Assembly (NCBI GenBank): GCA_003140855.1
Contig: PLLF01000093.1
Span: 1 to 64,000, forward strand
DNA length: 64,000 bases
Source of the DNA: Vulcanimicrobiota bacterium
Lineage (GTDB): Bacteria > Vulcanimicrobiota > Vulcanimicrobiia > Vulcanimicrobiales > Vulcanimicrobiaceae
Direction of reading: 5' to 3'
Shown here: positions 1 through 64,000 of the stretch, one piece after another
Position numbering within the stretch: the stretch's first letter is position 1
How the letters are laid out: every line of letters starts with the position of its first letter
Notes under the pieces: model-generated
The model's input: only the letters and a program-made list of their open reading frames with translations
Told to the model about the DNA's origin: nothing
Databases searched by the model: none
Translations under genes and position numbers: made by a program

Positions 1-2132
1 CGGTTGAGAAACTCGGGGCGGAACGTGTGTTTGACTTCCTCCAACACCTTGTTCTTCATCCGCTCGTACGCGCGTAACTCGTCTTCTTCGGTGTTTTTCT
101 GCGTACGGAAGCCGATGTCGGTCGTCGTTTGCATGCCGGTGGCGCCGATATTGGACGTCATTACGATAACGCAATTTTTGAAGTCCACCTGCCGGCCTTG
201 CGAATCGGTCAGGCGCCCATCGTCGAGTACTTGGAGTAAAAGGTTGAAGACGTCGGGATGCGCTTTTTCGATTTCGTCGAGCAGCACGACCGCGTACGGA
301 CGGCGCCGCACGGCTTCGGTCAATTGGCCGCCTTCTTCGTAGCCGACGTATCCGGGCGGAGCTCCGACCAACCGCGACACCGCATACTTCTCCATGTACT
401 CAGACATGTCGATGCGGATCATCGATTCTTGATCGTCGAACAAAAATTCGGCAACGCTGCGCGCGACTTCGGTCTTGCCAACGCCGGTCGGTCCTAAGAA
501 CAGGAAGCAGCCGATGGGGCGATTTGGATTCTTCAGTCCGGCGCGCGAACGGCGAATGGCTCGCGTCACCACTTCGATCGATTCTTCTTGGCCGACGACG
601 CGTTTGTGCAGCGACTCCTTCATGTTGAGGAGCTTCTCTGTTTCGGCCTGCGCGAGACGGCTGACCGGGATCCTCGTCCAGGAAGAGACGATGTGCGCGA
701 TGTCTTCCTCGGTAACTTTGACGACCTTGTCGCTCTGCGCGCGCTTCTCTTGCCATTCTTGTTCGAGGCGCGCTTTCTCCAAGCGCAGCTTCTCTTCGCG
801 ATCGCGCAGCTCGGCGGCTTTGTCGAACTCCTGAGCTTTGACGACGGCTTCCTTTTCGGCCACCATCTTGCGCAGCTGAGCGTCGACGTCGCGAATTTCT
901 TGCGGCGGCATCCCCGCCTGCAGGCGCACGCGCGAAGCGGCTTCGTCCATTAAATCGACCGCTTTGTCGGGCAAGAAGCGATCGGTGATATAGCGATCGC
1001 CCAAACGCGCCGCGGCTGCGAGCGCTTCATCGGTGATCTGCACCTTGTGATGCGCTTCATAGCGGTCGCGCAGGCCCTTGAGGATTTCGATCGTCTCTTC
1101 GACGCTCGGCTCTCCGACCATGACCGGCTGGAAGCGGCGCTCCAGCGCCGAGTCTTTTTCGATGTGCTTGCGGAATTCGTTTAATGTAGTCGCGCCGATG
1201 CATTGCAACTCGCCGCGCGCCAGCGCCGGCTTGATAATGTTGCTCGCATCGATGGCGCCTTCCGCGGCGCCGGCGCCGACCAGCGTATGCAGCTCGTCGA
1301 TAAAGAGAATGATCTCGCCGGCTGCGGCGCGGATCTCGTCCATGACGCGCTTCATGCGTTCTTCGAACTCGCCGCGATATTTCGTTCCGGCAACCAAGCC
1401 TGCGAGATCGAGCGTGATCACGCGTTTGTCGCGAAGCGGCTCGGGAATGTCGCCCTTGATGACGCGTTGCGCCAAGCCTTCGGCGATCGCCGTCTTGCCG
1501 ACGCCGGGTTCACCGATGAGCGCCGGATTGTTCTTCGTGCGGCGCGACAGAATTTGAATGACGCGCTCGATCTCATTGGCTCGCCCGATAACCGGATCGA
1601 GTTTGTTGTCGCGCGCTAGTTGTGTGAGATCGCGGCCGTAGGCGTCGAGCGTGGGCGTCTTGCTCTTGCCTTTGGGGGGAGACGGCTGACCTTCGGCGCC
1701 GAGCAGCGACGTCGTCTGCACGCGAACCTTCGCCGGATCGACGCCGAGATTCGTCAGCACGCGCGCGGCCACACCCTCGCCTTCGCGGATTAAACCAAGG
1801 AGCAGATGCTCCGTACCGATGTAGTTATGATTGAGCTGCCGCGCCTCTTCAAACGCGAGCTCGATGACGCGTTTGGCGCGCGGAGTGAAGACCATCTCTT
1901 GCTGGACCGTCTGGCCGCCGCGGCCGACGATCGCTTCGACTTCCTGGCGTACCTTGGCAAGATTGACGCCCAGCGTCTCGAGCACTTTGGCCGCCAGGCT
2001 CTCGCCCTCGGAGATGATGCCGAGCAGAATGTGCTCGGTGCCGATGTAGTTGTTGCCGAGCCGCTGGGCCTCTTCCTGAGCCAGCACAATGCTGCGCCGC
2101 GCGCGCTCGGTGAACGGTTCCCACATTGACAT
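1..2132 (-). CDS. clpC: ATP-dependent Clp protease ATP-binding subunit ClpC (partial, runs off left edge)
   Basis: Reverse translation from ATG at 2132 gives [39 protein letters not shown] with a second Clp_N repeat ([27 protein letters not shown]), followed by AAA+ sequence; AGGAGA Shine-Dalgarno upstream. Confidence 0.95.
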
Positions 2133-2224
2133 ATTCTGTCTCTCCTACTGCCCTATACACGTCCGGGTTCCTAGAGGTTGAACTACTAACACGGCTCCGG
2201 CGTTACAAGCTGCGCTCACTCTAC

Positions 2225-2674
2225 TCAGAAGCTGAAGCGCAGGCCCACAAAGCCGGCCGTGGCCCCCGTGTCTTTCGTCTGCCGGTCCACCCGGAGCTCG
2301 ATCGACGTGAACGGGGCGATCGACTTCCCGGCAAATACCGTAAAGACCGGGCCGGTGGTGCGATCGCCCGACAGGTTGGCTATCCCGGCCCCCGCGCCCA
2401 CGTAGGCGCCGCCGAAACCGCCACCAGTAAAGCCGCGGATTTCCCCGGTCAAAGCATATCCGCCACCGCCGCTGATCGCCGTAAGCAAGGAAGCCTGAAC
2501 CTCCAAAGGCACCGCCGGAATGGAAGCCCCGCTGCTGAGTATTATCGCCCCTCCGGTGGACGAGGGCGCATTTTGCGTGTAGCCGCCGGCGGCTATGGAA
2601 ACTGAAGCCAAGGCGTGGATCGGCAACGCTGTAAGCGCCGCGAGGGTTGCAACGATTAACAGTGTTGGACGCAT
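2225..2674 (-). CDS. Secreted/outer-membrane beta-barrel-like protein
   Basis: N-terminal signal peptide (MRPTLLIVATLAALTALPIHALA), Gly-rich body, C-terminal aromatic residue (GLRFSF). Confidence 0.6.
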   Translation of the reverse strand: MRPTLLIVATLAALTALPIHALASVSIAAGGYTQNAPSSTGGAIILSSGASIPAVPLEVQASLLTAISGGGGYALTGEIRGFTGGGFGGAYVGAGAGIANLSGDRTTGPVFTVFAGKSIAPFTSIELRVDRQTKDTGATAGFVGLRFSF

Positions 2675-2734
2675 GGGCGAATGTTTTTGCCACGCGCAGG
2701 CGATGGCCTCGCAGGAGCCGCAAGAAAGGGTACG

Positions 2735-3046
2735 ATGCCAACGGTCGATCAGGTTCGTGAAGCGCTAGCCGAAGTCAAGGATCCCGAGCTTCAACTCGGG
2801 ATTATGGAGCTCGGTTTGGTGTACGACGTCGCCGTCGAAGGCGAGGGTGGCGAGCACGTCGTCGTCACGATGACGCTAACCTCGCCGATGTGTCCGGTCG
2901 GTCCGATGTTCAAGCAATCGGTTGAAGATCGCGTCAAGGCGGTCGAAGGCGTGAAAGACGTCGTCGTGGACATCACGTTCACGCCACCTTGGGATCCCAA
3001 AGAAATGGCGAGCGACGACGTCAAGGCGCTGCTCGGAATTTGGTAG
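2735..3046 (+). CDS. MIP18/PaaD-type iron-sulfur assembly protein (DUF59)
   Basis: MPTVDQVREALAEVKDPELQLGIMELGLVYDV...TSPMCPVGP...FTPPWDP; ATG with upstream AAAGGG. Confidence 0.9.
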   Translation: MPTVDQVREALAEVKDPELQLGIMELGLVYDVAVEGEGGEHVVVTMTLTSPMCPVGPMFKQSVEDRVKAVEGVKDVVVDITFTPPWDPKEMASDDVKALLGIW

Positions 3047-3050
3047 CTCG

Positions 3051-3410
3051 CTAGACGCGGGGAAAGATCTCGGCTGCGTCGATGTCGTTGTGCAGCAGCA
3101 ATTTGCCGACGCGCTGGGTGACTGAGAAAAAACCGCGCACCGACACACGCTCTCCCTCATACATGGGCGTGTGCTCGCGCATGAACACCTGCACGCACTT
3201 GCCGTTGCAGAGATAGAACGTTTCAGCCGGCGTGCCGAACGAAGCGCCGCGCAGCTGACGCAGCCGCTCGACGTTGCCCGTGGCGATCACCGGATGCCCC
3301 GAATAATAGACGGGATTGAGTGCGAGCGCGTTGGGCGTCACCGCATAGTCGATAAACGGCGAACATCCGCCAAAAAGTGGCCACAGCAGGCACGTGATCG
3401 CGTGTATCAT
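3051..3410 (-). CDS. Hypothetical protein, possibly OB-fold
   Basis: ATG at 3410 overlaps the upstream GGDEF gene stop (ATGA); N-terminal hydrophobic segment. Confidence 0.55.
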   Translation of the reverse strand: MIHAITCLLWPLFGGCSPFIDYAVTPNALALNPVYYSGHPVIATGNVERLRQLRGASFGTPAETFYLCNGKCVQVFMREHTPMYEGERVSVRGFFSVTQRVGKLLLHNDIDAAEIFPRV

Positions 3411-4594
3411 GTTGGGAATTTCACGGCGCTGCCGAGCAGGCGCTTCTGCGCGTAGAGCTGCGCGTCGGCCTGGCGCAGCGAACCGTCGACGTCGAGCGGA
3501 TTGAACGGCGCGATTCCCCACGAGACCGTCAAGGGCACGGGATCGTGCGCCTCCATCACCTCGAGCGCTTGCGGAGGCTGCATGCGCGTGATGCGATCGC
3601 GCGCTTGTTCCGCAGTCAGCCCGAAAATCAGCAGCACGAATTCGTCGCCGCCCCAGCGGAACACGTAGTCTTGGGCGCGCGCGAGCGCACGCAGGCACTG
3701 CGCCACGCTCAAGAGCGCGCGGTCGCCGTTATGGTGGCCGTACGTGTCGTTGATGCGTTTGAGATTATCCAGATCGAGAATCGCGACATTTCCCTGATCG
3801 GCGCGATGGCGCAGGCCGTCGGTGAGCGTGTAAAATGCATAACGGTTATGCAGGCCCGTCAACGCGTCAACTTTCGCGGCCACTTCCAAGCTGCTCAGCG
3901 CGCGGGTGAGCGCGGCGTTTCCATTTTCGACTTCGATGCGCAATTCATCGAGCAGCGTGATGAGCTGGCCCATCGCAAGCATCGTTGCCAAGATGCCGCC
4001 GACGACGACTTCCGCCGACCAGTAGAGCGCGTTGAGTTCCGCATGCTGAAATCCCAAATATGCGGACGCCAGCAACGTACGTCCCATCATCAGTGCGAGC
4101 AGCGCGGCGGAGATAAAAATTGGCCGGACTCCGCTGAGGCGCCGCTCGCGAATGAATGGTAAGACCGCAACGCAGACGACCACCATCGCAACGAATAGCG
4201 TAATTTCAGGCCCGATGAGATCGGCGGTGAGATCCGTGCGCGAAGTGACGAAGAGACTGATCGCGGCGCCAGCAACGATGAGTACATTAGCCCATAGCGG
4301 CACGCCTTTGGCTTTTGCGAATTCGTAAGAGCCGGCGACGGCCCCGTACCCCGCCGCGATGCACAGCAGCGTGCCGACATAAGCCATCGCGCTCTCGATG
4401 CCCGCGTTGTGCTGACCGATAGCTTCGGCCGCGAGCGCAAATGCGAACAGCGTCCAGCCGCGAAACCACCAGCGTCCGCATTCGTCTTTGGTGGCGCTCA
4501 TCAGCAGCAGGAAAAATCCCGCAATGATGGCCATAGCAACGCTCTCGATGGTGAGGATTAACTGCAGGAGACTCTGCGCGCCGAGCGCGATCAT
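3407..4594 (-). CDS. Membrane-bound diguanylate cyclase (GGDEF)
   Basis: Multiple N-terminal TM helices; DALTGLHNRYAFY and intact RWGGDEFVLL. Confidence 0.92.
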   Translation of the reverse strand: MIALGAQSLLQLILTIESVAMAIIAGFFLLLMSATKDECGRWWFRGWTLFAFALAAEAIGQHNAGIESAMAYVGTLLCIAAGYGAVAGSYEFAKAKGVPLWANVLIVAGAAISLFVTSRTDLTADLIGPEITLFVAMVVVCVAVLPFIRERRLSGVRPIFISAALLALMMGRTLLASAYLGFQHAELNALYWSAEVVVGGILATMLAMGQLITLLDELRIEVENGNAALTRALSSLEVAAKVDALTGLHNRYAFYTLTDGLRHRADQGNVAILDLDNLKRINDTYGHHNGDRALLSVAQCLRALARAQDYVFRWGGDEFVLLIFGLTAEQARDRITRMQPPQALEVMEAHDPVPLTVSWGIAPFNPLDVDGSLRQADAQLYAQKRLLGSAVKFPT

Positions 4595-4648
4595 CTTCGG
4601 CCCGCGGCCTTATAGGAGAAAACGCCCATCCGTTCAAGCCCAGAAACG

Positions 4649-6202
4649 GTGAAGAACAACCAGGCTAAGTACGCTGAGCTGCAGCGCAAACGCGAGCTTG
4701 CGGCCGCGCCGGCCGGCGCCGAAGCAGTCGAAAAGCAGCACCGCCGCGGCAAGCGCACTGCCCGCGAACGTATTGAGGCTTTGGTTGATGCGAAGTCGTT
4801 CATCGAACTCGATCAGTTTGCAGTACACCGCACGACTGCATTCGGGCTAGGAGAGCGTGAATTCTTAGGCGACGGCGTTGTAACGGGCCGCGCGACGATA
4901 GACGGCCGCCAAATCTTCCTCTTCTCACAGGATTTTACTGTTCTCGGCGGTTCCCTGGGTGAGGTTTTCGCCGAAAAGATTTGCAAGGTCATGGATCTGG
5001 CGATGCGCACGGGTTCGCCCATCATCGGAATCAATGATTCCGGCGGCGCGCGCATCCAGGAAGGCGTCGTCAGTTTGGGCGGTTACGCGGAAATTTTCTG
5101 GCGCAACGTACAAGCCAGCGGCGTGATCCCGCAAATCAGCCTCGTCGCCGGGCCCTGCGCCGGCGGCGCGGTCTACTCGCCGGCGATAACCGATTTCATC
5201 ATCATGACCGAAGGTATCGGCCAGATGTTCATCACGGGCCCCGAAATCATCAAGACGGTCACCGGTGAAGAAGTGACCTTCGAAGAGCTCGGCGGCGCCG
5301 TCACGCACGCAACCAAGAGCGGGGTCGCGCACTTAGTAGCTTCCGACGAAGACGAGATGACCGAGTTTGCCAAGACGCTGCTCTCGTATCTGCCTCAAAA
5401 CAACCTCGACGATCCGCCGCGCTTCAGTTGTGATGACGACCCCGAACGTCTCGTCACCGAGCTCGACGGTATCATTCCGGACTCTCCCAACAAACCATAC
5501 GACATGCATGCGGTCATCAGGCCGGTGCTCGATGACGGCGATTTCTTCGAAATACAGCCGCTCTTCGCGCAAAACATTATCACGGGTTTTGGCAGAGTGA
5601 ACGGGCAGACCGTTGGCCTAGTGGCCAATCAGCCCAACGTCCTGGCGGGCGTCCTGGACATCAAAAGTTCGATCAAAGCGGCGCGCTTCGTCCGCTTTTG
5701 CGACGCTTTCAACATTCCGCTGGTCACGTTCGTCGACGTTCCCGGGTTCTTGCCCGGAACCGATCAAGAGTACGGCGGCATCATCACGCACGGCGCAAAG
5801 TTGTTGTACGCCTTCGCCGAAGCGACGGTTCCAAAGATCACCGTCATTACGCGAAAGGCATACGGCGGAGCCTACGACGTGATGGCGAGCAAACACATCC
5901 GCGCCGACATCAATGTGGCCTGGCCGACCGCCGAGATTGCGGTGATGGGCGCCGAGAGCGCCGTCAAAACGATCTTCAAGCGCGAACTGGCGGCCGCCAA
6001 AGACAAAGACGCCAAAATGCAAGAACTGGTCGAAAGTTATCGCGAGCGGTTCGACAACCCGTTCATCGCCGCCGAGCGCGGGTACGTGGACGACGTCGTC
6101 GAGGCACGCATGACCCGTCGCGTCATCGCCAAATCGCTCGACATGCTGGCCAATAAGCGCGTCGAGCGCCCCAAACGCAAGCACGGCAATATCCCGCTTT
6201 GA
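4649..6202 (+). CDS. Acyl-CoA (propionyl-CoA-type) carboxylase beta chain / carboxyltransferase
   Basis: [78 protein letters not shown] start. Confidence 0.95.
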
Positions 6203-6216
6203 ACTAAGGAGAGAGA

Positions 6217-6996
6217 TTGAGCCTATTAAAAGGAAAGCGCGCACTCGTCACCGGCGTGGCCAACCGCTGGTCGATCGCGACCGGCATCGCGCGGCAGATG
6301 CACGAGCACGGCGCCGCGCTGGCTTTTACTTATCAGGGCGAACGCGTCAAGGACGAAGTCGAAAAACTCGCAGCTGAATTGGGCGGCGGTCCCGTCATCG
6401 AGTGTGACGTCGCCTCCGAGGATTCGCTCGCGCGGCTGGCCCCCGCGCTTGCGCAATTTGGGAAGCTCGACGCGCTCGTACATTCGATCGCCTTTGCGAA
6501 CAAGGACGATCTGGCCGGCAAATGCTACGGCACTTCGCGCGGCAGCTTCGGCTTGGCGCTGGATATTTCGGCCTATTCGTTGATCGCGCTGGTACAGGCG
6601 CTCCACGAGCAGCTCGCGGACGGCTCATCAATCATGGCGCTCACGTACTTGGGCGCGACGGCGATTGTCCCGAACTACAACGTTATGGGGATCGCCAAAG
6701 CAGCGCTGGAGGCGTCGGTACGTTATCTGGCGTTCGATTTAGGCGACCGCGGCATCCGCGTCAACGCGATCTCCGCCGGCCCGATCAAAACGGCCAGCGC
6801 GCGCCAAGTCGCCGGGCTCTCGAAGATGCTCGACGTCGTCGCGGCGACTGCACCGCTGCGCCGCAACGTCACGCCCGACGACATCGGAAAAATGGCCGTT
6901 TTTCTCGCCTCCGATCTTTCGGCTGCAGTCACCGCCGACGTGCACTTCGTCGACGGCGGTTTTCATGCCATGGGAATGTACCCGCCGCCGCAATGA
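6217..6996 (+). CDS. fabI: Enoyl-[acyl-carrier-protein] reductase (NADH)
   Basis: TTG start; KRALVTGVANRWSIATGIA, YLGATAIVPNYNVMGIAKAALEASVRYLA. Confidence 0.95.
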   Translation: MSLLKGKRALVTGVANRWSIATGIARQMHEHGAALAFTYQGERVKDEVEKLAAELGGGPVIECDVASEDSLARLAPALAQFGKLDALVHSIAFANKDDLAGKCYGTSRGSFGLALDISAYSLIALVQALHEQLADGSSIMALTYLGATAIVPNYNVMGIAKAALEASVRYLAFDLGDRGIRVNAISAGPIKTASARQVAGLSKMLDVVAATAPLRRNVTPDDIGKMAVFLASDLSAAVTADVHFVDGGFHAMGMYPPPQ

Positions 6997-7235
6997 GCGA
7001 CGCCGACGACATCCTCGCGATCGTCGCCGCGCTGGAGTTTCTCAATTCGCGCCCTTCGACAGGCTCAGGGCAAGCTGCGTCCGATTCACAGTCGCACTGG
7101 AAAGAATCCGGGCGGGATTTCTATTGTCATGGTGACCCTTCGACTCGCTCCGCTCGCTCAGGACTGCGCTTCGCGCAGGCGGCGACGTGTGAAGCGTCCC
7201 AGACGAGGGGACGCACTGCTTGGAAAAACTCTTAG
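6993..7235 (+). CDS. Small protein, candidate acyl-CoA carboxylase accessory/epsilon-like subunit, apparently modified by two repeat elements
   Basis: ATGA overlap with the fabI stop; MSDADDILAIVAALEFLNSR...SHWKESGR; lies between fabI and the biotin carboxylase gene; overlaps that gene's start. Confidence 0.5.
   Translation: MSDADDILAIVAALEFLNSRPSTGSGQAASDSQSHWKESGRDFYCHGDPSTRSARSGLRFAQAATCEASQTRGRTAWKNS
7052..7075 (+). repeat. Dispersed palindromic repeat fragment (CCCTTCGACAGGCTCAGGGC)
   Basis: Shares the core CCTTCGAC..GCTCAGG with other sites in the window; in frame inside the 6993-7235 ORF (PSTGSGQA). Confidence 0.75.
7125..7162 (+). repeat. Dispersed palindromic repeat copy (TGTCATGGTGACCCTTCGACTCGCTCCGCTCGCTCAGG)
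   Basis: Shares TGTCATGGTGA lead with 8551 and the CCTTCGAC...GCTCAGG core. Confidence 0.7.
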
Positions 7236-8959
7236 TCGCCAACCGCGGCGAAATCGCCGTGCGCGTCATTCGTACGGCGCGCGAGATGGGTTTGCAAACC
7301 GTCGCCGTGTATTCGGAAATCGACCGGGACGCGATGCACGTGCGGCTGGCTGATGAGGCGTATCTGCTCGGACCCGCGAGCCCCGCGCAAAGTTATCTCA
7401 ACGCCGAACGCATTTTAGGAATCGCGCGGCGTTCGGGCGCGCAGGCGGTTCATCCGGGATACGGCTTTCTGGCCGAAAACGCCGAGTTCGCACGCGCAGT
7501 CGCGGCGGCGGGCCTTACATGGATCGGCCCGCATCCCGACGCGATCGATGCGATGGGCGATAAGATGCGCGCGCGCCAAGCCATGATCGCCGCCGGCGTT
7601 CCGGTGGTTCCCGGCGGCACCGAGCAGATCGCCGATGTCACAGCCGCGATCGCAGCTGCCGAAGAATATGGCCTGCCGCTGGCGCTCAAAGCTTCGGGCG
7701 GCGGCGGCGGCAAGGGCTTGAAGGTTGCCTATACGATCGACGAAATCGGCACGGCTCTCTCTACCGCAAAACGCGAAGCCGAGGCATATTTCAAAAACGG
7801 CGCCATCTACGCCGAACGGTATCTGGAGAATCCAAAGCACATCGAGCTGCAAATCTTAGCCGACAAACACGGAACGGTTTTGCACGTTGGCGAACGCGAT
7901 TGTTCGCTGCAGCGCCGCCACCAAAAGCTCTGGGAAGAAACGCCGCCCGGCGTTTCGAAACGCGTTCGCGAAGGCATTCGCGAAGCCGGCCTTCGTGCCG
8001 CCAAGGCGATCCGTTATGACAGCGCCGGCACCATCGAGTGGCTGGTCAGCGGCGAAGAGTTTTATTTTCTCGAAATGAACACGCGCATCCAAGTCGAGCA
8101 CACCGTTACCGAAATGGTCAGCGGCCTCGATTTAGTCCGCGAGCAGATTCGCGTGGCCGCCGGCGAATCTTTAGGATACGGCCAGGACGCGATCGTTTTC
8201 AGCGGCCACTCGATCGAAGGCCGCATCAACGCCGAAGATCCGGCGAACGGTTTTCGTCCTGCTCCGGGGATGGTGACGACCTATCGCGAGCCCGGCGGCT
8301 TGGGCGTGCGCATCGATTCAGCCGCGTTCCCCGGTTTTACTATCGGTTCCGATTATGATTCGCTGATCGCAAAGCTCGTCGTATGGGCGCCGTCGCGCGA
8401 CCACGCGCTCGCCCGTTTCCGCCGCGCTCTCGATGAATACGTCATCGAAGGCGTTCCAACGACGCTTTCCCTTCTTCGCCAACTGTGCGATCATCCGCCG
8501 GTCATGGATGGCACGTACACGACGTCAACGCTAGAAACGTTCGCCGCCAGTGTCATGGTGAGCTTGTCGAACCACCCTGAGCAGCGCGCTACCGGCGCGC
8601 CAGTCGAAGGGCGTTCCTCCGAAGAAATCTCCGTCGAAGTCAACGACAAGCTCTACCACGTTCGCGTATTCGATCGGCCAAACAAAGCCGCGGCCGCGCG
8701 CAAACCCCGCCGCTCGGCGCGCAAAGATCGAACCGCAACGGCAAGCGGAAATGACGTCGTATCTCCGATGCACGGAGTCGTGGTGGAAGTACCGGTGAAC
8801 GAAGGCGACGCGGTTATCGAAGGCCAGGTCGTCGCAGTTGTCGAGGCGATGAAGATGATGAATGAAATCCGAGCCCACAAAGCGGGTGCCGTAACGAGGA
8901 TCCACGCGAAAGCTGGCGAGACGGTCGAATCAAACTCTCCACTCGTGTCGATCGGATAA
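7220..8959 (+). CDS. Acetyl/propionyl-CoA carboxylase alpha chain (biotin carboxylase + BCCP)
   Basis: LLVANRGEIAVRVIRTAREMG, biotin carboxylase ATP-grasp motifs, biotinylation motif EAMKMMNEI at the C-terminus; TTG start. Confidence 0.95.
   Translation: MEKLLVANRGEIAVRVIRTAREMGLQTVAVYSEIDRDAMHVRLADEAYLLGPASPAQSYLNAERILGIARRSGAQAVHPGYGFLAENAEFARAVAAAGLTWIGPHPDAIDAMGDKMRARQAMIAAGVPVVPGGTEQIADVTAAIAAAEEYGLPLALKASGGGGGKGLKVAYTIDEIGTALSTAKREAEAYFKNGAIYAERYLENPKHIELQILADKHGTVLHVGERDCSLQRRHQKLWEETPPGVSKRVREGIREAGLRAAKAIRYDSAGTIEWLVSGEEFYFLEMNTRIQVEHTVTEMVSGLDLVREQIRVAAGESLGYGQDAIVFSGHSIEGRINAEDPANGFRPAPGMVTTYREPGGLGVRIDSAAFPGFTIGSDYDSLIAKLVVWAPSRDHALARFRRALDEYVIEGVPTTLSLLRQLCDHPPVMDGTYTTSTLETFAASVMVSLSNHPEQRATGAPVEGRSSEEISVEVNDKLYHVRVFDRPNKAAAARKPRRSARKDRTATASGNDVVSPMHGVVVEVPVNEGDAVIEGQVVAVVEAMKMMNEIRAHKAGAVTRIHAKAGETVESNSPLVSIG
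8551..8612 (+). repeat. Dispersed palindromic repeat copy inside biotin carboxylase gene
   Basis: TGTCATGGTGAGCTTGTCGAACCACCCTGAGC...GTCGAAGGGC; encodes VMVSLSNHPEQRATGAPVEGR in frame. Confidence 0.75.
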
Positions 8960-9020
8960 AGCCCTGAAGCGCTTCGGGACGTTCGGCGGGTTCGAGCAGC
9001 CGAGATAGAATACCGCCAGC

Positions 9021-10598
9021 ATGTCTCGCGCGGAAAACGGCAGCGGAATCCCGTTGAAGCCAGTCTACCACGCTGTTGAGGGGCCTGCGCATGAGCTCGG
9101 CGAGCCCGGTGAGTTTCCGTTCGCGCGCGGAGTGCGCAAAGATATGTATCGCGGGCGCCTGTGGACCATGCGCCAGTACGCGGGGTTCGGCAGCGCGGCG
9201 GAATCGAATGCGCGCTACCGCTATCTGCTCGCACACGGCACGACCGGGCTTTCCGTCGCGTTCGATCTTCCGACGCAACTCGGATACGACTCGGATGCTC
9301 CGCAAGCGCGCGGCGAAGTCGGCAAGGTGGGCGTCGCGATCGACAGCATCGCCGATATTGAAACGCTGCTCGACGCCATTCCGCTCGATCGCGTAACGAT
9401 CTCGATGACGATCAATGCGCCCGCCTCGATCATCTTAGCGATGCTGTTGGCAGTCGCGCGGCGGCGCGGCGTGCCGTTCGACAAACTCGGCGGCACCGTG
9501 CAAAACGACGTACTCAAAGAGTACGTGGCACGCGGTACGTATATTTATCCACCTAAGCATTCGATGCGGCTGGTGACCGACGTGATGGCCTACTGCGAAC
9601 AGCACGTCCCCGAATGGAATACGATCTCGGTATCCGGCTACCATATCCGCGAAGCCGGATCGACCGCGCTGGAAGAAATCGCGTTCACGCTCGCAAACGG
9701 CAAGGCATACTTGCAGGCGGCGCGCGTATCGGGACTGGACCTCGACAAGATCGCGCCGCGCATCTCGTTTTTCTGGAACGCGCACAACGACCTATTCGAA
9801 GAAGTCGCCAAGTTTCGCGCGGCCCGCTACCTGTGGGCGCATATCACCCGCGACGAATTCGACTGCAAGGACCCGCGTTCGCAGATGTTGCGCTTTCATA
9901 CGCAAACCGGCGGCTCGACGCTGACCGCGCAAGAGCCCGACAACAACGTCGTTCGTGTGACGCTGCAGGCGCTCGCCGCCGTTTTAGGCGGGACGCAGTC
10001 ACTGCACACCAACGGCAAAGACGAAGCGCTGGCACTGCCGACCGAAGAGTCCGCCAAAGTTGCCCTGCGCACGCAGCAAATCATCGCTTACGAAAGCGGC
10101 GTTCCCAACGTCGTCGATCCGCTGGCCGGCTCGTATTACGTCGAATCACTTACCAACGAACTGATCGAGCGCGCTGCCGCGCTCATCGCCGAAGTGGACG
10201 CGCTGGGCGGAAGCATTGAGGCCATCGAGAGCGGCTGGATGCAGGCGCGGATCGCCGACTCGGCATATCGCGCGCAGCAGGCCATTGAAAAAGACGAACA
10301 GATCGTCGTGGGCGTCAACAAATTCGGCGAAGACGCGGCGCAAACGGCGATGCCTTTGCAGCAGCTCGATCCGCACATCGAGCGCGGGCAAGCGCAGCGT
10401 CTGAAGGACCTACGTGAAAAGCGCGACGCCGCAGCGGTTGAAAAGCACTTGGATGCCGTGCGAAAAACGGCGCAGGGAACCGGCAACCTCATGCCGGCGT
10501 TCATCGAGGCGGTCGATGCGGGCGCGACGCTCGGCGAGATCTGCAACGTCTTACGCGACGTCTTCGGAGTGTACCGCGCGCGCGAAGTGGTCGCCTAG
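9021..10598 (+). CDS. Methylmalonyl-CoA mutase large (catalytic) subunit without B12 domain
   Basis: [71 protein letters not shown]. Confidence 0.95.
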
Positions 10599-11008
10599 TG
10601 GAGATCGACCACATCGCTATCGTCGTGAGCGATCTGCCCAAAGCGCTCGCGCTTTACACCAAAACATTAGGCTTCAAAGAAATCTATCGCGAGACGCTGG
10701 CGGTTCAAGGCGTCGAAGCCGTCGGCTTGCAGGCCGGCGCTTCGGTCATCGAGCTTTTGCGGCCGCTGAGCGCGGATTCGCCGATCGCGCGCTATCGCGG
10801 TTATGCGGAAACGAAGCTGCATCATACGGCCTATCGCGTCGCGGATCTACGCGCAGAGCTGGCTCGGCTGAAGGCTGCGGGCGTGCGCCTTATCGATGAA
10901 GAGCCGCGCCGCGGCGCGCACGGAAACCTGATCGCCTTCCTTCATCCAAAGAGCACGGCGGGCGTTCTTATCGAGCTGTGCGAATCTAGTAGGGAGGAGC
11001 ACCCTTAG
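10598..11008 (+). CDS. mce: Methylmalonyl-CoA epimerase (VOC family)
   Basis: IDHIAIVVSDLPKALALYTKTLGF...ETKLHHTAYRVADL; GTG start overlapping the mutase stop. Confidence 0.9.
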   Translation: MEIDHIAIVVSDLPKALALYTKTLGFKEIYRETLAVQGVEAVGLQAGASVIELLRPLSADSPIARYRGYAETKLHHTAYRVADLRAELARLKAAGVRLIDEEPRRGAHGNLIAFLHPKSTAGVLIELCESSREEHP

Positions 11009-11567
11009 CGCGCTGCGCGCGCAGCGCTTCCATGTACCAAACGAACTCCTTGAAGAAATCTTCGCTGCGCGAACGGAATTTCGGATCGGAGGGTTCGCCG
11101 GCGTCGTCGAATGCCGAGCCGACGTCCGGAACCGGTAATACCGAAGAGATCGCCGGCATTCCAAGCTCCCCGAGAATTTCGCGGACCTGAACGGCGGCGC
11201 GGGCTCCGCCGAAATAGCCTCCCGAGTATGAAATAATCGCCGACGGCCGCCAATAATATTCTTCCAAGAAATAATCTAGCAGATTTTTCAATCCGGGCTG
11301 CACGCCGTGATTGTATTCGCCCGTTACGATCGCGAATCCATCAGCTGCGCGGTAGAGTTTTGCGAGTTCCTCTAGGCGCACAGGAGCTTTACCCGTTTCA
11401 TATTCTTTGTACATTTTGTCCAGCAGCGGCAAATCGTACTCCTTTGCGTCCACAAGGACTGGCTCGCACCCATATTTCTTCAATTCGTTGACCACGAAAC
11501 GCGCAGCTTTGATGCCTTGACGTTCCGTTCGCACCGATCCGAACAGCACCGGGACTTGAAGCGACAT
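10986..11567 (-). CDS. NADPH-dependent FMN reductase family protein
   Basis: VPVLFGSVRTERQGIKAARF..., VTGEYNHGVQPGLKNLLDYF, SYSGGYFGGARA. Confidence 0.88.
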   Translation of the reverse strand: MSLQVPVLFGSVRTERQGIKAARFVVNELKKYGCEPVLVDAKEYDLPLLDKMYKEYETGKAPVRLEELAKLYRAADGFAIVTGEYNHGVQPGLKNLLDYFLEEYYWRPSAIISYSGGYFGGARAAVQVREILGELGMPAISSVLPVPDVGSAFDDAGEPSDPKFRSRSEDFFKEFVWYMEALRAQRAKGAPPY

Positions 11568-11597
11568 GGCCTCAGGTATCCGACATTCGCTTGAAGA

Positions 11598-12470
11598 ATG
11601 CCCGCCGCAATGGGACGCAGGCTTCTCTTACTTGCAACAGCGTTTCTGTTGTCGCTCTTCGTTGCGTGGGCGCTTTTCGCTCAACCTCACCGCACGCGCT
11701 TTCGCCCGCCGATCGTCGCGCAGAAACCGCCCGCCGAAGTATCACCAGTCGAAACTGCTGCACCACAAGGAATCGCGACGCCCACGCCCCAGCCAAGTCC
11801 GCAGACGAGCGGAACAGTAACCGTTGCGATCATCATCGATGATTGCGGACAGTGGCTTTCAATGGAGCGCGCATTCTTGGCGCTACCGATTCCTTTGACG
11901 CTCTCGGTTTTGCCGCACGTCCGTTACACGGCGCAAATAGCGCAAGATGCCGCAGACGCGGGCAAAGGCGTCATGCTCCATCTGCCGATGGAGCCGTTAT
12001 CGCGGGACACCGCCGGCCGTGGCGAGATCACAACCGCGATGACCGATGCGCAAGTCGCCGCGCAAACCGAAGACGACATCGCGCAAGTCCCGCTCGCCAA
12101 AGGGTTGAACAATCACGAAGGCAGCAAAGCGAGCGCGGATGCGCGCATTATGGGCGACGTGATCGCCGTCGTCAAAGCGCACGACCTCTACTTCATCGAC
12201 TCGCGGACCAATCCAAAGACGGTGGCGGCGGAAACTGCGCGGCAAGCCAGCGTGCCGGAAGCATCGCGCAACGTTTTTCTCGACGATCGCGCGGACGAAT
12301 CGTATACGGAGCAGATGTTGGAACGGACCGTCGAGATCGCCAAGCGCAACGGATCCGCGATCGCGATCGGCCATCCAAAACCGACGACGCTCGAGGCGTT
12401 GCAAGCGCTCTATCCGAAAATGCAGGCCGAAGGCGTCCGGTTCGTGCTCGTCTCGGAGCTAACGCGTTAG
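11598..12470 (+). CDS. Divergent polysaccharide deacetylase (YibQ-like)
   Basis: Signal anchor; IIIDDCGQWLSMERAFLALPIPLTLSVLPHVRYT...GKGVMLHLPMEPL, IAIGHPKPTTLEAL. Confidence 0.88.
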   Translation: MPAAMGRRLLLLATAFLLSLFVAWALFAQPHRTRFRPPIVAQKPPAEVSPVETAAPQGIATPTPQPSPQTSGTVTVAIIIDDCGQWLSMERAFLALPIPLTLSVLPHVRYTAQIAQDAADAGKGVMLHLPMEPLSRDTAGRGEITTAMTDAQVAAQTEDDIAQVPLAKGLNNHEGSKASADARIMGDVIAVVKAHDLYFIDSRTNPKTVAAETARQASVPEASRNVFLDDRADESYTEQMLERTVEIAKRNGSAIAIGHPKPTTLEALQALYPKMQAEGVRFVLVSELTR

Positions 12471-12471
12471 T

Positions 12472-13185
12472 TTAGGCGCTCGAGCCGGCCGTGCGCACCA
12501 TCGTGAACGTGCAGTCGTCGCCGCCGAGGTGGTGCGCTTTGCCGGCAATCTTCGAACCGCTCAGCTCGCCGGTCAGCTGAAGGTTGTCGGCCCAGTCAGC
12601 GGGGCGCAACGTCAGCGTCATCGTCGTGCCGGTGAATTGTCCGCCGACCACTACCGGCGTTAGCGGATCGTTTCGAACCATGCCGGTCAGCGCGCCGCCG
12701 GCGGCTTGCGTCAGATCGAGCGTGCTTTGCCAGCCGCTGCCGACGAACTTGCAATTGGACGTCAGTTGCCAGCTGCCGCCGGCACCGGTGGCATCCGAGC
12801 CGCCGCCGGCGCCGTTGGAATCCGCTCCCCAGAACGCCGCGTTGATCGCGTTTCCGACGCTGAGCGCACTCTTGGTGCCGTCGTCACTCATGACGACCAG
12901 CACCATGTAAAAGCCCTTCGGCTGGCCGACGCAAAACGCCGTGACCGAAACCAACCCGCTCGTCGCATCGATATAAGCCGGGTTCGTCCCGGCGACGTGC
13001 GGGGTAAAACCCTGCGCCGTCATCGCCGCGGGCGCGCGCCTGACGCATTCGGTAAACGGCAATGGCTTTGCCTCATTTGAAGTTGACCAGAACCAACGGC
13101 CGTAATCGACGGCTAGTGCGGGCGCCGTGGCAAAGATCGCCAGCGCGGCCGAAGCCACAACCATGCGGCGCAAGAATACCATCAT
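12472..13185 (-). CDS. Secreted hypothetical protein
   Basis: Signal peptide MMVFLRRMVVASAALAIFATAPALA; no recognised domain. Confidence 0.7.
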   Translation of the reverse strand: MMVFLRRMVVASAALAIFATAPALAVDYGRWFWSTSNEAKPLPFTECVRRAPAAMTAQGFTPHVAGTNPAYIDATSGLVSVTAFCVGQPKGFYMVLVVMSDDGTKSALSVGNAINAAFWGADSNGAGGGSDATGAGGSWQLTSNCKFVGSGWQSTLDLTQAAGGALTGMVRNDPLTPVVVGGQFTGTTMTLTLRPADWADNLQLTGELSGSKIAGKAHHLGGDDCTFTMVRTAGSSA

Positions 13186-13260
13186 GAGACCGTCTCCTAA
13201 GTGAGATGAATCAGGTAGCGACGGAGTTGGCCGGGGAGGGGTTGCGTTCCCGCCTCTTAT

Positions 13261-14778
13261 TTACAGATTCGGAGCCAGCGCTACTTCGATTCCCGTTTCG
13301 AACGTGCGATTCCACGGCAGGGTGATCTGGATCGCGGCGATGTGATACGCCGGGTAGAGCTGTTTGAGAATCGCAGCAGCCCGGTTCCACAGCGCCGCGC
13401 GGTTGAGATCGGCGATCGGCGCGGCTTGTTCCGATAGCAAGAACGTGTGATCTGCGATCCCTTGCGCGGTGAGCGCAGCATTTATTTGCGGCCGGACGTA
13501 ATCGTGAAACGCGTAATCGTCAACGATCCGATCGAACGTAAACTCGGCGTGGGCGAGCGCGCTGTATGTACCGGCGCGGCGGCCGGCTCCGGCGGCAACG
13601 GCTTCGGCTACGGCAGTTCCAACCGTGTTTGCGTTCGTGTTCCAAGATGCATACGAATCGAGTTTGCTCGCAACTCCGCTTGCGAGCAGACGTTCGGCAA
13701 AACGCGCCTGATCCGAGAAGCCGTTCTCTAAGAACGACAGATCGGCAAAAGCCACCGAGCGGCCCGCCCGTTCTTCTTCCTTTAGATCTGCGAGCAAGGC
13801 GTCGTCGTGCTGCGCGTCGGTATTGGGAACGCGCACGTAGAGGACGATGTCGGGCGAGGCATCGTCCCGCACGGCTCCGCAAAGCCCGATCAGTCCGTTG
13901 ATGGCGGTTTCGATGGGCGCGTATTCGAGCGGATCGTTGGCGGCAGCTCCGCCGGGCATCGAGTAGCGGACCGCGACGCGCGGAGTCCAGCCGGTGCTGC
14001 GCGCGATCGCGCTCGAAACCATCGCCATGCCCAGCTCGTCGGCGCCCGGTTCTATCGCGACGCGATCCTCGAGATGAGCTTGCGCCACCGAAGCCCGCAG
14101 AGCCCGCACGTCCTTGACGTGGAGACCCACGGCGCCGGCGTCGTCTTGGCCGATCGCCAAACGATCGATCGTGCCGCTTGCCGTCACGCGCACCAGCAAA
14201 TCGTCAACCGCATAATCCCGGTAGCGCGCATCCAAGTATCCTTGAAACGTTGGCTCGCCGATCAGCGAGCGCAGTTGCGCGGCGCGAGCTTGTTCTTTGG
14301 GCAGCAGCGGTTCGTGCAAGTTCGCATATTCGGCAATATACGACCAAATAGGATAAGGCGCGAAGAAGGTTTGAGCGCGCCCGACCGCTGGAATTCCCGT
14401 CGGAGCGAGCCGCATGATCGTCCCGAATGCGCCAATCCATGCGGCGGGGTGCTGCCGGCGCAGACTTTGCAGCGAGCGCAGGCGAAAGTACGCATCGGCA
14501 TACGGCGTTTGCGGAACGCGCGACGCAATCAGGCCGCCGTACGCGAGCATATCGGAGCTGATCACGAAATGGCTCGCGCGCTTGGCCGGTTCGCCGTTCA
14601 GCCACGCGATGATCGCGTCGGGTTTTCCGAAATCCAAGTAGTTGCCGAGCAGCGCGATGGGCGGCTCGACCACGGGCGTGCCGGCGATGCGCCCCAGCAG
14701 CTGCGGCAGCTGCCGGGTTACCGGGCGATCGTCCAGCGGCACGAACGCAATGGTAGAAAACAGCAGGGCCGCGATCAT
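13261..14778 (-). CDS. DUF4127 family protein
   Basis: FVPLDDRPVTRQLPQLLGRIAG...HFVISSDMLAYGGLIASR; 4-bp overlap with the murQ stop. Confidence 0.8.
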   Translation of the reverse strand: MIAALLFSTIAFVPLDDRPVTRQLPQLLGRIAGTPVVEPPIALLGNYLDFGKPDAIIAWLNGEPAKRASHFVISSDMLAYGGLIASRVPQTPYADAYFRLRSLQSLRRQHPAAWIGAFGTIMRLAPTGIPAVGRAQTFFAPYPIWSYIAEYANLHEPLLPKEQARAAQLRSLIGEPTFQGYLDARYRDYAVDDLLVRVTASGTIDRLAIGQDDAGAVGLHVKDVRALRASVAQAHLEDRVAIEPGADELGMAMVSSAIARSTGWTPRVAVRYSMPGGAAANDPLEYAPIETAINGLIGLCGAVRDDASPDIVLYVRVPNTDAQHDDALLADLKEEERAGRSVAFADLSFLENGFSDQARFAERLLASGVASKLDSYASWNTNANTVGTAVAEAVAAGAGRRAGTYSALAHAEFTFDRIVDDYAFHDYVRPQINAALTAQGIADHTFLLSEQAAPIADLNRAALWNRAAAILKQLYPAYHIAAIQITLPWNRTFETGIEVALAPNL

Positions 14779-15659
14779 TCCAGCGCACGCCTTAACGAGC
14801 CGCCGTGCAATTCCAGCAGCGCGCGCGCTTCTTGGGCGCTTACATCGCGACGTCCCATCACAACGGCGGTTTTTACACTTCCGCTCGCGGACTGTAGCAG
14901 ACTCGCAGCCTTCTCCGCGTCCGCCGGAACCAATTGCATCACCAGCCGGAGCGCACGTTTGCGAAGCTTGTTGTTCGTCGCCACCACGTCGACCATGAGA
15001 TTGTCGTACACTTTCCCCAACCGCACCATCGTCGCGGTCGAAAGCGTATTCAGCAAGACTTTTTGCGCGGTCCCGGCCTTCAAACGCGTCGATCCAGTCA
15101 GCGGCTCCGGCCCTGTTTGCAGCACGATCGCCAGATCGGCTGCAGACGCAAGCGGCGATTCCGGATTATTGGCAACGCCGAGCGTCCAGGCGCCGATTTC
15201 GCGCGCGGTTTCAATCGCCCTGACGACGAACGCGGCGGCGCCGCTCGCACTCAATCCAACGACTGCGTCGCCGGGTTTGATGTGATCGCGCATCTCGCGC
15301 TCGCCCGCATCGCCGTCGTCTTCCGCGCCTTCGATCGCGCGCGTCAGCGCATCGCGCCCGCCCGCGATGTGCCCGCAAACCAGCGAGGGCTCAGTTCCAA
15401 ACGTTGGCGGCATTTCCGAGGCGTCCAAAAATCCGAGCCGCCCGCTGCTTCCGGCGCCGACGTAATGCAGCACGCCACCGGACCGCAGGCGCATCGAAAT
15501 TTCATCGACAGCGGCGGCCAGTTTGCCGCTGACTGCAACGACCGCAGCGACCGCTTCGCTCTGTTCGCGCGCGAGCAGCTCGACGAGTTCCGGCGTTGCA
15601 AGCCGGTCGAGCGCATTCGTTTTCGGATTGCGCAACTCGGTTTGCGGAACGTCGTTCAC
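14775..15659 (-). CDS. murQ: N-acetylmuramic acid 6-phosphate etherase
   Basis: NPKTNALDRLATPELVELL, HYVGAGSSGRLGFLDASEMPPTFG, GLSASGAAAFV, TGSTRLKAGTAQKVLLNTLST; GTG start at 15659 overlapping the upstream stop. Confidence 0.95.
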   Translation of the reverse strand: MNDVPQTELRNPKTNALDRLATPELVELLAREQSEAVAAVVAVSGKLAAAVDEISMRLRSGGVLHYVGAGSSGRLGFLDASEMPPTFGTEPSLVCGHIAGGRDALTRAIEGAEDDGDAGEREMRDHIKPGDAVVGLSASGAAAFVVRAIETAREIGAWTLGVANNPESPLASAADLAIVLQTGPEPLTGSTRLKAGTAQKVLLNTLSTATMVRLGKVYDNLMVDVVATNNKLRKRALRLVMQLVPADAEKAASLLQSASGSVKTAVVMGRRDVSAQEARALLELHGGSLRRALE

Positions 15660-16555
15660 AGTAGGCGCTCCGCCGCGCAGAGTGCGCCCGCGCACGGTTC
15701 GGGATTGTCTTTGAGAATCGGCATGGTGGGGAAATCGTTGAGCAAGCGCGTTTCCACCAAGTACGTCAGCAAACTGCTGGCGCCGAGCAGCCCTCCCAAG
15801 AACGCGATCGGTGCATCGGAACCGGCCAAGCCGGCCGATTTGATAGCAGCCTTCAAGAGGTCGGTCAATTCGGCAGCGGCCTGCTGAATGATTTTGGCCG
15901 CCGTCCGATCTCCGCGACCCGCGAGATCCAGCACCACCGGCGCGACCGCGGCGACGGCGCGGGCCGGGGACGGATCGCTATACACTTTCTGCAGCGCGCC
16001 GGAAAGCGAGTTCACCGCGAGCGCGGTTTCGAGTTCCTCTGCGAATACATCCCGGGGAGCGCGGCCGTCATAGGTGCGCAGCAGCCAATCGATCGCGGCG
16101 GCGCCGATTCCAAATCCAGATCCGCTATCGCCGAACAAGTACCCGTAGCCGCCGCTGCGAAATCCTGCGCCGTTTTTTTCGGCGTATGCGATCGCGCCCG
16201 TGCCCGCGATGAGCACCACGCCGTCCCCCTCGGGAACCGCCGCGCGCAGCGCGATGTATGCGTCGTCGCGAATCTCGACACGAGCTCCGCCAAAACGCGA
16301 TGCGAGTGCATCGCGCAACATTCCGGCCACGCTATCGCGGCCGGCGCCGGCTGCACCGACAAAAATCGCATTCGGTAAAGCTCCCTGCAGCGCGAGCTCG
16401 ATCGTCGCGGCAATCGTGTCGCTCGCGCTTTCGGCGCCCCGCACCGTCGCATTCGCGGAATCCCCGTACCACACGCCTTTACACCGGCCGTCCAGTGAAT
16501 ACGTGACGGCGGTTTTCGATCCACCGGCGTCGACGCCGACGGCTATGCGCGACAT
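15656..16555 (-). CDS. BadF/BadG/BcrA/BcrD-type ATPase, N-acetylglucosamine kinase-like
   Basis: GVDAGGSKTAVTY..., VLIAGTGAIAY, GGYGYLFGDSGSGFGIG. Confidence 0.92.
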   Translation of the reverse strand: MSRIAVGVDAGGSKTAVTYSLDGRCKGVWYGDSANATVRGAESASDTIAATIELALQGALPNAIFVGAAGAGRDSVAGMLRDALASRFGGARVEIRDDAYIALRAAVPEGDGVVLIAGTGAIAYAEKNGAGFRSGGYGYLFGDSGSGFGIGAAAIDWLLRTYDGRAPRDVFAEELETALAVNSLSGALQKVYSDPSPARAVAAVAPVVLDLAGRGDRTAAKIIQQAAAELTDLLKAAIKSAGLAGSDAPIAFLGGLLGASSLLTYLVETRLLNDFPTMPILKDNPEPCAGALCAAERLL

Positions 16556-17688
16556 TCCAACCGCACTTTTTCAAGCAAGCCGGCCAAATCGTGCGGCGCG
16601 ATCGCACCGAGTACGACCGACGCAGCCGCTCCCGTGGTGCGCGGAACGTTTGCAGCGCGTCCGCGCAGCGTTTCATAGCCCAGAACCGCGAATGCGACGG
16701 CCTCCTTTGAATCGGCCGGAACGTTCATTGCGTCCGAACGTTCGATGCGGTGCTCGGGCAGCCGTTCCCGCAGCTCGCGCAAAATCGCCGGATTGCCGGC
16801 GCCGCCGCCGCTCACGAGAATACGCGCGCGCGGAGCGGACGAAGAATTCACGGCCGCCGCCAGTGACTCGGCAGTTAACGCCGTCAGCGTTGCGGCGCCG
16901 TCTTCGAGTGAAAGCGCATCGAGCTCCGCGTGCTCGTCCAAGAATTGCGCGCCGAAACGTTCGCGGCCCGTCGACTTCGGCGGGGAGATCGCAAAATAGG
17001 GATCGGCCAACATCGTCTGCAGGAGCGGCGTATCCACCGACCCCGCCAGCGCGAGTTTTCCGTCGCGGTCGAACGCCTGGCGGCCCTCCGTGCGGCGCTG
17101 CACGAATGCATCGATCAACATATTTCCCGGACCACAATCGAATGCGGCAACATCTTGCGGCGCGCAGCGGCGCGGAATAATCGTCAGGTTTGCAATTCCG
17201 CCGATGTTGACCGCTATGCGATCTTCCGAGTCGCTGGCGAATAACAGCGCATCGACGTAGGGTACGAGCGGCGCTCCCTGTCCGCCGGCAGCGCAATCGG
17301 CGCTGCGGAAATCGTAGCACACCGTCCGCTGCACGGCTTCGCGAATGACGAATGGATCGCCGATCTGCAGCGTCGTACGCGCATCCCCGTCATGGTAGAT
17401 CGTTTGCCCGTGCGATGCTACGAAATCAACCTCCGCCTTGCCGGCGACGCGCAGAGCTGCTTGCGCGAAAGCAATACCGAGTGCTCGATGCAGCTCCGCA
17501 ACGGCACGAGTCGATCCCGTGTTCGGCGGCAAAACCGCCTGCAGCGCATTTCGCTCGGCCTCTTCAAAGGGTGACGTTTGAAAATCCAGCAAATCCACTT
17601 CGTACGATCGTCCTCGCGGCACGAGCCGCAAGAGCGCAGCGTCAACGCCGTCGAGCGACGTGCCGCTCATCAGTCCGACCGCAATCAT
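16543..17688 (-). CDS. anmK: Anhydro-N-acetylmuramic acid kinase
   Basis: MIAVGLMSGTSLDGVDAALLRL, ASHGQTIYHDG, NIGGIANLT, AFDCGPGNMLIDAFV; ATG at 17688 in ATGA overlap. Confidence 0.95.
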   Translation of the reverse strand: MIAVGLMSGTSLDGVDAALLRLVPRGRSYEVDLLDFQTSPFEEAERNALQAVLPPNTGSTRAVAELHRALGIAFAQAALRVAGKAEVDFVASHGQTIYHDGDARTTLQIGDPFVIREAVQRTVCYDFRSADCAAGGQGAPLVPYVDALLFASDSEDRIAVNIGGIANLTIIPRRCAPQDVAAFDCGPGNMLIDAFVQRRTEGRQAFDRDGKLALAGSVDTPLLQTMLADPYFAISPPKSTGRERFGAQFLDEHAELDALSLEDGAATLTALTAESLAAAVNSSSAPRARILVSGGGAGNPAILRELRERLPEHRIERSDAMNVPADSKEAVAFAVLGYETLRGRAANVPRTTGAAASVVLGAIAPHDLAGLLEKVRLECRA

Positions 17689-18722
17689 CGTATCCCCAAA
17701 TCTTGCACCAGAGCTTCGTAAAATGATGCGCGCAGATCGCGCGTGTCGTTTCTGCCGAAATACACTGCATTCGTGAGCAGCACGCCGCTGCAGTCGCGCA
17801 CGGGATCGGCCCACACACAGGTTCCGACGAAACCCGTATGACCGAACGTCTCTTGCGAAAGCAACCGCCCGCATGAATTCTCGTCGCTTGTCTTCAGCGC
17901 CCAACCCAAGCCTCTACGCAAAACGGGGTCGAAGGCTTGTTCGGAGATCGCCTCTTTAGCGAGCTCGGGCGGAAGCGTTCCGCTGCCGCGCCCGTGCTGC
18001 ACGCCCAAGTATTGCTCGGCCAGCCATGCGACGTCGGCCGCAGTTCCAAAGAGTCCGGCGTGACCTGCAACGCCCCCCATCAGATAGGCCTTCTCATCGT
18101 GCACGAATCCTTGCACGCGGCCCCGCCAGCTGTCGTCCTCGGTTGCCGGGATCGTATCGCGCACGGGCGCCGGCGGCGTATACATAGCCCGGCGCGCCTG
18201 TGCGCGCAGGCTGCGGCCCTCCAGGCGCTCCAAAAGTTCCCCGACCGCGATGAACCCGAGATCGCTATAAATGACGCGCTCGCTGGGCGGCGCTGCGAGC
18301 TCGCGTTCTAATGAAAAGCGTACGACGTTGTGATCGAGCAGTTCGCGATAGTCGGCGCCCGAATTCATTCCGGAGCTATGCGCGAGCAGCATGCGCAGCG
18401 TAATCGCTTCTTGCGGCTTTCCACGCCACTCGGGAAAACTGCCGGCCAGCGAGCCATCCAGTTCGACGCTCCCCCGAGCAACGGCCCGCAGCGCCAGCGT
18501 CGAAACGAACGGCTTGGTGATCGAAGCGAGATCGAACAGTGTATCGACCGCAACGGCGCGCGCACGTGCGTCGTCGCGCGTCAGCCCGTAGGCGCGTTCG
18601 AAGCGAACCTTCCCGCCTTGCTCGATGCGCGCAACCGCGCCCGTGAACTGCTTACCGCAGGCGTCGCGCAGAATGCTCTCGACGCGCGCGAACGTGCGAT
18701 CAACCGCGAGCAACCGGCGCAC
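17685..18722 (-). CDS. Beta-lactamase-fold serine hydrolase
   Basis: FDLASITKPFVSTLAL (SxxK), LLAHSSGMNSGADY, YSDLGFIAVGELLE, FGHTGFVGT. Confidence 0.9.
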   Translation of the reverse strand: MRRLLAVDRTFARVESILRDACGKQFTGAVARIEQGGKVRFERAYGLTRDDARARAVAVDTLFDLASITKPFVSTLALRAVARGSVELDGSLAGSFPEWRGKPQEAITLRMLLAHSSGMNSGADYRELLDHNVVRFSLERELAAPPSERVIYSDLGFIAVGELLERLEGRSLRAQARRAMYTPPAPVRDTIPATEDDSWRGRVQGFVHDEKAYLMGGVAGHAGLFGTAADVAWLAEQYLGVQHGRGSGTLPPELAKEAISEQAFDPVLRRGLGWALKTSDENSCGRLLSQETFGHTGFVGTCVWADPVRDCSGVLLTNAVYFGRNDTRDLRASFYEALVQDLGIR

Positions 18723-20217
18723 CCGTCAGTGGAAACGTGCCCTGGGCTGGTTTTCTGTCGAATAGTACCGCTGCCAGTCCGGCGATGCTCGGCGCGTCAT
18801 CGCCGTAGGTGCACAGAACGTTGCGCGCTTGCGGAAAATCGAATGCATCGAACGGCTCGCGCGTCGAAACGAGCAGCGCATCGGAATGAGCGGCAAGAAT
18901 ACGCTCGATCGCGCGCTTCTGCTGTGGATAAATGTGCGCGCGGCGCATCAACACGACCGGCCGGTCGTTGCCGAGGCGCGCTATCGCCGCGTCAATATCC
19001 TCGGCTCGCGGTTCGAGCGACAGGCGGATCTCTTTCACCCTTGCGAATTCGGACAGCGCCGCATGCCGTTCGTGCGCGCCTTGCGCGCCCTCGAGCGTCG
19101 GGCTCTCGAAACTCACGACGGCCGCCGAACTGCCGGCATGCGCTTCTCCGCGGATTAACGTAACCGCCTGCAATCCGATGTACTCGCCGATCCTCGGGAA
19201 AGGCGGCCGCGCATCCAAGGGAAGCGTCGCCTGTAAAGTGCCGCGCAGTTTCAAAACGCGCGCGTGTGCTTCTTCGAGCCTCGCCCGCGAGAGTTTGCCT
19301 TCTTCCACCGCACGCGCGATCGTTTCGACGGTGCGAGCCGTCAGTTCGAGATCGTGGCTCAACAGCACGCAATCGGCGCCGGCGGCCAGCGCTTCGACCG
19401 CGCCCCGCTCGCTGCCCACCCGTTTTGCAATCGCATCCATTTGCAGACAGTCCGTAAAACAAACACCGGTGAAATGCAGTTCTTCGCGCAGCACCTTGGT
19501 AAGTATGCGGCGCGACATCGTTGCGGGGCGGTCGCCGTCAAATGCGGGCGCGACTATGTGAGCCGTCATGACGGCTTGAGCTCCGGGCAAGAGTTTCACA
19601 AAAGGAATCAGATCGCGCGAGCGCAGCGTCGCCTCATCCACGTCGATGACCGGCAGATCGACATGCGAGTCGACGGCCGTCGAGCCATGTCCAGGAAAAT
19701 GTTTGAAGGTCGCAACGACGCCGCCGCGTTCGAGCGCCGCCGCGAATGCACCAGCAAGTTTAGCGACACGCTGCGGATCGTCACCGAACGAGCGCGTCCC
19801 GATGACGGTGTTCATTCGCGCCAGCGCCAAGTCGAGGACGGGCGCGAAATCGACATTGACGCCTGCACGCCGAAGATCGAAGGCGACTTGTGCGCCGGCC
19901 CGCTGCGCCGGCTCGTCGCTTTGCTCCGAAGCGCAAGCGGCGGCGATCGCAAGCGCGGATGGAATCTCTTCGACGCCGTCGCGGATGCGCGCGACCCGGC
20001 CGCCTTCCTGATCGATTGCAACGATCGGCGAGAAGAGCGCGGCCCGCAGGCTATCCGTAAGCGCGCGCAACTGCACGAGCGATTCGACGTTGCGGCCGAA
20101 CAGCGTCACGCCCGCCAAAGGCACATCGCGCAAGAATTTCTCGAGATCGCCATCTAGTTGCGTTCCGTCGAAGCCGGCGCAGACGACGCCCCCGGCCATG
20201 CGCCGGAGATCGCTCAT
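18700..20217 (-). CDS. nagZ: Beta-N-acetylhexosaminidase, GH3 (NagZ-like)
   Basis: AIDQEGGRVARI, FAPVLDLALARMNTVIGTRSFG, KHFPGHGSTAVDSHVDLP, FTDCLQMDAIA. Confidence 0.92.
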   Translation of the reverse strand: MSDLRRMAGGVVCAGFDGTQLDGDLEKFLRDVPLAGVTLFGRNVESLVQLRALTDSLRAALFSPIVAIDQEGGRVARIRDGVEEIPSALAIAAACASEQSDEPAQRAGAQVAFDLRRAGVNVDFAPVLDLALARMNTVIGTRSFGDDPQRVAKLAGAFAAALERGGVVATFKHFPGHGSTAVDSHVDLPVIDVDEATLRSRDLIPFVKLLPGAQAVMTAHIVAPAFDGDRPATMSRRILTKVLREELHFTGVCFTDCLQMDAIAKRVGSERGAVEALAAGADCVLLSHDLELTARTVETIARAVEEGKLSRARLEEAHARVLKLRGTLQATLPLDARPPFPRIGEYIGLQAVTLIRGEAHAGSSAAVVSFESPTLEGAQGAHERHAALSEFARVKEIRLSLEPRAEDIDAAIARLGNDRPVVLMRRAHIYPQQKRAIERILAAHSDALLVSTREPFDAFDFPQARNVLCTYGDDAPSIAGLAAVLFDRKPAQGTFPLTGAPVARG

Positions 20218-21179
20218 CGCCGCAGCGCCCCGATCGCGCGGTCGAAGCGGCGGACGTGCGCTTCGGGAAGCGTCGCGGCAACTTCGGCGCCGACTTCCGG
20301 AGCCGTCGCAACGGCGACGCGGGCGATCAGCTCGCCCCTGGGCGTTTGCAGATGCACGAAAGCGTCGGCTCCAGTCGATTCGACCAAAACGACACGGCCG
20401 CGCAGCGCGCCGCCGTTCTCCAAATGCACGTGTTCGGGTCGAATGCCGAGCGTCTCCATGCCGTCATCGATCAGATTCATCGGCGGCGTCCCGAAAAACC
20501 TCGCCACGCTCGTCGTGGCCGGATAGTCGTACACGGTTTGGGGCGAATCGCACTGCAAGATTTTGCCGCCGATCATGATGGCCAAACGATCGCCTGCAGT
20601 CAACCCTTCGGCGTGGTCGTGCGTAACATAGATAACCGCTCCTCCGAAAGAGCCGGAGAAATCCAAGAAACTTCGCCGCACTTGCGCGCGCAGTAAGGGT
20701 TCGAGGTGCGCGAGCGGTTCGTCGAGCAAGAGCACGCGCGGATCGCTAAGCACCGCGCGTGCCAGCGCGACGCGCTGCCGCTCGCCCGCCGAAAGAGCGC
20801 CGGGCCGCTTCGCCATGTGCGGGCCGATTTCAAAACTTTGCGCAGCGCTTGCGATCCGGTCGCGGCTCGCGTGCGCAAATCCAAGATTTTGCGCGACGGT
20901 CAAATGCGGGAAGAGGCCATCCCGATCGAAGACGATCGCCACGCGCCGGTCTTCGGCCAAGAGATTGGTCGCGTCGCGATCGTCGATGAAGATCGACCCG
21001 GCGTCGGGACGTTCTAAGCCCGCAATGATTCGCAGGAGCGTCGTCTTACCCGCGCCGCTTGGTCCGAGGATGACCAATCGCTCGCGATCGCGCACAGCAA
21101 AAGAGACGCCGTCGAGCGCCGCGCCTCGCGTTCCGTGGAGAGGGAAGAATTTCTTGAGATCGCGCCCGGCAACGGCCAC
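20214..21179 (-). CDS. ABC transporter ATP-binding protein (MalK/UgpC-like) with atypical Q- and D-loops
   Basis: Walker A GPSGAGKTT, signature LSAGERQ, Walker B VLLLDEP, H-loop VTHDH, C-terminal regulatory region. Confidence 0.9.
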   Translation of the reverse strand: MAVAGRDLKKFFPLHGTRGAALDGVSFAVRDRERLVILGPSGAGKTTLLRIIAGLERPDAGSIFIDDRDATNLLAEDRRVAIVFDRDGLFPHLTVAQNLGFAHASRDRIASAAQSFEIGPHMAKRPGALSAGERQRVALARAVLSDPRVLLLDEPLAHLEPLLRAQVRRSFLDFSGSFGGAVIYVTHDHAEGLTAGDRLAIMIGGKILQCDSPQTVYDYPATTSVARFFGTPPMNLIDDGMETLGIRPEHVHLENGGALRGRVVLVESTGADAFVHLQTPRGELIARVAVATAPEVGAEVAATLPEAHVRRFDRAIGALRR

Positions 21180-21195
21180 GGCGCGTTAACGATTC

Positions 21196-21552
21196 CTAGC
21201 GAATGCGAATGATTTGCGCGACGAGCCGGCCCGCGATTTCGCTGACGTCGACATCGACGCGCGATCCGCGTCCGAGTTCGGCAAACGATGCGAACTCCTC
21301 ACCGCGGAAAATGCTCGTGCTTGGCGTGACCGCAATCGGCACGCGGCCATGTGAGGTTTCGACCAAAATGCTGGCGGTGGCAAAATCGATGCCGACGATA
21401 CGGCCGGAAACGACGGCGTGCGATCGCGCGAATCCGTCAGCAAGTGGTACGGCATGCGCCCACGGCGGCGGGTCGGCAACGGCAAAACCGGTGCCGGCGG
21501 CTCCGAGAACCGCTGCCAGGGTCGCCGATGCAAAAATATGCAGCCAAGCCAT
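21196..21552 (-). CDS. Secreted hypothetical protein (DUF5666-like beta-barrel)
   Basis: Signal peptide; SGRIVGIDFATASILVETSHGRVPIAVTPSTSIFRG. Confidence 0.6.
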   Translation of the reverse strand: MAWLHIFASATLAAVLGAAGTGFAVADPPPWAHAVPLADGFARSHAVVSGRIVGIDFATASILVETSHGRVPIAVTPSTSIFRGEEFASFAELGRGSRVDVDVSEIAGRLVAQIIRIR

Positions 21553-21561
21553 GTCGTTATC

Positions 21562-21906
21562 TCAACGCGAAAGCCCAAGTCGGCGTTCCCCTTCGACGCT
21601 CCGGCTCAGCTCTTCCTTATAGGAAGCGAGCGCTTCCGGAGCGTCGTCACTGCTTTTTCGCACGCGTTCGACTATGGCTCGAAGCCGCTTGACCGCGCCG
21701 TCGTCGGCCTTCTTTCCCGCCAGCACCAGCCGGAGCGCCATCAGGGAGAGATCCGGCGTCCGCGCCCCGAGGATTTTCAGACCTTCGTAAAATGGAGCGG
21801 CTCCGGGAACGTCCGGACGCTCGCGCAGAAGCGCCGCAACGACTTCCTCCTTCGGAGGTTTGCCTTCGAGAAGGTAGCGGTCGAGCAAGGGGAAGTCCAC
21901 ATCCAT
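21562..21906 (-). CDS. Hypothetical protein
   Basis: MDVDFPLLDRYLLEGKPPKEEVVAALLRERPDVPGAAPFYEGLKILGARTPD; start codon shares CATG with the divergent gene. Confidence 0.55.
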   Translation of the reverse strand: MDVDFPLLDRYLLEGKPPKEEVVAALLRERPDVPGAAPFYEGLKILGARTPDLSLMALRLVLAGKKADDGAVKRLRAIVERVRKSSDDAPEALASYKEELSRSVEGERRLGLSR

Positions 21907-23314
21907 GAAGTTCGCCGCGGCGCTTGCGCTCTTCTCTGTACTGGCGCACATGCGTCAGGTCAACGGCAACGTCTATGCGATGCACATTGCAAGCACCGCC
22001 GCGGTAACCGTTGACGGACAGGCCGCAACGCAGCAAACGGACACTCAAGGGCTCCGTTTCTTGCTGCGGCAGTGCAGCGGTGCGGTTTGCCCTGGAACCT
22101 ACTTCGACGGACTACGGCTGTACGGCGTCACGATCAATAGTACGGCGCTGCCGCGGTCGGAACCATCGGACGCATATATGCGCGCGCTGCGCATCGTAGG
22201 AGCGCTCGATTTTATCGCGCCGGATTTTGCGCAACGCGGCGGCCGCGTTCTCGACGGCGGCACGGTCGCGCTCGCCGGTTGCACATGCCGTCGGCTTTTC
22301 GTATCCGGCACGGATGCAGCGCCGATGGAAGTCTACGTCGATCCGCGGACGTGGCTGGTTTCGGGAGCGCGCAGCATCGGCGGCGGCACGGCTTACGCGA
22401 TGCGAGATTACCGGCGAGTCGGTGCATACGTGCTGCCTTTCCGCATAGACCGTAACGGAGAAGCGATCGAACAATACACCACGCGCAACGTCGTGGAGAC
22501 GCCGCTGCAGCCTCCGCAAGGGCTGATCCTTCAATTCGCATCCAAGCCGTCGACGGTCGCGCTGGATCCCGCCAGCACGACGCCGGACGCGATGTGTACG
22601 CTCGGCGGCGTCAGCGTGCGCTGCCTGTTCGACACCGGCAATTCGGGGCTGGCGATGAGCTTGGAATTAGCCGAGCAGTTGAATCTCAATCCGGTGGGCG
22701 TTTTCAACGTCCGCGGATTGGGATCGTATGCAACCGAAGTGGTGCGCGCCGGGCCTCTGCAGATCGGCGGCGTCCGTTTCGGCGACGCGGAGTACGTCGT
22801 ACTCAGCGATATTCATCGCTACGGGTACGACTTGGTGCTCGGAGCCGACGTCTTTGCAGCCGCCCCGATGACCATCGACTACGCGCATCATTCGATTGCG
22901 TTCGGCGTCGACCGGCCGGCAGATCCGGCGCAATCGATCGCGCTCACATTCGATAATTTCGTGCCGGTCGTCGATGTCTCGCTCGCCGGCCAGCCCGCGC
23001 AGCTCGCGGTCGACACAGGCGATCAATCGACCGTGAACCTCGCCGACGATTTTTACTCGCACCACTCGACGCTGTTTAAGGCGACGCACGTGCAGAGTGT
23101 GGGCGGCATCGGCGGCGACAGCGTGGAGCTGATGGGGACTATCCCGTCGATGCAGATCGGGTCCCTGGTGACCGGGCCCCAGAACATCGGCACTACAAAA
23201 ACGCTCAAGGGCACGGCCAACGGTCACCTGGGTGCCGGCTTTCTTTCGAATTTTTCCGTCCTGCTGGACTACGCGCGCGAGCGCATGGAGCTGCTGCCCA
23301 CTAAGAAAACATGA
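21905..23314 (+). CDS. Secreted retropepsin-like aspartyl protease with two DTG motifs
   Basis: Signal peptide; GVSVRCLFDTGNSGLAMSLELAEQL and GQPAQLAVDTGDQSTVNLADDF. Confidence 0.8.
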   Translation: MKFAAALALFSVLAHMRQVNGNVYAMHIASTAAVTVDGQAATQQTDTQGLRFLLRQCSGAVCPGTYFDGLRLYGVTINSTALPRSEPSDAYMRALRIVGALDFIAPDFAQRGGRVLDGGTVALAGCTCRRLFVSGTDAAPMEVYVDPRTWLVSGARSIGGGTAYAMRDYRRVGAYVLPFRIDRNGEAIEQYTTRNVVETPLQPPQGLILQFASKPSTVALDPASTTPDAMCTLGGVSVRCLFDTGNSGLAMSLELAEQLNLNPVGVFNVRGLGSYATEVVRAGPLQIGGVRFGDAEYVVLSDIHRYGYDLVLGADVFAAAPMTIDYAHHSIAFGVDRPADPAQSIALTFDNFVPVVDVSLAGQPAQLAVDTGDQSTVNLADDFYSHHSTLFKATHVQSVGGIGGDSVELMGTIPSMQIGSLVTGPQNIGTTKTLKGTANGHLGAGFLSNFSVLLDYARERMELLPTKKT

Positions 23315-23652
23315 TGAGCGACCTTGCACAGCGCACCTGCGTTCCGTGCCGCGGCGGCGTCCCGCCGATGCCGCGCGCCGATGCCGAAAAACTTCTGGAG
23401 CAACTTGGCGGGGATTGGGAATTGGCGGAGGTTTCGCAAGCGATCACCGGATTGCGAAAGACCTACCGATTCAAAGATTTCTCCGAAGCGCTCGGTTTCG
23501 TCAACCGCCTAGGCGCGTTAGCCGAAGAGCAGGGTCATCACCCGGACATAGCGCTATCGTGGAGGCGGGTCACCCTGGACATGTGGACGCACAAAATCAA
23601 GGGGCTGACCGAGAGCGATTTCATCTTTGCCGCCAAATGCGACGAAGTCTAG
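23311..23652 (+). CDS. 4a-hydroxytetrahydrobiopterin dehydratase (PCD/DCoH)
   Basis: LRKTYRFKDFSEALGFVNRLGALAEEQGHHPDIALSWRRVTLDMWTHKIKGLTESDF. Confidence 0.93.
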   Translation: MMSDLAQRTCVPCRGGVPPMPRADAEKLLEQLGGDWELAEVSQAITGLRKTYRFKDFSEALGFVNRLGALAEEQGHHPDIALSWRRVTLDMWTHKIKGLTESDFIFAAKCDEV

Positions 23653-23691
23653 CCGACTTTTTGCGGCCGGGCGTGACGATATACTTAAAGG

Positions 23692-26493
23692 ATGCTGCGT
23701 TACCTAGGCATGCGCTCGATTAGAACGGTGACCCTATTGGCGGTCCTCGCCGGCGTATTTCCGGCGTTCGCCCTGGCCGCGACCGGTTCGATTTCAGGCT
23801 CGGTCCGGGATGTAGCTGGGGAGCCACTTGCGTCCGCGCGAGTCGTCCTCAGCGGCCGACAGCATGCCGCTACGCAGACTGACCCGGCCGGCACATTCCG
23901 TTTTGACGGATTATCTCCAGGGACATATACCGTTACGGCGAGCGAGGGCGGTTACCGGGCCGGCGGCATCGACGGAATCGCCGTCAATGAGAACGCGCAA
24001 CGCGTTGAGCTCTTCCTGGAAGCTGCAACGTTCTCGACGCTCAGGCAAATCGCTGAAGTGCGCAGCGTCGCCGGAACTTTTAACGACAGCCCTTCAGCCG
24101 TAAGCGTCCTCACTCAGCAACGTTTCGCTGAAATCGGCCAGGTGCAGATCGGACACGTGCTCGACCAGATTCCGGGCGTCATATCGGCTCGCCCGGCGAG
24201 CGCCGACGCTGCTGTTCCCGGTTCGATCACGTCACCGAACTTGCGCGGCGCGCTCGACTATGAGAAAGCAACACTGCTCGACGGCCGCCCGCTGATCAAT
24301 GGAAGAAACGGCGATTACCCCACGATGCTCGTAAATTCGCTGCTCTTCGACAGCATCGAAATCGTCGAAGGACCGACCGCATACGCACCGCAGATCAATT
24401 ACGGCATTGGCGGAACGCTGAATTTTCGGACCGGCGATCCAACGCTGCACCGCTCGACGCGGTTCGTCTACGGCGTTGACAACATGTCGGGATCGTTCGC
24501 ACAGCTGCGGCTCTCGGACACGATCGCCAAGGGACGTCTAGGGTACCTCTTCACCTTCGCAAGCGACGGTTCGCAAGGTCCGCTGAATAACTACCCAAGC
24601 TATTTCGCACTGCCCGCCGGCACGAAGATAAATGGCAGCAGCGTCTCCGGTTCGACCACCAGCGGTCAGCCGGTCAACGGCCAGCGCGGCATCTATCCAA
24701 TCGCCGGCGCGCTCGGCAATCCGGCTAACGCCTACATCACGCTCTTCGGGTGCTGCCAATCCGTGACTTCGAATTTCCTCAATCGCGGAGAGCTTGCCAA
24801 ACTGCAGTACCGCTTCTCAAGCGCGACGCAGCTCACACTGGCCTACGTCGGCATTCAGTCGCAGTATGACGGACCCTCCGCGGGCTTTACGCAAATCGGT
24901 TCGGTCTTTGCGCCCACGGCAGCGTATTCAGGCTCGGCTTTCGCACCGGGTCAAACGATATTGTTGAACAACCGCACGACGCTGCCCGGTTCGCGCCTGT
25001 ACGATAACGAACCGATGTTCGAGGCAGAACTGCGCACGGCGCTTCACCAGGACACGCTGCTCGCGCGCTTCTACAGCGCCATTCTTGCGCGCCAGACGAC
25101 ATCCGATCTCGATTCGCCGTCGGCGAACTTCGTCACCGGCGCGATCGCACTCTACGGAAGTGCGACCGTCGGCGGAGTGGCCACGGCCTTCAACGGAAGC
25201 ACGGCCAGCCTCACGATTCCGACGCCGTACTCCAATACGGTAGAACACGACGCGCTGCGCGGCATCTCGTTTGAATACGATCACCCGGCCGGGCCGAACG
25301 TATACACGTTCGCATTCGATCGCAACTCGTCGTTGACGAACGCTTACACGGTCACGGGCAGCGCCACCAATCCCCAGGGTAACCTATCCACGACGATCGC
25401 GGCCGGAACGCGCCAAGATTTTACGACCTACTTACTGCGCGGACAGTTTGCACTAAACGACAAGCTGCAGCTGACGCTGGCCAACTATTACAACACGTAT
25501 CGCAATACGTATACGCCGCAGGTTACAGGCGGAAATTTTGTTTTTGCCACGAGCATGTCCACCCATGACGATCCTCGCCTGGCGCTAACATACCGCGCAA
25601 ACCCTAATCTCTCGCTGCGCTTGTCGGCCGGATCGGCGATAGCGCCGCCCTATCCCGCGCTGATCGACAATCTGACGCAGACGCCGGCGCAAGTGTACAC
25701 GACCGGCGCGCAGACCGTGACGGTCGGCAATAACTCGGGCGGATTGCTTCCGGAGACTTCCTTTGGATACGATCTCGGCGGTGATTGGCGCACGCCTTCG
25801 GGCGACGTACTTTCCGTCGACGCGTACTTGACGAATCTTCGCAATCAATTTGTCGCCGTGATTTATCCCAGCGGAACGACCTATAACCCGCCCGGAACGA
25901 CGGCGCAAATCCCGCTGTACATCAGCACCAATCAAAATCTCGCTCAGAGCCGCTTCGAAGGCGTCGACGCGACCTGGCGCCGCGATCCGGCGCGCGGTGT
26001 AGGCTACACGTTTTCGATTGCGCTGCAGCGCGCGTACGCGTACAACTTGCCGGCCTCGTTCTACTCGAGCGCGGCGGGCCCGTTCACGGCCAATCTCGGA
26101 GTCGTCAACGGCTCCAATTTCTTCGCTTTCAACTCGCCGTTCTTCAACGGCATATCGAACAAGAACGAAGCATACTCACAAGGCTATGCCGGCATTCACT
26201 CGCGTGGCAGCTACGGACAATATGCGGAGTTTGGATTCACGCTGTACGGATCGAACAACACGTTCAACATCCCGGCCTTCATGGTGGCCAGCGCTTCGTA
26301 CCGGCAACCGATCTTCGGCCCATCGCTCGCACTGCAAGTCTCCGCGGACAACCTATTCAACAGCGATTCAGCGCCGTACGTTACCTACGGCGCCGGAATA
26401 GGCGCGCCGCTTGCCAACGGTCAATTTGGAATTCGCAGCGCCATCCCGTATGGCCCCGCCTCGGTGCGCGTCATGCTCGTGCGGAGTCTGTAA
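23692..26493 (+). CDS. TonB-dependent receptor with N-terminal carboxypeptidase-regulatory-like domain
   Basis: GSISGSVRDVAGEPLASARVVLSG...TDPAGTFRFDGLSPGTYTVTASEGGY; plug region LDGRPLINGRNGDYPT, FDSIEIVEGPTAYAPQINYGIGGTLNF. Confidence 0.92.
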   Translation: MLRYLGMRSIRTVTLLAVLAGVFPAFALAATGSISGSVRDVAGEPLASARVVLSGRQHAATQTDPAGTFRFDGLSPGTYTVTASEGGYRAGGIDGIAVNENAQRVELFLEAATFSTLRQIAEVRSVAGTFNDSPSAVSVLTQQRFAEIGQVQIGHVLDQIPGVISARPASADAAVPGSITSPNLRGALDYEKATLLDGRPLINGRNGDYPTMLVNSLLFDSIEIVEGPTAYAPQINYGIGGTLNFRTGDPTLHRSTRFVYGVDNMSGSFAQLRLSDTIAKGRLGYLFTFASDGSQGPLNNYPSYFALPAGTKINGSSVSGSTTSGQPVNGQRGIYPIAGALGNPANAYITLFGCCQSVTSNFLNRGELAKLQYRFSSATQLTLAYVGIQSQYDGPSAGFTQIGSVFAPTAAYSGSAFAPGQTILLNNRTTLPGSRLYDNEPMFEAELRTALHQDTLLARFYSAILARQTTSDLDSPSANFVTGAIALYGSATVGGVATAFNGSTASLTIPTPYSNTVEHDALRGISFEYDHPAGPNVYTFAFDRNSSLTNAYTVTGSATNPQGNLSTTIAAGTRQDFTTYLLRGQFALNDKLQLTLANYYNTYRNTYTPQVTGGNFVFATSMSTHDDPRLALTYRANPNLSLRLSAGSAIAPPYPALIDNLTQTPAQVYTTGAQTVTVGNNSGGLLPETSFGYDLGGDWRTPSGDVLSVDAYLTNLRNQFVAVIYPSGTTYNPPGTTAQIPLYISTNQNLAQSRFEGVDATWRRDPARGVGYTFSIALQRAYAYNLPASFYSSAAGPFTANLGVVNGSNFFAFNSPFFNGISNKNEAYSQGYAGIHSRGSYGQYAEFGFTLYGSNNTFNIPAFMVASASYRQPIFGPSLALQVSADNLFNSDSAPYVTYGAGIGAPLANGQFGIRSAIPYGPASVRVMLVRSL

Positions 26494-26499
26494 AAGGCG

Positions 26500-26811
26500 C
26501 TACTTGGTCTGCTCGTCCAGTTTTTCGTAGGCCTCTTGCATCGTCCGCATGATCTGCGAAAAGGTCGTGGCCATCGCGATCGAGCCGCGCGCGAACTGCG
26601 CCACCGACTCGCGGAGTTTTCCCCCGAGCTCCTCGGAAAGCGGCGCGTCGGCCAAACTTACGAGCTCCTGATATTGACTGCTGGCAGCTGATGCGGCCTC
26701 GGTTACCCGTTCGACGGTGGCCAAATAGTCGATGATCGCCGAGCCAAGATCCGCTACGGTGTTGCGGCCTTCCAGAATTCGCTTGCGGATATCGCCGTTT
26801 TGATCGGACAT
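26500..26811 (-). CDS. Hypothetical small helical protein
   Basis: MSDQNGDIRKRILEGRNTVADLGSAIIDYLATVERVTEAASAASSQYQEL...; no recognised domain. Confidence 0.6.
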   Translation of the reverse strand: MSDQNGDIRKRILEGRNTVADLGSAIIDYLATVERVTEAASAASSQYQELVSLADAPLSEELGGKLRESVAQFARGSIAMATTFSQIMRTMQEAYEKLDEQTK

Positions 26812-26890
26812 GGCCCCGGCGTTCGCTCCGACGCAAGGTTAGCCTTCGTGCGAAATGGGGAAGCTTGTTTCGAAAAGGAGCATTACTTGA

Positions 26891-27154
26891 ATGCCAGCTC
26901 GTAAACGCAAATCGAAGAAAACAACGGCGCCTAAGGCGGCCCGCAAGACCGTACGGCGCGCGAAGAAGGCGGTCAAACGCGCGAAACCGGCAGCTAAGAA
27001 AGCTGCCAAGAGAGCCGCTAAGACGGCCCACGCCGTTGCGACGACCCTGAAAGTCGCGGGCGCGCTGCTCGAAGAGGGTGCCAACGTAACGGACTCGGTG
27101 GTCGAAGGCCGCGCCGGACGGCGATCCTCCGGCCGAAAACGCCGCAAGCGCTAA
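26891..27154 (+). CDS. Histone H1-like Lys/Arg/Ala-rich basic protein
   Basis: MPARKRKSKKTTAPKAARKTVRRAKKAVKRAKPAAKKAAKRAAKTAHAV...; AAGGAG upstream. Confidence 0.75.
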   Translation: MPARKRKSKKTTAPKAARKTVRRAKKAVKRAKPAAKKAAKRAAKTAHAVATTLKVAGALLEEGANVTDSVVEGRAGRRSSGRKRRKR

Positions 27155-28755
27155 GGAGAAACGAGCGCGCTAAACGAGCGTGCCGTACCAACTCGAGGGA
27201 GTGCCGCTTCACCGACACGGTGGATGCGGCACTCCGTTATAGCGCCCGCGCGTCCGCGATAAAACGTCGCTGCACGCACGACGACAGAGGGGCCGCGCGA
27301 AAGATTCAGACTCAGCGGTTTGACAAATGCCCGCGAGCTTTGCGCCGGCGCTTTTCCGTCGAGCGTATAGCGCACGGTGCCGCCGATCGGCGCGGTTAAA
27401 GCGATTCGCACGCGTGCGGCGCTTGTCCAAGCGTTGACGCTCTGCACTTGGCCCGGAATCGCCTTAAAGACAATGGGTCCGCCCGTCACGTCGATCGCCG
27501 CATTGGGAATCCGAAAAGCGTACCCTTGCGAGTCGAGCCACGCGAATTGCGCCGGCAGCCGCTGTAGAAACCCCGTCCAATTCTTGCTCGCCCGCGGCGT
27601 CCAAAGGATCTCCGCCAGCGCGAGCTCGCGCGGAAGCAGCATGTAAAACAGGTGCTGCGGCGTTCGGATGCGCTCGGTCCACAAGGTCGCCTCGCCGCCC
27701 AGAACGCGTGATTGCTGCGCGGCGGACAACCCGGGCGGCATAACGTCCCACGAATACACTTCCGCGAGCGTGCTCATATGCGGGGTCGCGCGCGGCTCTT
27801 GCGCGGCGTCTCCTTGCGCGGCGTCAAAATACAATGGCCATCCGGTCACGACGGTATCGTTTCCGCGTCTTGCCGCTTCGGCCGCGCGCCGCACCGAATT
27901 CCAGGCCATGACGATCGCGTTGGTGGAAAGGTATGGACTCAGAATCTCGTTCCACCCCACGATCCGGCGATCGTGCGCGCGCACGAAATCTTCGATGTGA
28001 GACACGAACGCGGGCTCGTCGTACCGGGCGGGCACTTCATCGCCGCCGACGTGAACGGCGGGCGCGGAAAACAGCCTGAAGACTTGATTCAGCGCATTCT
28101 GTAAGAATCCAAACGTCGCGGAAGTCGCACAAAATACACCGCTGCGCCCGCAGCCGAATTGCGGGTAGGCGGCAATCGCCGCGGATGAGTGCGCGGGCAT
28201 CTCGATCTCCGGCAGCACCATGACGTACCGCTTAGCCGCGTACGCCACTACTTCACGAATTTGCGATTCGCTGTAGGAATATCCGCGAGCGGTTAACGCG
28301 GGATACCCGGGCACGGGCAACCGCCAGGCTTGATCGTCGGTGAGATGCCAGTGAAAGACGTTCAACCTGTAATGCGCGGCCACATCGATGTACCGCTCCA
28401 CCGTGCGGACGTCGAAGAAATGCCGCGCCGTATCGAGATGCACGCCCCGCCAGCGGTAAACAGGCCAATCGCGAATCGCGATCGGGTGAACCAACGAGCC
28501 GCCGGAAGGATTCAACTGTCCAAAGGTTTGCATGGCGTAAAAAAGCCCGGCGGGCGTGTTGGCGCGCGCGCTCACGCCCTGCGGGCCGATCGAGAGCAAG
28601 TAGCCTTCATCGCCTAAAGCGGCGTCTCGATGAGCCAAGATTCGCGCCGTTACGCGCGGCGGCTGCGTCAAGCGGTAAACGGAATTCCCGGTCTGCACCA
28701 TCCGCGGCCACGGTACGATCGACGGGATCGCCGCGAATAACAGCGGAGCGATCAT
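27151..28755 (-). CDS. Beta-N-acetylhexosaminidase, GH20
   Basis: RWRGVHLDTARHFF, FHWHLTDDQAWRLPVPGYP, PEIEMPAHSSAAIAAYP, VHVGGDEVP. Confidence 0.93.
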   Translation of the reverse strand: MIAPLLFAAIPSIVPWPRMVQTGNSVYRLTQPPRVTARILAHRDAALGDEGYLLSIGPQGVSARANTPAGLFYAMQTFGQLNPSGGSLVHPIAIRDWPVYRWRGVHLDTARHFFDVRTVERYIDVAAHYRLNVFHWHLTDDQAWRLPVPGYPALTARGYSYSESQIREVVAYAAKRYVMVLPEIEMPAHSSAAIAAYPQFGCGRSGVFCATSATFGFLQNALNQVFRLFSAPAVHVGGDEVPARYDEPAFVSHIEDFVRAHDRRIVGWNEILSPYLSTNAIVMAWNSVRRAAEAARRGNDTVVTGWPLYFDAAQGDAAQEPRATPHMSTLAEVYSWDVMPPGLSAAQQSRVLGGEATLWTERIRTPQHLFYMLLPRELALAEILWTPRASKNWTGFLQRLPAQFAWLDSQGYAFRIPNAAIDVTGGPIVFKAIPGQVQSVNAWTSAARVRIALTAPIGGTVRYTLDGKAPAQSSRAFVKPLSLNLSRGPSVVVRAATFYRGRAGAITECRIHRVGEAALPRVGTARSFSALVSP

Positions 28756-28762
28756 GCGCGCT

Positions 28763-30886
28763 TTACGGCGCGCCTAGTTTTTGCAACAGCCAGTTTGCGG
28801 ACGTGTCGTACAGTTGCAGGACGTCCGCGAATCGCAGATTCTCGTGCGTTTCGTTAGGGAAAACCATCTCGACGACCTCGACGCCTTTGCCCCGTAAACG
28901 CGTAGCCAGATCGACGCCTTGTGAAAACTCGACGTTACGATCGTCGTCGCCTTGACTCATAAAGACCGGCGAGCGCCACGTTTCGACCGCCGATATAGGT
29001 GAGGAACCCTCGGCGATCTTCCGTTCGGCGGGCGTGCCGACGCCGCGGCCATAATCCGCGTCGAGCGTCGTCGCCCAGTTGTGCACGCCCGCCATGTCGA
29101 CGCCGGCTTTAAAGATATCGGAATTGCGCGCCAACCCCAGCGCGGTCAGGTATCCGCCATACGAGAGGCCGTAAATGCCGATCCGCGCCGGATCGACGTC
29201 GGGCCGGCTTTGCAAGTAGGCGACGCCCGCGAGCACGTCCTGGTACTCGCTCCCGCCTTTCGCGCCATAATTTTTCGCTTCGCGAAAATCGTGGCCGTAC
29301 ATGATTCCGCTGCGGTAGTTTATGGACAGCACGACGCATCCGTGGTTGGCGTAGTACTGGTTCGATTCGTAGAGATCGGTATAGAACTCCAGATAGTGGA
29401 AGCCGGGCAGCATCTGCCGGCGCGAACCGCCGTGATCGAAGATGATCGCGCAGTGTTTTGCAAGCCCGTCTTGCGGCACGAACACTTGCGAGTGAATAAG
29501 CAGGCCGTCCGGCGCCTGAAACGTGACGAGCTGCGGTTCGACAAGATCGCTTGCGGGAAATTCCGGCGGGGCGTCCGGGCCGCCCACCGGTGTTGAACCA
29601 TGAACGTCGCTGTTTAAGACAAAGACTGCGGGCGGATGATTGTAGTCGGCGTCAATGTACCCAACCAAATTGTCCCTAAGCCCAACAGGGCTCCACTGGC
29701 TATGCGGACCGTTTGTTTCTTCGGCTGCGGCGGCGCCAGCGACGCTTGCGCTCCAAATGTGGCGGCGATCGATATCACCTTGATTACTCGAGAAAATGAG
29801 GCGGGAACGATCGACAGAAACAGACGCGCTTTCTACTTCGAACTTACCGGGAGTGAGCAGCGAAGCCGGGCCGCCGTTCGCCTGCACCGAATAGAGATGC
29901 CGCCAGCCGTCCTTCTCCCATGGAAAGGCGATGCGACCGTTGTTCGACCAAAAAAGTTGCGCGGGACTGTCGAGTCCATAGAACTCGCTGCCCATGCCGG
30001 GATCGGCTTGCCATATCTTATGCCCGCCGCCGCCGTCCGCGCCGGCGACCCAAATCGACCACGGCTCCTTTACGTAATCTACATAAGGGTCTTCATTCTC
30101 GAGCGTACCCGGCGCACGAATGAACGCAATCTGTTTTCCGTCCGCCGACCAAGCCGACGCGACGTCGTGCGCAAAGAATGGCGCCGCGTACGCGATGCGG
30201 TTCGCCCGGAGATCGTAGATCGCAATGAAACCGTGGTCGCCGCGCGAGTTTGTAAATGCTATATGTGAACCGTCCGGTGAAAAGACCGGATCGGCGAGCG
30301 ACCCGCGGATAGCAAAGAGCCGCGCCGGTTTTCCTACGCGCGGACGGTTCCCTCTCGTGTTGAGCGCAGCCGAATAGGGTTGGCCGCGTAAGAGCCAAAC
30401 CGCGCGATCGCCTCGCGGCGAGATCACCGGAGAATAGCCTTCACCGACGCGCACCGGCACAGGCGATTGACCCGGCATCCCAACGATCCAAATCGTTTGT
30501 TTCGGCGGAATCGGAAGCGACAGCGGATTTGGGTATTCACTCCGCCGGTTGGTCCCTTCACCCCGCACGTACACGATGGCCAAATTGTCCGGCGTAATCG
30601 CAAGCGAACCGATGACTTGTCCGTCATCGCTCGTGTACGCGGTACGGCGAGAAGGTCGCGGGGGGCCGGCGAGGATTAGCGCATACACGTTGTGCGCTCC
30701 GCGCTCGCTGGCCGTGAACGCGACCGCGTTCCCATTGGGCGACGAAGTCAGATCATCGACAAACGGAGCCGACAGCACTTGCGCCATGGTGAAGCGTGCA
30801 GCGGCGGAGACGGCTGCGGAGCTCGATGCGAGAAGCGCGAGCCCGGCTACAATGCAAACGGAGGCGCGAAACATCGTGCGCATCAT
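28763..30886 (-). CDS. S9-family (prolyl oligopeptidase-type) peptidase
   Basis: Signal peptide, WD40-like beta-propeller segments; GIYGLSYGGYLTALGLA, MSQGDDDRNV, FPNETHENL. Confidence 0.93.
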   Translation of the reverse strand: MMRTMFRASVCIVAGLALLASSSAAVSAAARFTMAQVLSAPFVDDLTSSPNGNAVAFTASERGAHNVYALILAGPPRPSRRTAYTSDDGQVIGSLAITPDNLAIVYVRGEGTNRRSEYPNPLSLPIPPKQTIWIVGMPGQSPVPVRVGEGYSPVISPRGDRAVWLLRGQPYSAALNTRGNRPRVGKPARLFAIRGSLADPVFSPDGSHIAFTNSRGDHGFIAIYDLRANRIAYAAPFFAHDVASAWSADGKQIAFIRAPGTLENEDPYVDYVKEPWSIWVAGADGGGGHKIWQADPGMGSEFYGLDSPAQLFWSNNGRIAFPWEKDGWRHLYSVQANGGPASLLTPGKFEVESASVSVDRSRLIFSSNQGDIDRRHIWSASVAGAAAAEETNGPHSQWSPVGLRDNLVGYIDADYNHPPAVFVLNSDVHGSTPVGGPDAPPEFPASDLVEPQLVTFQAPDGLLIHSQVFVPQDGLAKHCAIIFDHGGSRRQMLPGFHYLEFYTDLYESNQYYANHGCVVLSINYRSGIMYGHDFREAKNYGAKGGSEYQDVLAGVAYLQSRPDVDPARIGIYGLSYGGYLTALGLARNSDIFKAGVDMAGVHNWATTLDADYGRGVGTPAERKIAEGSSPISAVETWRSPVFMSQGDDDRNVEFSQGVDLATRLRGKGVEVVEMVFPNETHENLRFADVLQLYDTSANWLLQKLGAP

Positions 30887-31315
30887 TCGCGCGTAGCCGG
30901 GGGCGCCCTTCGGCTCTAGTTCCAGGCCCCCGGAATTTTCACGTGCAGCTGGTACCTCAGTATCGCTTGGCCGGCATGCACATTCCGAACGGTAGCGCTC
31001 GCCGTTCCGTTGACGACGGGAATCGACATGTGCGTCGCGCCGTTGGCAAAAACAGAGCCGCCGCCGATGTCCAACTTGAGTGTCGCGGCGTGGCCTGCCG
31101 GCAAACCGACCCTGGAGATTGCTTGGCGCCTACGGCGCGGCGGTGATCGCGGGGCTGCTGTTTTGGTACGCGTTCGAACACGCGTGGACGTACGGCGCGG
31201 TGAAGGCGCGCGCCATTGCCTCATTGAGCCCGCGCGTAGCGGCGCTTTTCAGAACGCTGGGGATCGGCCAGGTGATGCGATTTGCATCACCCAGCTATGG
31301 CACACTCGCGCCGCA

Positions 31316-31340
31316 CCCTTCGACTTCGCTCAGGGCAGGC
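31316..31340 (+). repeat. Dispersed palindromic repeat fragment (CCCTTCGACTTCGCTCAGGGCAGGC)
   Basis: Core match to the other copies; intergenic. Confidence 0.7.
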
Positions 31341-31344
31341 TAAG

Positions 31345-31815
31345 CTAGGGCTGCATGGCCGCACGCAGCGCGTCCGGCGAAGCTGCAACTTGCAGTAGAG
31401 TGCGGCCCGCGTCGGGCGGACGGCGCTGCCCCTGCCCGCCGGCTCCCGGTGGACGGCCCTCTCGCCCCGGCGGCGGCGAACCGCCGTTTGCATCGGCAAA
31501 AGCTTTACGCATAGCATCGCGAAGCGCTTGTCCCTGCGCGATGACCGCTGTTGACTCGTCTGGAGTAAGCACCGCGTCGATTTGCGTGACCGCGTCGGCC
31601 ATAGCAAGCGAGCCGTTGCCGAACTGCGTGATGATGGCTTGCACTTTGATGCGGTGATCCGCGCTCAGCGCATTAAAACTATTGGTCTTAGCGGTGTCCC
31701 GAAGCGTTTGCATTTGGGCTTGCAGCTCGGGCGTCATGTCCGGGAAACCCTGAGCCGCGGCCGCAACCGGAGCTGCGCAAAGCGCTAGTGTAATGGCGAA
31801 AAGAAAAGTACGCAT
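31345..31815 (-). CDS. Secreted hypothetical protein with Gly/Pro-rich C-terminus
   Basis: Signal peptide MRTFLFAITLALCAAPVAAAAQ; helical body; PPPGREGRPPGAGGQGQRRPPDAG. Confidence 0.65.
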   Translation of the reverse strand: MRTFLFAITLALCAAPVAAAAQGFPDMTPELQAQMQTLRDTAKTNSFNALSADHRIKVQAIITQFGNGSLAMADAVTQIDAVLTPDESTAVIAQGQALRDAMRKAFADANGGSPPPGREGRPPGAGGQGQRRPPDAGRTLLQVAASPDALRAAMQP

Positions 31816-31860
31816 GCCCTGACGCTACAGGCGCCGCCTGAGAAATCCCTTGGGGCGCCG

Positions 31861-32975
31861 CTAGCTCGGCGGAATAGCGTCCGTTAACGAGCCCGGCGCA
31901 ACGACAACGGAACCACCCGCGGACTCTTTCGCCGCAAGTGCGGCGGTAATGTTCGGCTGTGCCCCGCCGTGCTCTTCGACCCAGTGACATGCCGCGAAAT
32001 GGCCCGGCCGGTATTCGGTGAACGGCGGCACCTCGACTTTGCACCGCTCGAAAGCGATCGGGCAGCGCGTGTGAAAGCGGCAGCCCGACGGCGGATTAAC
32101 GGGCGACGGAATGTCGCCCGTGAGGACGATGCGCTTGCGGCGCTGTTCGACGTGCGGATCGGGAATCGGAATCGCCGAGAGCAGCGAGATCGTGTACGGG
32201 TGCAGCGGCTCTTCATACAGATCGTCGCGCCGCGCCATTTCCATGAGCTTGCCCACGTACATGACCGCGACGCGCGTCGATATATGACGCACGACCGAAA
32301 GATCGTGCGCGATGAATAAATACGTCAATCCCAACTGCGCCTGCAAATCTTCGAGCAGGTTAATGACTTGCGCTTGGATCGAGACGTCGAGCGCCGAGAC
32401 GGGTTCGTCGCAGACGATGAATTTCGGATCGACGGCGAGCGCGCGCGCGATGCCGATGCGCTGGCGTTGGCCGCCGGAGAATTCGTGCGGATAACGGTTT
32501 GAATGATAGGGCTGCAGTCCCACGAGACGCAGCAACTCCTGAACGCGCTCGTCGATCGCTTTCCCTTGCGCCAAATGGTGAATCTTCAAAGGTTCGGCGA
32601 CGATGTCGCCCACGGTCATGCGCGGATTCAGCGAGGCAAACGGATCTTGGAAGATGATTTGCATCTCGCGGCGCAGCCGGCGGATCTCGCCGCGCGAGAG
32701 ATCGAGGATCGGCTTGCCGTCGAAACAGATCTCACCTTGGCTGGCCGGTAACAAGCGTAAGATGACGCGCCCGACGGTTGTCTTTCCCGAGCCCGACTCG
32801 CCGACGAGCCCCAGCGTTTCGCCGCGCGCGATCGTAAAATCAACACCGTCGACCGCTTTGACGTCACCGATGTGGCGCGACATCAAACCCGCGTGGATCG
32901 GAAAATACTTATACAGTCCCGTTACTTCGAGGAGATCGTCGGTCGCTGGCTCGGTGGCGATCTGCTGCGCTGCGC

Positions 32976-32979
<4 letters not shown>
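31861..32979 (-). CDS. Oligopeptide/dipeptide ABC transporter ATP-binding protein (OppF/DppF type)
   Basis: [43 protein letters not shown], oligo_HPY C-terminus [15 protein letters not shown]. Confidence 0.95.
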
Positions 32980-34016
<1,037 letters not shown>

Positions 34017-34019
34017 GAG

Positions 34020-34388
34020 CTAGATACCGGTCAGCGACAAGATCGTGCCGATGACGACGAACATCACAGCAAATACTCCCGTTATGCGCTTCAGCTGTTC
34101 TTCTGCGCCCAAGCGGCTGTATGCGGACTCGACGCGGCCGCCGAGCGTTCCCGACAGCCCTTCCTGTTTAGTGGTTTGAATCGCCAGCATGATGATCAGG
34201 CCGAGCGCAACGATGAGGAACAGGCCGGCGAGACCGTGCGTCAGCCAACTCGCGTGCAGCTGAAACCACGTCTGTGGGGCCGGCGCGTTGAAATTGACGG
34301 CCTGCTGAGGAACTGGTTGTGGAACTTGTATCGGCGGCGGATTTGCCAAAATCGGTTTTGCCGTCGCGACGCCAATGAGCCAGGTCAT
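34020..34388 (-). CDS. secG: Preprotein translocase subunit SecG with Pro-rich N-terminal extension
   Basis: GLAGLFLIVALGLIIMLAIQTTKQEGLSGTLGG; ATGA overlap with the dxs stop. Confidence 0.85.
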   Translation of the reverse strand: MTWLIGVATAKPILANPPPIQVPQPVPQQAVNFNAPAPQTWFQLHASWLTHGLAGLFLIVALGLIIMLAIQTTKQEGLSGTLGGRVESAYSRLGAEEQLKRITGVFAVMFVVIGTILSLTGI

Positions 34389-36322
34389 ACCGGTTCCTCC
34401 ACCAGTTCTAAAGCGCCGGCGCCGTCGGAAACCGGTAGAAGAGCATTTTCAACGCGCGCGGCGACGTCTTCGCCGGTTAGGCCAAACAGCGCGCGTTGTT
34501 TGGGCTGCGAATCGTGTTGTACCAGCACGCTCGGAACGCCGACCCGTTCGACCCTGACGTTCAAGCCGCGATCTGAAACAAACTCGGCGACGGCCGAACC
34601 GAATCCGCCCGCCAGCGAGTGCTCTTCGAGCGTAATGAAGTGCGAGTGGTTTGCCGCGAGCTCCACCAGAAGTGCTTCGTCGATCGGCTTCGCGAAGCGC
34701 ATGTTGACGACGGTCACATCACCGTTCACCAGAGCGTGAGCATCCAGCGCCACGTCCACCGTATTGCCGTAAGCCAGGATCGCAACGCGCATGTCATCCT
34801 GAGTTTGTCGAAGGGCGCGGCGCAGCACCTCGCCGCGTCCATGCACGATCGGCGCAACGGGATCGCGATATTTTCCGCTGGTCGAACCGCGCGGATAGCG
34901 AATCGCCGCCGGGCCATCCAGCGAGAGCGCGTGCTCGAGCATCGGATACAGCTCTTCCTCGTTGCGCGGCGCCATGCACGTCATGTTCGGCAGCGTGCGC
35001 ATATACGCGATATCGTAAAGGCCCATATGCGTGGGACCGTCATCGCCGACCATGCCCGCGCGATCCATGCAAAAGACGACCGGTAAATTTTGTACGCAGA
35101 CGTCGTGTACGACCTGATCGTACGCCCGCTGCAGGAACGTCGAGTAAATCGCGCAGACCGGCCTGAGTCCGTTCGTCGCCGCGCCCGCGGCAAAACACAC
35201 GGCGTGCGCTTCGGCTATGCCGACGTCGAAATAGCGCTCGGGAAAGCGTTTGGCAAACTTCGAAAGCCCGGTGCCGTCGGGCATTGCGGCCGTGATGCCG
35301 ATCACGCGCGGATCCTTTTCGGCCAGCGCGATCATCGCATCGGCGAACACGTCCTGAAACTTTGGCGCCGCGGGCGCAGCGGCTTTTTTGCTGCCGTCGC
35401 GCGGCTCGAACGCGTTGGCGCCGATGCCGTGGAAGGTTCGCGAGTCGCGCTCCGCCGGCTCGTAGCCTTTGCCTTTCACGGTACGAATATGTAAGAGCAC
35501 CGCGCGCGGAATTGCCTTCGCGGTCTCGAGAGCGTCGACCAGCGTATCGTAGTTGTGGCCGTCGATGGCTCCGATGTAGCGGAAACCGAGCTCTTCGAAA
35601 ATGACGGCGGCTTTTTCCGAAGGCGCTATGAACCGCATCGCTCCGAGCTCGGCCGACTCGAACGCTTTCTTCGCCATGCCTCCCAGCGGCAGATGATCGA
35701 GCACGTGCTTTCCGGTCGCGCGCACTTGATTGGCAAACGGCTTGCTGCGAAGAACCGAGAGGTACGACGCGATCGATCCGACGTTGGGCGCTATCGACAT
35801 TTCGTTGTCGTTGAGAATCACGATGAAATTGCTGCGCATCTGCCCGGCATTGTTGAGCGCTTCGTAAGCCAGGCCGCCGGTCAGCGCGCCGTCGCCGATC
35901 ACCGCCACGATCGTTTCGTTGCCGCCGGTCAGGTCGCGCGCCCGCGCCATGCCGAGCGCGGCCGAAACGCCGGTGCTTGCGTGGCCGGCCCCAAAGCAAT
36001 CGTATTCGGATTCGGTGCGCATCGCAAAGCCCGAGATTCCGCCGCCTTTTCGCAGCGTAGCAAAACGATCGCGCCGGCCCGTCAAGAGTTTGTGCACGTA
36101 CGTTTGGTGGCTGACGTCCCAGACGATCCGATCGTTGGGCAGATCGAGCGTGCGGTGAAGCGCGAGCGTCAGCTCGACCACGCCGAGGTTGGGAGCCAAA
36201 TGCCCCCCGTTTTGCACGCAGACTTCAACCAGCAGCTCGCGAATTTCGCAAGCCAGCAGATCGATCTCCGGGCGGGAAAGGGCTTTGACGTCGGCGGGAG
36301 AGTCGATGCGTTCGATTACCAT
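34385..36322 (-). CDS. dxs: 1-deoxy-D-xylulose-5-phosphate synthase
   Basis: GGHLAPNLGVVELTLALHRTLDLPNDRIVWDVSHQTYVHKLLTGR, GDGALTGGLAYEALNNAG, DRAGMVGDDGPTHMGLYDIAYMR. Confidence 0.97.
   Translation of the reverse strand: MVIERIDSPADVKALSRPEIDLLACEIRELLVEVCVQNGGHLAPNLGVVELTLALHRTLDLPNDRIVWDVSHQTYVHKLLTGRRDRFATLRKGGGISGFAMRTESEYDCFGAGHASTGVSAALGMARARDLTGGNETIVAVIGDGALTGGLAYEALNNAGQMRSNFIVILNDNEMSIAPNVGSIASYLSVLRSKPFANQVRATGKHVLDHLPLGGMAKKAFESAELGAMRFIAPSEKAAVIFEELGFRYIGAIDGHNYDTLVDALETAKAIPRAVLLHIRTVKGKGYEPAERDSRTFHGIGANAFEPRDGSKKAAAPAAPKFQDVFADAMIALAEKDPRVIGITAAMPDGTGLSKFAKRFPERYFDVGIAEAHAVCFAAGAATNGLRPVCAIYSTFLQRAYDQVVHDVCVQNLPVVFCMDRAGMVGDDGPTHMGLYDIAYMRTLPNMTCMAPRNEEELYPMLEHALSLDGPAAIRYPRGSTSGKYRDPVAPIVHGRGEVLRRALRQTQDDMRVAILAYGNTVDVALDAHALVNGDVTVVNMRFAKPIDEALLVELAANHSHFITLEEHSLAGGFGSAVAEFVSDRGLNVRVERVGVPSVLVQHDSQPKQRALFGLTGEDVAARVENALLPVSDGAGALELVEEPV
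34792..34817 (-). repeat. Dispersed palindromic repeat copy inside dxs (TGTCATCCTGAGTTTGTCGAAGGGCG)
   Basis: Reverse complement CGCCCTTCGACAAACTCAGGATGACA; encodes LRQTQDDM in the dxs frame. Confidence 0.75.
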
Positions 36323-36422
36323 GGGCGGACCCCACCCTTCGACAGACCCGGAACCCGCGTCCCCCGCACGAGGGAGAGAGGGCTCGCAGGAACCGCCGCG
36401 GGCACGGGTTTAGTAGCCTTCA

Positions 36423-37061
36423 GTGCTAGAACATCCGGCCGTGACGCCGCTTCCCGTACGGAACCGGCGCGTTTGGCGCGATTTGGCGCGAATTCTCTCC
36501 ACCATCTTCAATCCGTTCCTCACCGCGCTCGCCCTGTTCGTCATCTTGTCGCACGTGCGCGCGCGCAGCACGGACGAGTTTTGGTGGCTGCTCTTCTTGA
36601 GCACGTTCTTCACATCGCTCGGTCCGATGCTCTTCATCTTCTGGCTCTACGCGACCGATCGCATATCGGATCTCGACATGTCGATCCGGCAAGAGCGCGA
36701 GAAAGTTTTTTTCGTCTTCGTCATCTTCTATCTGGTGGGCACGGCTACGTTATGGCTGACCCACGCGCCCAAACTGCTGGTCGCCTCGATGGCGGGCTAC
36801 ACGTTGGCTACCGCGGTCGTGCAGTACATCACGCGCTACTGGAAGATCAGCACGCACGCGGTCGGGATCACGGCGCCGCTCGTAGCGTTGAGCTTGCTCT
36901 ACGGTCGCCAGCCGCTGCCGTTCTTGGTGCTCATCCCGATGGTGTGCTGGGCGCGCGTGTATTTGCGCGCGCACACGGTCGGCCAAGTCGTGGCCGGCGC
37001 AATGCTCGCGACGTTCAGCGTGGGCCTGTTCTTCTGGGCATTCCACATCGTCGCGCTCTAG
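36423..37061 (+). CDS. PAP2-superfamily membrane protein
   Basis: Multiple TM helices; ITRYWKISTHAVGITAP...ARVYLRAHTVGQVVAGA; GTG start. Confidence 0.75.
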   Translation: MLEHPAVTPLPVRNRRVWRDLARILSTIFNPFLTALALFVILSHVRARSTDEFWWLLFLSTFFTSLGPMLFIFWLYATDRISDLDMSIRQEREKVFFVFVIFYLVGTATLWLTHAPKLLVASMAGYTLATAVVQYITRYWKISTHAVGITAPLVALSLLYGRQPLPFLVLIPMVCWARVYLRAHTVGQVVAGAMLATFSVGLFFWAFHIVAL

Positions 37062-37062
37062 T

Positions 37063-37551
37063 TCAATCGTAGCGTAAGTTAAAGCGGCGCGGCTCATAGA
37101 GTTCCGGAGGGCCGGCCCGCAGCGAATCGATAATCGGCAGAATGCCGAGCGTATCGTCAAAGACGAGCGCCGGCTGCTCGACAGCAGTTGGAAGCAGAAA
37201 CGTCAAGTGCTCCGTGTCGGTCGCGCCGAGGATCTTGTGAGCTGCGGTGCCTGCGCTCGCATAGTATGTGCGTCCGTCATTATCGAAGACGTGGGCGCTG
37301 CGCGGCGTCCAATGGTACCGCTCGCCGTAAGGACAGAACACGCGCGCGGTCACTTCATAAGCAGTCATTCCCGCCGAAGCGCTATGCCGCGCGACGCGCG
37401 TTACGGTAAATCCGGTTTCATAATCCCACAGCACGGTGCCGAGCGGCAGCGGCATCGGCGGGCGGCCGTATATCGAGGCCAAATACGCGCACACCACAAG
37501 CACGCCCAGGCCGACAATTGACGCTCCCACGATGGCGAGTAACTTTGTCAT
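37063..37551 (-). CDS. Hypothetical membrane-anchored protein
   Basis: N-terminal TM (LLAIVGASIVGLGVLVVCAYLASIY); no recognised domain. Confidence 0.6.
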   Translation of the reverse strand: MTKLLAIVGASIVGLGVLVVCAYLASIYGRPPMPLPLGTVLWDYETGFTVTRVARHSASAGMTAYEVTARVFCPYGERYHWTPRSAHVFDNDGRTYYASAGTAAHKILGATDTEHLTFLLPTAVEQPALVFDDTLGILPIIDSLRAGPPELYEPRRFNLRYD

Positions 37552-37589
37552 GCAAAGTTATTCTAACACGACTAGGGGGCTTCGTCCAG

Positions 37590-38807
37590 CTAAAGCTTCG
37601 CCGCTTCCGGAGTGTGAATATGCTCCGGGCGAAAGCCGACTCCTATTAAGCGCGCCGGGATGCGCCGCAACAACGGAAAGTGCTTGAACGCGCGCAGCAG
37701 CAACGGCCCTCTCCCGGTTTTTTTCGCCGCAGCGGGCTGCAAGAATTTCGAGATCACCGCCTTTTGTATGAACAACTGCAAGCCTTGGGTCATGACTGTC
37801 GGAAATGTGCGGCGCCGCTGCACGGCCGCCAAGTCCGGCGCGCGATTCGCAGCGAGATCCGGATACAGAATATTTGCGGCCGCGACCGCGTCCTGAATTG
37901 CAAGATTGATCCCGACGCCCCCAATCGGCGACATGGCGTGCGCCGCGTCGCCGATGAAGAGTAGCCCGTCTTCGTACCATTTTTCCAGGCGGTCGACCTG
38001 AACCAGCAGCAGCTTGACGTCGTCCCAGCTCCGCAGCGCGGCGACACGATCGCGCACGAACGGCGCCTGCTCGGCAATGCCGGCACGAAACTCTTCCAGG
38101 CCGCGCGCCTTGAGCGTCTTGAACGACCCCTTCGTGATGATATACGCGCACTGCCAGTACGTATCGCGCAAAAGCATGACGAAGATCTTTCCGTTCTTGA
38201 TGTACCCGAAGACTTGGCCGGGATCTTCCGGCTCGCGCGGCAAGCGCAGCCACAAGGCGTCCATCGGCGCGCCAAAATCCTTGACGGGCATCCGGGCGGC
38301 CTCGCGCAGCGTCGAGTTGCGGCCGTCGGCGCCGACCGTCAAGTCCGCGCGAATGTCGATCTCACCCTGCGGCGTTGATGCGCGCACGCCGGCGACTCGC
38401 CCGCCGTCTTTCAGCATGCTCGTCGCTTCGGTTTGCATAAGCAGATGAAACGCGGGATAACGCCGCGCGTGTTCCGCCAAGAAGTTCAGGAAATCCCACT
38501 GCGGCATGAACGCCAAGAATTTACAATGCGTCGGAACGTGCCGGAGGTCGACGAACGGATATTCGACATCGTCCACGACTCCCGAGAACTGCGTGATTTC
38601 GCTGTGCGGACGCGCCAGGAATGCCTCGAGCAGTCCCAGTTCCCACATGAGGTCGAGCGTCGACGGATGAATCGTGTCGCCGCGAAAATCCCGCAGAAAA
38701 TCCGCGTGCTTCTCAAGCACCGCGACTTCTACTCCAGCGCGGGCGAGCAAGAATCCCAGCATCATGCCGGCGGGCCCGCCGCCGGCGACCGCGACCTTAA
38801 CGTTCAA
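37590..38807 (-). CDS. FAD-dependent oxidoreductase (PHBH-like monooxygenase family)
   Basis: VAVAGGGPAGMMLGFLLARAGVEVAVLEKH, LFIGDAAHAMSPIGGVGINLAIQDAVAAANIL. Confidence 0.92.
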   Translation of the reverse strand: MNVKVAVAGGGPAGMMLGFLLARAGVEVAVLEKHADFLRDFRGDTIHPSTLDLMWELGLLEAFLARPHSEITQFSGVVDDVEYPFVDLRHVPTHCKFLAFMPQWDFLNFLAEHARRYPAFHLLMQTEATSMLKDGGRVAGVRASTPQGEIDIRADLTVGADGRNSTLREAARMPVKDFGAPMDALWLRLPREPEDPGQVFGYIKNGKIFVMLLRDTYWQCAYIITKGSFKTLKARGLEEFRAGIAEQAPFVRDRVAALRSWDDVKLLLVQVDRLEKWYEDGLLFIGDAAHAMSPIGGVGINLAIQDAVAAANILYPDLAANRAPDLAAVQRRRTFPTVMTQGLQLFIQKAVISKFLQPAAAKKTGRGPLLLRAFKHFPLLRRIPARLIGVGFRPEHIHTPEAAKL

Positions 38808-39561
38808 AAGAGATCTCCGGCAATTCGCCCAGCGTCGCAGTTACGGCGCTGCGGAAACGATCCGGATCGCCGCTCGTGATGCAGACGATCGATCCGGTTC
38901 CGGGCCCGAAACCTTCGTTGGCGGCGATCGCCGCCGCGCATTCGGCTTGCTCGAGAGCGGGATCGATGCGTGCTATACCGTCGCCGAGCACCGCCGCGAA
39001 GTGCGCATCCAGCAGCGGATAGTGCGTGCACGCCAAAATGACTGCGTCGAGTTCGCGCGGCAACTGCGCGCACGCGGCCGCAACCGCGGCACGGGGCTCA
39101 GGGCCTTCCAGCTTTCCGGCCTCCACGAGCGGCACCAGCGCCGGAGCCGCGACTTCCGTGACACGGGCGCCAGGAACGCGCGCCGCGATCTTCTTCGTAT
39201 AAGCTCCAGTCGCCATAGTTGCCGAAGTCGCGATGACGCCTACACGCTCGTAACCTGCACTTTCAACGGCGATCGCTGCCGACTCGATCAGGTCCACGAT
39301 CGCAGCGCGCGATCGCGGCCAGCCTTGCTGCGAAGCGGTCGCGCACGACGTGTTGCATGCCATAACGATTGCATCCGCACCGCGTTCGTCCAAGAACGCG
39401 ACGTTCGCGCGCAGCAGCTGGACCAACTCATCCGTGCTGCGGTCGCCGTAAGGCACGTGCAATTGGTCTGCAAAAAACACGATGTCGTGCCGCGGTAACT
39501 TCTCGTGCAGCCGCCGCAGCACTGTCAGCCCGCCGAGCCCCGAATCGAATAAACCTAGAAT
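38797..39561 (-). CDS. murI: Glutamate racemase, apparent AUU start at 39561
   Basis: I-LGLFDSGLGGLTVLRRLHEKLP...ADQLHVPYGDRS, VMACNTSCAT, ILACTHYPLL; the DSG motif lies upstream of the first ATG/GTG/TTG/CTG. Confidence 0.88.
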   Translation of the reverse strand: MLGLFDSGLGGLTVLRRLHEKLPRHDIVFFADQLHVPYGDRSTDELVQLLRANVAFLDERGADAIVMACNTSCATASQQGWPRSRAAIVDLIESAAIAVESAGYERVGVIATSATMATGAYTKKIAARVPGARVTEVAAPALVPLVEAGKLEGPEPRAAVAAACAQLPRELDAVILACTHYPLLDAHFAAVLGDGIARIDPALEQAECAAAIAANEGFGPGTGSIVCITSGDPDRFRSAVTATLGELPEISFER

Positions 39562-39563
39562 GC

Positions 39564-41072
39564 TTAGTTATTCTCCGTATAATCTACTATGCCGTCGGCG
39601 ATCGCTTGCGCCATCTTCTGCCGCCAGCTTGCCGACTGCAAGAGGGCGAGGTCGTCGGGGTTAGAAATGAAGGCCGTTTCGACCAGCGCAGCCGGCATGT
39701 TGGCATGGTTGACGACGTAGAGTTTGTCTTTGATGACGCCGTTATTCTTGAGCCCGAGTTCCGACGTTATGCGCCGGTTGACGGCTTGGGCCAGCGCGAG
39801 GTCGCTCGCCTTATAGTAAAACGTCGTCACGCCGTGCGGCCCCGAATTCACATAGCTGTTGACATGGATGCTAACCAGCAGCCGCGCGCCTCTTGAATTG
39901 GCGACGTCGTCGCGCGCCTGCAGCTCGTCGTGGGCAGAATCGTTGGGCGCAAAGACGTCGCGATCGTCATTACGCGTCATGATCACTTGCCAGCCGCGCG
40001 CGACCAAGATATCGCGAACGTGCCTAGCCATGTCGAGCGCCAAACCTTTCTCTTGCGTATCGCCGCGAACCGTGCCGGGATCGCTGCCGCCGTGACCTGG
40101 ATCGATAACGATCAATCTCGGGTTCGTGGGCACGTATTGCACGGAGGGGGAAGCCGCGGGCGTTGCAACCGCGGTTGCGTTGGAACCGAACGTGCCGAGC
40201 CCGCCGCGCGGAGCGTCCGCTAGAATCCGGGCCGAAGCGACAACGGTTATACCGTCGGCGCCGGGCGTTACGTCGACTTGGTTGGCGGCCGAAAGCGAGA
40301 GCGCCATGCGAACGGTGTCGCCGTTTTGCTGACGCACGCGTACGGATGAAACGATGTCCCCGGCATTTTGATCGATCGGCGCCGTTGTCAAACGCGCATT
40401 GTGAACGTCAATCCACCAGCGGTTATCCGGCGCGCGCAAACGGTGCCATTCGTACGATCCATCTCCAACGATGCCGATGCGAACGGTGACGCTGCCCGGT
40501 TGCGATTGCACGTCGACACCCGTAACTTGTGCCGGTTGCGGCGAGGGCTGCGGCGTCGCAAACGGCGGCGGCGTCGGCGGCGCCGAGATATCGGAGGTAG
40601 ATTCAGGCAACGGCACAGGCGTCTTCGCTGCCGGCGAAGCGGCCGGCAGCGAAGCCGCGGAGAGCGGCGGAAGCTTGAGCGCGCGCAAGACATCCTCTAT
40701 TGGAACGTAGGCATGCGCGTCGTGCATGAACGGCGCGAAAGAAGCCGGCCGCGAGACCGACCCTACCAAGTAATGCGCGTCGCCGATTGCGAAACTGATG
40801 ATGCTCGGTCCCGGAAACGTTATGAGGACGTATTGGTTATCGGGATCCCACGACAGCGACGCGCCGGCCGCCTTGATGAGTTCGTGGAAACCGGGATCGT
40901 CCGCCGACACCGCCGGTCCGCCGGTGTGCTGCAGCAACGTCGTAAAGACGATCCGCTTGCCGTTATAGATATAGGTTGTGTTCTCAGCAGCGTTCGAACG
41001 CGCCAGGCCGCAGAGCTGAAAGCTCAGTGCGAGTGCGAGAACGCTACCAATCCGAACGGCGTAACGGTTCAT
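39564..41072 (-). CDS. N-acetylmuramoyl-L-alanine amidase with Cu-amine-oxidase-N-like and AMIN-like N-terminal domains
   Basis: Signal peptide; RLIVIDPGHGGSDPGTVRG, LLVSIHVNSYVNSGPHGVTTFYY, LVETAFISNPDD. Confidence 0.92.
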   Translation of the reverse strand: MNRYAVRIGSVLALALSFQLCGLARSNAAENTTYIYNGKRIVFTTLLQHTGGPAVSADDPGFHELIKAAGASLSWDPDNQYVLITFPGPSIISFAIGDAHYLVGSVSRPASFAPFMHDAHAYVPIEDVLRALKLPPLSAASLPAASPAAKTPVPLPESTSDISAPPTPPPFATPQPSPQPAQVTGVDVQSQPGSVTVRIGIVGDGSYEWHRLRAPDNRWWIDVHNARLTTAPIDQNAGDIVSSVRVRQQNGDTVRMALSLSAANQVDVTPGADGITVVASARILADAPRGGLGTFGSNATAVATPAASPSVQYVPTNPRLIVIDPGHGGSDPGTVRGDTQEKGLALDMARHVRDILVARGWQVIMTRNDDRDVFAPNDSAHDELQARDDVANSRGARLLVSIHVNSYVNSGPHGVTTFYYKASDLALAQAVNRRITSELGLKNNGVIKDKLYVVNHANMPAALVETAFISNPDDLALLQSASWRQKMAQAIADGIVDYTENN

Positions 41073-41559
41073 CGATTTCGAAACTTCCTCCGGGCAGCGT
41101 GGCCACTTTTTTGCCCGCAATTCGCACGGCCACGCGATCGATTCCGGGCAGCGCGGTGAGTGTCCACACCAGCGACTTGAACTCGCCGCTCTCGTTCAAC
41201 GCGCCGGCGCGCCCGTCGTTGACTTCAGCGGAAAGATCGACGACTGCCGTCGTACCGTCAACGGCCGCGGAGAGCACGCGGGTTCCCGCCGGAAACCGAA
41301 TGGCCGAAAGATTGGCGGGCGGCCCTGCAACGGCCTGAGACGCCGCGTAAAGGACGAAGTACTGGAGCCGATCTGCGCCGCTCTCGCCCGGCTGCTGCGG
41401 GCGCACCGAGATGGTCCACGGTACTTCGGATTGGCCATCGACCTTCGTGTAATAGACGGTCACTTCGCCGGCCGAAGTACGATGCGACGTAAAGTACCAT
41501 GCGATCGCTGCCGCCGCAACCAGAAGCGCCAGCAGAAAAAAAACCCGCGAGTTTCTCAC
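41044..41559 (-). CDS. GerMN (sporulation/spore germination-type) domain lipoprotein-like membrane protein
   Basis: N-terminal TM; VTVYYTKVDGQ...FPAGTRVLSAAVDGTTAVVDLSAEVND...SLVWTLTALPGIDRVAVRIAGKKV; GTG start. Confidence 0.75.
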   Translation of the reverse strand: MRNSRVFFLLALLVAAAAIAWYFTSHRTSAGEVTVYYTKVDGQSEVPWTISVRPQQPGESGADRLQYFVLYAASQAVAGPPANLSAIRFPAGTRVLSAAVDGTTAVVDLSAEVNDGRAGALNESGEFKSLVWTLTALPGIDRVAVRIAGKKVATLPGGSFEIDEPLRRSDW

Positions 41560-41562
41560 GGG
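41536..41562 (-). terminator. Intrinsic-terminator-like hairpin plus T8 tract overlapping the GerMN start codon
   Basis: Minus strand CCCGTGAG-AAA-CTCGCGGG-TTTTTTTT (8-bp stem with one G-U pair, 3-nt loop, 8 T). Confidence 0.7.
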
Positions 41563-41575
41563 CGAGATTCTTCGT

Positions 41576-41601
41576 CGAAAGGGGCCTTTCGGCCCCTTTC
41601 G
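41576..41601 (-). terminator. Strong hairpin in the spoIIE-GerMN intergenic region
   Basis: Minus strand CGAAAGGGGCC-GAAA-GGCCCCTTTCG: perfect 11-bp stem with GAAA tetraloop, right after the phosphatase stop. Confidence 0.65.
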
Positions 41602-41613
41602 TTCTTTACCGAG

Positions 41614-43515
41614 CTAAGAAATATGTATCGCCAGCACCACGGCAACGCTATTCCCGCTTCCGTTATTTTTGAATTCGATGGAACGCGCCAGGCTCCGGAT
41701 CAGATGCAGTCCGCGGCCGCTTAGCGACATCGGGTCGGGGCTCGGCCCGCCGTTGCTTGCAAACGGCTTGCCTGTATCGCGGACGCGCAAAACAGCTTGC
41801 CCGTCGCGGAATTCCATACTGATTTCAGCATCGCCGGGGGTATGCTGCGCAACATTGGAAAGCAACTCGCCCAAAATCAGCTCGACGGCGGCCAAATCCG
41901 ATCCCGGCTTCGCGCGGGTAGCCAGATTCCACAACACCGCGCGGCGTACGCGATAGGCGGCGCCGCGTTCGCGCACGTTCACCTTCCACGTCTGTTCTTG
42001 CGGCGAACCGTTCATGCCGAGATTCGTGATGCCCACGAAAAGAACCGCCGAATCATCGGCGGGCTCCGCGTTAGCAAGGATCCGGTCCTTTATGTGCTCC
42101 GCAATATTTTCTGAAGGCATACTGCCGTATTCGCTCTTGACGGTCTCGATCAAATTCTCCATGCCTTTGAGATAATCGCGTTCGATTTCGATCAAGCCGT
42201 CGGTGAAACCGACTATGCCTTCGCCGATCCGCAAGTCTCTTTCAAACGTTCGAAAACTCGCGTGCGCGTCGACGCCCAGAATGAGTCCCTCTCCCGTCAG
42301 CTGTTCGACTTGCGTGCCGGAATGGACGATCAGCGGCAAGGGGTGGCCTGCAACCGCGTAGCGAGTCTTGCCGTTGCGCATGTCGATCGTCGCGAAGAAC
42401 GCCGTGACGATAACGTCTGCTTCGTCCGCGCAGAGTGCGCGGTTCGCGCGATCCAGAACGGTGGCCGGTTCGCTATGCACTCTGGCAGCGCTGCGGATAG
42501 CCTGCCGCACGGATCCCATGATCGCCGCGGCCCGCAATCCATGGCCGGCGACGTCGCCGACGCTGATCCCAACCAGCCCTTCGTCCAACTTGAAGACGTC
42601 GTACCAATCGCCGCCGATCTCGGCGGCGTGCGCCGCAGCCGCATAAGCCGTGTCGATGCGCAAACCCGGGACGCGCGGCATCTCTTGCGGCAGCAGCGCG
42701 CGCTGCAGCGTCGAGGCGATGTAGTGTTCGCGCCGGTAGGCTGAAAGCGTATCGTGGATGCGCTGAGCCATTTCGTGATAGATACGATCGAGATCGGCGA
42801 TCTCGTCGTCGCCATGCACGGGCGCAGTGGTTTGGCCGGAGCCCAAACGGTCCGCGTTCTCGGCGAGCAGCCGCAAACGCTTTGCAATATTGATGCCAAA
42901 ACGGCCGGTCGTGAATAACGTCAGAATGATTCCGGCGAAAGTCAGAATGAGCAGTATGAAACCATACGTCCGGATTTGATCGCGCAGCGCGCGAAAGCTC
43001 GAACTCGTCAGCTGACGCTCAGCTCGATCGAAACTCGCTTTCGCAAGTTGAAAGTTTGCGGTGAACGCACGCGTGGCCGGCGATGAAACCAACGCCCGGG
43101 CGCGAGCCGCATGCCCCGATTGCAGCTCGGAGAGATAGGTGTCCAGCACGCCAAAGACACGATCGACAGCCCGCATGTAGGCGGCGGCACGGACTCTTTG
43201 TGCTGGATCCTGGACCATGCGAACGAGTTCGTGCGCCTGCGCGCGCGCGCCAGCTGCTCTCACACGGTACGTTTTCAATAGAGCTTGGCTGGGGCGGGCG
43301 GTATAATCCGCGACCGCTCGATTTGCGTCTCCGAGCGTCTTGAGAATCGTGTCAGACTGATCGAGCATGCGCGAGGCCTGCTGCGTCCAAATCGTCATTT
43401 CGGCGGTGCGATCGACGAGCATCGCAACCACTGCGAGAAAGACCAGCAAAAACGCCAGCGGGACGATGCTTAAAAGAATCGCCTGCGATTGGATCTTCGA
43501 GCGTACGAGCCGCAA
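41614..43515 (-). CDS. Membrane receptor-linked SpoIIE/PP2C phosphatase fused to HATPase (RsbW-like) domain
   Basis: TM-extracellular-TM-HAMP; EIGGDWYDVFKLDEGLVGISVGDVAGHGLRAA; C-terminal ELLSNVAQHTPG...RVRDTGKPF...GRGLHLIRSL. Confidence 0.93.
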   Translation of the reverse strand: MRLVRSKIQSQAILLSIVPLAFLLVFLAVVAMLVDRTAEMTIWTQQASRMLDQSDTILKTLGDANRAVADYTARPSQALLKTYRVRAAGARAQAHELVRMVQDPAQRVRAAAYMRAVDRVFGVLDTYLSELQSGHAARARALVSSPATRAFTANFQLAKASFDRAERQLTSSSFRALRDQIRTYGFILLILTFAGIILTLFTTGRFGINIAKRLRLLAENADRLGSGQTTAPVHGDDEIADLDRIYHEMAQRIHDTLSAYRREHYIASTLQRALLPQEMPRVPGLRIDTAYAAAAHAAEIGGDWYDVFKLDEGLVGISVGDVAGHGLRAAAIMGSVRQAIRSAARVHSEPATVLDRANRALCADEADVIVTAFFATIDMRNGKTRYAVAGHPLPLIVHSGTQVEQLTGEGLILGVDAHASFRTFERDLRIGEGIVGFTDGLIEIERDYLKGMENLIETVKSEYGSMPSENIAEHIKDRILANAEPADDSAVLFVGITNLGMNGSPQEQTWKVNVRERGAAYRVRRAVLWNLATRAKPGSDLAAVELILGELLSNVAQHTPGDAEISMEFRDGQAVLRVRDTGKPFASNGGPSPDPMSLSGRGLHLIRSLARSIEFKNNGSGNSVAVVLAIHIS

Positions 43516-43557
43516 GGGCGAATGCTTCGCCGCGGGCCGGCTTTTGGCCCTAGCGCG

Positions 43558-44472
43558 CTAGCGGAGAAAGCGGGCGATCTCGGCGCCCAGGCCGGCGTTG
43601 TTCTTCACCAGCGCTATATTTGCGGCAAGGCTGCGGCCGGCCGTGAGCTGGCCGATACGCTCGAGCAGCCATGGCGTCACGGCCTTGCCGCTGATTGCCG
43701 CCGCTTCTGCTTCACGAACCGCCGTTTCGATGAAGCCCTCCATTTCCGCGCGCGGAATCTCGTCAGCGGAAGCGATTGGATTGGCGATAAGTGCCCCGCC
43801 GCTCAGCTGCAGCGCGCGCTGCGTTCGTACGAATTGCGCGATGTCTTTCGGAGAATCACAGCGCAGCGGAGCTCTCAGCCCGCTTGCGCGGCTCCAAAAC
43901 GCCGGAAACTCGTCGCTTCGATAGGCAATGACGGGAACGCCCAGCGTCTCCAGCGCTTCGAGCGTTTTCGGCAGATCGAGCAGCGCTTTGGCGCCGGAAC
44001 AAACGACCGTCACCGGCGTGTGCGCAAGTTCGTACAGGTCCGCGGAAATATCGAGCGTTCTTTCGGCGCCGCGATGCACGCCGCCGATGCCTCCGGTTGC
44101 GAAAACTTTAATTCCGGCGAGATGCGCGAGCAGCGTGGTGGCCGCCACCGTCGTCGCGCCGTCGCGGCCTGCGGCAATGGCGAACGGAAGATCGGCCCGG
44201 CTGAGCTTCAGCACGTCGGCGGCGCGGCTCATTCGCTCGAGGGCCGAGTCATCCAAACCGATTTTGACACGGCCGCCGATCACGGCGATGGTGGCAGGCG
44301 TTGCGCCGGCTTCGCGCACGGTGCGTTCGACTGCGAGCGCCGTTTCGAAGTTTTCCGGGTAGGGCATGCCGTGCGACACGATCGTACTTTCAAGCGCCAC
44401 GACGGGCGTCCCATTAGTAAGTGCGCCGGCGACCGCGTCCGCAACGTCAAAAAAATCGGCCCACGCGTTCAT
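43558..44472 (-). CDS. psuG: Pseudouridine-5'-phosphate glycosidase
   Basis: VVALESTIVSHGMPYPENFETAL, ATIAVIGGRVKIGL, FATGGIGGVHRGAE, VVCSGAKALLDLPKTLE; start in ATGA overlap with the kinase stop. Confidence 0.95.
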   Translation of the reverse strand: MNAWADFFDVADAVAGALTNGTPVVALESTIVSHGMPYPENFETALAVERTVREAGATPATIAVIGGRVKIGLDDSALERMSRAADVLKLSRADLPFAIAAGRDGATTVAATTLLAHLAGIKVFATGGIGGVHRGAERTLDISADLYELAHTPVTVVCSGAKALLDLPKTLEALETLGVPVIAYRSDEFPAFWSRASGLRAPLRCDSPKDIAQFVRTQRALQLSGGALIANPIASADEIPRAEMEGFIETAVREAEAAAISGKAVTPWLLERIGQLTAGRSLAANIALVKNNAGLGAEIARFLR

Positions 44473-45386
44473 CGCGAGCGCGCCGCCAAACGTGCGTCCA
44501 ATAGCGCCGGAGAAAGATCCGCCCGCACGCTTCGTTCCGATTCCAAAGTAAGCGCCGCGAGTTCTCCACCGGTCGTCGCGGCATCCCGTAAATCGTCGCC
44601 TGCGATGAGCCGCCATAACGTGCCGGCGATGAGCGCGTCACCCGCGCCGGTTGCCGAAGCCCGTTTTGCGGGTGAAGCGGCAATGGCCGTTACCGATGCG
44701 CGGTCGCCACACATCATGCCGCGCTCGCCGCTTGTCAGCACCACCGATTGCGCGCCGCGCATCAGCAGCGCCGCAACCAGCTCCTCACCGCAGACGTCCG
44801 ATGAGGTGCCGAGGTAAGACTGCGCTTCGCCTTCATTAATAAAGAGCACGTCCACGGCTTCCAGCCGGGGAGGCAGTTTTTGCGCCTTCGGCTCGCTCAC
44901 CGCATCGATCGCCAGTTTGTAGCGCGCGATCGACCGGCGATCGGCGCAGGCTTCCAAAATTGCGGCGGAGACGTTGCAATCGACGAATAGCCACGCGGAT
45001 CCCGCGATCGACTCCCACCGCCGATCCAGATCGGCCACTGTAAGAGTTTCGATCGCGTGCATGTCGGCGGCGCCCAGCGCCAACTCGCCGCGTTCGAGGA
45101 GGGCGACGTATTCGTCGGAAACCCCTTCAATGGTTTTCACGAGGTCGACGTTCACGCCGGACTCGCGAAGTTCGTCCAGCATCACGGCGCCCGCAACGTC
45201 GTTGCCCGTTACCGTAACGAGCGCCGTTTCGATCCGCAGCCGCGCCAAATTTTCGGAAACGTTTCGCGCGACGCCGCCGAAAAGCGGCTGCGCGCGCGCT
45301 GCCGGATTCGAAGAGCCGAAAACGATGTTGCCCTCCACGCGATAACTGCGATCGACGCATGCGCCGCCGACGCACATAACCTGCAT
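44469..45386 (-). CDS. psuK: PfkB-family carbohydrate kinase, probable pseudouridine kinase
   Basis: GGVARNVSENLARLRIETALVTVTGNDVAG, ASATGAGDALIAGTLWRL; coupled to psuG. Confidence 0.88.
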   Translation of the reverse strand: MQVMCVGGACVDRSYRVEGNIVFGSSNPAARAQPLFGGVARNVSENLARLRIETALVTVTGNDVAGAVMLDELRESGVNVDLVKTIEGVSDEYVALLERGELALGAADMHAIETLTVADLDRRWESIAGSAWLFVDCNVSAAILEACADRRSIARYKLAIDAVSEPKAQKLPPRLEAVDVLFINEGEAQSYLGTSSDVCGEELVAALLMRGAQSVVLTSGERGMMCGDRASVTAIAASPAKRASATGAGDALIAGTLWRLIAGDDLRDAATTGGELAALTLESERSVRADLSPALLDARLAARSR

Positions 45387-45422
45387 GCGAGGCGCTTCGC
45401 CCGGCGGCGCGAAGAGCCATGC

Positions 45423-46466
45423 ATGACGAAGGCCGACATCTTCAGGCTAACGCATCTTTCCAGCTGCGCCGGTTGAGCGTCTAAAATGGACGCTGCCGTC
45501 CTCGCGCAGGTCCTGCGCGAGCTGCCTCAGATCGCCGATCCGAATGTGCTGGTCGGCACCGCAACCGCCGACGATGCCGGAGTCTACCGGCTCACCGACG
45601 AGATCGCGCTCGTACAAACGGTCGATTTCTTCACACCAATTGTCGACGATCCGCGCGACTACGGACGGATTGCAGCCGCCAACGCGCTTTCGGATATTTA
45701 CGCTATGGGCGCGCGCCCGATCGCCGCACTGGCGATCGGCGCGTTTCCCGAAACGATGGATGCGCACGTCATCGCAAGTATTCTCGGGGGCGGCGCCGAG
45801 AAGGCGCGTGAAGCCGGAATCGAGATCATCGGTGGCCACACGATCAAAGACGATGAGCCGAAGTACGGGCTTGCGGTAACGGGCGTCGTGCATCCCGATC
45901 GCATCTGGCGCAACAACACCGGGAAACCCGGCGACGCTCTCGTGCTGACCAAACCGGTCGGCACCGGCATTCTTACGACCGCGCGCCGCAACGACGTGAT
46001 CGACGACGAGGCCTTGCGGCCCGCAATCGATTCGATGTTGGCGCTTAACCGCGATGCCGCGGAAATCGCGGCGCGCTTTGACGTGCACGCGGCGACCGAC
46101 GTGACCGGTTTCGGATTGATCGGTCACCTCGCCGAGATGACCTCGGGAGGAACAGGCGCGGAAATCTCCTCGCATGCCGTCGCGCAATTCGACGAAGTCG
46201 AGCGGCTCGCGCAAGCTGATGTCATTCCCAGTGGAACGCGCGCGAATTATCGTTTTGCCCTGGAGCGCGGCGTGCAGTTTTCCGAAAGCGTCGGCCTCGC
46301 ACGCCGAATGATCTTATGCGACGCTCAAACGTCGGGCGGATTGCTGCTCGCCGTGCCGCCGGATCGCTCGACCGAGCTCGTGCATGCGCTAAAAAATGCC
46401 GGGCTCGACGGCGCAAGCGAAATTGGCACGCTTACGCCCGAGCCCGTGATCCTTGTTGTCGATTAA
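45423..46466 (+). CDS. selD: Selenide, water dikinase, probable selenoprotein (UGA at 45474-45476 = Sec)
   Basis: Continuous frame MTKADIFRLTHLSSCAG-(UGA)-ASKMDAAVLAQVLRELPQIADPNVLVGTATADDAGVY...VQTVDFFTPIVDDPRDYGRIAAANALSDIYAMGARPIAALAI. Confidence 0.92.
45501..45521 (+). promoter_or_regulatory. Candidate bacterial SECIS hairpin of selD
   Basis: CTCGCGCAG-GTC-CTGCGCGAG: perfect 9-bp stem, 3-nt loop starting with G, stem starts 24 nt after the in-frame UGA. Confidence 0.65.
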
Positions 46467-46482
46467 CTAACGGGAGGGACCT

Positions 46483-48198
46483 ATGAAAAGTTCGCATCCG
46501 GCGCTTCGCATTGTTACAGTAGTGGCGCTCTCGCTGTTTTTCTGCCTTTGGTGCTTGCCCGATCTCGTTAGAGTGGCGGGCCATCCCAACGGAGAGCTCG
46601 GCTTACGAACCGACGGCCATACAGCGGAAACGGTTGTACCGGATACCCCGGCGCAACACGCCGGCATTCGCCCGGGACAACGCCTCGATCTCTCCAGATT
46701 GCCGGCGGACCGGCGCTCCTCAATCATCGGCGGATATGTGACGGCTCCGGGCGTTACCGTCACCATCGGAGTGTGGCGAGCAGGCAAATTCGCTCCCGTG
46801 ACGCTGCGTTCGATTCCCGAACAGACGGCGCCGGCATTCATCGTGATCCGCGAGATTGTCTTTCTCGTACCATTGCTAATCGGGATATTCTTGGTTCTCT
46901 TACGCCCCAGTCCGATTACGTGGGGATTCTTTCTGTTCTCCTTGGCTGCCGGCGGTGTTCCGCCGACGTCCGTCTTCTCTTCGCGCGTCATCTCGAAGTG
47001 GGATTGGTATGTCATCTGGAGCAGCATAGACGTCCTCCTCATTTCAATGCTGCCGAAAACGGGGCTCGTGTTGTTTGCGTTCAGTCTCGCTCGCCGGCCG
47101 CTCGGTCTTTGGCCGCGCGTTGCAATCGCGACCACCGCGATCGTCGGCGTGATCGAGGCAGTGCCTGCGTTCCTGTTTCCGGACACTGCCTTAAATGGCT
47201 GGCCCACGCTCAACGTCGCGGGCGACCTGCTTGCCGCCGCGATCGCGCTGGGCGGACTCCTTTACGCTTACGCGCACGTCGCGATCCGTTTGCGCCAGCG
47301 GCTGCACTGGATCGCTGCCGGTTTTGTTTTCTGGATCGTCATCGACGTGGCCGACGCGCTCCTTTGGCCCGGTTACGAGCCCTACTGGGTGCACACTGCG
47401 ATGGATGCCTCGCAAGTGATCTTCCCGCTTACCGTCGCCTATGCGATCTTCCGCGAGCGCGTCGTCGATATTAACTTCGTCGTGAGCCGCACGGTGGCGT
47501 ACGGATTGCTGACGACCATCATCGTCGGCGTCTTCGCGCTCATCGACCTGTTCTTGTCGCGCACGATGGAAGCCCGGTTCAGTCTTCCTGTCGATATCGT
47601 GGTCGCGCTGGTTCTCGGTTTCTTCTTCCATGGGATGCGCCGCCGCATCGACGACGGAGTGGATCGCGTGATCTTTCGGAAACGGCACTTCGCCGAGATG
47701 CGCCTTGCAAAAGCTGCAAGAGCCGTCGTGCACGTGGACGACTCGAGCGCGATTGCCGATTACCTCACGCGGTTGCCGGCCGAAGTTTTGGACCTTACGG
47801 GAGCTGCGCTCTACATGCGCCGCGGCGGCGGGTTCGCGCTGGAACGCTGCGCGGGCTGGAAACACGAGCCCACCGCGGTGCTCGCTACGTCGGATCCGCT
47901 GGTTGCGTTCATCAGCGCCGAATTAGGTTGCGTCCGCGTAGGCGACGTGCCGATGCGCGAAGCACCGCCCGATCGTCACGATGCCGCCGTCCTTGCAATT
48001 CCACTCGTCTTCCGCCGGGAACTTGCGGGCTTCGCGCTCTATGGAGCTCACGAGGACGGCGCCGACTTGGACGCCGACGACGAGCGGGCGCTCTTGCCGC
48101 TCGTCAATAACGCGGCGGTGACGTACGACCACATCGAAGCGCAAGCTCTGCGCGAGGAGAATCGCCAGTTAAGGTCCTTACAGGTGGTGGTTTCATGA
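46483..48198 (+). CDS. PDZ-multi-TM-GAF-like receptor protein without recognisable kinase domain (copy 1)
   Basis: DTPAQHAGIRPGQRLDLSRLP (PDZ-like), multiple TM helices, [21 protein letters not shown]-terminal GAF-like region ending QALREENRQLRSLQ. Confidence 0.75.
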   Translation: MKSSHPALRIVTVVALSLFFCLWCLPDLVRVAGHPNGELGLRTDGHTAETVVPDTPAQHAGIRPGQRLDLSRLPADRRSSIIGGYVTAPGVTVTIGVWRAGKFAPVTLRSIPEQTAPAFIVIREIVFLVPLLIGIFLVLLRPSPITWGFFLFSLAAGGVPPTSVFSSRVISKWDWYVIWSSIDVLLISMLPKTGLVLFAFSLARRPLGLWPRVAIATTAIVGVIEAVPAFLFPDTALNGWPTLNVAGDLLAAAIALGGLLYAYAHVAIRLRQRLHWIAAGFVFWIVIDVADALLWPGYEPYWVHTAMDASQVIFPLTVAYAIFRERVVDINFVVSRTVAYGLLTTIIVGVFALIDLFLSRTMEARFSLPVDIVVALVLGFFFHGMRRRIDDGVDRVIFRKRHFAEMRLAKAARAVVHVDDSSAIADYLTRLPAEVLDLTGAALYMRRGGGFALERCAGWKHEPTAVLATSDPLVAFISAELGCVRVGDVPMREAPPDRHDAAVLAIPLVFRRELAGFALYGAHEDGADLDADDERALLPLVNNAAVTYDHIEAQALREENRQLRSLQVVVS

Positions 48199-49897
48199 AA
48201 GCGTCGCATCCCGCGCTTCGTATCATTACGGTCGTCGCGCTCTCGCTGTTCTTCTGCCTGACGTATTTCCCGGATCTGCTTCGAGTGCTGGGCCAGCCGA
48301 ACGGCGATTGGGGATTTCGGACGAACGGAACCACCGTTACGGTCGTAGAGCCGGCCTCCCCGGCGCAGCGTGCCGGAATGCGTCCCGGCGATCGCATCGA
48401 TCTTTCGAATCTTCCGGACAGAGTTCGTTACGCAACACTCGGCGGCTTGGCGCGCGCGCCCGGTGACGTTTGGACCTTCAAAGTTTGGAAGCACGGACAA
48501 TTTGTGCCGGTAACCTTTCGCGCCGCGACGGAGCGTACGCTCCCGGCGTTCATCATCATCCGTGAATTTGCGTTTGCCGTGCCGCTCATCATCGGCATAT
48601 TTCTCGTCCTGCTGCGGCCGAGCCCGATAACCTGGGGGTTTTTCCTTTTCTCGCTGGCTGCGGGAGGCGCGGCGCCGAACTCCGTCTTGGCGGTGAGATA
48701 CCTGCCCTGGGAAGCGTCCACTCTGTGGTTTCGTACGTATCTCATTTTATTGAACGTGCTCCCGAAGACCGGACTCGTACTTTTTGCTTTCAGTTTAGCG
48801 CGCCGGCCGCTGGGCACTTGGCGCATCACTGCAATCTCGATCGTTGCGGCACTCGGCATTGTTGCAGCAATTCCGTACTTCATCGAAAACGACAACTACG
48901 GCTGGCCGCAACTCACCGCTTGGTGCGACGTCGTTGCGTCCGCGATTGCGCTCCTGGGTTTATTCGATGCGTACTCGCACGTGACCATGCGCTTGCGCCA
49001 GCGGCTCCATTGGATCGCCGCGGGTTTCCTGTTCTGGGTCGTCGTCGATGTCATCGATTCTCTGCTCTGGCCGGCCTACGAGCCGTATTGGGTTCACACG
49101 ACCATCGACGCATCGCAAGTCATCTTTCCGCTCGCCGTCGCCTATGCAATATTCCGCGAGCGCGTCGTCGACATCAATTTCGTCATGAGCCGTACGCTGG
49201 TTTACGGCCTGCTTACGGCCGTTATCGTCGGAATCTTCGCCCTTATCGATCTGTTCTTGTCGCGCACTATGGAGTCTCGACTCAGCCTGCCGGTCGATAT
49301 CGTCGCCGCGCTGATCCTCGGCTTCTTTTTTCATAGCATGCATAACCGGATCGATGCGGGCGTCGATCGCGTGATCTTCCGTAGGCGTTACATCGCTGAA
49401 GGCCGGCTGGCAAGAGCCGCCAAGGCGATCGTGCACGTCGAGGAGCCGGGCGCGGTTGCGAATTACCTCACGCGTCTGCCGGTCGAGGTGCTCGCTCTCA
49501 CCGGCGCCGCTTTGTACACGCGTCAGGGCGGTAGTTTTGTGCTTGAGCGCTGCGTCGGCTGGAAACACGAACCCGCAGCGGTCTTAACGACTTCGGATCC
49601 GCTGGTGGCCTTTATCAGCTCGGAGCTGGCCTGCGTTCGCGTGGGCGATGTGCCGATGCGCGAGGCGCCGCCGGATCGCCACGACACGGCGGTGTTGGCG
49701 ATCCCGCTGCTCTATCGCCGGGAGCTCGGCGGTTTTGTGCTTTATGGCGCGCATGAGGACGGCGCGGACGTCGATGCCGACGAAGAGCGCGCGCTCGAGC
49801 CGCTCGTCGAAAATGCCGCGGTGACGTACGACCACATCGAAGCGCAAGCTCTTCGCGAAGAGGTCCGTGCACTACGTTCGTTGCAGCCGGCGACCTC

Positions 49898-49901
<4 letters not shown>
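48195..49901 (+). CDS. PDZ-multi-TM-GAF-like receptor protein without recognisable kinase domain (copy 2, tandem paralogue)
   Basis: Collinear similarity to 46483-48198 over the full length; ATGA overlap with copy 1. Confidence 0.75.
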
Positions 49902-51071
<1,170 letters not shown>

Positions 51072-51079
<8 letters not shown>

Positions 51080-53045
51080 AGGTCAACCCGCCCGCTGGAG
51101 GCGCGACAGCGCCGGAATCCTGAGCCTGTCGAAGGAGCCACATCGGGCCGCCTTTGTGCGGCGGAAAGCCGTATCCGTAGATCCATACGATGTCGATGTC
51201 GCCCGGGCGCAGCGCGACGCCGTCGCGCAATATTTCTTCGCCGGATTTTATAAGCGCGCCCACGATCCGCTGCGCGATCTCGTCGTCGCTCACGTCGGAA
51301 TGTTGCGCGACACCCTCTTCTTTCGCCAGCTGCGCGAACAGTTTCTCGATTTCTTCGTCGCGAATCGCTTCGCGGCTGCCCTCGGCATATTTGTAAAAGC
51401 CCTTACCGGTCTTTTGTCCGAGCCGCTTTTGTTCGTAGAGCCGGTCGAGAATCGGCGTGCGCGCGAGATTGAGATCCGGACGGCCTTGCGCGACGTGCCA
51501 AAAGACGTCGATGCCGGAGAGATCGAAGGTGGCGAACGGTCCCATAGCCATGCCGAATTTTTTCATCGCGGCGTCGATGCGCGCGGGCGGCACGCCCTCC
51601 TCGGCCAGTGCGACCGCTTCGCGCGTGTATTCGAAAAACATGCGGTTGCCGATAAAGCCGAATGCGTTGGCGGAAAGAACGGCAACTTTGCGCAGCTGCT
51701 TGGCAAGTTTAAACGCCGTGGCCAGCGTTTGCGCCGATGTTGCCTTGCCGCGCACGATTTCGAGCAACTTCATGATGTTGGCAGGCGCAAAGAAATGCAG
51801 GCCGAGGAACTGCTCCGGGCGTTTGGTGACCGACGCTATCTCATCAATGTCCAGCGTCGAGGTGTTCGAGGCGAGAATTGCACCGGGTTTCACCACGCCA
51901 TCGAGTTTCGCGAAGACTTCTTTTTTCACGGCCATGTTCTCGAAGACGGCTTCGATGACCAGATCGCAATTCGCCAGCGCGGCGTAATCGTCGCTGAACT
52001 CAATCGACTGCCCGCGTTTCCATGCTTCCTCTTGCGTGAGGCGCCCGCGTTTCACTTGATGCATGAACATGCCAAAAATCGTCTGGCGCGCTTTGGCGAC
52101 CTGCTCGGCGCTCGGCTCGACGACCGTAACCGGGATCCCGGCGTTGGCAAACGTGATTGCGATGCCCGTACCCATAGTTCCGCCGCCGACGACGCCGGCG
52201 GACTTTATGTCGAGCGGATCCGCGGGCGGTAAGTTAGGTATCTTTGAAAGCTCGCGCTCCGCAAAAAACAGGTGACGTAACGCCAGCGACGGAGCGGAGC
52301 CAACAAGTTCGTCGAAGAGCCGGTACTCGCGCGCGATGCCGCGCGGAAAAGGCAGCTCAAATGCGGCCTGCACCGCGTCGATCAGCTTGTGCGCCGCAAG
52401 CCCGCCGCTCTCTTCGGGCGGCACCGTCTTGTGCGCTTGCGCGATAATATAAGGAAGCGCGAAGGCTTGCGCGGTGGCCGGCAGCTGAACTTTCAATTCC
52501 GAGAGTCGGCGTTTTTTGAGCGCACCATCCGTTGCCGTCGCGCCCGCGTCAACAATCTCGTCGATCAGCCCAAGTTCGAGCGCGCGCTCGGCGGTGACCG
52601 TCTCGCCTTTGAGCATCATCTGCAGCGCTTCTTGCGCGCCGATCAGACGCGGCAGGCGCTGCGTTCCGCCCGCGCCCGGAATGAGACCGAGCTTGATTTC
52701 CGGCAGGCCGAGCTTGGAGCGCGGTGTTGCGACACGCCGATCGCACGCCAAAGCGAGTTCGAGGGCGCCGCCGAGCGCGACTCCGTCGATCGCGGCAATA
52801 TACACTTTCTGGCTGCGCTCGATCGCCTCGATGATATCGCGCACGGTCGTGCCGCTCGGATCCCACTCTTTAGCGAAGTCGTTGACGTCCACGCCCGCGC
52901 TGAAGTATCCGTTCGCGCCGGTTATCGTGACGCTCGTTACCGACGGGTCTTTTTCGGCGGCCTCGATCTCTTTGAGAATTTTTTCCGAGTAAGCAAACGA
53001 CAGGGCGTTTACCGGCGGATTGTCGAGCGTAATAACTTTATTCAT
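51072..53045 (-). CDS. fadB: Fused enoyl-CoA hydratase / 3-hydroxyacyl-CoA dehydrogenase
   Basis: N-terminal crotonase ([19 protein letters not shown]), then [57 protein letters not shown]. Confidence 0.95.
51117..51139 (-). repeat. Dispersed palindromic repeat copy at the 3' end of fadB (ATCCTGAGCCTGTCGAAGGAGCC)
   Basis: Reverse complement GGCTCCTTCGACAGGCTCAGGAT; encodes LLRQAQDSG in frame near the C-terminus. Confidence 0.7.
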
Positions 53046-54829
53046 GCGGTCGCTGCTTTGCGGTCCAGCTCGAACTGCGACTCGGTAAGCGTCATGACGT
53101 CGGCCGAGCCGTCGATGACTTCGCGCGCCAGCGCCGGCGCCTGCGCCAGGATATGGGTCGCGTAAAATCTTGCAGTCGCGAGCTTGGCTTTGTAAAACTC
53201 GATCTCCGCGTCACCCGCGGCGATCTTTCCCTCCGCGATTCTTGCGGCACGCGCCATCTGCCAGCCGCCGGCGGTGATTCCCCAGAGTTTGAGATAGGGA
53301 ACGCTGCAGGCCACGGCAACGCGCAGATCGCCCATCGCGGTCATGCCGATCCAATCCGATGCTTCGGATAACGATGCCAATGCTTTAGCCAGCGATGCGC
53401 CGATCGGACCCTCGGCATCCTTGCGCATCTGAGAAATGACGGCCTTCGCAGTCGCGCCCATGTCTTGTGCGATTTTCCGTCCGACCAGATCCAGCGCCTG
53501 AATTCCCGTCGTGCCCTCATAAATCGTCGTAATGCGCACATCCCGGTACTGCTGCGCGATTCCCGTTTCTTCGACGTAGCCGATACCGCCGAAAACTTGC
53601 AGCGCGGTCGAACAGACCTCGACGGCGGTCTCCGTGCACCAGCCTTTGACGATCGGAATCATCAGTTCCAAGAATGCGCGCTGCGCCTGTCTGATTTTTG
53701 GATCGGGATGCTTCGCGGAAAGATCGAGCGAGGCAGCGGTTACATAGGCGAGCGCGCGCATCGCCTCGATCTGCGCTTTCATCCACATCAGCATCCTGCG
53801 CACGTCAGGATGTTCGATGATGCGCCGCGGCTCGGGGCTGCGCGAAGCGATATCGCGCGATTGGAGACGTTCCTTCGCGTAACGCAACGCGCTTTGATAG
53901 GCGCGGTCGGCAATCGCGAGACCCTGCACGCCGACGCTGAAACGCGCGGCATTCATCATGATGAACATGTTCTTGAGCCCCTCGTTGGGCTTGCCGATCA
54001 GATAGCCGACGGCGCCGCCGTGTTCTCCATAATTCAATGTGCAGGTCGGATTGGCGTTGAGCCCGAGTTTATGCTCGATTCCCGCGCACTGCACGTCGTT
54101 GCGCTCGCCCAGCGACCCGTCCGGGCCGATCAAAACTTTCGGCACGATGAACATCGAAATGCCTTTCGTGCCTTCGGGTGCGTCGGGCAACCGCGCCAGC
54201 ACCAAGTGAATGATGTTGGCCGCCATATCGTGCTCGCCGAACGTTATAAAAATCTTTTGGCCGCTGATGCGGTAGTGACCGCCGTCGGGGAGGGCTTTGG
54301 TGCGCACTTGCGCCAAATCCGAGCCGGCCTGCGGCTCGGTAAGGCACATCGTGCCGGTCCACTCACCTGAGACCAGTTTCGGAATATACTGCTTCTTCTG
54401 GTCGTCCGAGCCGATCAGTTCGATGGCTTCGATCGCACCTTGATTGAGCAGCGGACCGTTTGCGAAGCCGACGTTGGCCGCATTCCACATCTCGAGCGTC
54501 GCGCCGGAAAGCACTGCGGGCAATCCCTGGCCGCCGTGTTCGGGTGGGACCGCAAGTCCGATCCAGCCGCCGCGCGCGAACTGCGCGTAGGCTTCCTTGA
54601 ATCCTTTGGGTGTCGTCACCACGCCGTCGCGCCAGGTGCAGCCTTCGCGGTCGCCGCTTTGATTGATCGGATCGAGCACGCCGGCCGCAAATGAGGCGGC
54701 TTCTTCGAGAACCGGATCGGCTACGCCGGCGGCTTCTTCGAATCCGGGAAGTTTCGAGATCTCATCGAGCGCGGCAAGTTCCCGCAGGACGAATTGCATA
54801 TCCCGCAGCGGGGCCTGGTAGGGTGCCAT
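53042..54829 (-). CDS. Acyl-CoA dehydrogenase (FadE-type)
   Basis: GTMCLTEPQAGSDLAQVRTKA, ISGQKIFITFGEHDMAANIIHLVLAR, GGIGYVEETGIAQQYRDVRITTIYEGTTGIQALDL. Confidence 0.95.
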   Translation of the reverse strand: MAPYQAPLRDMQFVLRELAALDEISKLPGFEEAAGVADPVLEEAASFAAGVLDPINQSGDREGCTWRDGVVTTPKGFKEAYAQFARGGWIGLAVPPEHGGQGLPAVLSGATLEMWNAANVGFANGPLLNQGAIEAIELIGSDDQKKQYIPKLVSGEWTGTMCLTEPQAGSDLAQVRTKALPDGGHYRISGQKIFITFGEHDMAANIIHLVLARLPDAPEGTKGISMFIVPKVLIGPDGSLGERNDVQCAGIEHKLGLNANPTCTLNYGEHGGAVGYLIGKPNEGLKNMFIMMNAARFSVGVQGLAIADRAYQSALRYAKERLQSRDIASRSPEPRRIIEHPDVRRMLMWMKAQIEAMRALAYVTAASLDLSAKHPDPKIRQAQRAFLELMIPIVKGWCTETAVEVCSTALQVFGGIGYVEETGIAQQYRDVRITTIYEGTTGIQALDLVGRKIAQDMGATAKAVISQMRKDAEGPIGASLAKALASLSEASDWIGMTAMGDLRVAVACSVPYLKLWGITAGGWQMARAARIAEGKIAAGDAEIEFYKAKLATARFYATHILAQAPALAREVIDGSADVMTLTESQFELDRKAATA

Positions 54830-54875
54830 GTGATAATTTTAATATATACCGCGCTGCGGCGCTCCCCCTTCGCCC

Positions 54876-55037
54876 CTATAGGTCGACCTCGTCCTTCTCC
54901 AATTTGTCCAGGACGAAGCGCGCGTACCACGCCGGCCAATCGGCGTCGGCGTGTCCCAGCTGTTTCTCGTACTCGGCGTGCGCGCTTTCGGCTTTTCGCA
55001 AGAGCCCGGCGAGTTCGTCGACCGTGACTTCGTACAT
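54876..55037 (-). CDS. Small hypothetical protein (53 aa)
   Basis: MYEVTVDELAGLLRKAESAHAEYEKQLGHADADWPAWYARFVLDKLEKDEVDL; strong SD CCGGAGGTATTCG-ATG. Confidence 0.7.
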   Translation of the reverse strand: MYEVTVDELAGLLRKAESAHAEYEKQLGHADADWPAWYARFVLDKLEKDEVDL

Positions 55038-55113
55038 CGAATACCTCCGGCTGGCGCATTCGCGATGCTGAGCAAAGCAGCCTAGCCGCCACATATGGTA
55101 CAATTTCGGGCGC

Positions 55114-55536
55114 ATGTCTGTGTCTTCCGAATCCGGGCTCACGAAAAATTACCGCTTGGTGCACGAGATCGTGCGCGAGCAGGCTCGCGGCACCCACTTG
55201 GCGCCCGCAGACGTTTTTGCGCTGGCGAAAGCGAAGCAAAAGGGCATCGGTGTCACCACCGTTTATCGAGCGCTTGCGCGCTTGCGTGAATTGGGATTGG
55301 TTTCCGAAATTTCATTACCCGGCGCCGAGAGCGCCTACTACGAGCCGGCCGGCGCGGCGCACGCGCACTTTCGCTGCGATGCGTGCGGAGCGATCGCAGA
55401 TATCGACTACGCGTTAGATTCCGATGTGGTTCGCGATCTCGCCCGGCGGCATGCGATCGCCGTGCACGACGTTTCGCTCAGCCTACACGGGACGTGCCGG
55501 CGCTGTACAGATCGCGTCGCGTCGCCGGCAGGTTAA
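55114..55536 (+). CDS. Fur-family metal-responsive transcriptional regulator
   Basis: HLAPADVFALAKAKQKGIGVTTVYRALARLRELGLV, HFRCDACGAIADI, GTCRRC. Confidence 0.93.
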   Translation: MSVSSESGLTKNYRLVHEIVREQARGTHLAPADVFALAKAKQKGIGVTTVYRALARLRELGLVSEISLPGAESAYYEPAGAAHAHFRCDACGAIADIDYALDSDVVRDLARRHAIAVHDVSLSLHGTCRRCTDRVASPAG

Positions 55537-56794
55537 CCGCACCGTTCTCCGCGGGCTTTGCAAGCAAGGCCTGATAGACGCCGACTCTGCTCGTCTTAAA
55601 ACCTTGCGCGCTTCCCGCCATGTAGAGCCGCCATGCGCGATAGGATTGCTCGCCGGCGGCCGCAACCGCTTGTGCGCGATTCGTCTCGAGATTTTTTACC
55701 CAGTGGCGCAACGTAAGCAGGTAGTGTTCGCGGAGATTCTCGACGTCGCGCACTTCGAACCCCGCGCGTTCGGCAAACTGTAAGCTATCCGAAACCAACA
55801 CGAGCTCGCCGTCGGGAAAGATGAAGCGGCCCATGAAGCCCGACACTTTGCCGCCACGCGCGTTGCGCTCGTGGATCGCAATGCCGTGATTGAGAAAGAG
55901 GCCGCCCGGTTTCAGCAAGCGGTATGCGGTTTCGAAATACTCGGCAAGTCTGTCGCGACCCACGTGTTCGAACATGCCGATGCTGACGATCTTATCGAAC
56001 AGCCCTGTATCGGATGGCATCTGCCGGTAATCTAGCAGCTCGACGCGTGCGCGATGGTTTAGGCCTGCTTGCGCGATGCGCCGCGCAGCTTCTCGTGTCT
56101 GGCGCTCGCTGAGCGTTACTCCCAAAACCTGCGCGCCGTACTCTTGCGCAGCGCGCACGGCCAGCGCGCCCCAGCCGCACCCGATGTCCAGCAATCGCTC
56201 TCCGGAACGCAGGCGCAGCTTGCGCAGCGCGTGGTCGATCTTCGCGCGCTGCGCCGCATTCAAGTCCGTTACACCTTCGTCGAAATACGCGCACGAGTAG
56301 ACGAGATCGCGATCGAGGAAAGCGGCATAAAACTCGACCGGCTGATCGTAGTGAAAGCCGATGGCGGCACGATCGCGCGCCAGGGAGTGACGTTTTCCGC
56401 GTAAGCGTGCCTCGCGCAACGGCGGCAACTGCGGGCGCGGTAGGCGGCGCAACAACAGGATCAGCTGCGCGAGCTTGCCCGCCGAGGGACGTTGCGCCAG
56501 ATCGTAGAGCTCGTCGACGGCCGCTTCGATGTCGCCGTCGACGTCGAGCAGCCCGGCGGCAAACGTTCTGCCCGCATTCAAATCGATCGGCGGAGTAAAC
56601 GCGCTTCGCAGCGCCGCGGGCGAATTGACGCGCAGCGTGAAACGCGGTTCGCGCGTTGCGGCAACGTACGTGCCTTCCCATAGCGCAATGTTGAAATCGC
56701 GCGCGTATCTCTCACCAAAAACCGCTCGCAGGACGGCCGCGGCGATGCGCGCGTGGGGGTCTGCGCTGGCGAAGCGTTCGGCTGCGGCCGGCAT
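55478..56794 (-). CDS. cfa: Cyclopropane-fatty-acyl-phospholipid synthase family methyltransferase
   Basis: ACAYFDEGVTDLNAAQRAKIDHALRKLRLRSGERLLDIGCGWGALAVRAAQEYG, VGRDRLAEYFETAYRLLKPGGLFLNHGI. Confidence 0.94.
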   Translation of the reverse strand: MPAAAERFASADPHARIAAAVLRAVFGERYARDFNIALWEGTYVAATREPRFTLRVNSPAALRSAFTPPIDLNAGRTFAAGLLDVDGDIEAAVDELYDLAQRPSAGKLAQLILLLRRLPRPQLPPLREARLRGKRHSLARDRAAIGFHYDQPVEFYAAFLDRDLVYSCAYFDEGVTDLNAAQRAKIDHALRKLRLRSGERLLDIGCGWGALAVRAAQEYGAQVLGVTLSERQTREAARRIAQAGLNHRARVELLDYRQMPSDTGLFDKIVSIGMFEHVGRDRLAEYFETAYRLLKPGGLFLNHGIAIHERNARGGKVSGFMGRFIFPDGELVLVSDSLQFAERAGFEVRDVENLREHYLLTLRHWVKNLETNRAQAVAAAGEQSYRAWRLYMAGSAQGFKTSRVGVYQALLAKPAENGAVNLPATRRDLYSAGTSRVG

Positions 56795-56827
56795 GCCGGT
56801 TCGTGTTCGGTGTCGAAGAAAACCCTC

Positions 56828-57580
56828 ATGCACTTTCTCGCGCTGCTGCTCGGAGTTACCGTCGCCGCAACGCCCGCGGCGAGCCCCGCGCCCGCGCCGC
56901 CGCCCCCGCTCAAGGTCATCGGCAATTTTCGATCCACGCCCTTCTGCACGGCGCTGCGTGAAACGATCGGTCCTGCGATTGCAAGCGTGCTTTCGAATGA
57001 CGAGCTGATCGCGTCGAGCAAACCCGCCTTCGTGACCCTTTACCGCGACGATATCCTGGCGGGCTCCGAAGCGCGCGCGCATTTGGATATGAACCGCTTA
57101 GAAGGCCTGATAACGCCGATCGTTGCCAACGTCAAACGGATCGACTCTTTATTGGCGGGCAAGCCGAACGATCCCAAACTGGACGCGATGCGCGAAACAC
57201 TGCTGGCTGTCGCGGGACAGCAGAAAGAATCGCTCAACGTCATCAGCGGTTTTATCGCAACCGAACAGCTCGGCGAGATACAAGGCGCAAGCACGCCTGC
57301 GAACTGGGAAAGCTCTTTTTTATTGGGCAACGCGCAATCGTCGAGGCCGGCGCCCAGCACGAATCTGTCCCCGGCAGCCGGCAACCTTTTTAAGGCGGGC
57401 GTGCAAAACCGTAATCCCGGTCCGCGCGAACCGCGCTACGACACCAAGAACGTCGGCCCCACCTACGATCCGTTCGCTCCGTTCGTCGCGCAGATCGATC
57501 AACAGCGCGCAACGGCGCAAACCGCCGAAAGCGATGCTGCGAAGCTGGTTACCGATGCGCTGTACCAGTGCTCACCCTAG
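56828..57580 (+). CDS. Secreted hypothetical protein
   Basis: MHFLALLLGVTVAATPAASPAPAPPPPLK signal peptide; no recognised domain. Confidence 0.65.
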   Translation: MHFLALLLGVTVAATPAASPAPAPPPPLKVIGNFRSTPFCTALRETIGPAIASVLSNDELIASSKPAFVTLYRDDILAGSEARAHLDMNRLEGLITPIVANVKRIDSLLAGKPNDPKLDAMRETLLAVAGQQKESLNVISGFIATEQLGEIQGASTPANWESSFLLGNAQSSRPAPSTNLSPAAGNLFKAGVQNRNPGPREPRYDTKNVGPTYDPFAPFVAQIDQQRATAQTAESDAAKLVTDALYQCSP

Positions 57581-58448
57581 CCGCCGCCTCTACCGCTGCA
57601 TCGTAGCTGCTGTTCAGAAACTCTAAGATCGCGGCGCGCGGCGACGCCGAGGCGCGAACGTCGTCGTAACGCATGATGAATTCACCGATATCTTTATTCC
57701 AGCCGGCCGGCGCCGGACGAATCGTGGCGCGTTCGAGCCCATCGGGCTTGGGAAATACGTAACTATAAAAGGCCGGTTCGGCCAGTCGCTCGTCACCAAA
57801 CCAGAAGCCCGCGCATATCACTTCCGCATCTGCACCTTCGCGCATGATGAGGTTGGCGCCGGGTGGCGGGCTGGCCGGACGCCCTGTGAACCGGAAGTAC
57901 GCAAGGTCGAACGTCCCCCAGAAAAATTGCACGAGCGAATGGCAGCCGCGAAACGGCGCGCGATACTCTCGAAACACTGTGTCTATGTGCGAGAGAATCG
58001 TCCAGAAGCGCCCAACGTGCGCCTCGTCGTAACCGTCGTGCGTCGTATCTTCGTTCAGCGGAATAGGGTTGGCGACTTCCTGCGGCTTCGGATTGATCGT
58101 TACGTCGATCTCCAGCTGGCGAAGCGAGGCCATGACTTCGGTATAGAAGTCCGCGACGGTCCGGGGCTCTAAAGGTATTGACGCCGTTGGTCCCCAGCTC
58201 GTCGAAATTTCGACGTAATGCTCCAAAAAATTGAATTCGAATTCGAAGGTGCGTTCGCGGTACGGTATGGGGCCCGTCGTGAGGCCGCGCGAGTTCACGT
58301 AGAGCGCCGTGTGCTGCCATTCCGGTTCCCGCGGACAGAGCTCGAGCCGGAGCTTTCCCGGAATCTGCGAGTACATGTGAATCGTGTCGCACGTCTCTTT
58401 CCACACGTGCAACGGCAGCTCGGGCCAGGACGTTTTGACTGGTGTCAT
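57549..58448 (-). CDS. DUF5996 family protein
   Basis: WPELPLHVWKETCDTIHMYSQIPGKLRLELCPREPEWQHTALYVNSRGLTTGPIPY... Confidence 0.85.
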   Translation of the reverse strand: MTPVKTSWPELPLHVWKETCDTIHMYSQIPGKLRLELCPREPEWQHTALYVNSRGLTTGPIPYRERTFEFEFNFLEHYVEISTSWGPTASIPLEPRTVADFYTEVMASLRQLEIDVTINPKPQEVANPIPLNEDTTHDGYDEAHVGRFWTILSHIDTVFREYRAPFRGCHSLVQFFWGTFDLAYFRFTGRPASPPPGANLIMREGADAEVICAGFWFGDERLAEPAFYSYVFPKPDGLERATIRPAPAGWNKDIGEFIMRYDDVRASASPRAAILEFLNSSYDAAVEAAARVSTGTAHR

Positions 58449-58954
58449 TCGCGACGCTTCGACAGCAAATGAATATATTGCTGCTGCAATTCGCCTTCAT
58501 CATTGACTTTGGTTTCGCTGGTAGGCGTAAACCCGAGGCTAAGGTAAAGCTTCACTGCTCGCTCGTTGACAGTCTCCACCCAAAGTTGAGCCGCTTGGTA
58601 GTCACTGCGCGATAACTCATCCAGAATGCGCTGCATGAGCTGCCTGCCGATTCCTCGCCCCCAGTATGCCGGTTTCACCGCGACAAGACTTATGTGCGCG
58701 CGTGCTTTTATAATGTTACCCGTATTGGGCGGTTTACGAGCTGGAAAAACCGTAGCGGTTCCGATAACGCTTGCGCTCTCAGCCTCAACTATGAAGAGTA
58801 ACGCCCCCTTCTCCTGCAGCCGACTTAAAAGCAGACCTGGCAAGGCCTCATCAGTCTGCGCTTTCCCAAGTCGAGCACCTTTTGCTTCAATCCAAAGTTG
58901 AGCGGAAGCACCAATATCTTCGGCGGTTCCGCGCCGTATCGAAATCATCCCCAT
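58445..58954 (-). CDS. GNAT-family N-acetyltransferase
   Basis: AHISLVAVKPAYWGRGIGRQLMQRILDE...AQLWVETVNERAVKLYLSLGFTPTSET. Confidence 0.92.
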   Translation of the reverse strand: MGMISIRRGTAEDIGASAQLWIEAKGARLGKAQTDEALPGLLLSRLQEKGALLFIVEAESASVIGTATVFPARKPPNTGNIIKARAHISLVAVKPAYWGRGIGRQLMQRILDELSRSDYQAAQLWVETVNERAVKLYLSLGFTPTSETKVNDEGELQQQYIHLLSKRRE

Positions 58955-59014
58955 TCATTTCATGGCAACACCTTCGCAATCCTGAGTTCACACCGCTCGG
59001 GCATCGTCGTGGGG

Positions 59015-59593
59015 ATGCTTCAATCAACTCGCGAGGCCGCACTCGCGCTTCTCGACGGCGGCGCGCACGAACACGCCTGCGTGGTGCGCACGCTCCTGAA
59101 ATTCGGCCCCGACTCGCTGCGGTTCGCGCGGCGCCACGCAATTCGCGTCGTGGCGCTGCGAAGACACGATTCGTACAGTGCGCGATCGCCGGCGCTGCGC
59201 CGGCTGGCGATCGACGTCGATGCATGGCCCGCTCCGCCGGCGGGCCTTTTTGTGGTTGAGAAACGCACGGTGTACCTGCGCTCACGCAGCGCCATGACCG
59301 TGGCGCACGAATTCGGGCACGCTTTGGACTGCGCGCTCGGCGGCGGCGTCTATCGCTCGGGCGTCGATCCAGTCCTGCGGCGGCTCTTCAGCGAAGCGCG
59401 CGCATTCATCACGCCGTATGCCGCAACGGGAGCCGACGAATACTTCGCCGAGTGCATGCGCGCGTACGTGGGGGCCAACGACGCACACTCGTTTTGGCCG
59501 CGCGCGACGCGCGCGCGCTTGGCGCGCATCGATCCGCAAATGCATGCATATGTCGCGCGCTTATTTGCGAGCGACTTTTTGTGCGCTGCCTAA
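59015..59593 (+). CDS. HEXXH zinc metallopeptidase-like protein (possibly anthrax lethal-factor-like clan)
   Basis: MTVAHEFGHALDCALGGG...ATGADEYFAECMRAYVG; no signal peptide. Confidence 0.65.
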   Translation: MLQSTREAALALLDGGAHEHACVVRTLLKFGPDSLRFARRHAIRVVALRRHDSYSARSPALRRLAIDVDAWPAPPAGLFVVEKRTVYLRSRSAMTVAHEFGHALDCALGGGVYRSGVDPVLRRLFSEARAFITPYAATGADEYFAECMRAYVGANDAHSFWPRATRARLARIDPQMHAYVARLFASDFLCAA

Positions 59594-60018
59594 GGAGTGG
59601 AGCTTACCTGGGCCGAGGTCACGGCGCTTGCCTTATTGCCCCACGAGGATCGAATGTACGTGATAACGCCGGCGAGGTCGGCGTTGCTCAGTATTCCTTT
59701 CCAGGCCGGCATCGTACCGTTGTAGTTCTTGCCGTTGACTTGCACCGCGCCCGTCAAGCCGTCTTTCACGATATGAATGACCTTTTGCGGATCGCCGGTG
59801 ACGAGCGCATTGCCTGCCAGCGGCGGAGCGATACCGCCCTTGCCGTCGCTTGAATGGCAGGTCGAGCAGTTCGTACTAAAAACGGCGGCGCCGTTCGAAC
59901 TGGCCATGACCTTCGTGGTCTTCGTCGCGGTGTTGCTGCTCGCGTTTCCGCTGGAACACGCCGCCGTCGAAGTTATGAGGAGCGCCGCACTAACGAGAAT
60001 GCCGAGGCGTGGGTGCAT
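59590..60018 (-). CDS. Class I cytochrome c (mono-haem, secreted/lipoprotein)
   Basis: Signal peptide with Cys (ITSTAACSSG); FSTNCSTCHSSDGKGGIAPPLAGNALV, MPAWKGILSNADLAGVITYIRSSWG. Confidence 0.9.
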   Translation of the reverse strand: MHPRLGILVSAALLITSTAACSSGNASSNTATKTTKVMASSNGAAVFSTNCSTCHSSDGKGGIAPPLAGNALVTGDPQKVIHIVKDGLTGAVQVNGKNYNGTMPAWKGILSNADLAGVITYIRSSWGNKASAVTSAQVSSTP

Positions 60019-60515
60019 GCATCTTCCTTTCCGCCGGAGTCAACTCGAAGTGCTAGTACTACTCTCCGGTGCGGGGGCCTGCGCGCCGCCTTGCTTGGCG
60101 TGGTACGTGCGGTGATCGGCAGCCTCCATCAGCGCGTCGGCTTCCTCGCCGTCGCGCGGGAGGTCCGACCGCGCCGTTTTGCATGCGCAGCGGCACGCGA
60201 ATCCAAACGCTCGAAAGCGCCGGCGATCGCACCGGGTTGTTTGAGGAAAACGTCGCGCCGCCCGAAAGGACGTTAGCCACCGGAACCGTTCCCGGAGCGA
60301 AGCCGAGCTGGGGCGTCAGCTCGCGAGTTTGCGAACCGTCATTCAGAAACCCGGCCGCCAGCGAAGCCGCGGCGTGGGCCGCAGGAGGCACAGCAGCCAA
60401 AGGACCGCGCAAAGCGCCGGTACTGCATGCGATTGCGCCGTAACGACGGCATAGCCCCGCTTCTTCAGGCTGGCTTGCGCAGCAGGCCTGCCATGCAAAC
60501 ACAAGCGTAACAAAA

Positions 60516-61718
60516 CTATACTCGACGGGAGCTCATCGACCAGGCCAAGCCTACTAACAAGAAGTTGGCTACGAGTGAGCTGCCGCCATATGAGATGAAA
60601 GGCAGCGTGATCCCGGTCAGCGGGAAGAGCCCGATCACGCCGCCCACGATGATGAATACTTGAAAGGCCATGGTTGCCGCCAAGCCGATCGCCAGCAATT
60701 TGGTGTAGAGATCGGGCTGCGATTCCGCGATGGCCAAGATGCGCAGAACGAGCAGCAGAAAAAGTCCGAGCACGATGAGCGCACCGATAAGGCCGAACTC
60801 TTCGCTAATCGCGGCATACACATAGTCGGTTGCCGCCGCCGGAATAAAGCCGGGATGGCCGAGGCGATAGCCCGTGCCGAACAGCCCGCCCGCGGCCAAC
60901 GAATAGTAGCCCTGCGACGCCTGATAGCCCGCGCCCAGCGGATCCGCAAACGGATTGCGCCATACCGCAATGCGCGTGCCGACGTAACTGTAATGGTGCA
61001 TCGCCCAAAATGCGACCCCGACGAAAAGGACGAAACTGCCGGCGAGTAAATCGATGCGCCGCGTTCCGGCGTAAAGCAGAACGGCGAATGTTGCAAGCAG
61101 CAGCGCCGCCATCCCAATATCGCGCTGCAATACCAGGATCGCCATCGAGAGGCCCCAGCCCAAAATCAACGGCCCCAAGTATTTGAGATTGGCGCGTATC
61201 GACCAAGGACGCGCGTGTGCGATGACGTCCGCGGTCTCGGCGAGGTACGCGGCTAGAAAAAATACGATGAAGAGCTTGATCAGTTCGACCGGTTCGTATT
61301 GAATCGCGCCGATCCGGATCCACAAGCGCGCGCCGTTGACTTCCTGCCCGAACTTAAGCAGCAGCGCAAACAGCACGAGCGAGAGCAGCACCCACAGATA
61401 CTTGATGGCGGCTAGGCGCCGGAAATTGGTGAGCGCCGGACCCAATCCGACGGCGAGCAGCAGCGAGATGAGCAGCCAATATTGCTGACGGTGCGCAAGC
61501 TCCGGCGAGATGCGCGCCACCACAAGCAATCCAAACGCGGAAAGGACGATCGCAAACGCAGGCAGCGCGTCGTCGCGCATCGTTGCACGCGGCTGAGCGG
61601 CGACCCAAATGATGCTAAGAAGTGCGAGCACTGCCAGCAGCCACGGCGGGCCGATCGTCTTGGGCGGAGCGAACGAGAGCGCGAGCGCTGCAATTGCCAG
61701 CGCCATCGCGACCGGCAA
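60516..61718 (-). CDS. SEDS-family cell-wall glycosyltransferase (FtsW/RodA/SpoVE)
   Basis: Many TM helices; VNGARLWIRIGAIQYEPVELIKLFIVFFLAAYLAE, ISEEFGLIGALIVL, GLFPLTGITLPFISYGGSSLVANFLLVGLAWSMS. Confidence 0.94.
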   Translation of the reverse strand: MPVAMALAIAALALSFAPPKTIGPPWLLAVLALLSIIWVAAQPRATMRDDALPAFAIVLSAFGLLVVARISPELAHRQQYWLLISLLLAVGLGPALTNFRRLAAIKYLWVLLSLVLFALLLKFGQEVNGARLWIRIGAIQYEPVELIKLFIVFFLAAYLAETADVIAHARPWSIRANLKYLGPLILGWGLSMAILVLQRDIGMAALLLATFAVLLYAGTRRIDLLAGSFVLFVGVAFWAMHHYSYVGTRIAVWRNPFADPLGAGYQASQGYYSLAAGGLFGTGYRLGHPGFIPAAATDYVYAAISEEFGLIGALIVLGLFLLLVLRILAIAESQPDLYTKLLAIGLAATMAFQVFIIVGGVIGLFPLTGITLPFISYGGSSLVANFLLVGLAWSMSSRRV

Positions 61719-61738
61719 AAGCCTGCGTAGGACGATCG

Positions 61739-62383
61739 CTATCTGATGGCGAGCATCGCGTAAAAAAGAACGGTCGCCAGCACTGCGGTCAATATCGATG
61801 GTGCGGTGTGCGCCTTGGCGGGTGCCGGAACCTGCGATACCTCGACGCCGCTGAACCTGATGACGAGCCGCTCGGCGGAGGCCGGTAGCGGCCGTTCGGC
61901 CAGCACGAGCGCATCGCCCGGCACAAGCGCAAAAGCGGAGATAGCGAGATCGAGCGTGCGCGTGAGACCGAGCGCGCGCATCAGCACCGGCAAGCCGGGC
62001 TCGCCGTCAAAAGCCTCGTTCTTTGTCAGCGCGACGACCGACCCGCCGCGCACCAAATAGCCTGCGGTCGATCCGATGTGTGCGAGATATGCGCGCTCGC
62101 GAATCAACAGGACGGCGGTCATCGATGCGCCCGCGGTAACGTAATCTTCGTGCGATGCGCTGCGCGCATGCAACTCGTCGTTCACGCGCGTCACCGCGCG
62201 CTTCAACGCGTGTCCGCTTCGCGCGCGCCGTTCGAATTCGCGACGCAACCTTCCGAGCGCGAGCGGCGCCGCCGCCTCTCCGTCGATCCGGCCGAAACCG
62301 GTTGCAACGGCGAAAAGGTAACTGTCAGCCGCCAATTGCTGCGAGAGACAGCACCCGCGATCGCCGCTTACAGCTACGGTCAC
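61739..62383 (-). CDS. Degenerate PP2C-family protein (PstP-position pseudophosphatase) with C-terminal TM helix
   Basis: SGDRGCCLSQQLAADSYLFAVATGFGR, YLAHIGSTAGYLVRGG, PVLMRALGLTRTLD, GDALVLAERPL; C-terminal SILTAVLATVLFYAMLAIR. Confidence 0.75.
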   Translation of the reverse strand: MTVAVSGDRGCCLSQQLAADSYLFAVATGFGRIDGEAAAPLALGRLRREFERRARSGHALKRAVTRVNDELHARSASHEDYVTAGASMTAVLLIRERAYLAHIGSTAGYLVRGGSVVALTKNEAFDGEPGLPVLMRALGLTRTLDLAISAFALVPGDALVLAERPLPASAERLVIRFSGVEVSQVPAPAKAHTAPSILTAVLATVLFYAMLAIR

Positions 62384-62802
62384 GGCAGGGCCTGAGCTTC
62401 ACTTACTTCGATGCGGGTGTTTCCCACGTCGATATGATCCCCACTTTTTACCTCGATGCCCTCTACGGAAAGGCGTTTTCCGTTAAGAAATGTGCCGTTC
62501 CGGCTTCCCAAGTCCGTAAGGAAGAGCGAGCCTCCCGCAGCCTGCAGCGCTGCATGCCTACGGCTGGCTTCCGGATCGGCCAGCGGTATATCCGCATCTG
62601 AAGAACGCCCGATGATGCGTCCCGCTTGGCCTTCGGAGATCGTGAGCTCCGCTGGTCGATCGTTCACGGCGAGCACCAGCCGGATGTCCTGCGGCACGCG
62701 CGGCGCGGGCGTGAAGCGCCGGCGCCCGACGATCGCGCCGAAGACGGCGAGCGCGCCGAGAATCTCGAGCGATTCGATGCGCATCTCCGCGGGAAACGTC
62801 AC
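62380..62802 (-). CDS. FHA-domain protein with N-terminal TM (FhaB-like)
   Basis: GRIIGRSSDADIPLADPEASRRHAALQ...LTDLGSRNGTFLNGKRL. Confidence 0.92.
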   Translation of the reverse strand: MTFPAEMRIESLEILGALAVFGAIVGRRRFTPAPRVPQDIRLVLAVNDRPAELTISEGQAGRIIGRSSDADIPLADPEASRRHAALQAAGGSLFLTDLGSRNGTFLNGKRLSVEGIEVKSGDHIDVGNTRIEVSEAQALP

Positions 62803-63467
62803 GATTTCTCCACGCGCAGCTCGGCCTTGCCGAAAGCGACGATGTCGCCGGGCTTTAGCACGGCCGTGTCGATGCGTTCTCGATTGACGTAGGTACCATT
62901 GGTAGAACCGGCGTCGTGCACGACGAGCGCGCCATTTTGCACGTCGAACAGCGCATGAATTCGTGAAACGCTCGGATCGGGCAAGTGCACGTCGCTATCT
63001 GGGCTGCGGCCGACGCGGGCGGCTCCATTGATGCGAAACTCGGGTTCTGCCGCAATCCCGCCGAGCACGCGCAGCAGATAGGCTCTGCGCACGCACGTGG
63101 TTTCATCTTCCTCCGTTGCAATTTCAACCGCGCCGGCCACCATATCGGTGCCTTCGCGCAGCTCGATGCGCAGCGGCCGCTCGAAACGAATCCCGACGCG
63201 CTCGCCCACGTCCGTCAGCAGCGCGACCCATTCGCCTTCGAGATACGCTCGATGCGGCGAGAGCCGTTCGAAATCGTCGGCATGGACGTAGACGGCGTAG
63301 TGCGCCGGCGCAACGGCGCCGTCTTGCGTCTGGCGCGTCCTCGCTTCCATCGTCGCGACGAGTTTGCGCGCGATCTGGGCCGGTTCGAGATCGCTTGGAA
63401 ACATATTCGCGAAAGCACGCTCGACGAATGCGGCGCACGCTTCCTCGACGCGCCCAAAAAAACTCAC
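62799..63467 (-). CDS. DUF3662 + FHA domain protein (FhaA-like)
   Basis: VSFFGRVEEACAAFVERAFANMFPSDLEPAQIARKLVATMEARTRQT...ARVGRSPDSDVHLPDPSVSRIHALF...DAGSTNGTYVN; GTG at 63467. Confidence 0.92.
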   Translation of the reverse strand: MSFFGRVEEACAAFVERAFANMFPSDLEPAQIARKLVATMEARTRQTQDGAVAPAHYAVYVHADDFERLSPHRAYLEGEWVALLTDVGERVGIRFERPLRIELREGTDMVAGAVEIATEEDETTCVRRAYLLRVLGGIAAEPEFRINGAARVGRSPDSDVHLPDPSVSRIHALFDVQNGALVVHDAGSTNGTYVNRERIDTAVLKPGDIVAFGKAELRVEKS

Positions 63468-64000
63468 CGGCGCTCCAAACGTGCGACGTAAAATCCATCG
63501 CGTCCGTGCAATCCGGGCGGCACGAGGACGTCGCTTTGCCCGCGCTGCACGTTGTGGGCGCGCAAGCACCACTCGATCACCTCGGTCGTTTCGCGTGGAT
63601 CGGTCGAGCAGACGGCATAGACGATCGCACCTCCCTCGAAGAGTTGCGGCGCCAGCGCTTCGAGCAGCGCGCGCTGCGTGAGCGCCAAGCGTTCGCCGTC
63701 ATCGGGACGCTTCCGCCAGCGTGCCTCGGGATGGCGTCCGAGAACGCCCAACCCGGAACACGGCGCATCGATCAGCACGCGATCCACGCGCTGCGGCAAG
63801 ATCGGCGCGGTCGCGTCGCCGGCGATCGCAGTTATCTTCAATCCTGCAATCTGTGCGCGCCGCTCGAGCGTCTCGATCTTCCGGCGGTCGCGATCGATGC
63901 AGATCGGCGGCCGCTCGCCGCTCAGCCGCGCCGCGATCTGCAAAGCCTTATTTCCGCGCCCGCTGCATGCGTCGACCGCGATCTCGTCACCGTGCGGATT
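63464..64000 (-). CDS. 16S rRNA (cytosine-C5) methyltransferase, RsmB family (partial, runs off right edge)
   Basis: VDACSGRGNKALQIAARLSGE, VLIDAPCSGLGVLGRHPEARWRKRP, AIVYAVCSTDPRETTEVIEW. Confidence 0.92.
   Translation of the reverse strand, partial: NPHGDEIAVDACSGRGNKALQIAARLSGERPPICIDRDRRKIETLERRAQIAGLKITAIAGDATAPILPQRVDRVLIDAPCSGLGVLGRHPEARWRKRPDDGERLALTQRALLEALAPQLFEGGAIVYAVCSTDPRETTEVIEWCLRAHNVQRGQSDVLVPPGLHGRDGFYVARLERR

Follow-up and report, generated by a model that had tools for sequence, protein, structure and literature searches.

An in-frame UGA at the catalytic position of SelD, predicted to encode selenocysteine, across a little-studied bacterial lineage

Known SelD systems and the selD frame

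SelD and FdhA are the most widespread selenoproteins (PMC1794560), and selenocysteine (Sec) is found in 19% of the SelD proteins identified in reference prokaryotes (PMC4561486). A selenocysteine-containing SelD as such has long been described (PMC1794560, PMC4561486). Ordinary gene finding truncates such genes. In the described bacterial proteins Sec always occupies the same N-terminal catalytic position, and Cys and Sec forms interchange (PMC1794560, PMC4561486). The locus reported here shares both features and differs from those in lineage, records of its relatives being titled Candidatus Eremiobacterota. That title is carried by several of the named records nearest to our SelD, and the literature we searched, mostly without subscription journals, held no mention of Eremiobacter- together with selenocysteine. 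TGA was found at the catalytic position in 30 of 80 named genome loci, including some from Bacillales and Planctomycetota. Many of these 30 have the same LAQVLR-coding hairpin as ours. Outside the lineage, identity to our protein is mostly 48-56%. What is new here is a UGA-containing SelD across nearly the whole of a little-studied bacterial lineage.

The window, which is the whole stretch of 64,000 nucleotides analysed, belongs to the genome that we call G000. On its plus strand a single frame (45423-46466) runs from ATG 45423 to a stop at 46464-46466, and is interrupted only by one UGA, at 45474-45476; with that UGA read as selenocysteine, the product has 347 amino acids. The full-length read-through protein is SelD, matching TIGR00476 (NCBIfam) at 380.5 bits against a curated cutoff of 125. 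Its N-terminal motif reads MTKADIFRLTHLSSCAG-U-ASK, in which U is residue 18 and the Lys is residue 21, so that the N-terminal loop supplies the catalytic Cys/Sec and nearby Lys of a SelD. U18 followed by Lys21 corresponds to the E. coli SelD motif cited in an earlier note on this DNA. That note had placed the UGA on the catalytic Cys/Sec position, in a frame open on both sides and with the conserved Lys after it; the reading of the frame and the family match agree on the position, and the Lys is there. The UGA in this selD is very probably read as selenocysteine. We hold with high confidence, from sequence, that the product is a selenophosphate synthetase with selenocysteine as its catalytic residue 18.

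Two neighbouring reading frames that resemble each other, 571 and 568 amino acids long, lie downstream of selD at 46483-49901; the first has a weak GAF-domain match.

The catalytic codon among relatives and the hairpin that follows it

We searched 60 related genomes for SelD, and the in-frame UGA proved widespread among them. In the 46 SelD genes that could be read over their full length, the codon at the catalytic position was TGA in 39 and TGC or TGT in seven, with no other codon seen. The UGA was also present in the same-genus genomes G001-G006, whose SelD N termini were read. Labelling the SelD protein tree by Sec or Cys required a minimum of five changes, and well-supported branches make at least four of these unavoidable. 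Sec was the commoner state; with the root placed by midpoint only, the direction of change was likely one of Sec to Cys losses. A second UGA-containing SelD-like gene was noted in one relative (G015, contig C12; L064 around 1582-2562). In it Asn replaces the conserved Lys after the UGA, and the LAQVLR hairpin region is retained.

The UGA is followed directly by a conserved hairpin whose loop is of the GGUC type. In the window it occupies 45501-45521 on the plus strand, its stem pairing 45501-45509 with 45513-45521 around a GUC loop at 45510-45512. The 60 bases starting from the UGA (45474-45533) gave a z-score of -2.86 and folded better than all 200 of 200 shuffles. Covariation was assessed in 37 aligned UGA forms, with helix columns 28-36/40-48. 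Against shuffles that do not take out relatedness, 83.2% of helix cells were paired (77.2 shuffled), 19 cells had changed on both sides of the helix (5.1 shuffled), and helix covariation stood at 0.223 (0.119 shuffled), with slid versions of the helix reaching at most 0.070. Synonymous codons account for several of the helix changes, such as CAG...CTG versus CAA...TTG, and the pair between columns 36 and 40 was missing in nine of the 37 sequences. For the inner seven pairs, 90.5% of cells were paired in Sec forms and 57.1% in Cys forms. The distant genome G057 has the UGA with almost no hairpin at the same register (-0.2 kcal/mol). By primary sequence and covariation, the selD UGA is accompanied by a putative SECIS hairpin such as a bacterial selenoprotein should have. 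Another small hairpin may adjoin the UGA (45476-45494, plus strand); it appeared only in the single-sequence fold and was absent from the consensus fold.

Selenocysteine machinery and other UGA-containing genes

The earlier note had predicted that other parts of the genome would carry selA, selB and selC, and all three were found, in a draft assembly of 116 contigs that is 94% complete. On contig C1, selB (1904-3739, 310 bits) and selA (3797-4867, 435 bits) adjoin, each scoring over its curated cutoff. The tRNA-Sec gene, selC, lies on contig C25 at 34546-34635 (73 bits), a call with which ARAGORN agrees, giving the anticodon tca; further matches to the tRNA-Sec model were weaker, at about 40-46 bits, under the gathering score. 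A second selB-like gene (L062) runs off the end of contig C52, which is 3290 bases long, and is adjoined by a transposase-like frame; a binning error is a possible explanation, and the gene was left out of account.

In four relatives whose completeness is 91% or more (G018, G024, G028 and G036), SelA gave no match, SelB and tRNA-Sec gave none over cutoff, and the SelD superfamily gave only weak matches, none of them a genuine SelD. Such joint absence is as expected if the genes for SelA, SelB, tRNA-Sec and SelD are kept or lost together.

Other selenoproteins were sought by named family (formate dehydrogenase, AhpC/TSA, GPx, CMD and Rdx), along with selenouridine synthase. The earlier note had proposed looking for other UGA-containing selenoproteins; the named-family search turned up a second UGA gene in G000, a peroxiredoxin. 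An AhpC/TSA-family gene with one UGA was present in G000 and five relatives; the peroxiredoxin reading DDTPG-UGA-T.EGSQFRD was present in G000 and four relatives, a count that leaves out G004, for which the filter chose the wrong frame. The UGA in this motif stands at the peroxidatic Cys place of BCP-type peroxiredoxins. In the AhpC/TSA-family gene of G000 it falls at 742-744 of L199 (contig C49, about 32941), and a hairpin with a U-rich loop comes after it.

A formate-dehydrogenase-like gene with an in-frame UGA, in the context QAR[IL]-UGA-HSSTVPSL, was identified by family match in six same-genus genomes (L181-L184). Direct search with one relative's gene did not find it in the 94% complete draft of G000, which may reflect loss or a gap in the assembly. 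Across the genus the named-family search found neither a GPx nor a selenouridine synthase match over cutoff, no Rdx match at all, and no UGA in CMD. One further reading, based on named-family searches of a 94% complete draft, strikes us as unlikely: that this species maintains the whole Sec machinery for a very small number of proteins, perhaps SelD and one peroxiredoxin alone, and has lost formate dehydrogenase.

Proposed mechanism and alternative readings

From the UGA, its conservation, the selA, selB and selC genes and the conserved hairpin, all of them observed, we infer insertion of selenocysteine. In the proposed mechanism, SelB with Sec-tRNA would bind the hairpin that follows the selD UGA and insert selenocysteine at that codon. 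The finished SelD would make selenophosphate, which SelA would use to make more Sec-tRNA, so that SelD would depend on its own product.

Three other readings of the UGA were weighed and rejected. The plain ORF list starts selD at the internal ATG (45486-45488, plus strand), as the earlier note had remarked of its own ORF track, and yields a frame of 326 amino acids; were this the true start, the upstream motif would be a relic. Such a start would cut off both the catalytic residue and Lys21, and conservation among relatives extends to the UGA and the motif upstream. The internal ATG itself is not a conserved start: among the 39 UGA forms, 15 have Met at the position, while V, L, A or I stands there in the remaining 24, and the homologues do not start there. 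We regard this reading as very improbable. An error of sequencing or assembly, turning TGC or TGT into TGA, might be suspected in a genome with so many contigs, but the same UGA recurs in separately assembled species across the lineage, and we give the idea almost no weight. Equally negligible is the proposal that some other amino acid is inserted at the UGA or that the codon undergoes general read-through: all seven non-UGA codons at this position encode Cys, G000 has a tRNA-Sec, and the hairpin goes with the UGA forms.

Selenocysteine insertion thus stays the preferred reading, and the earlier note's view of SelD as a selenoprotein is supported, none of the three outcomes that it had named as counting against it having been seen. 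The annotation of this SelD, truncated so as to lack its catalytic loop, is hereby corrected. As a lineage-wide set containing both Sec and Cys forms, the group is useful for the study of selenocysteine loss and the later decay of the recoding hairpin.
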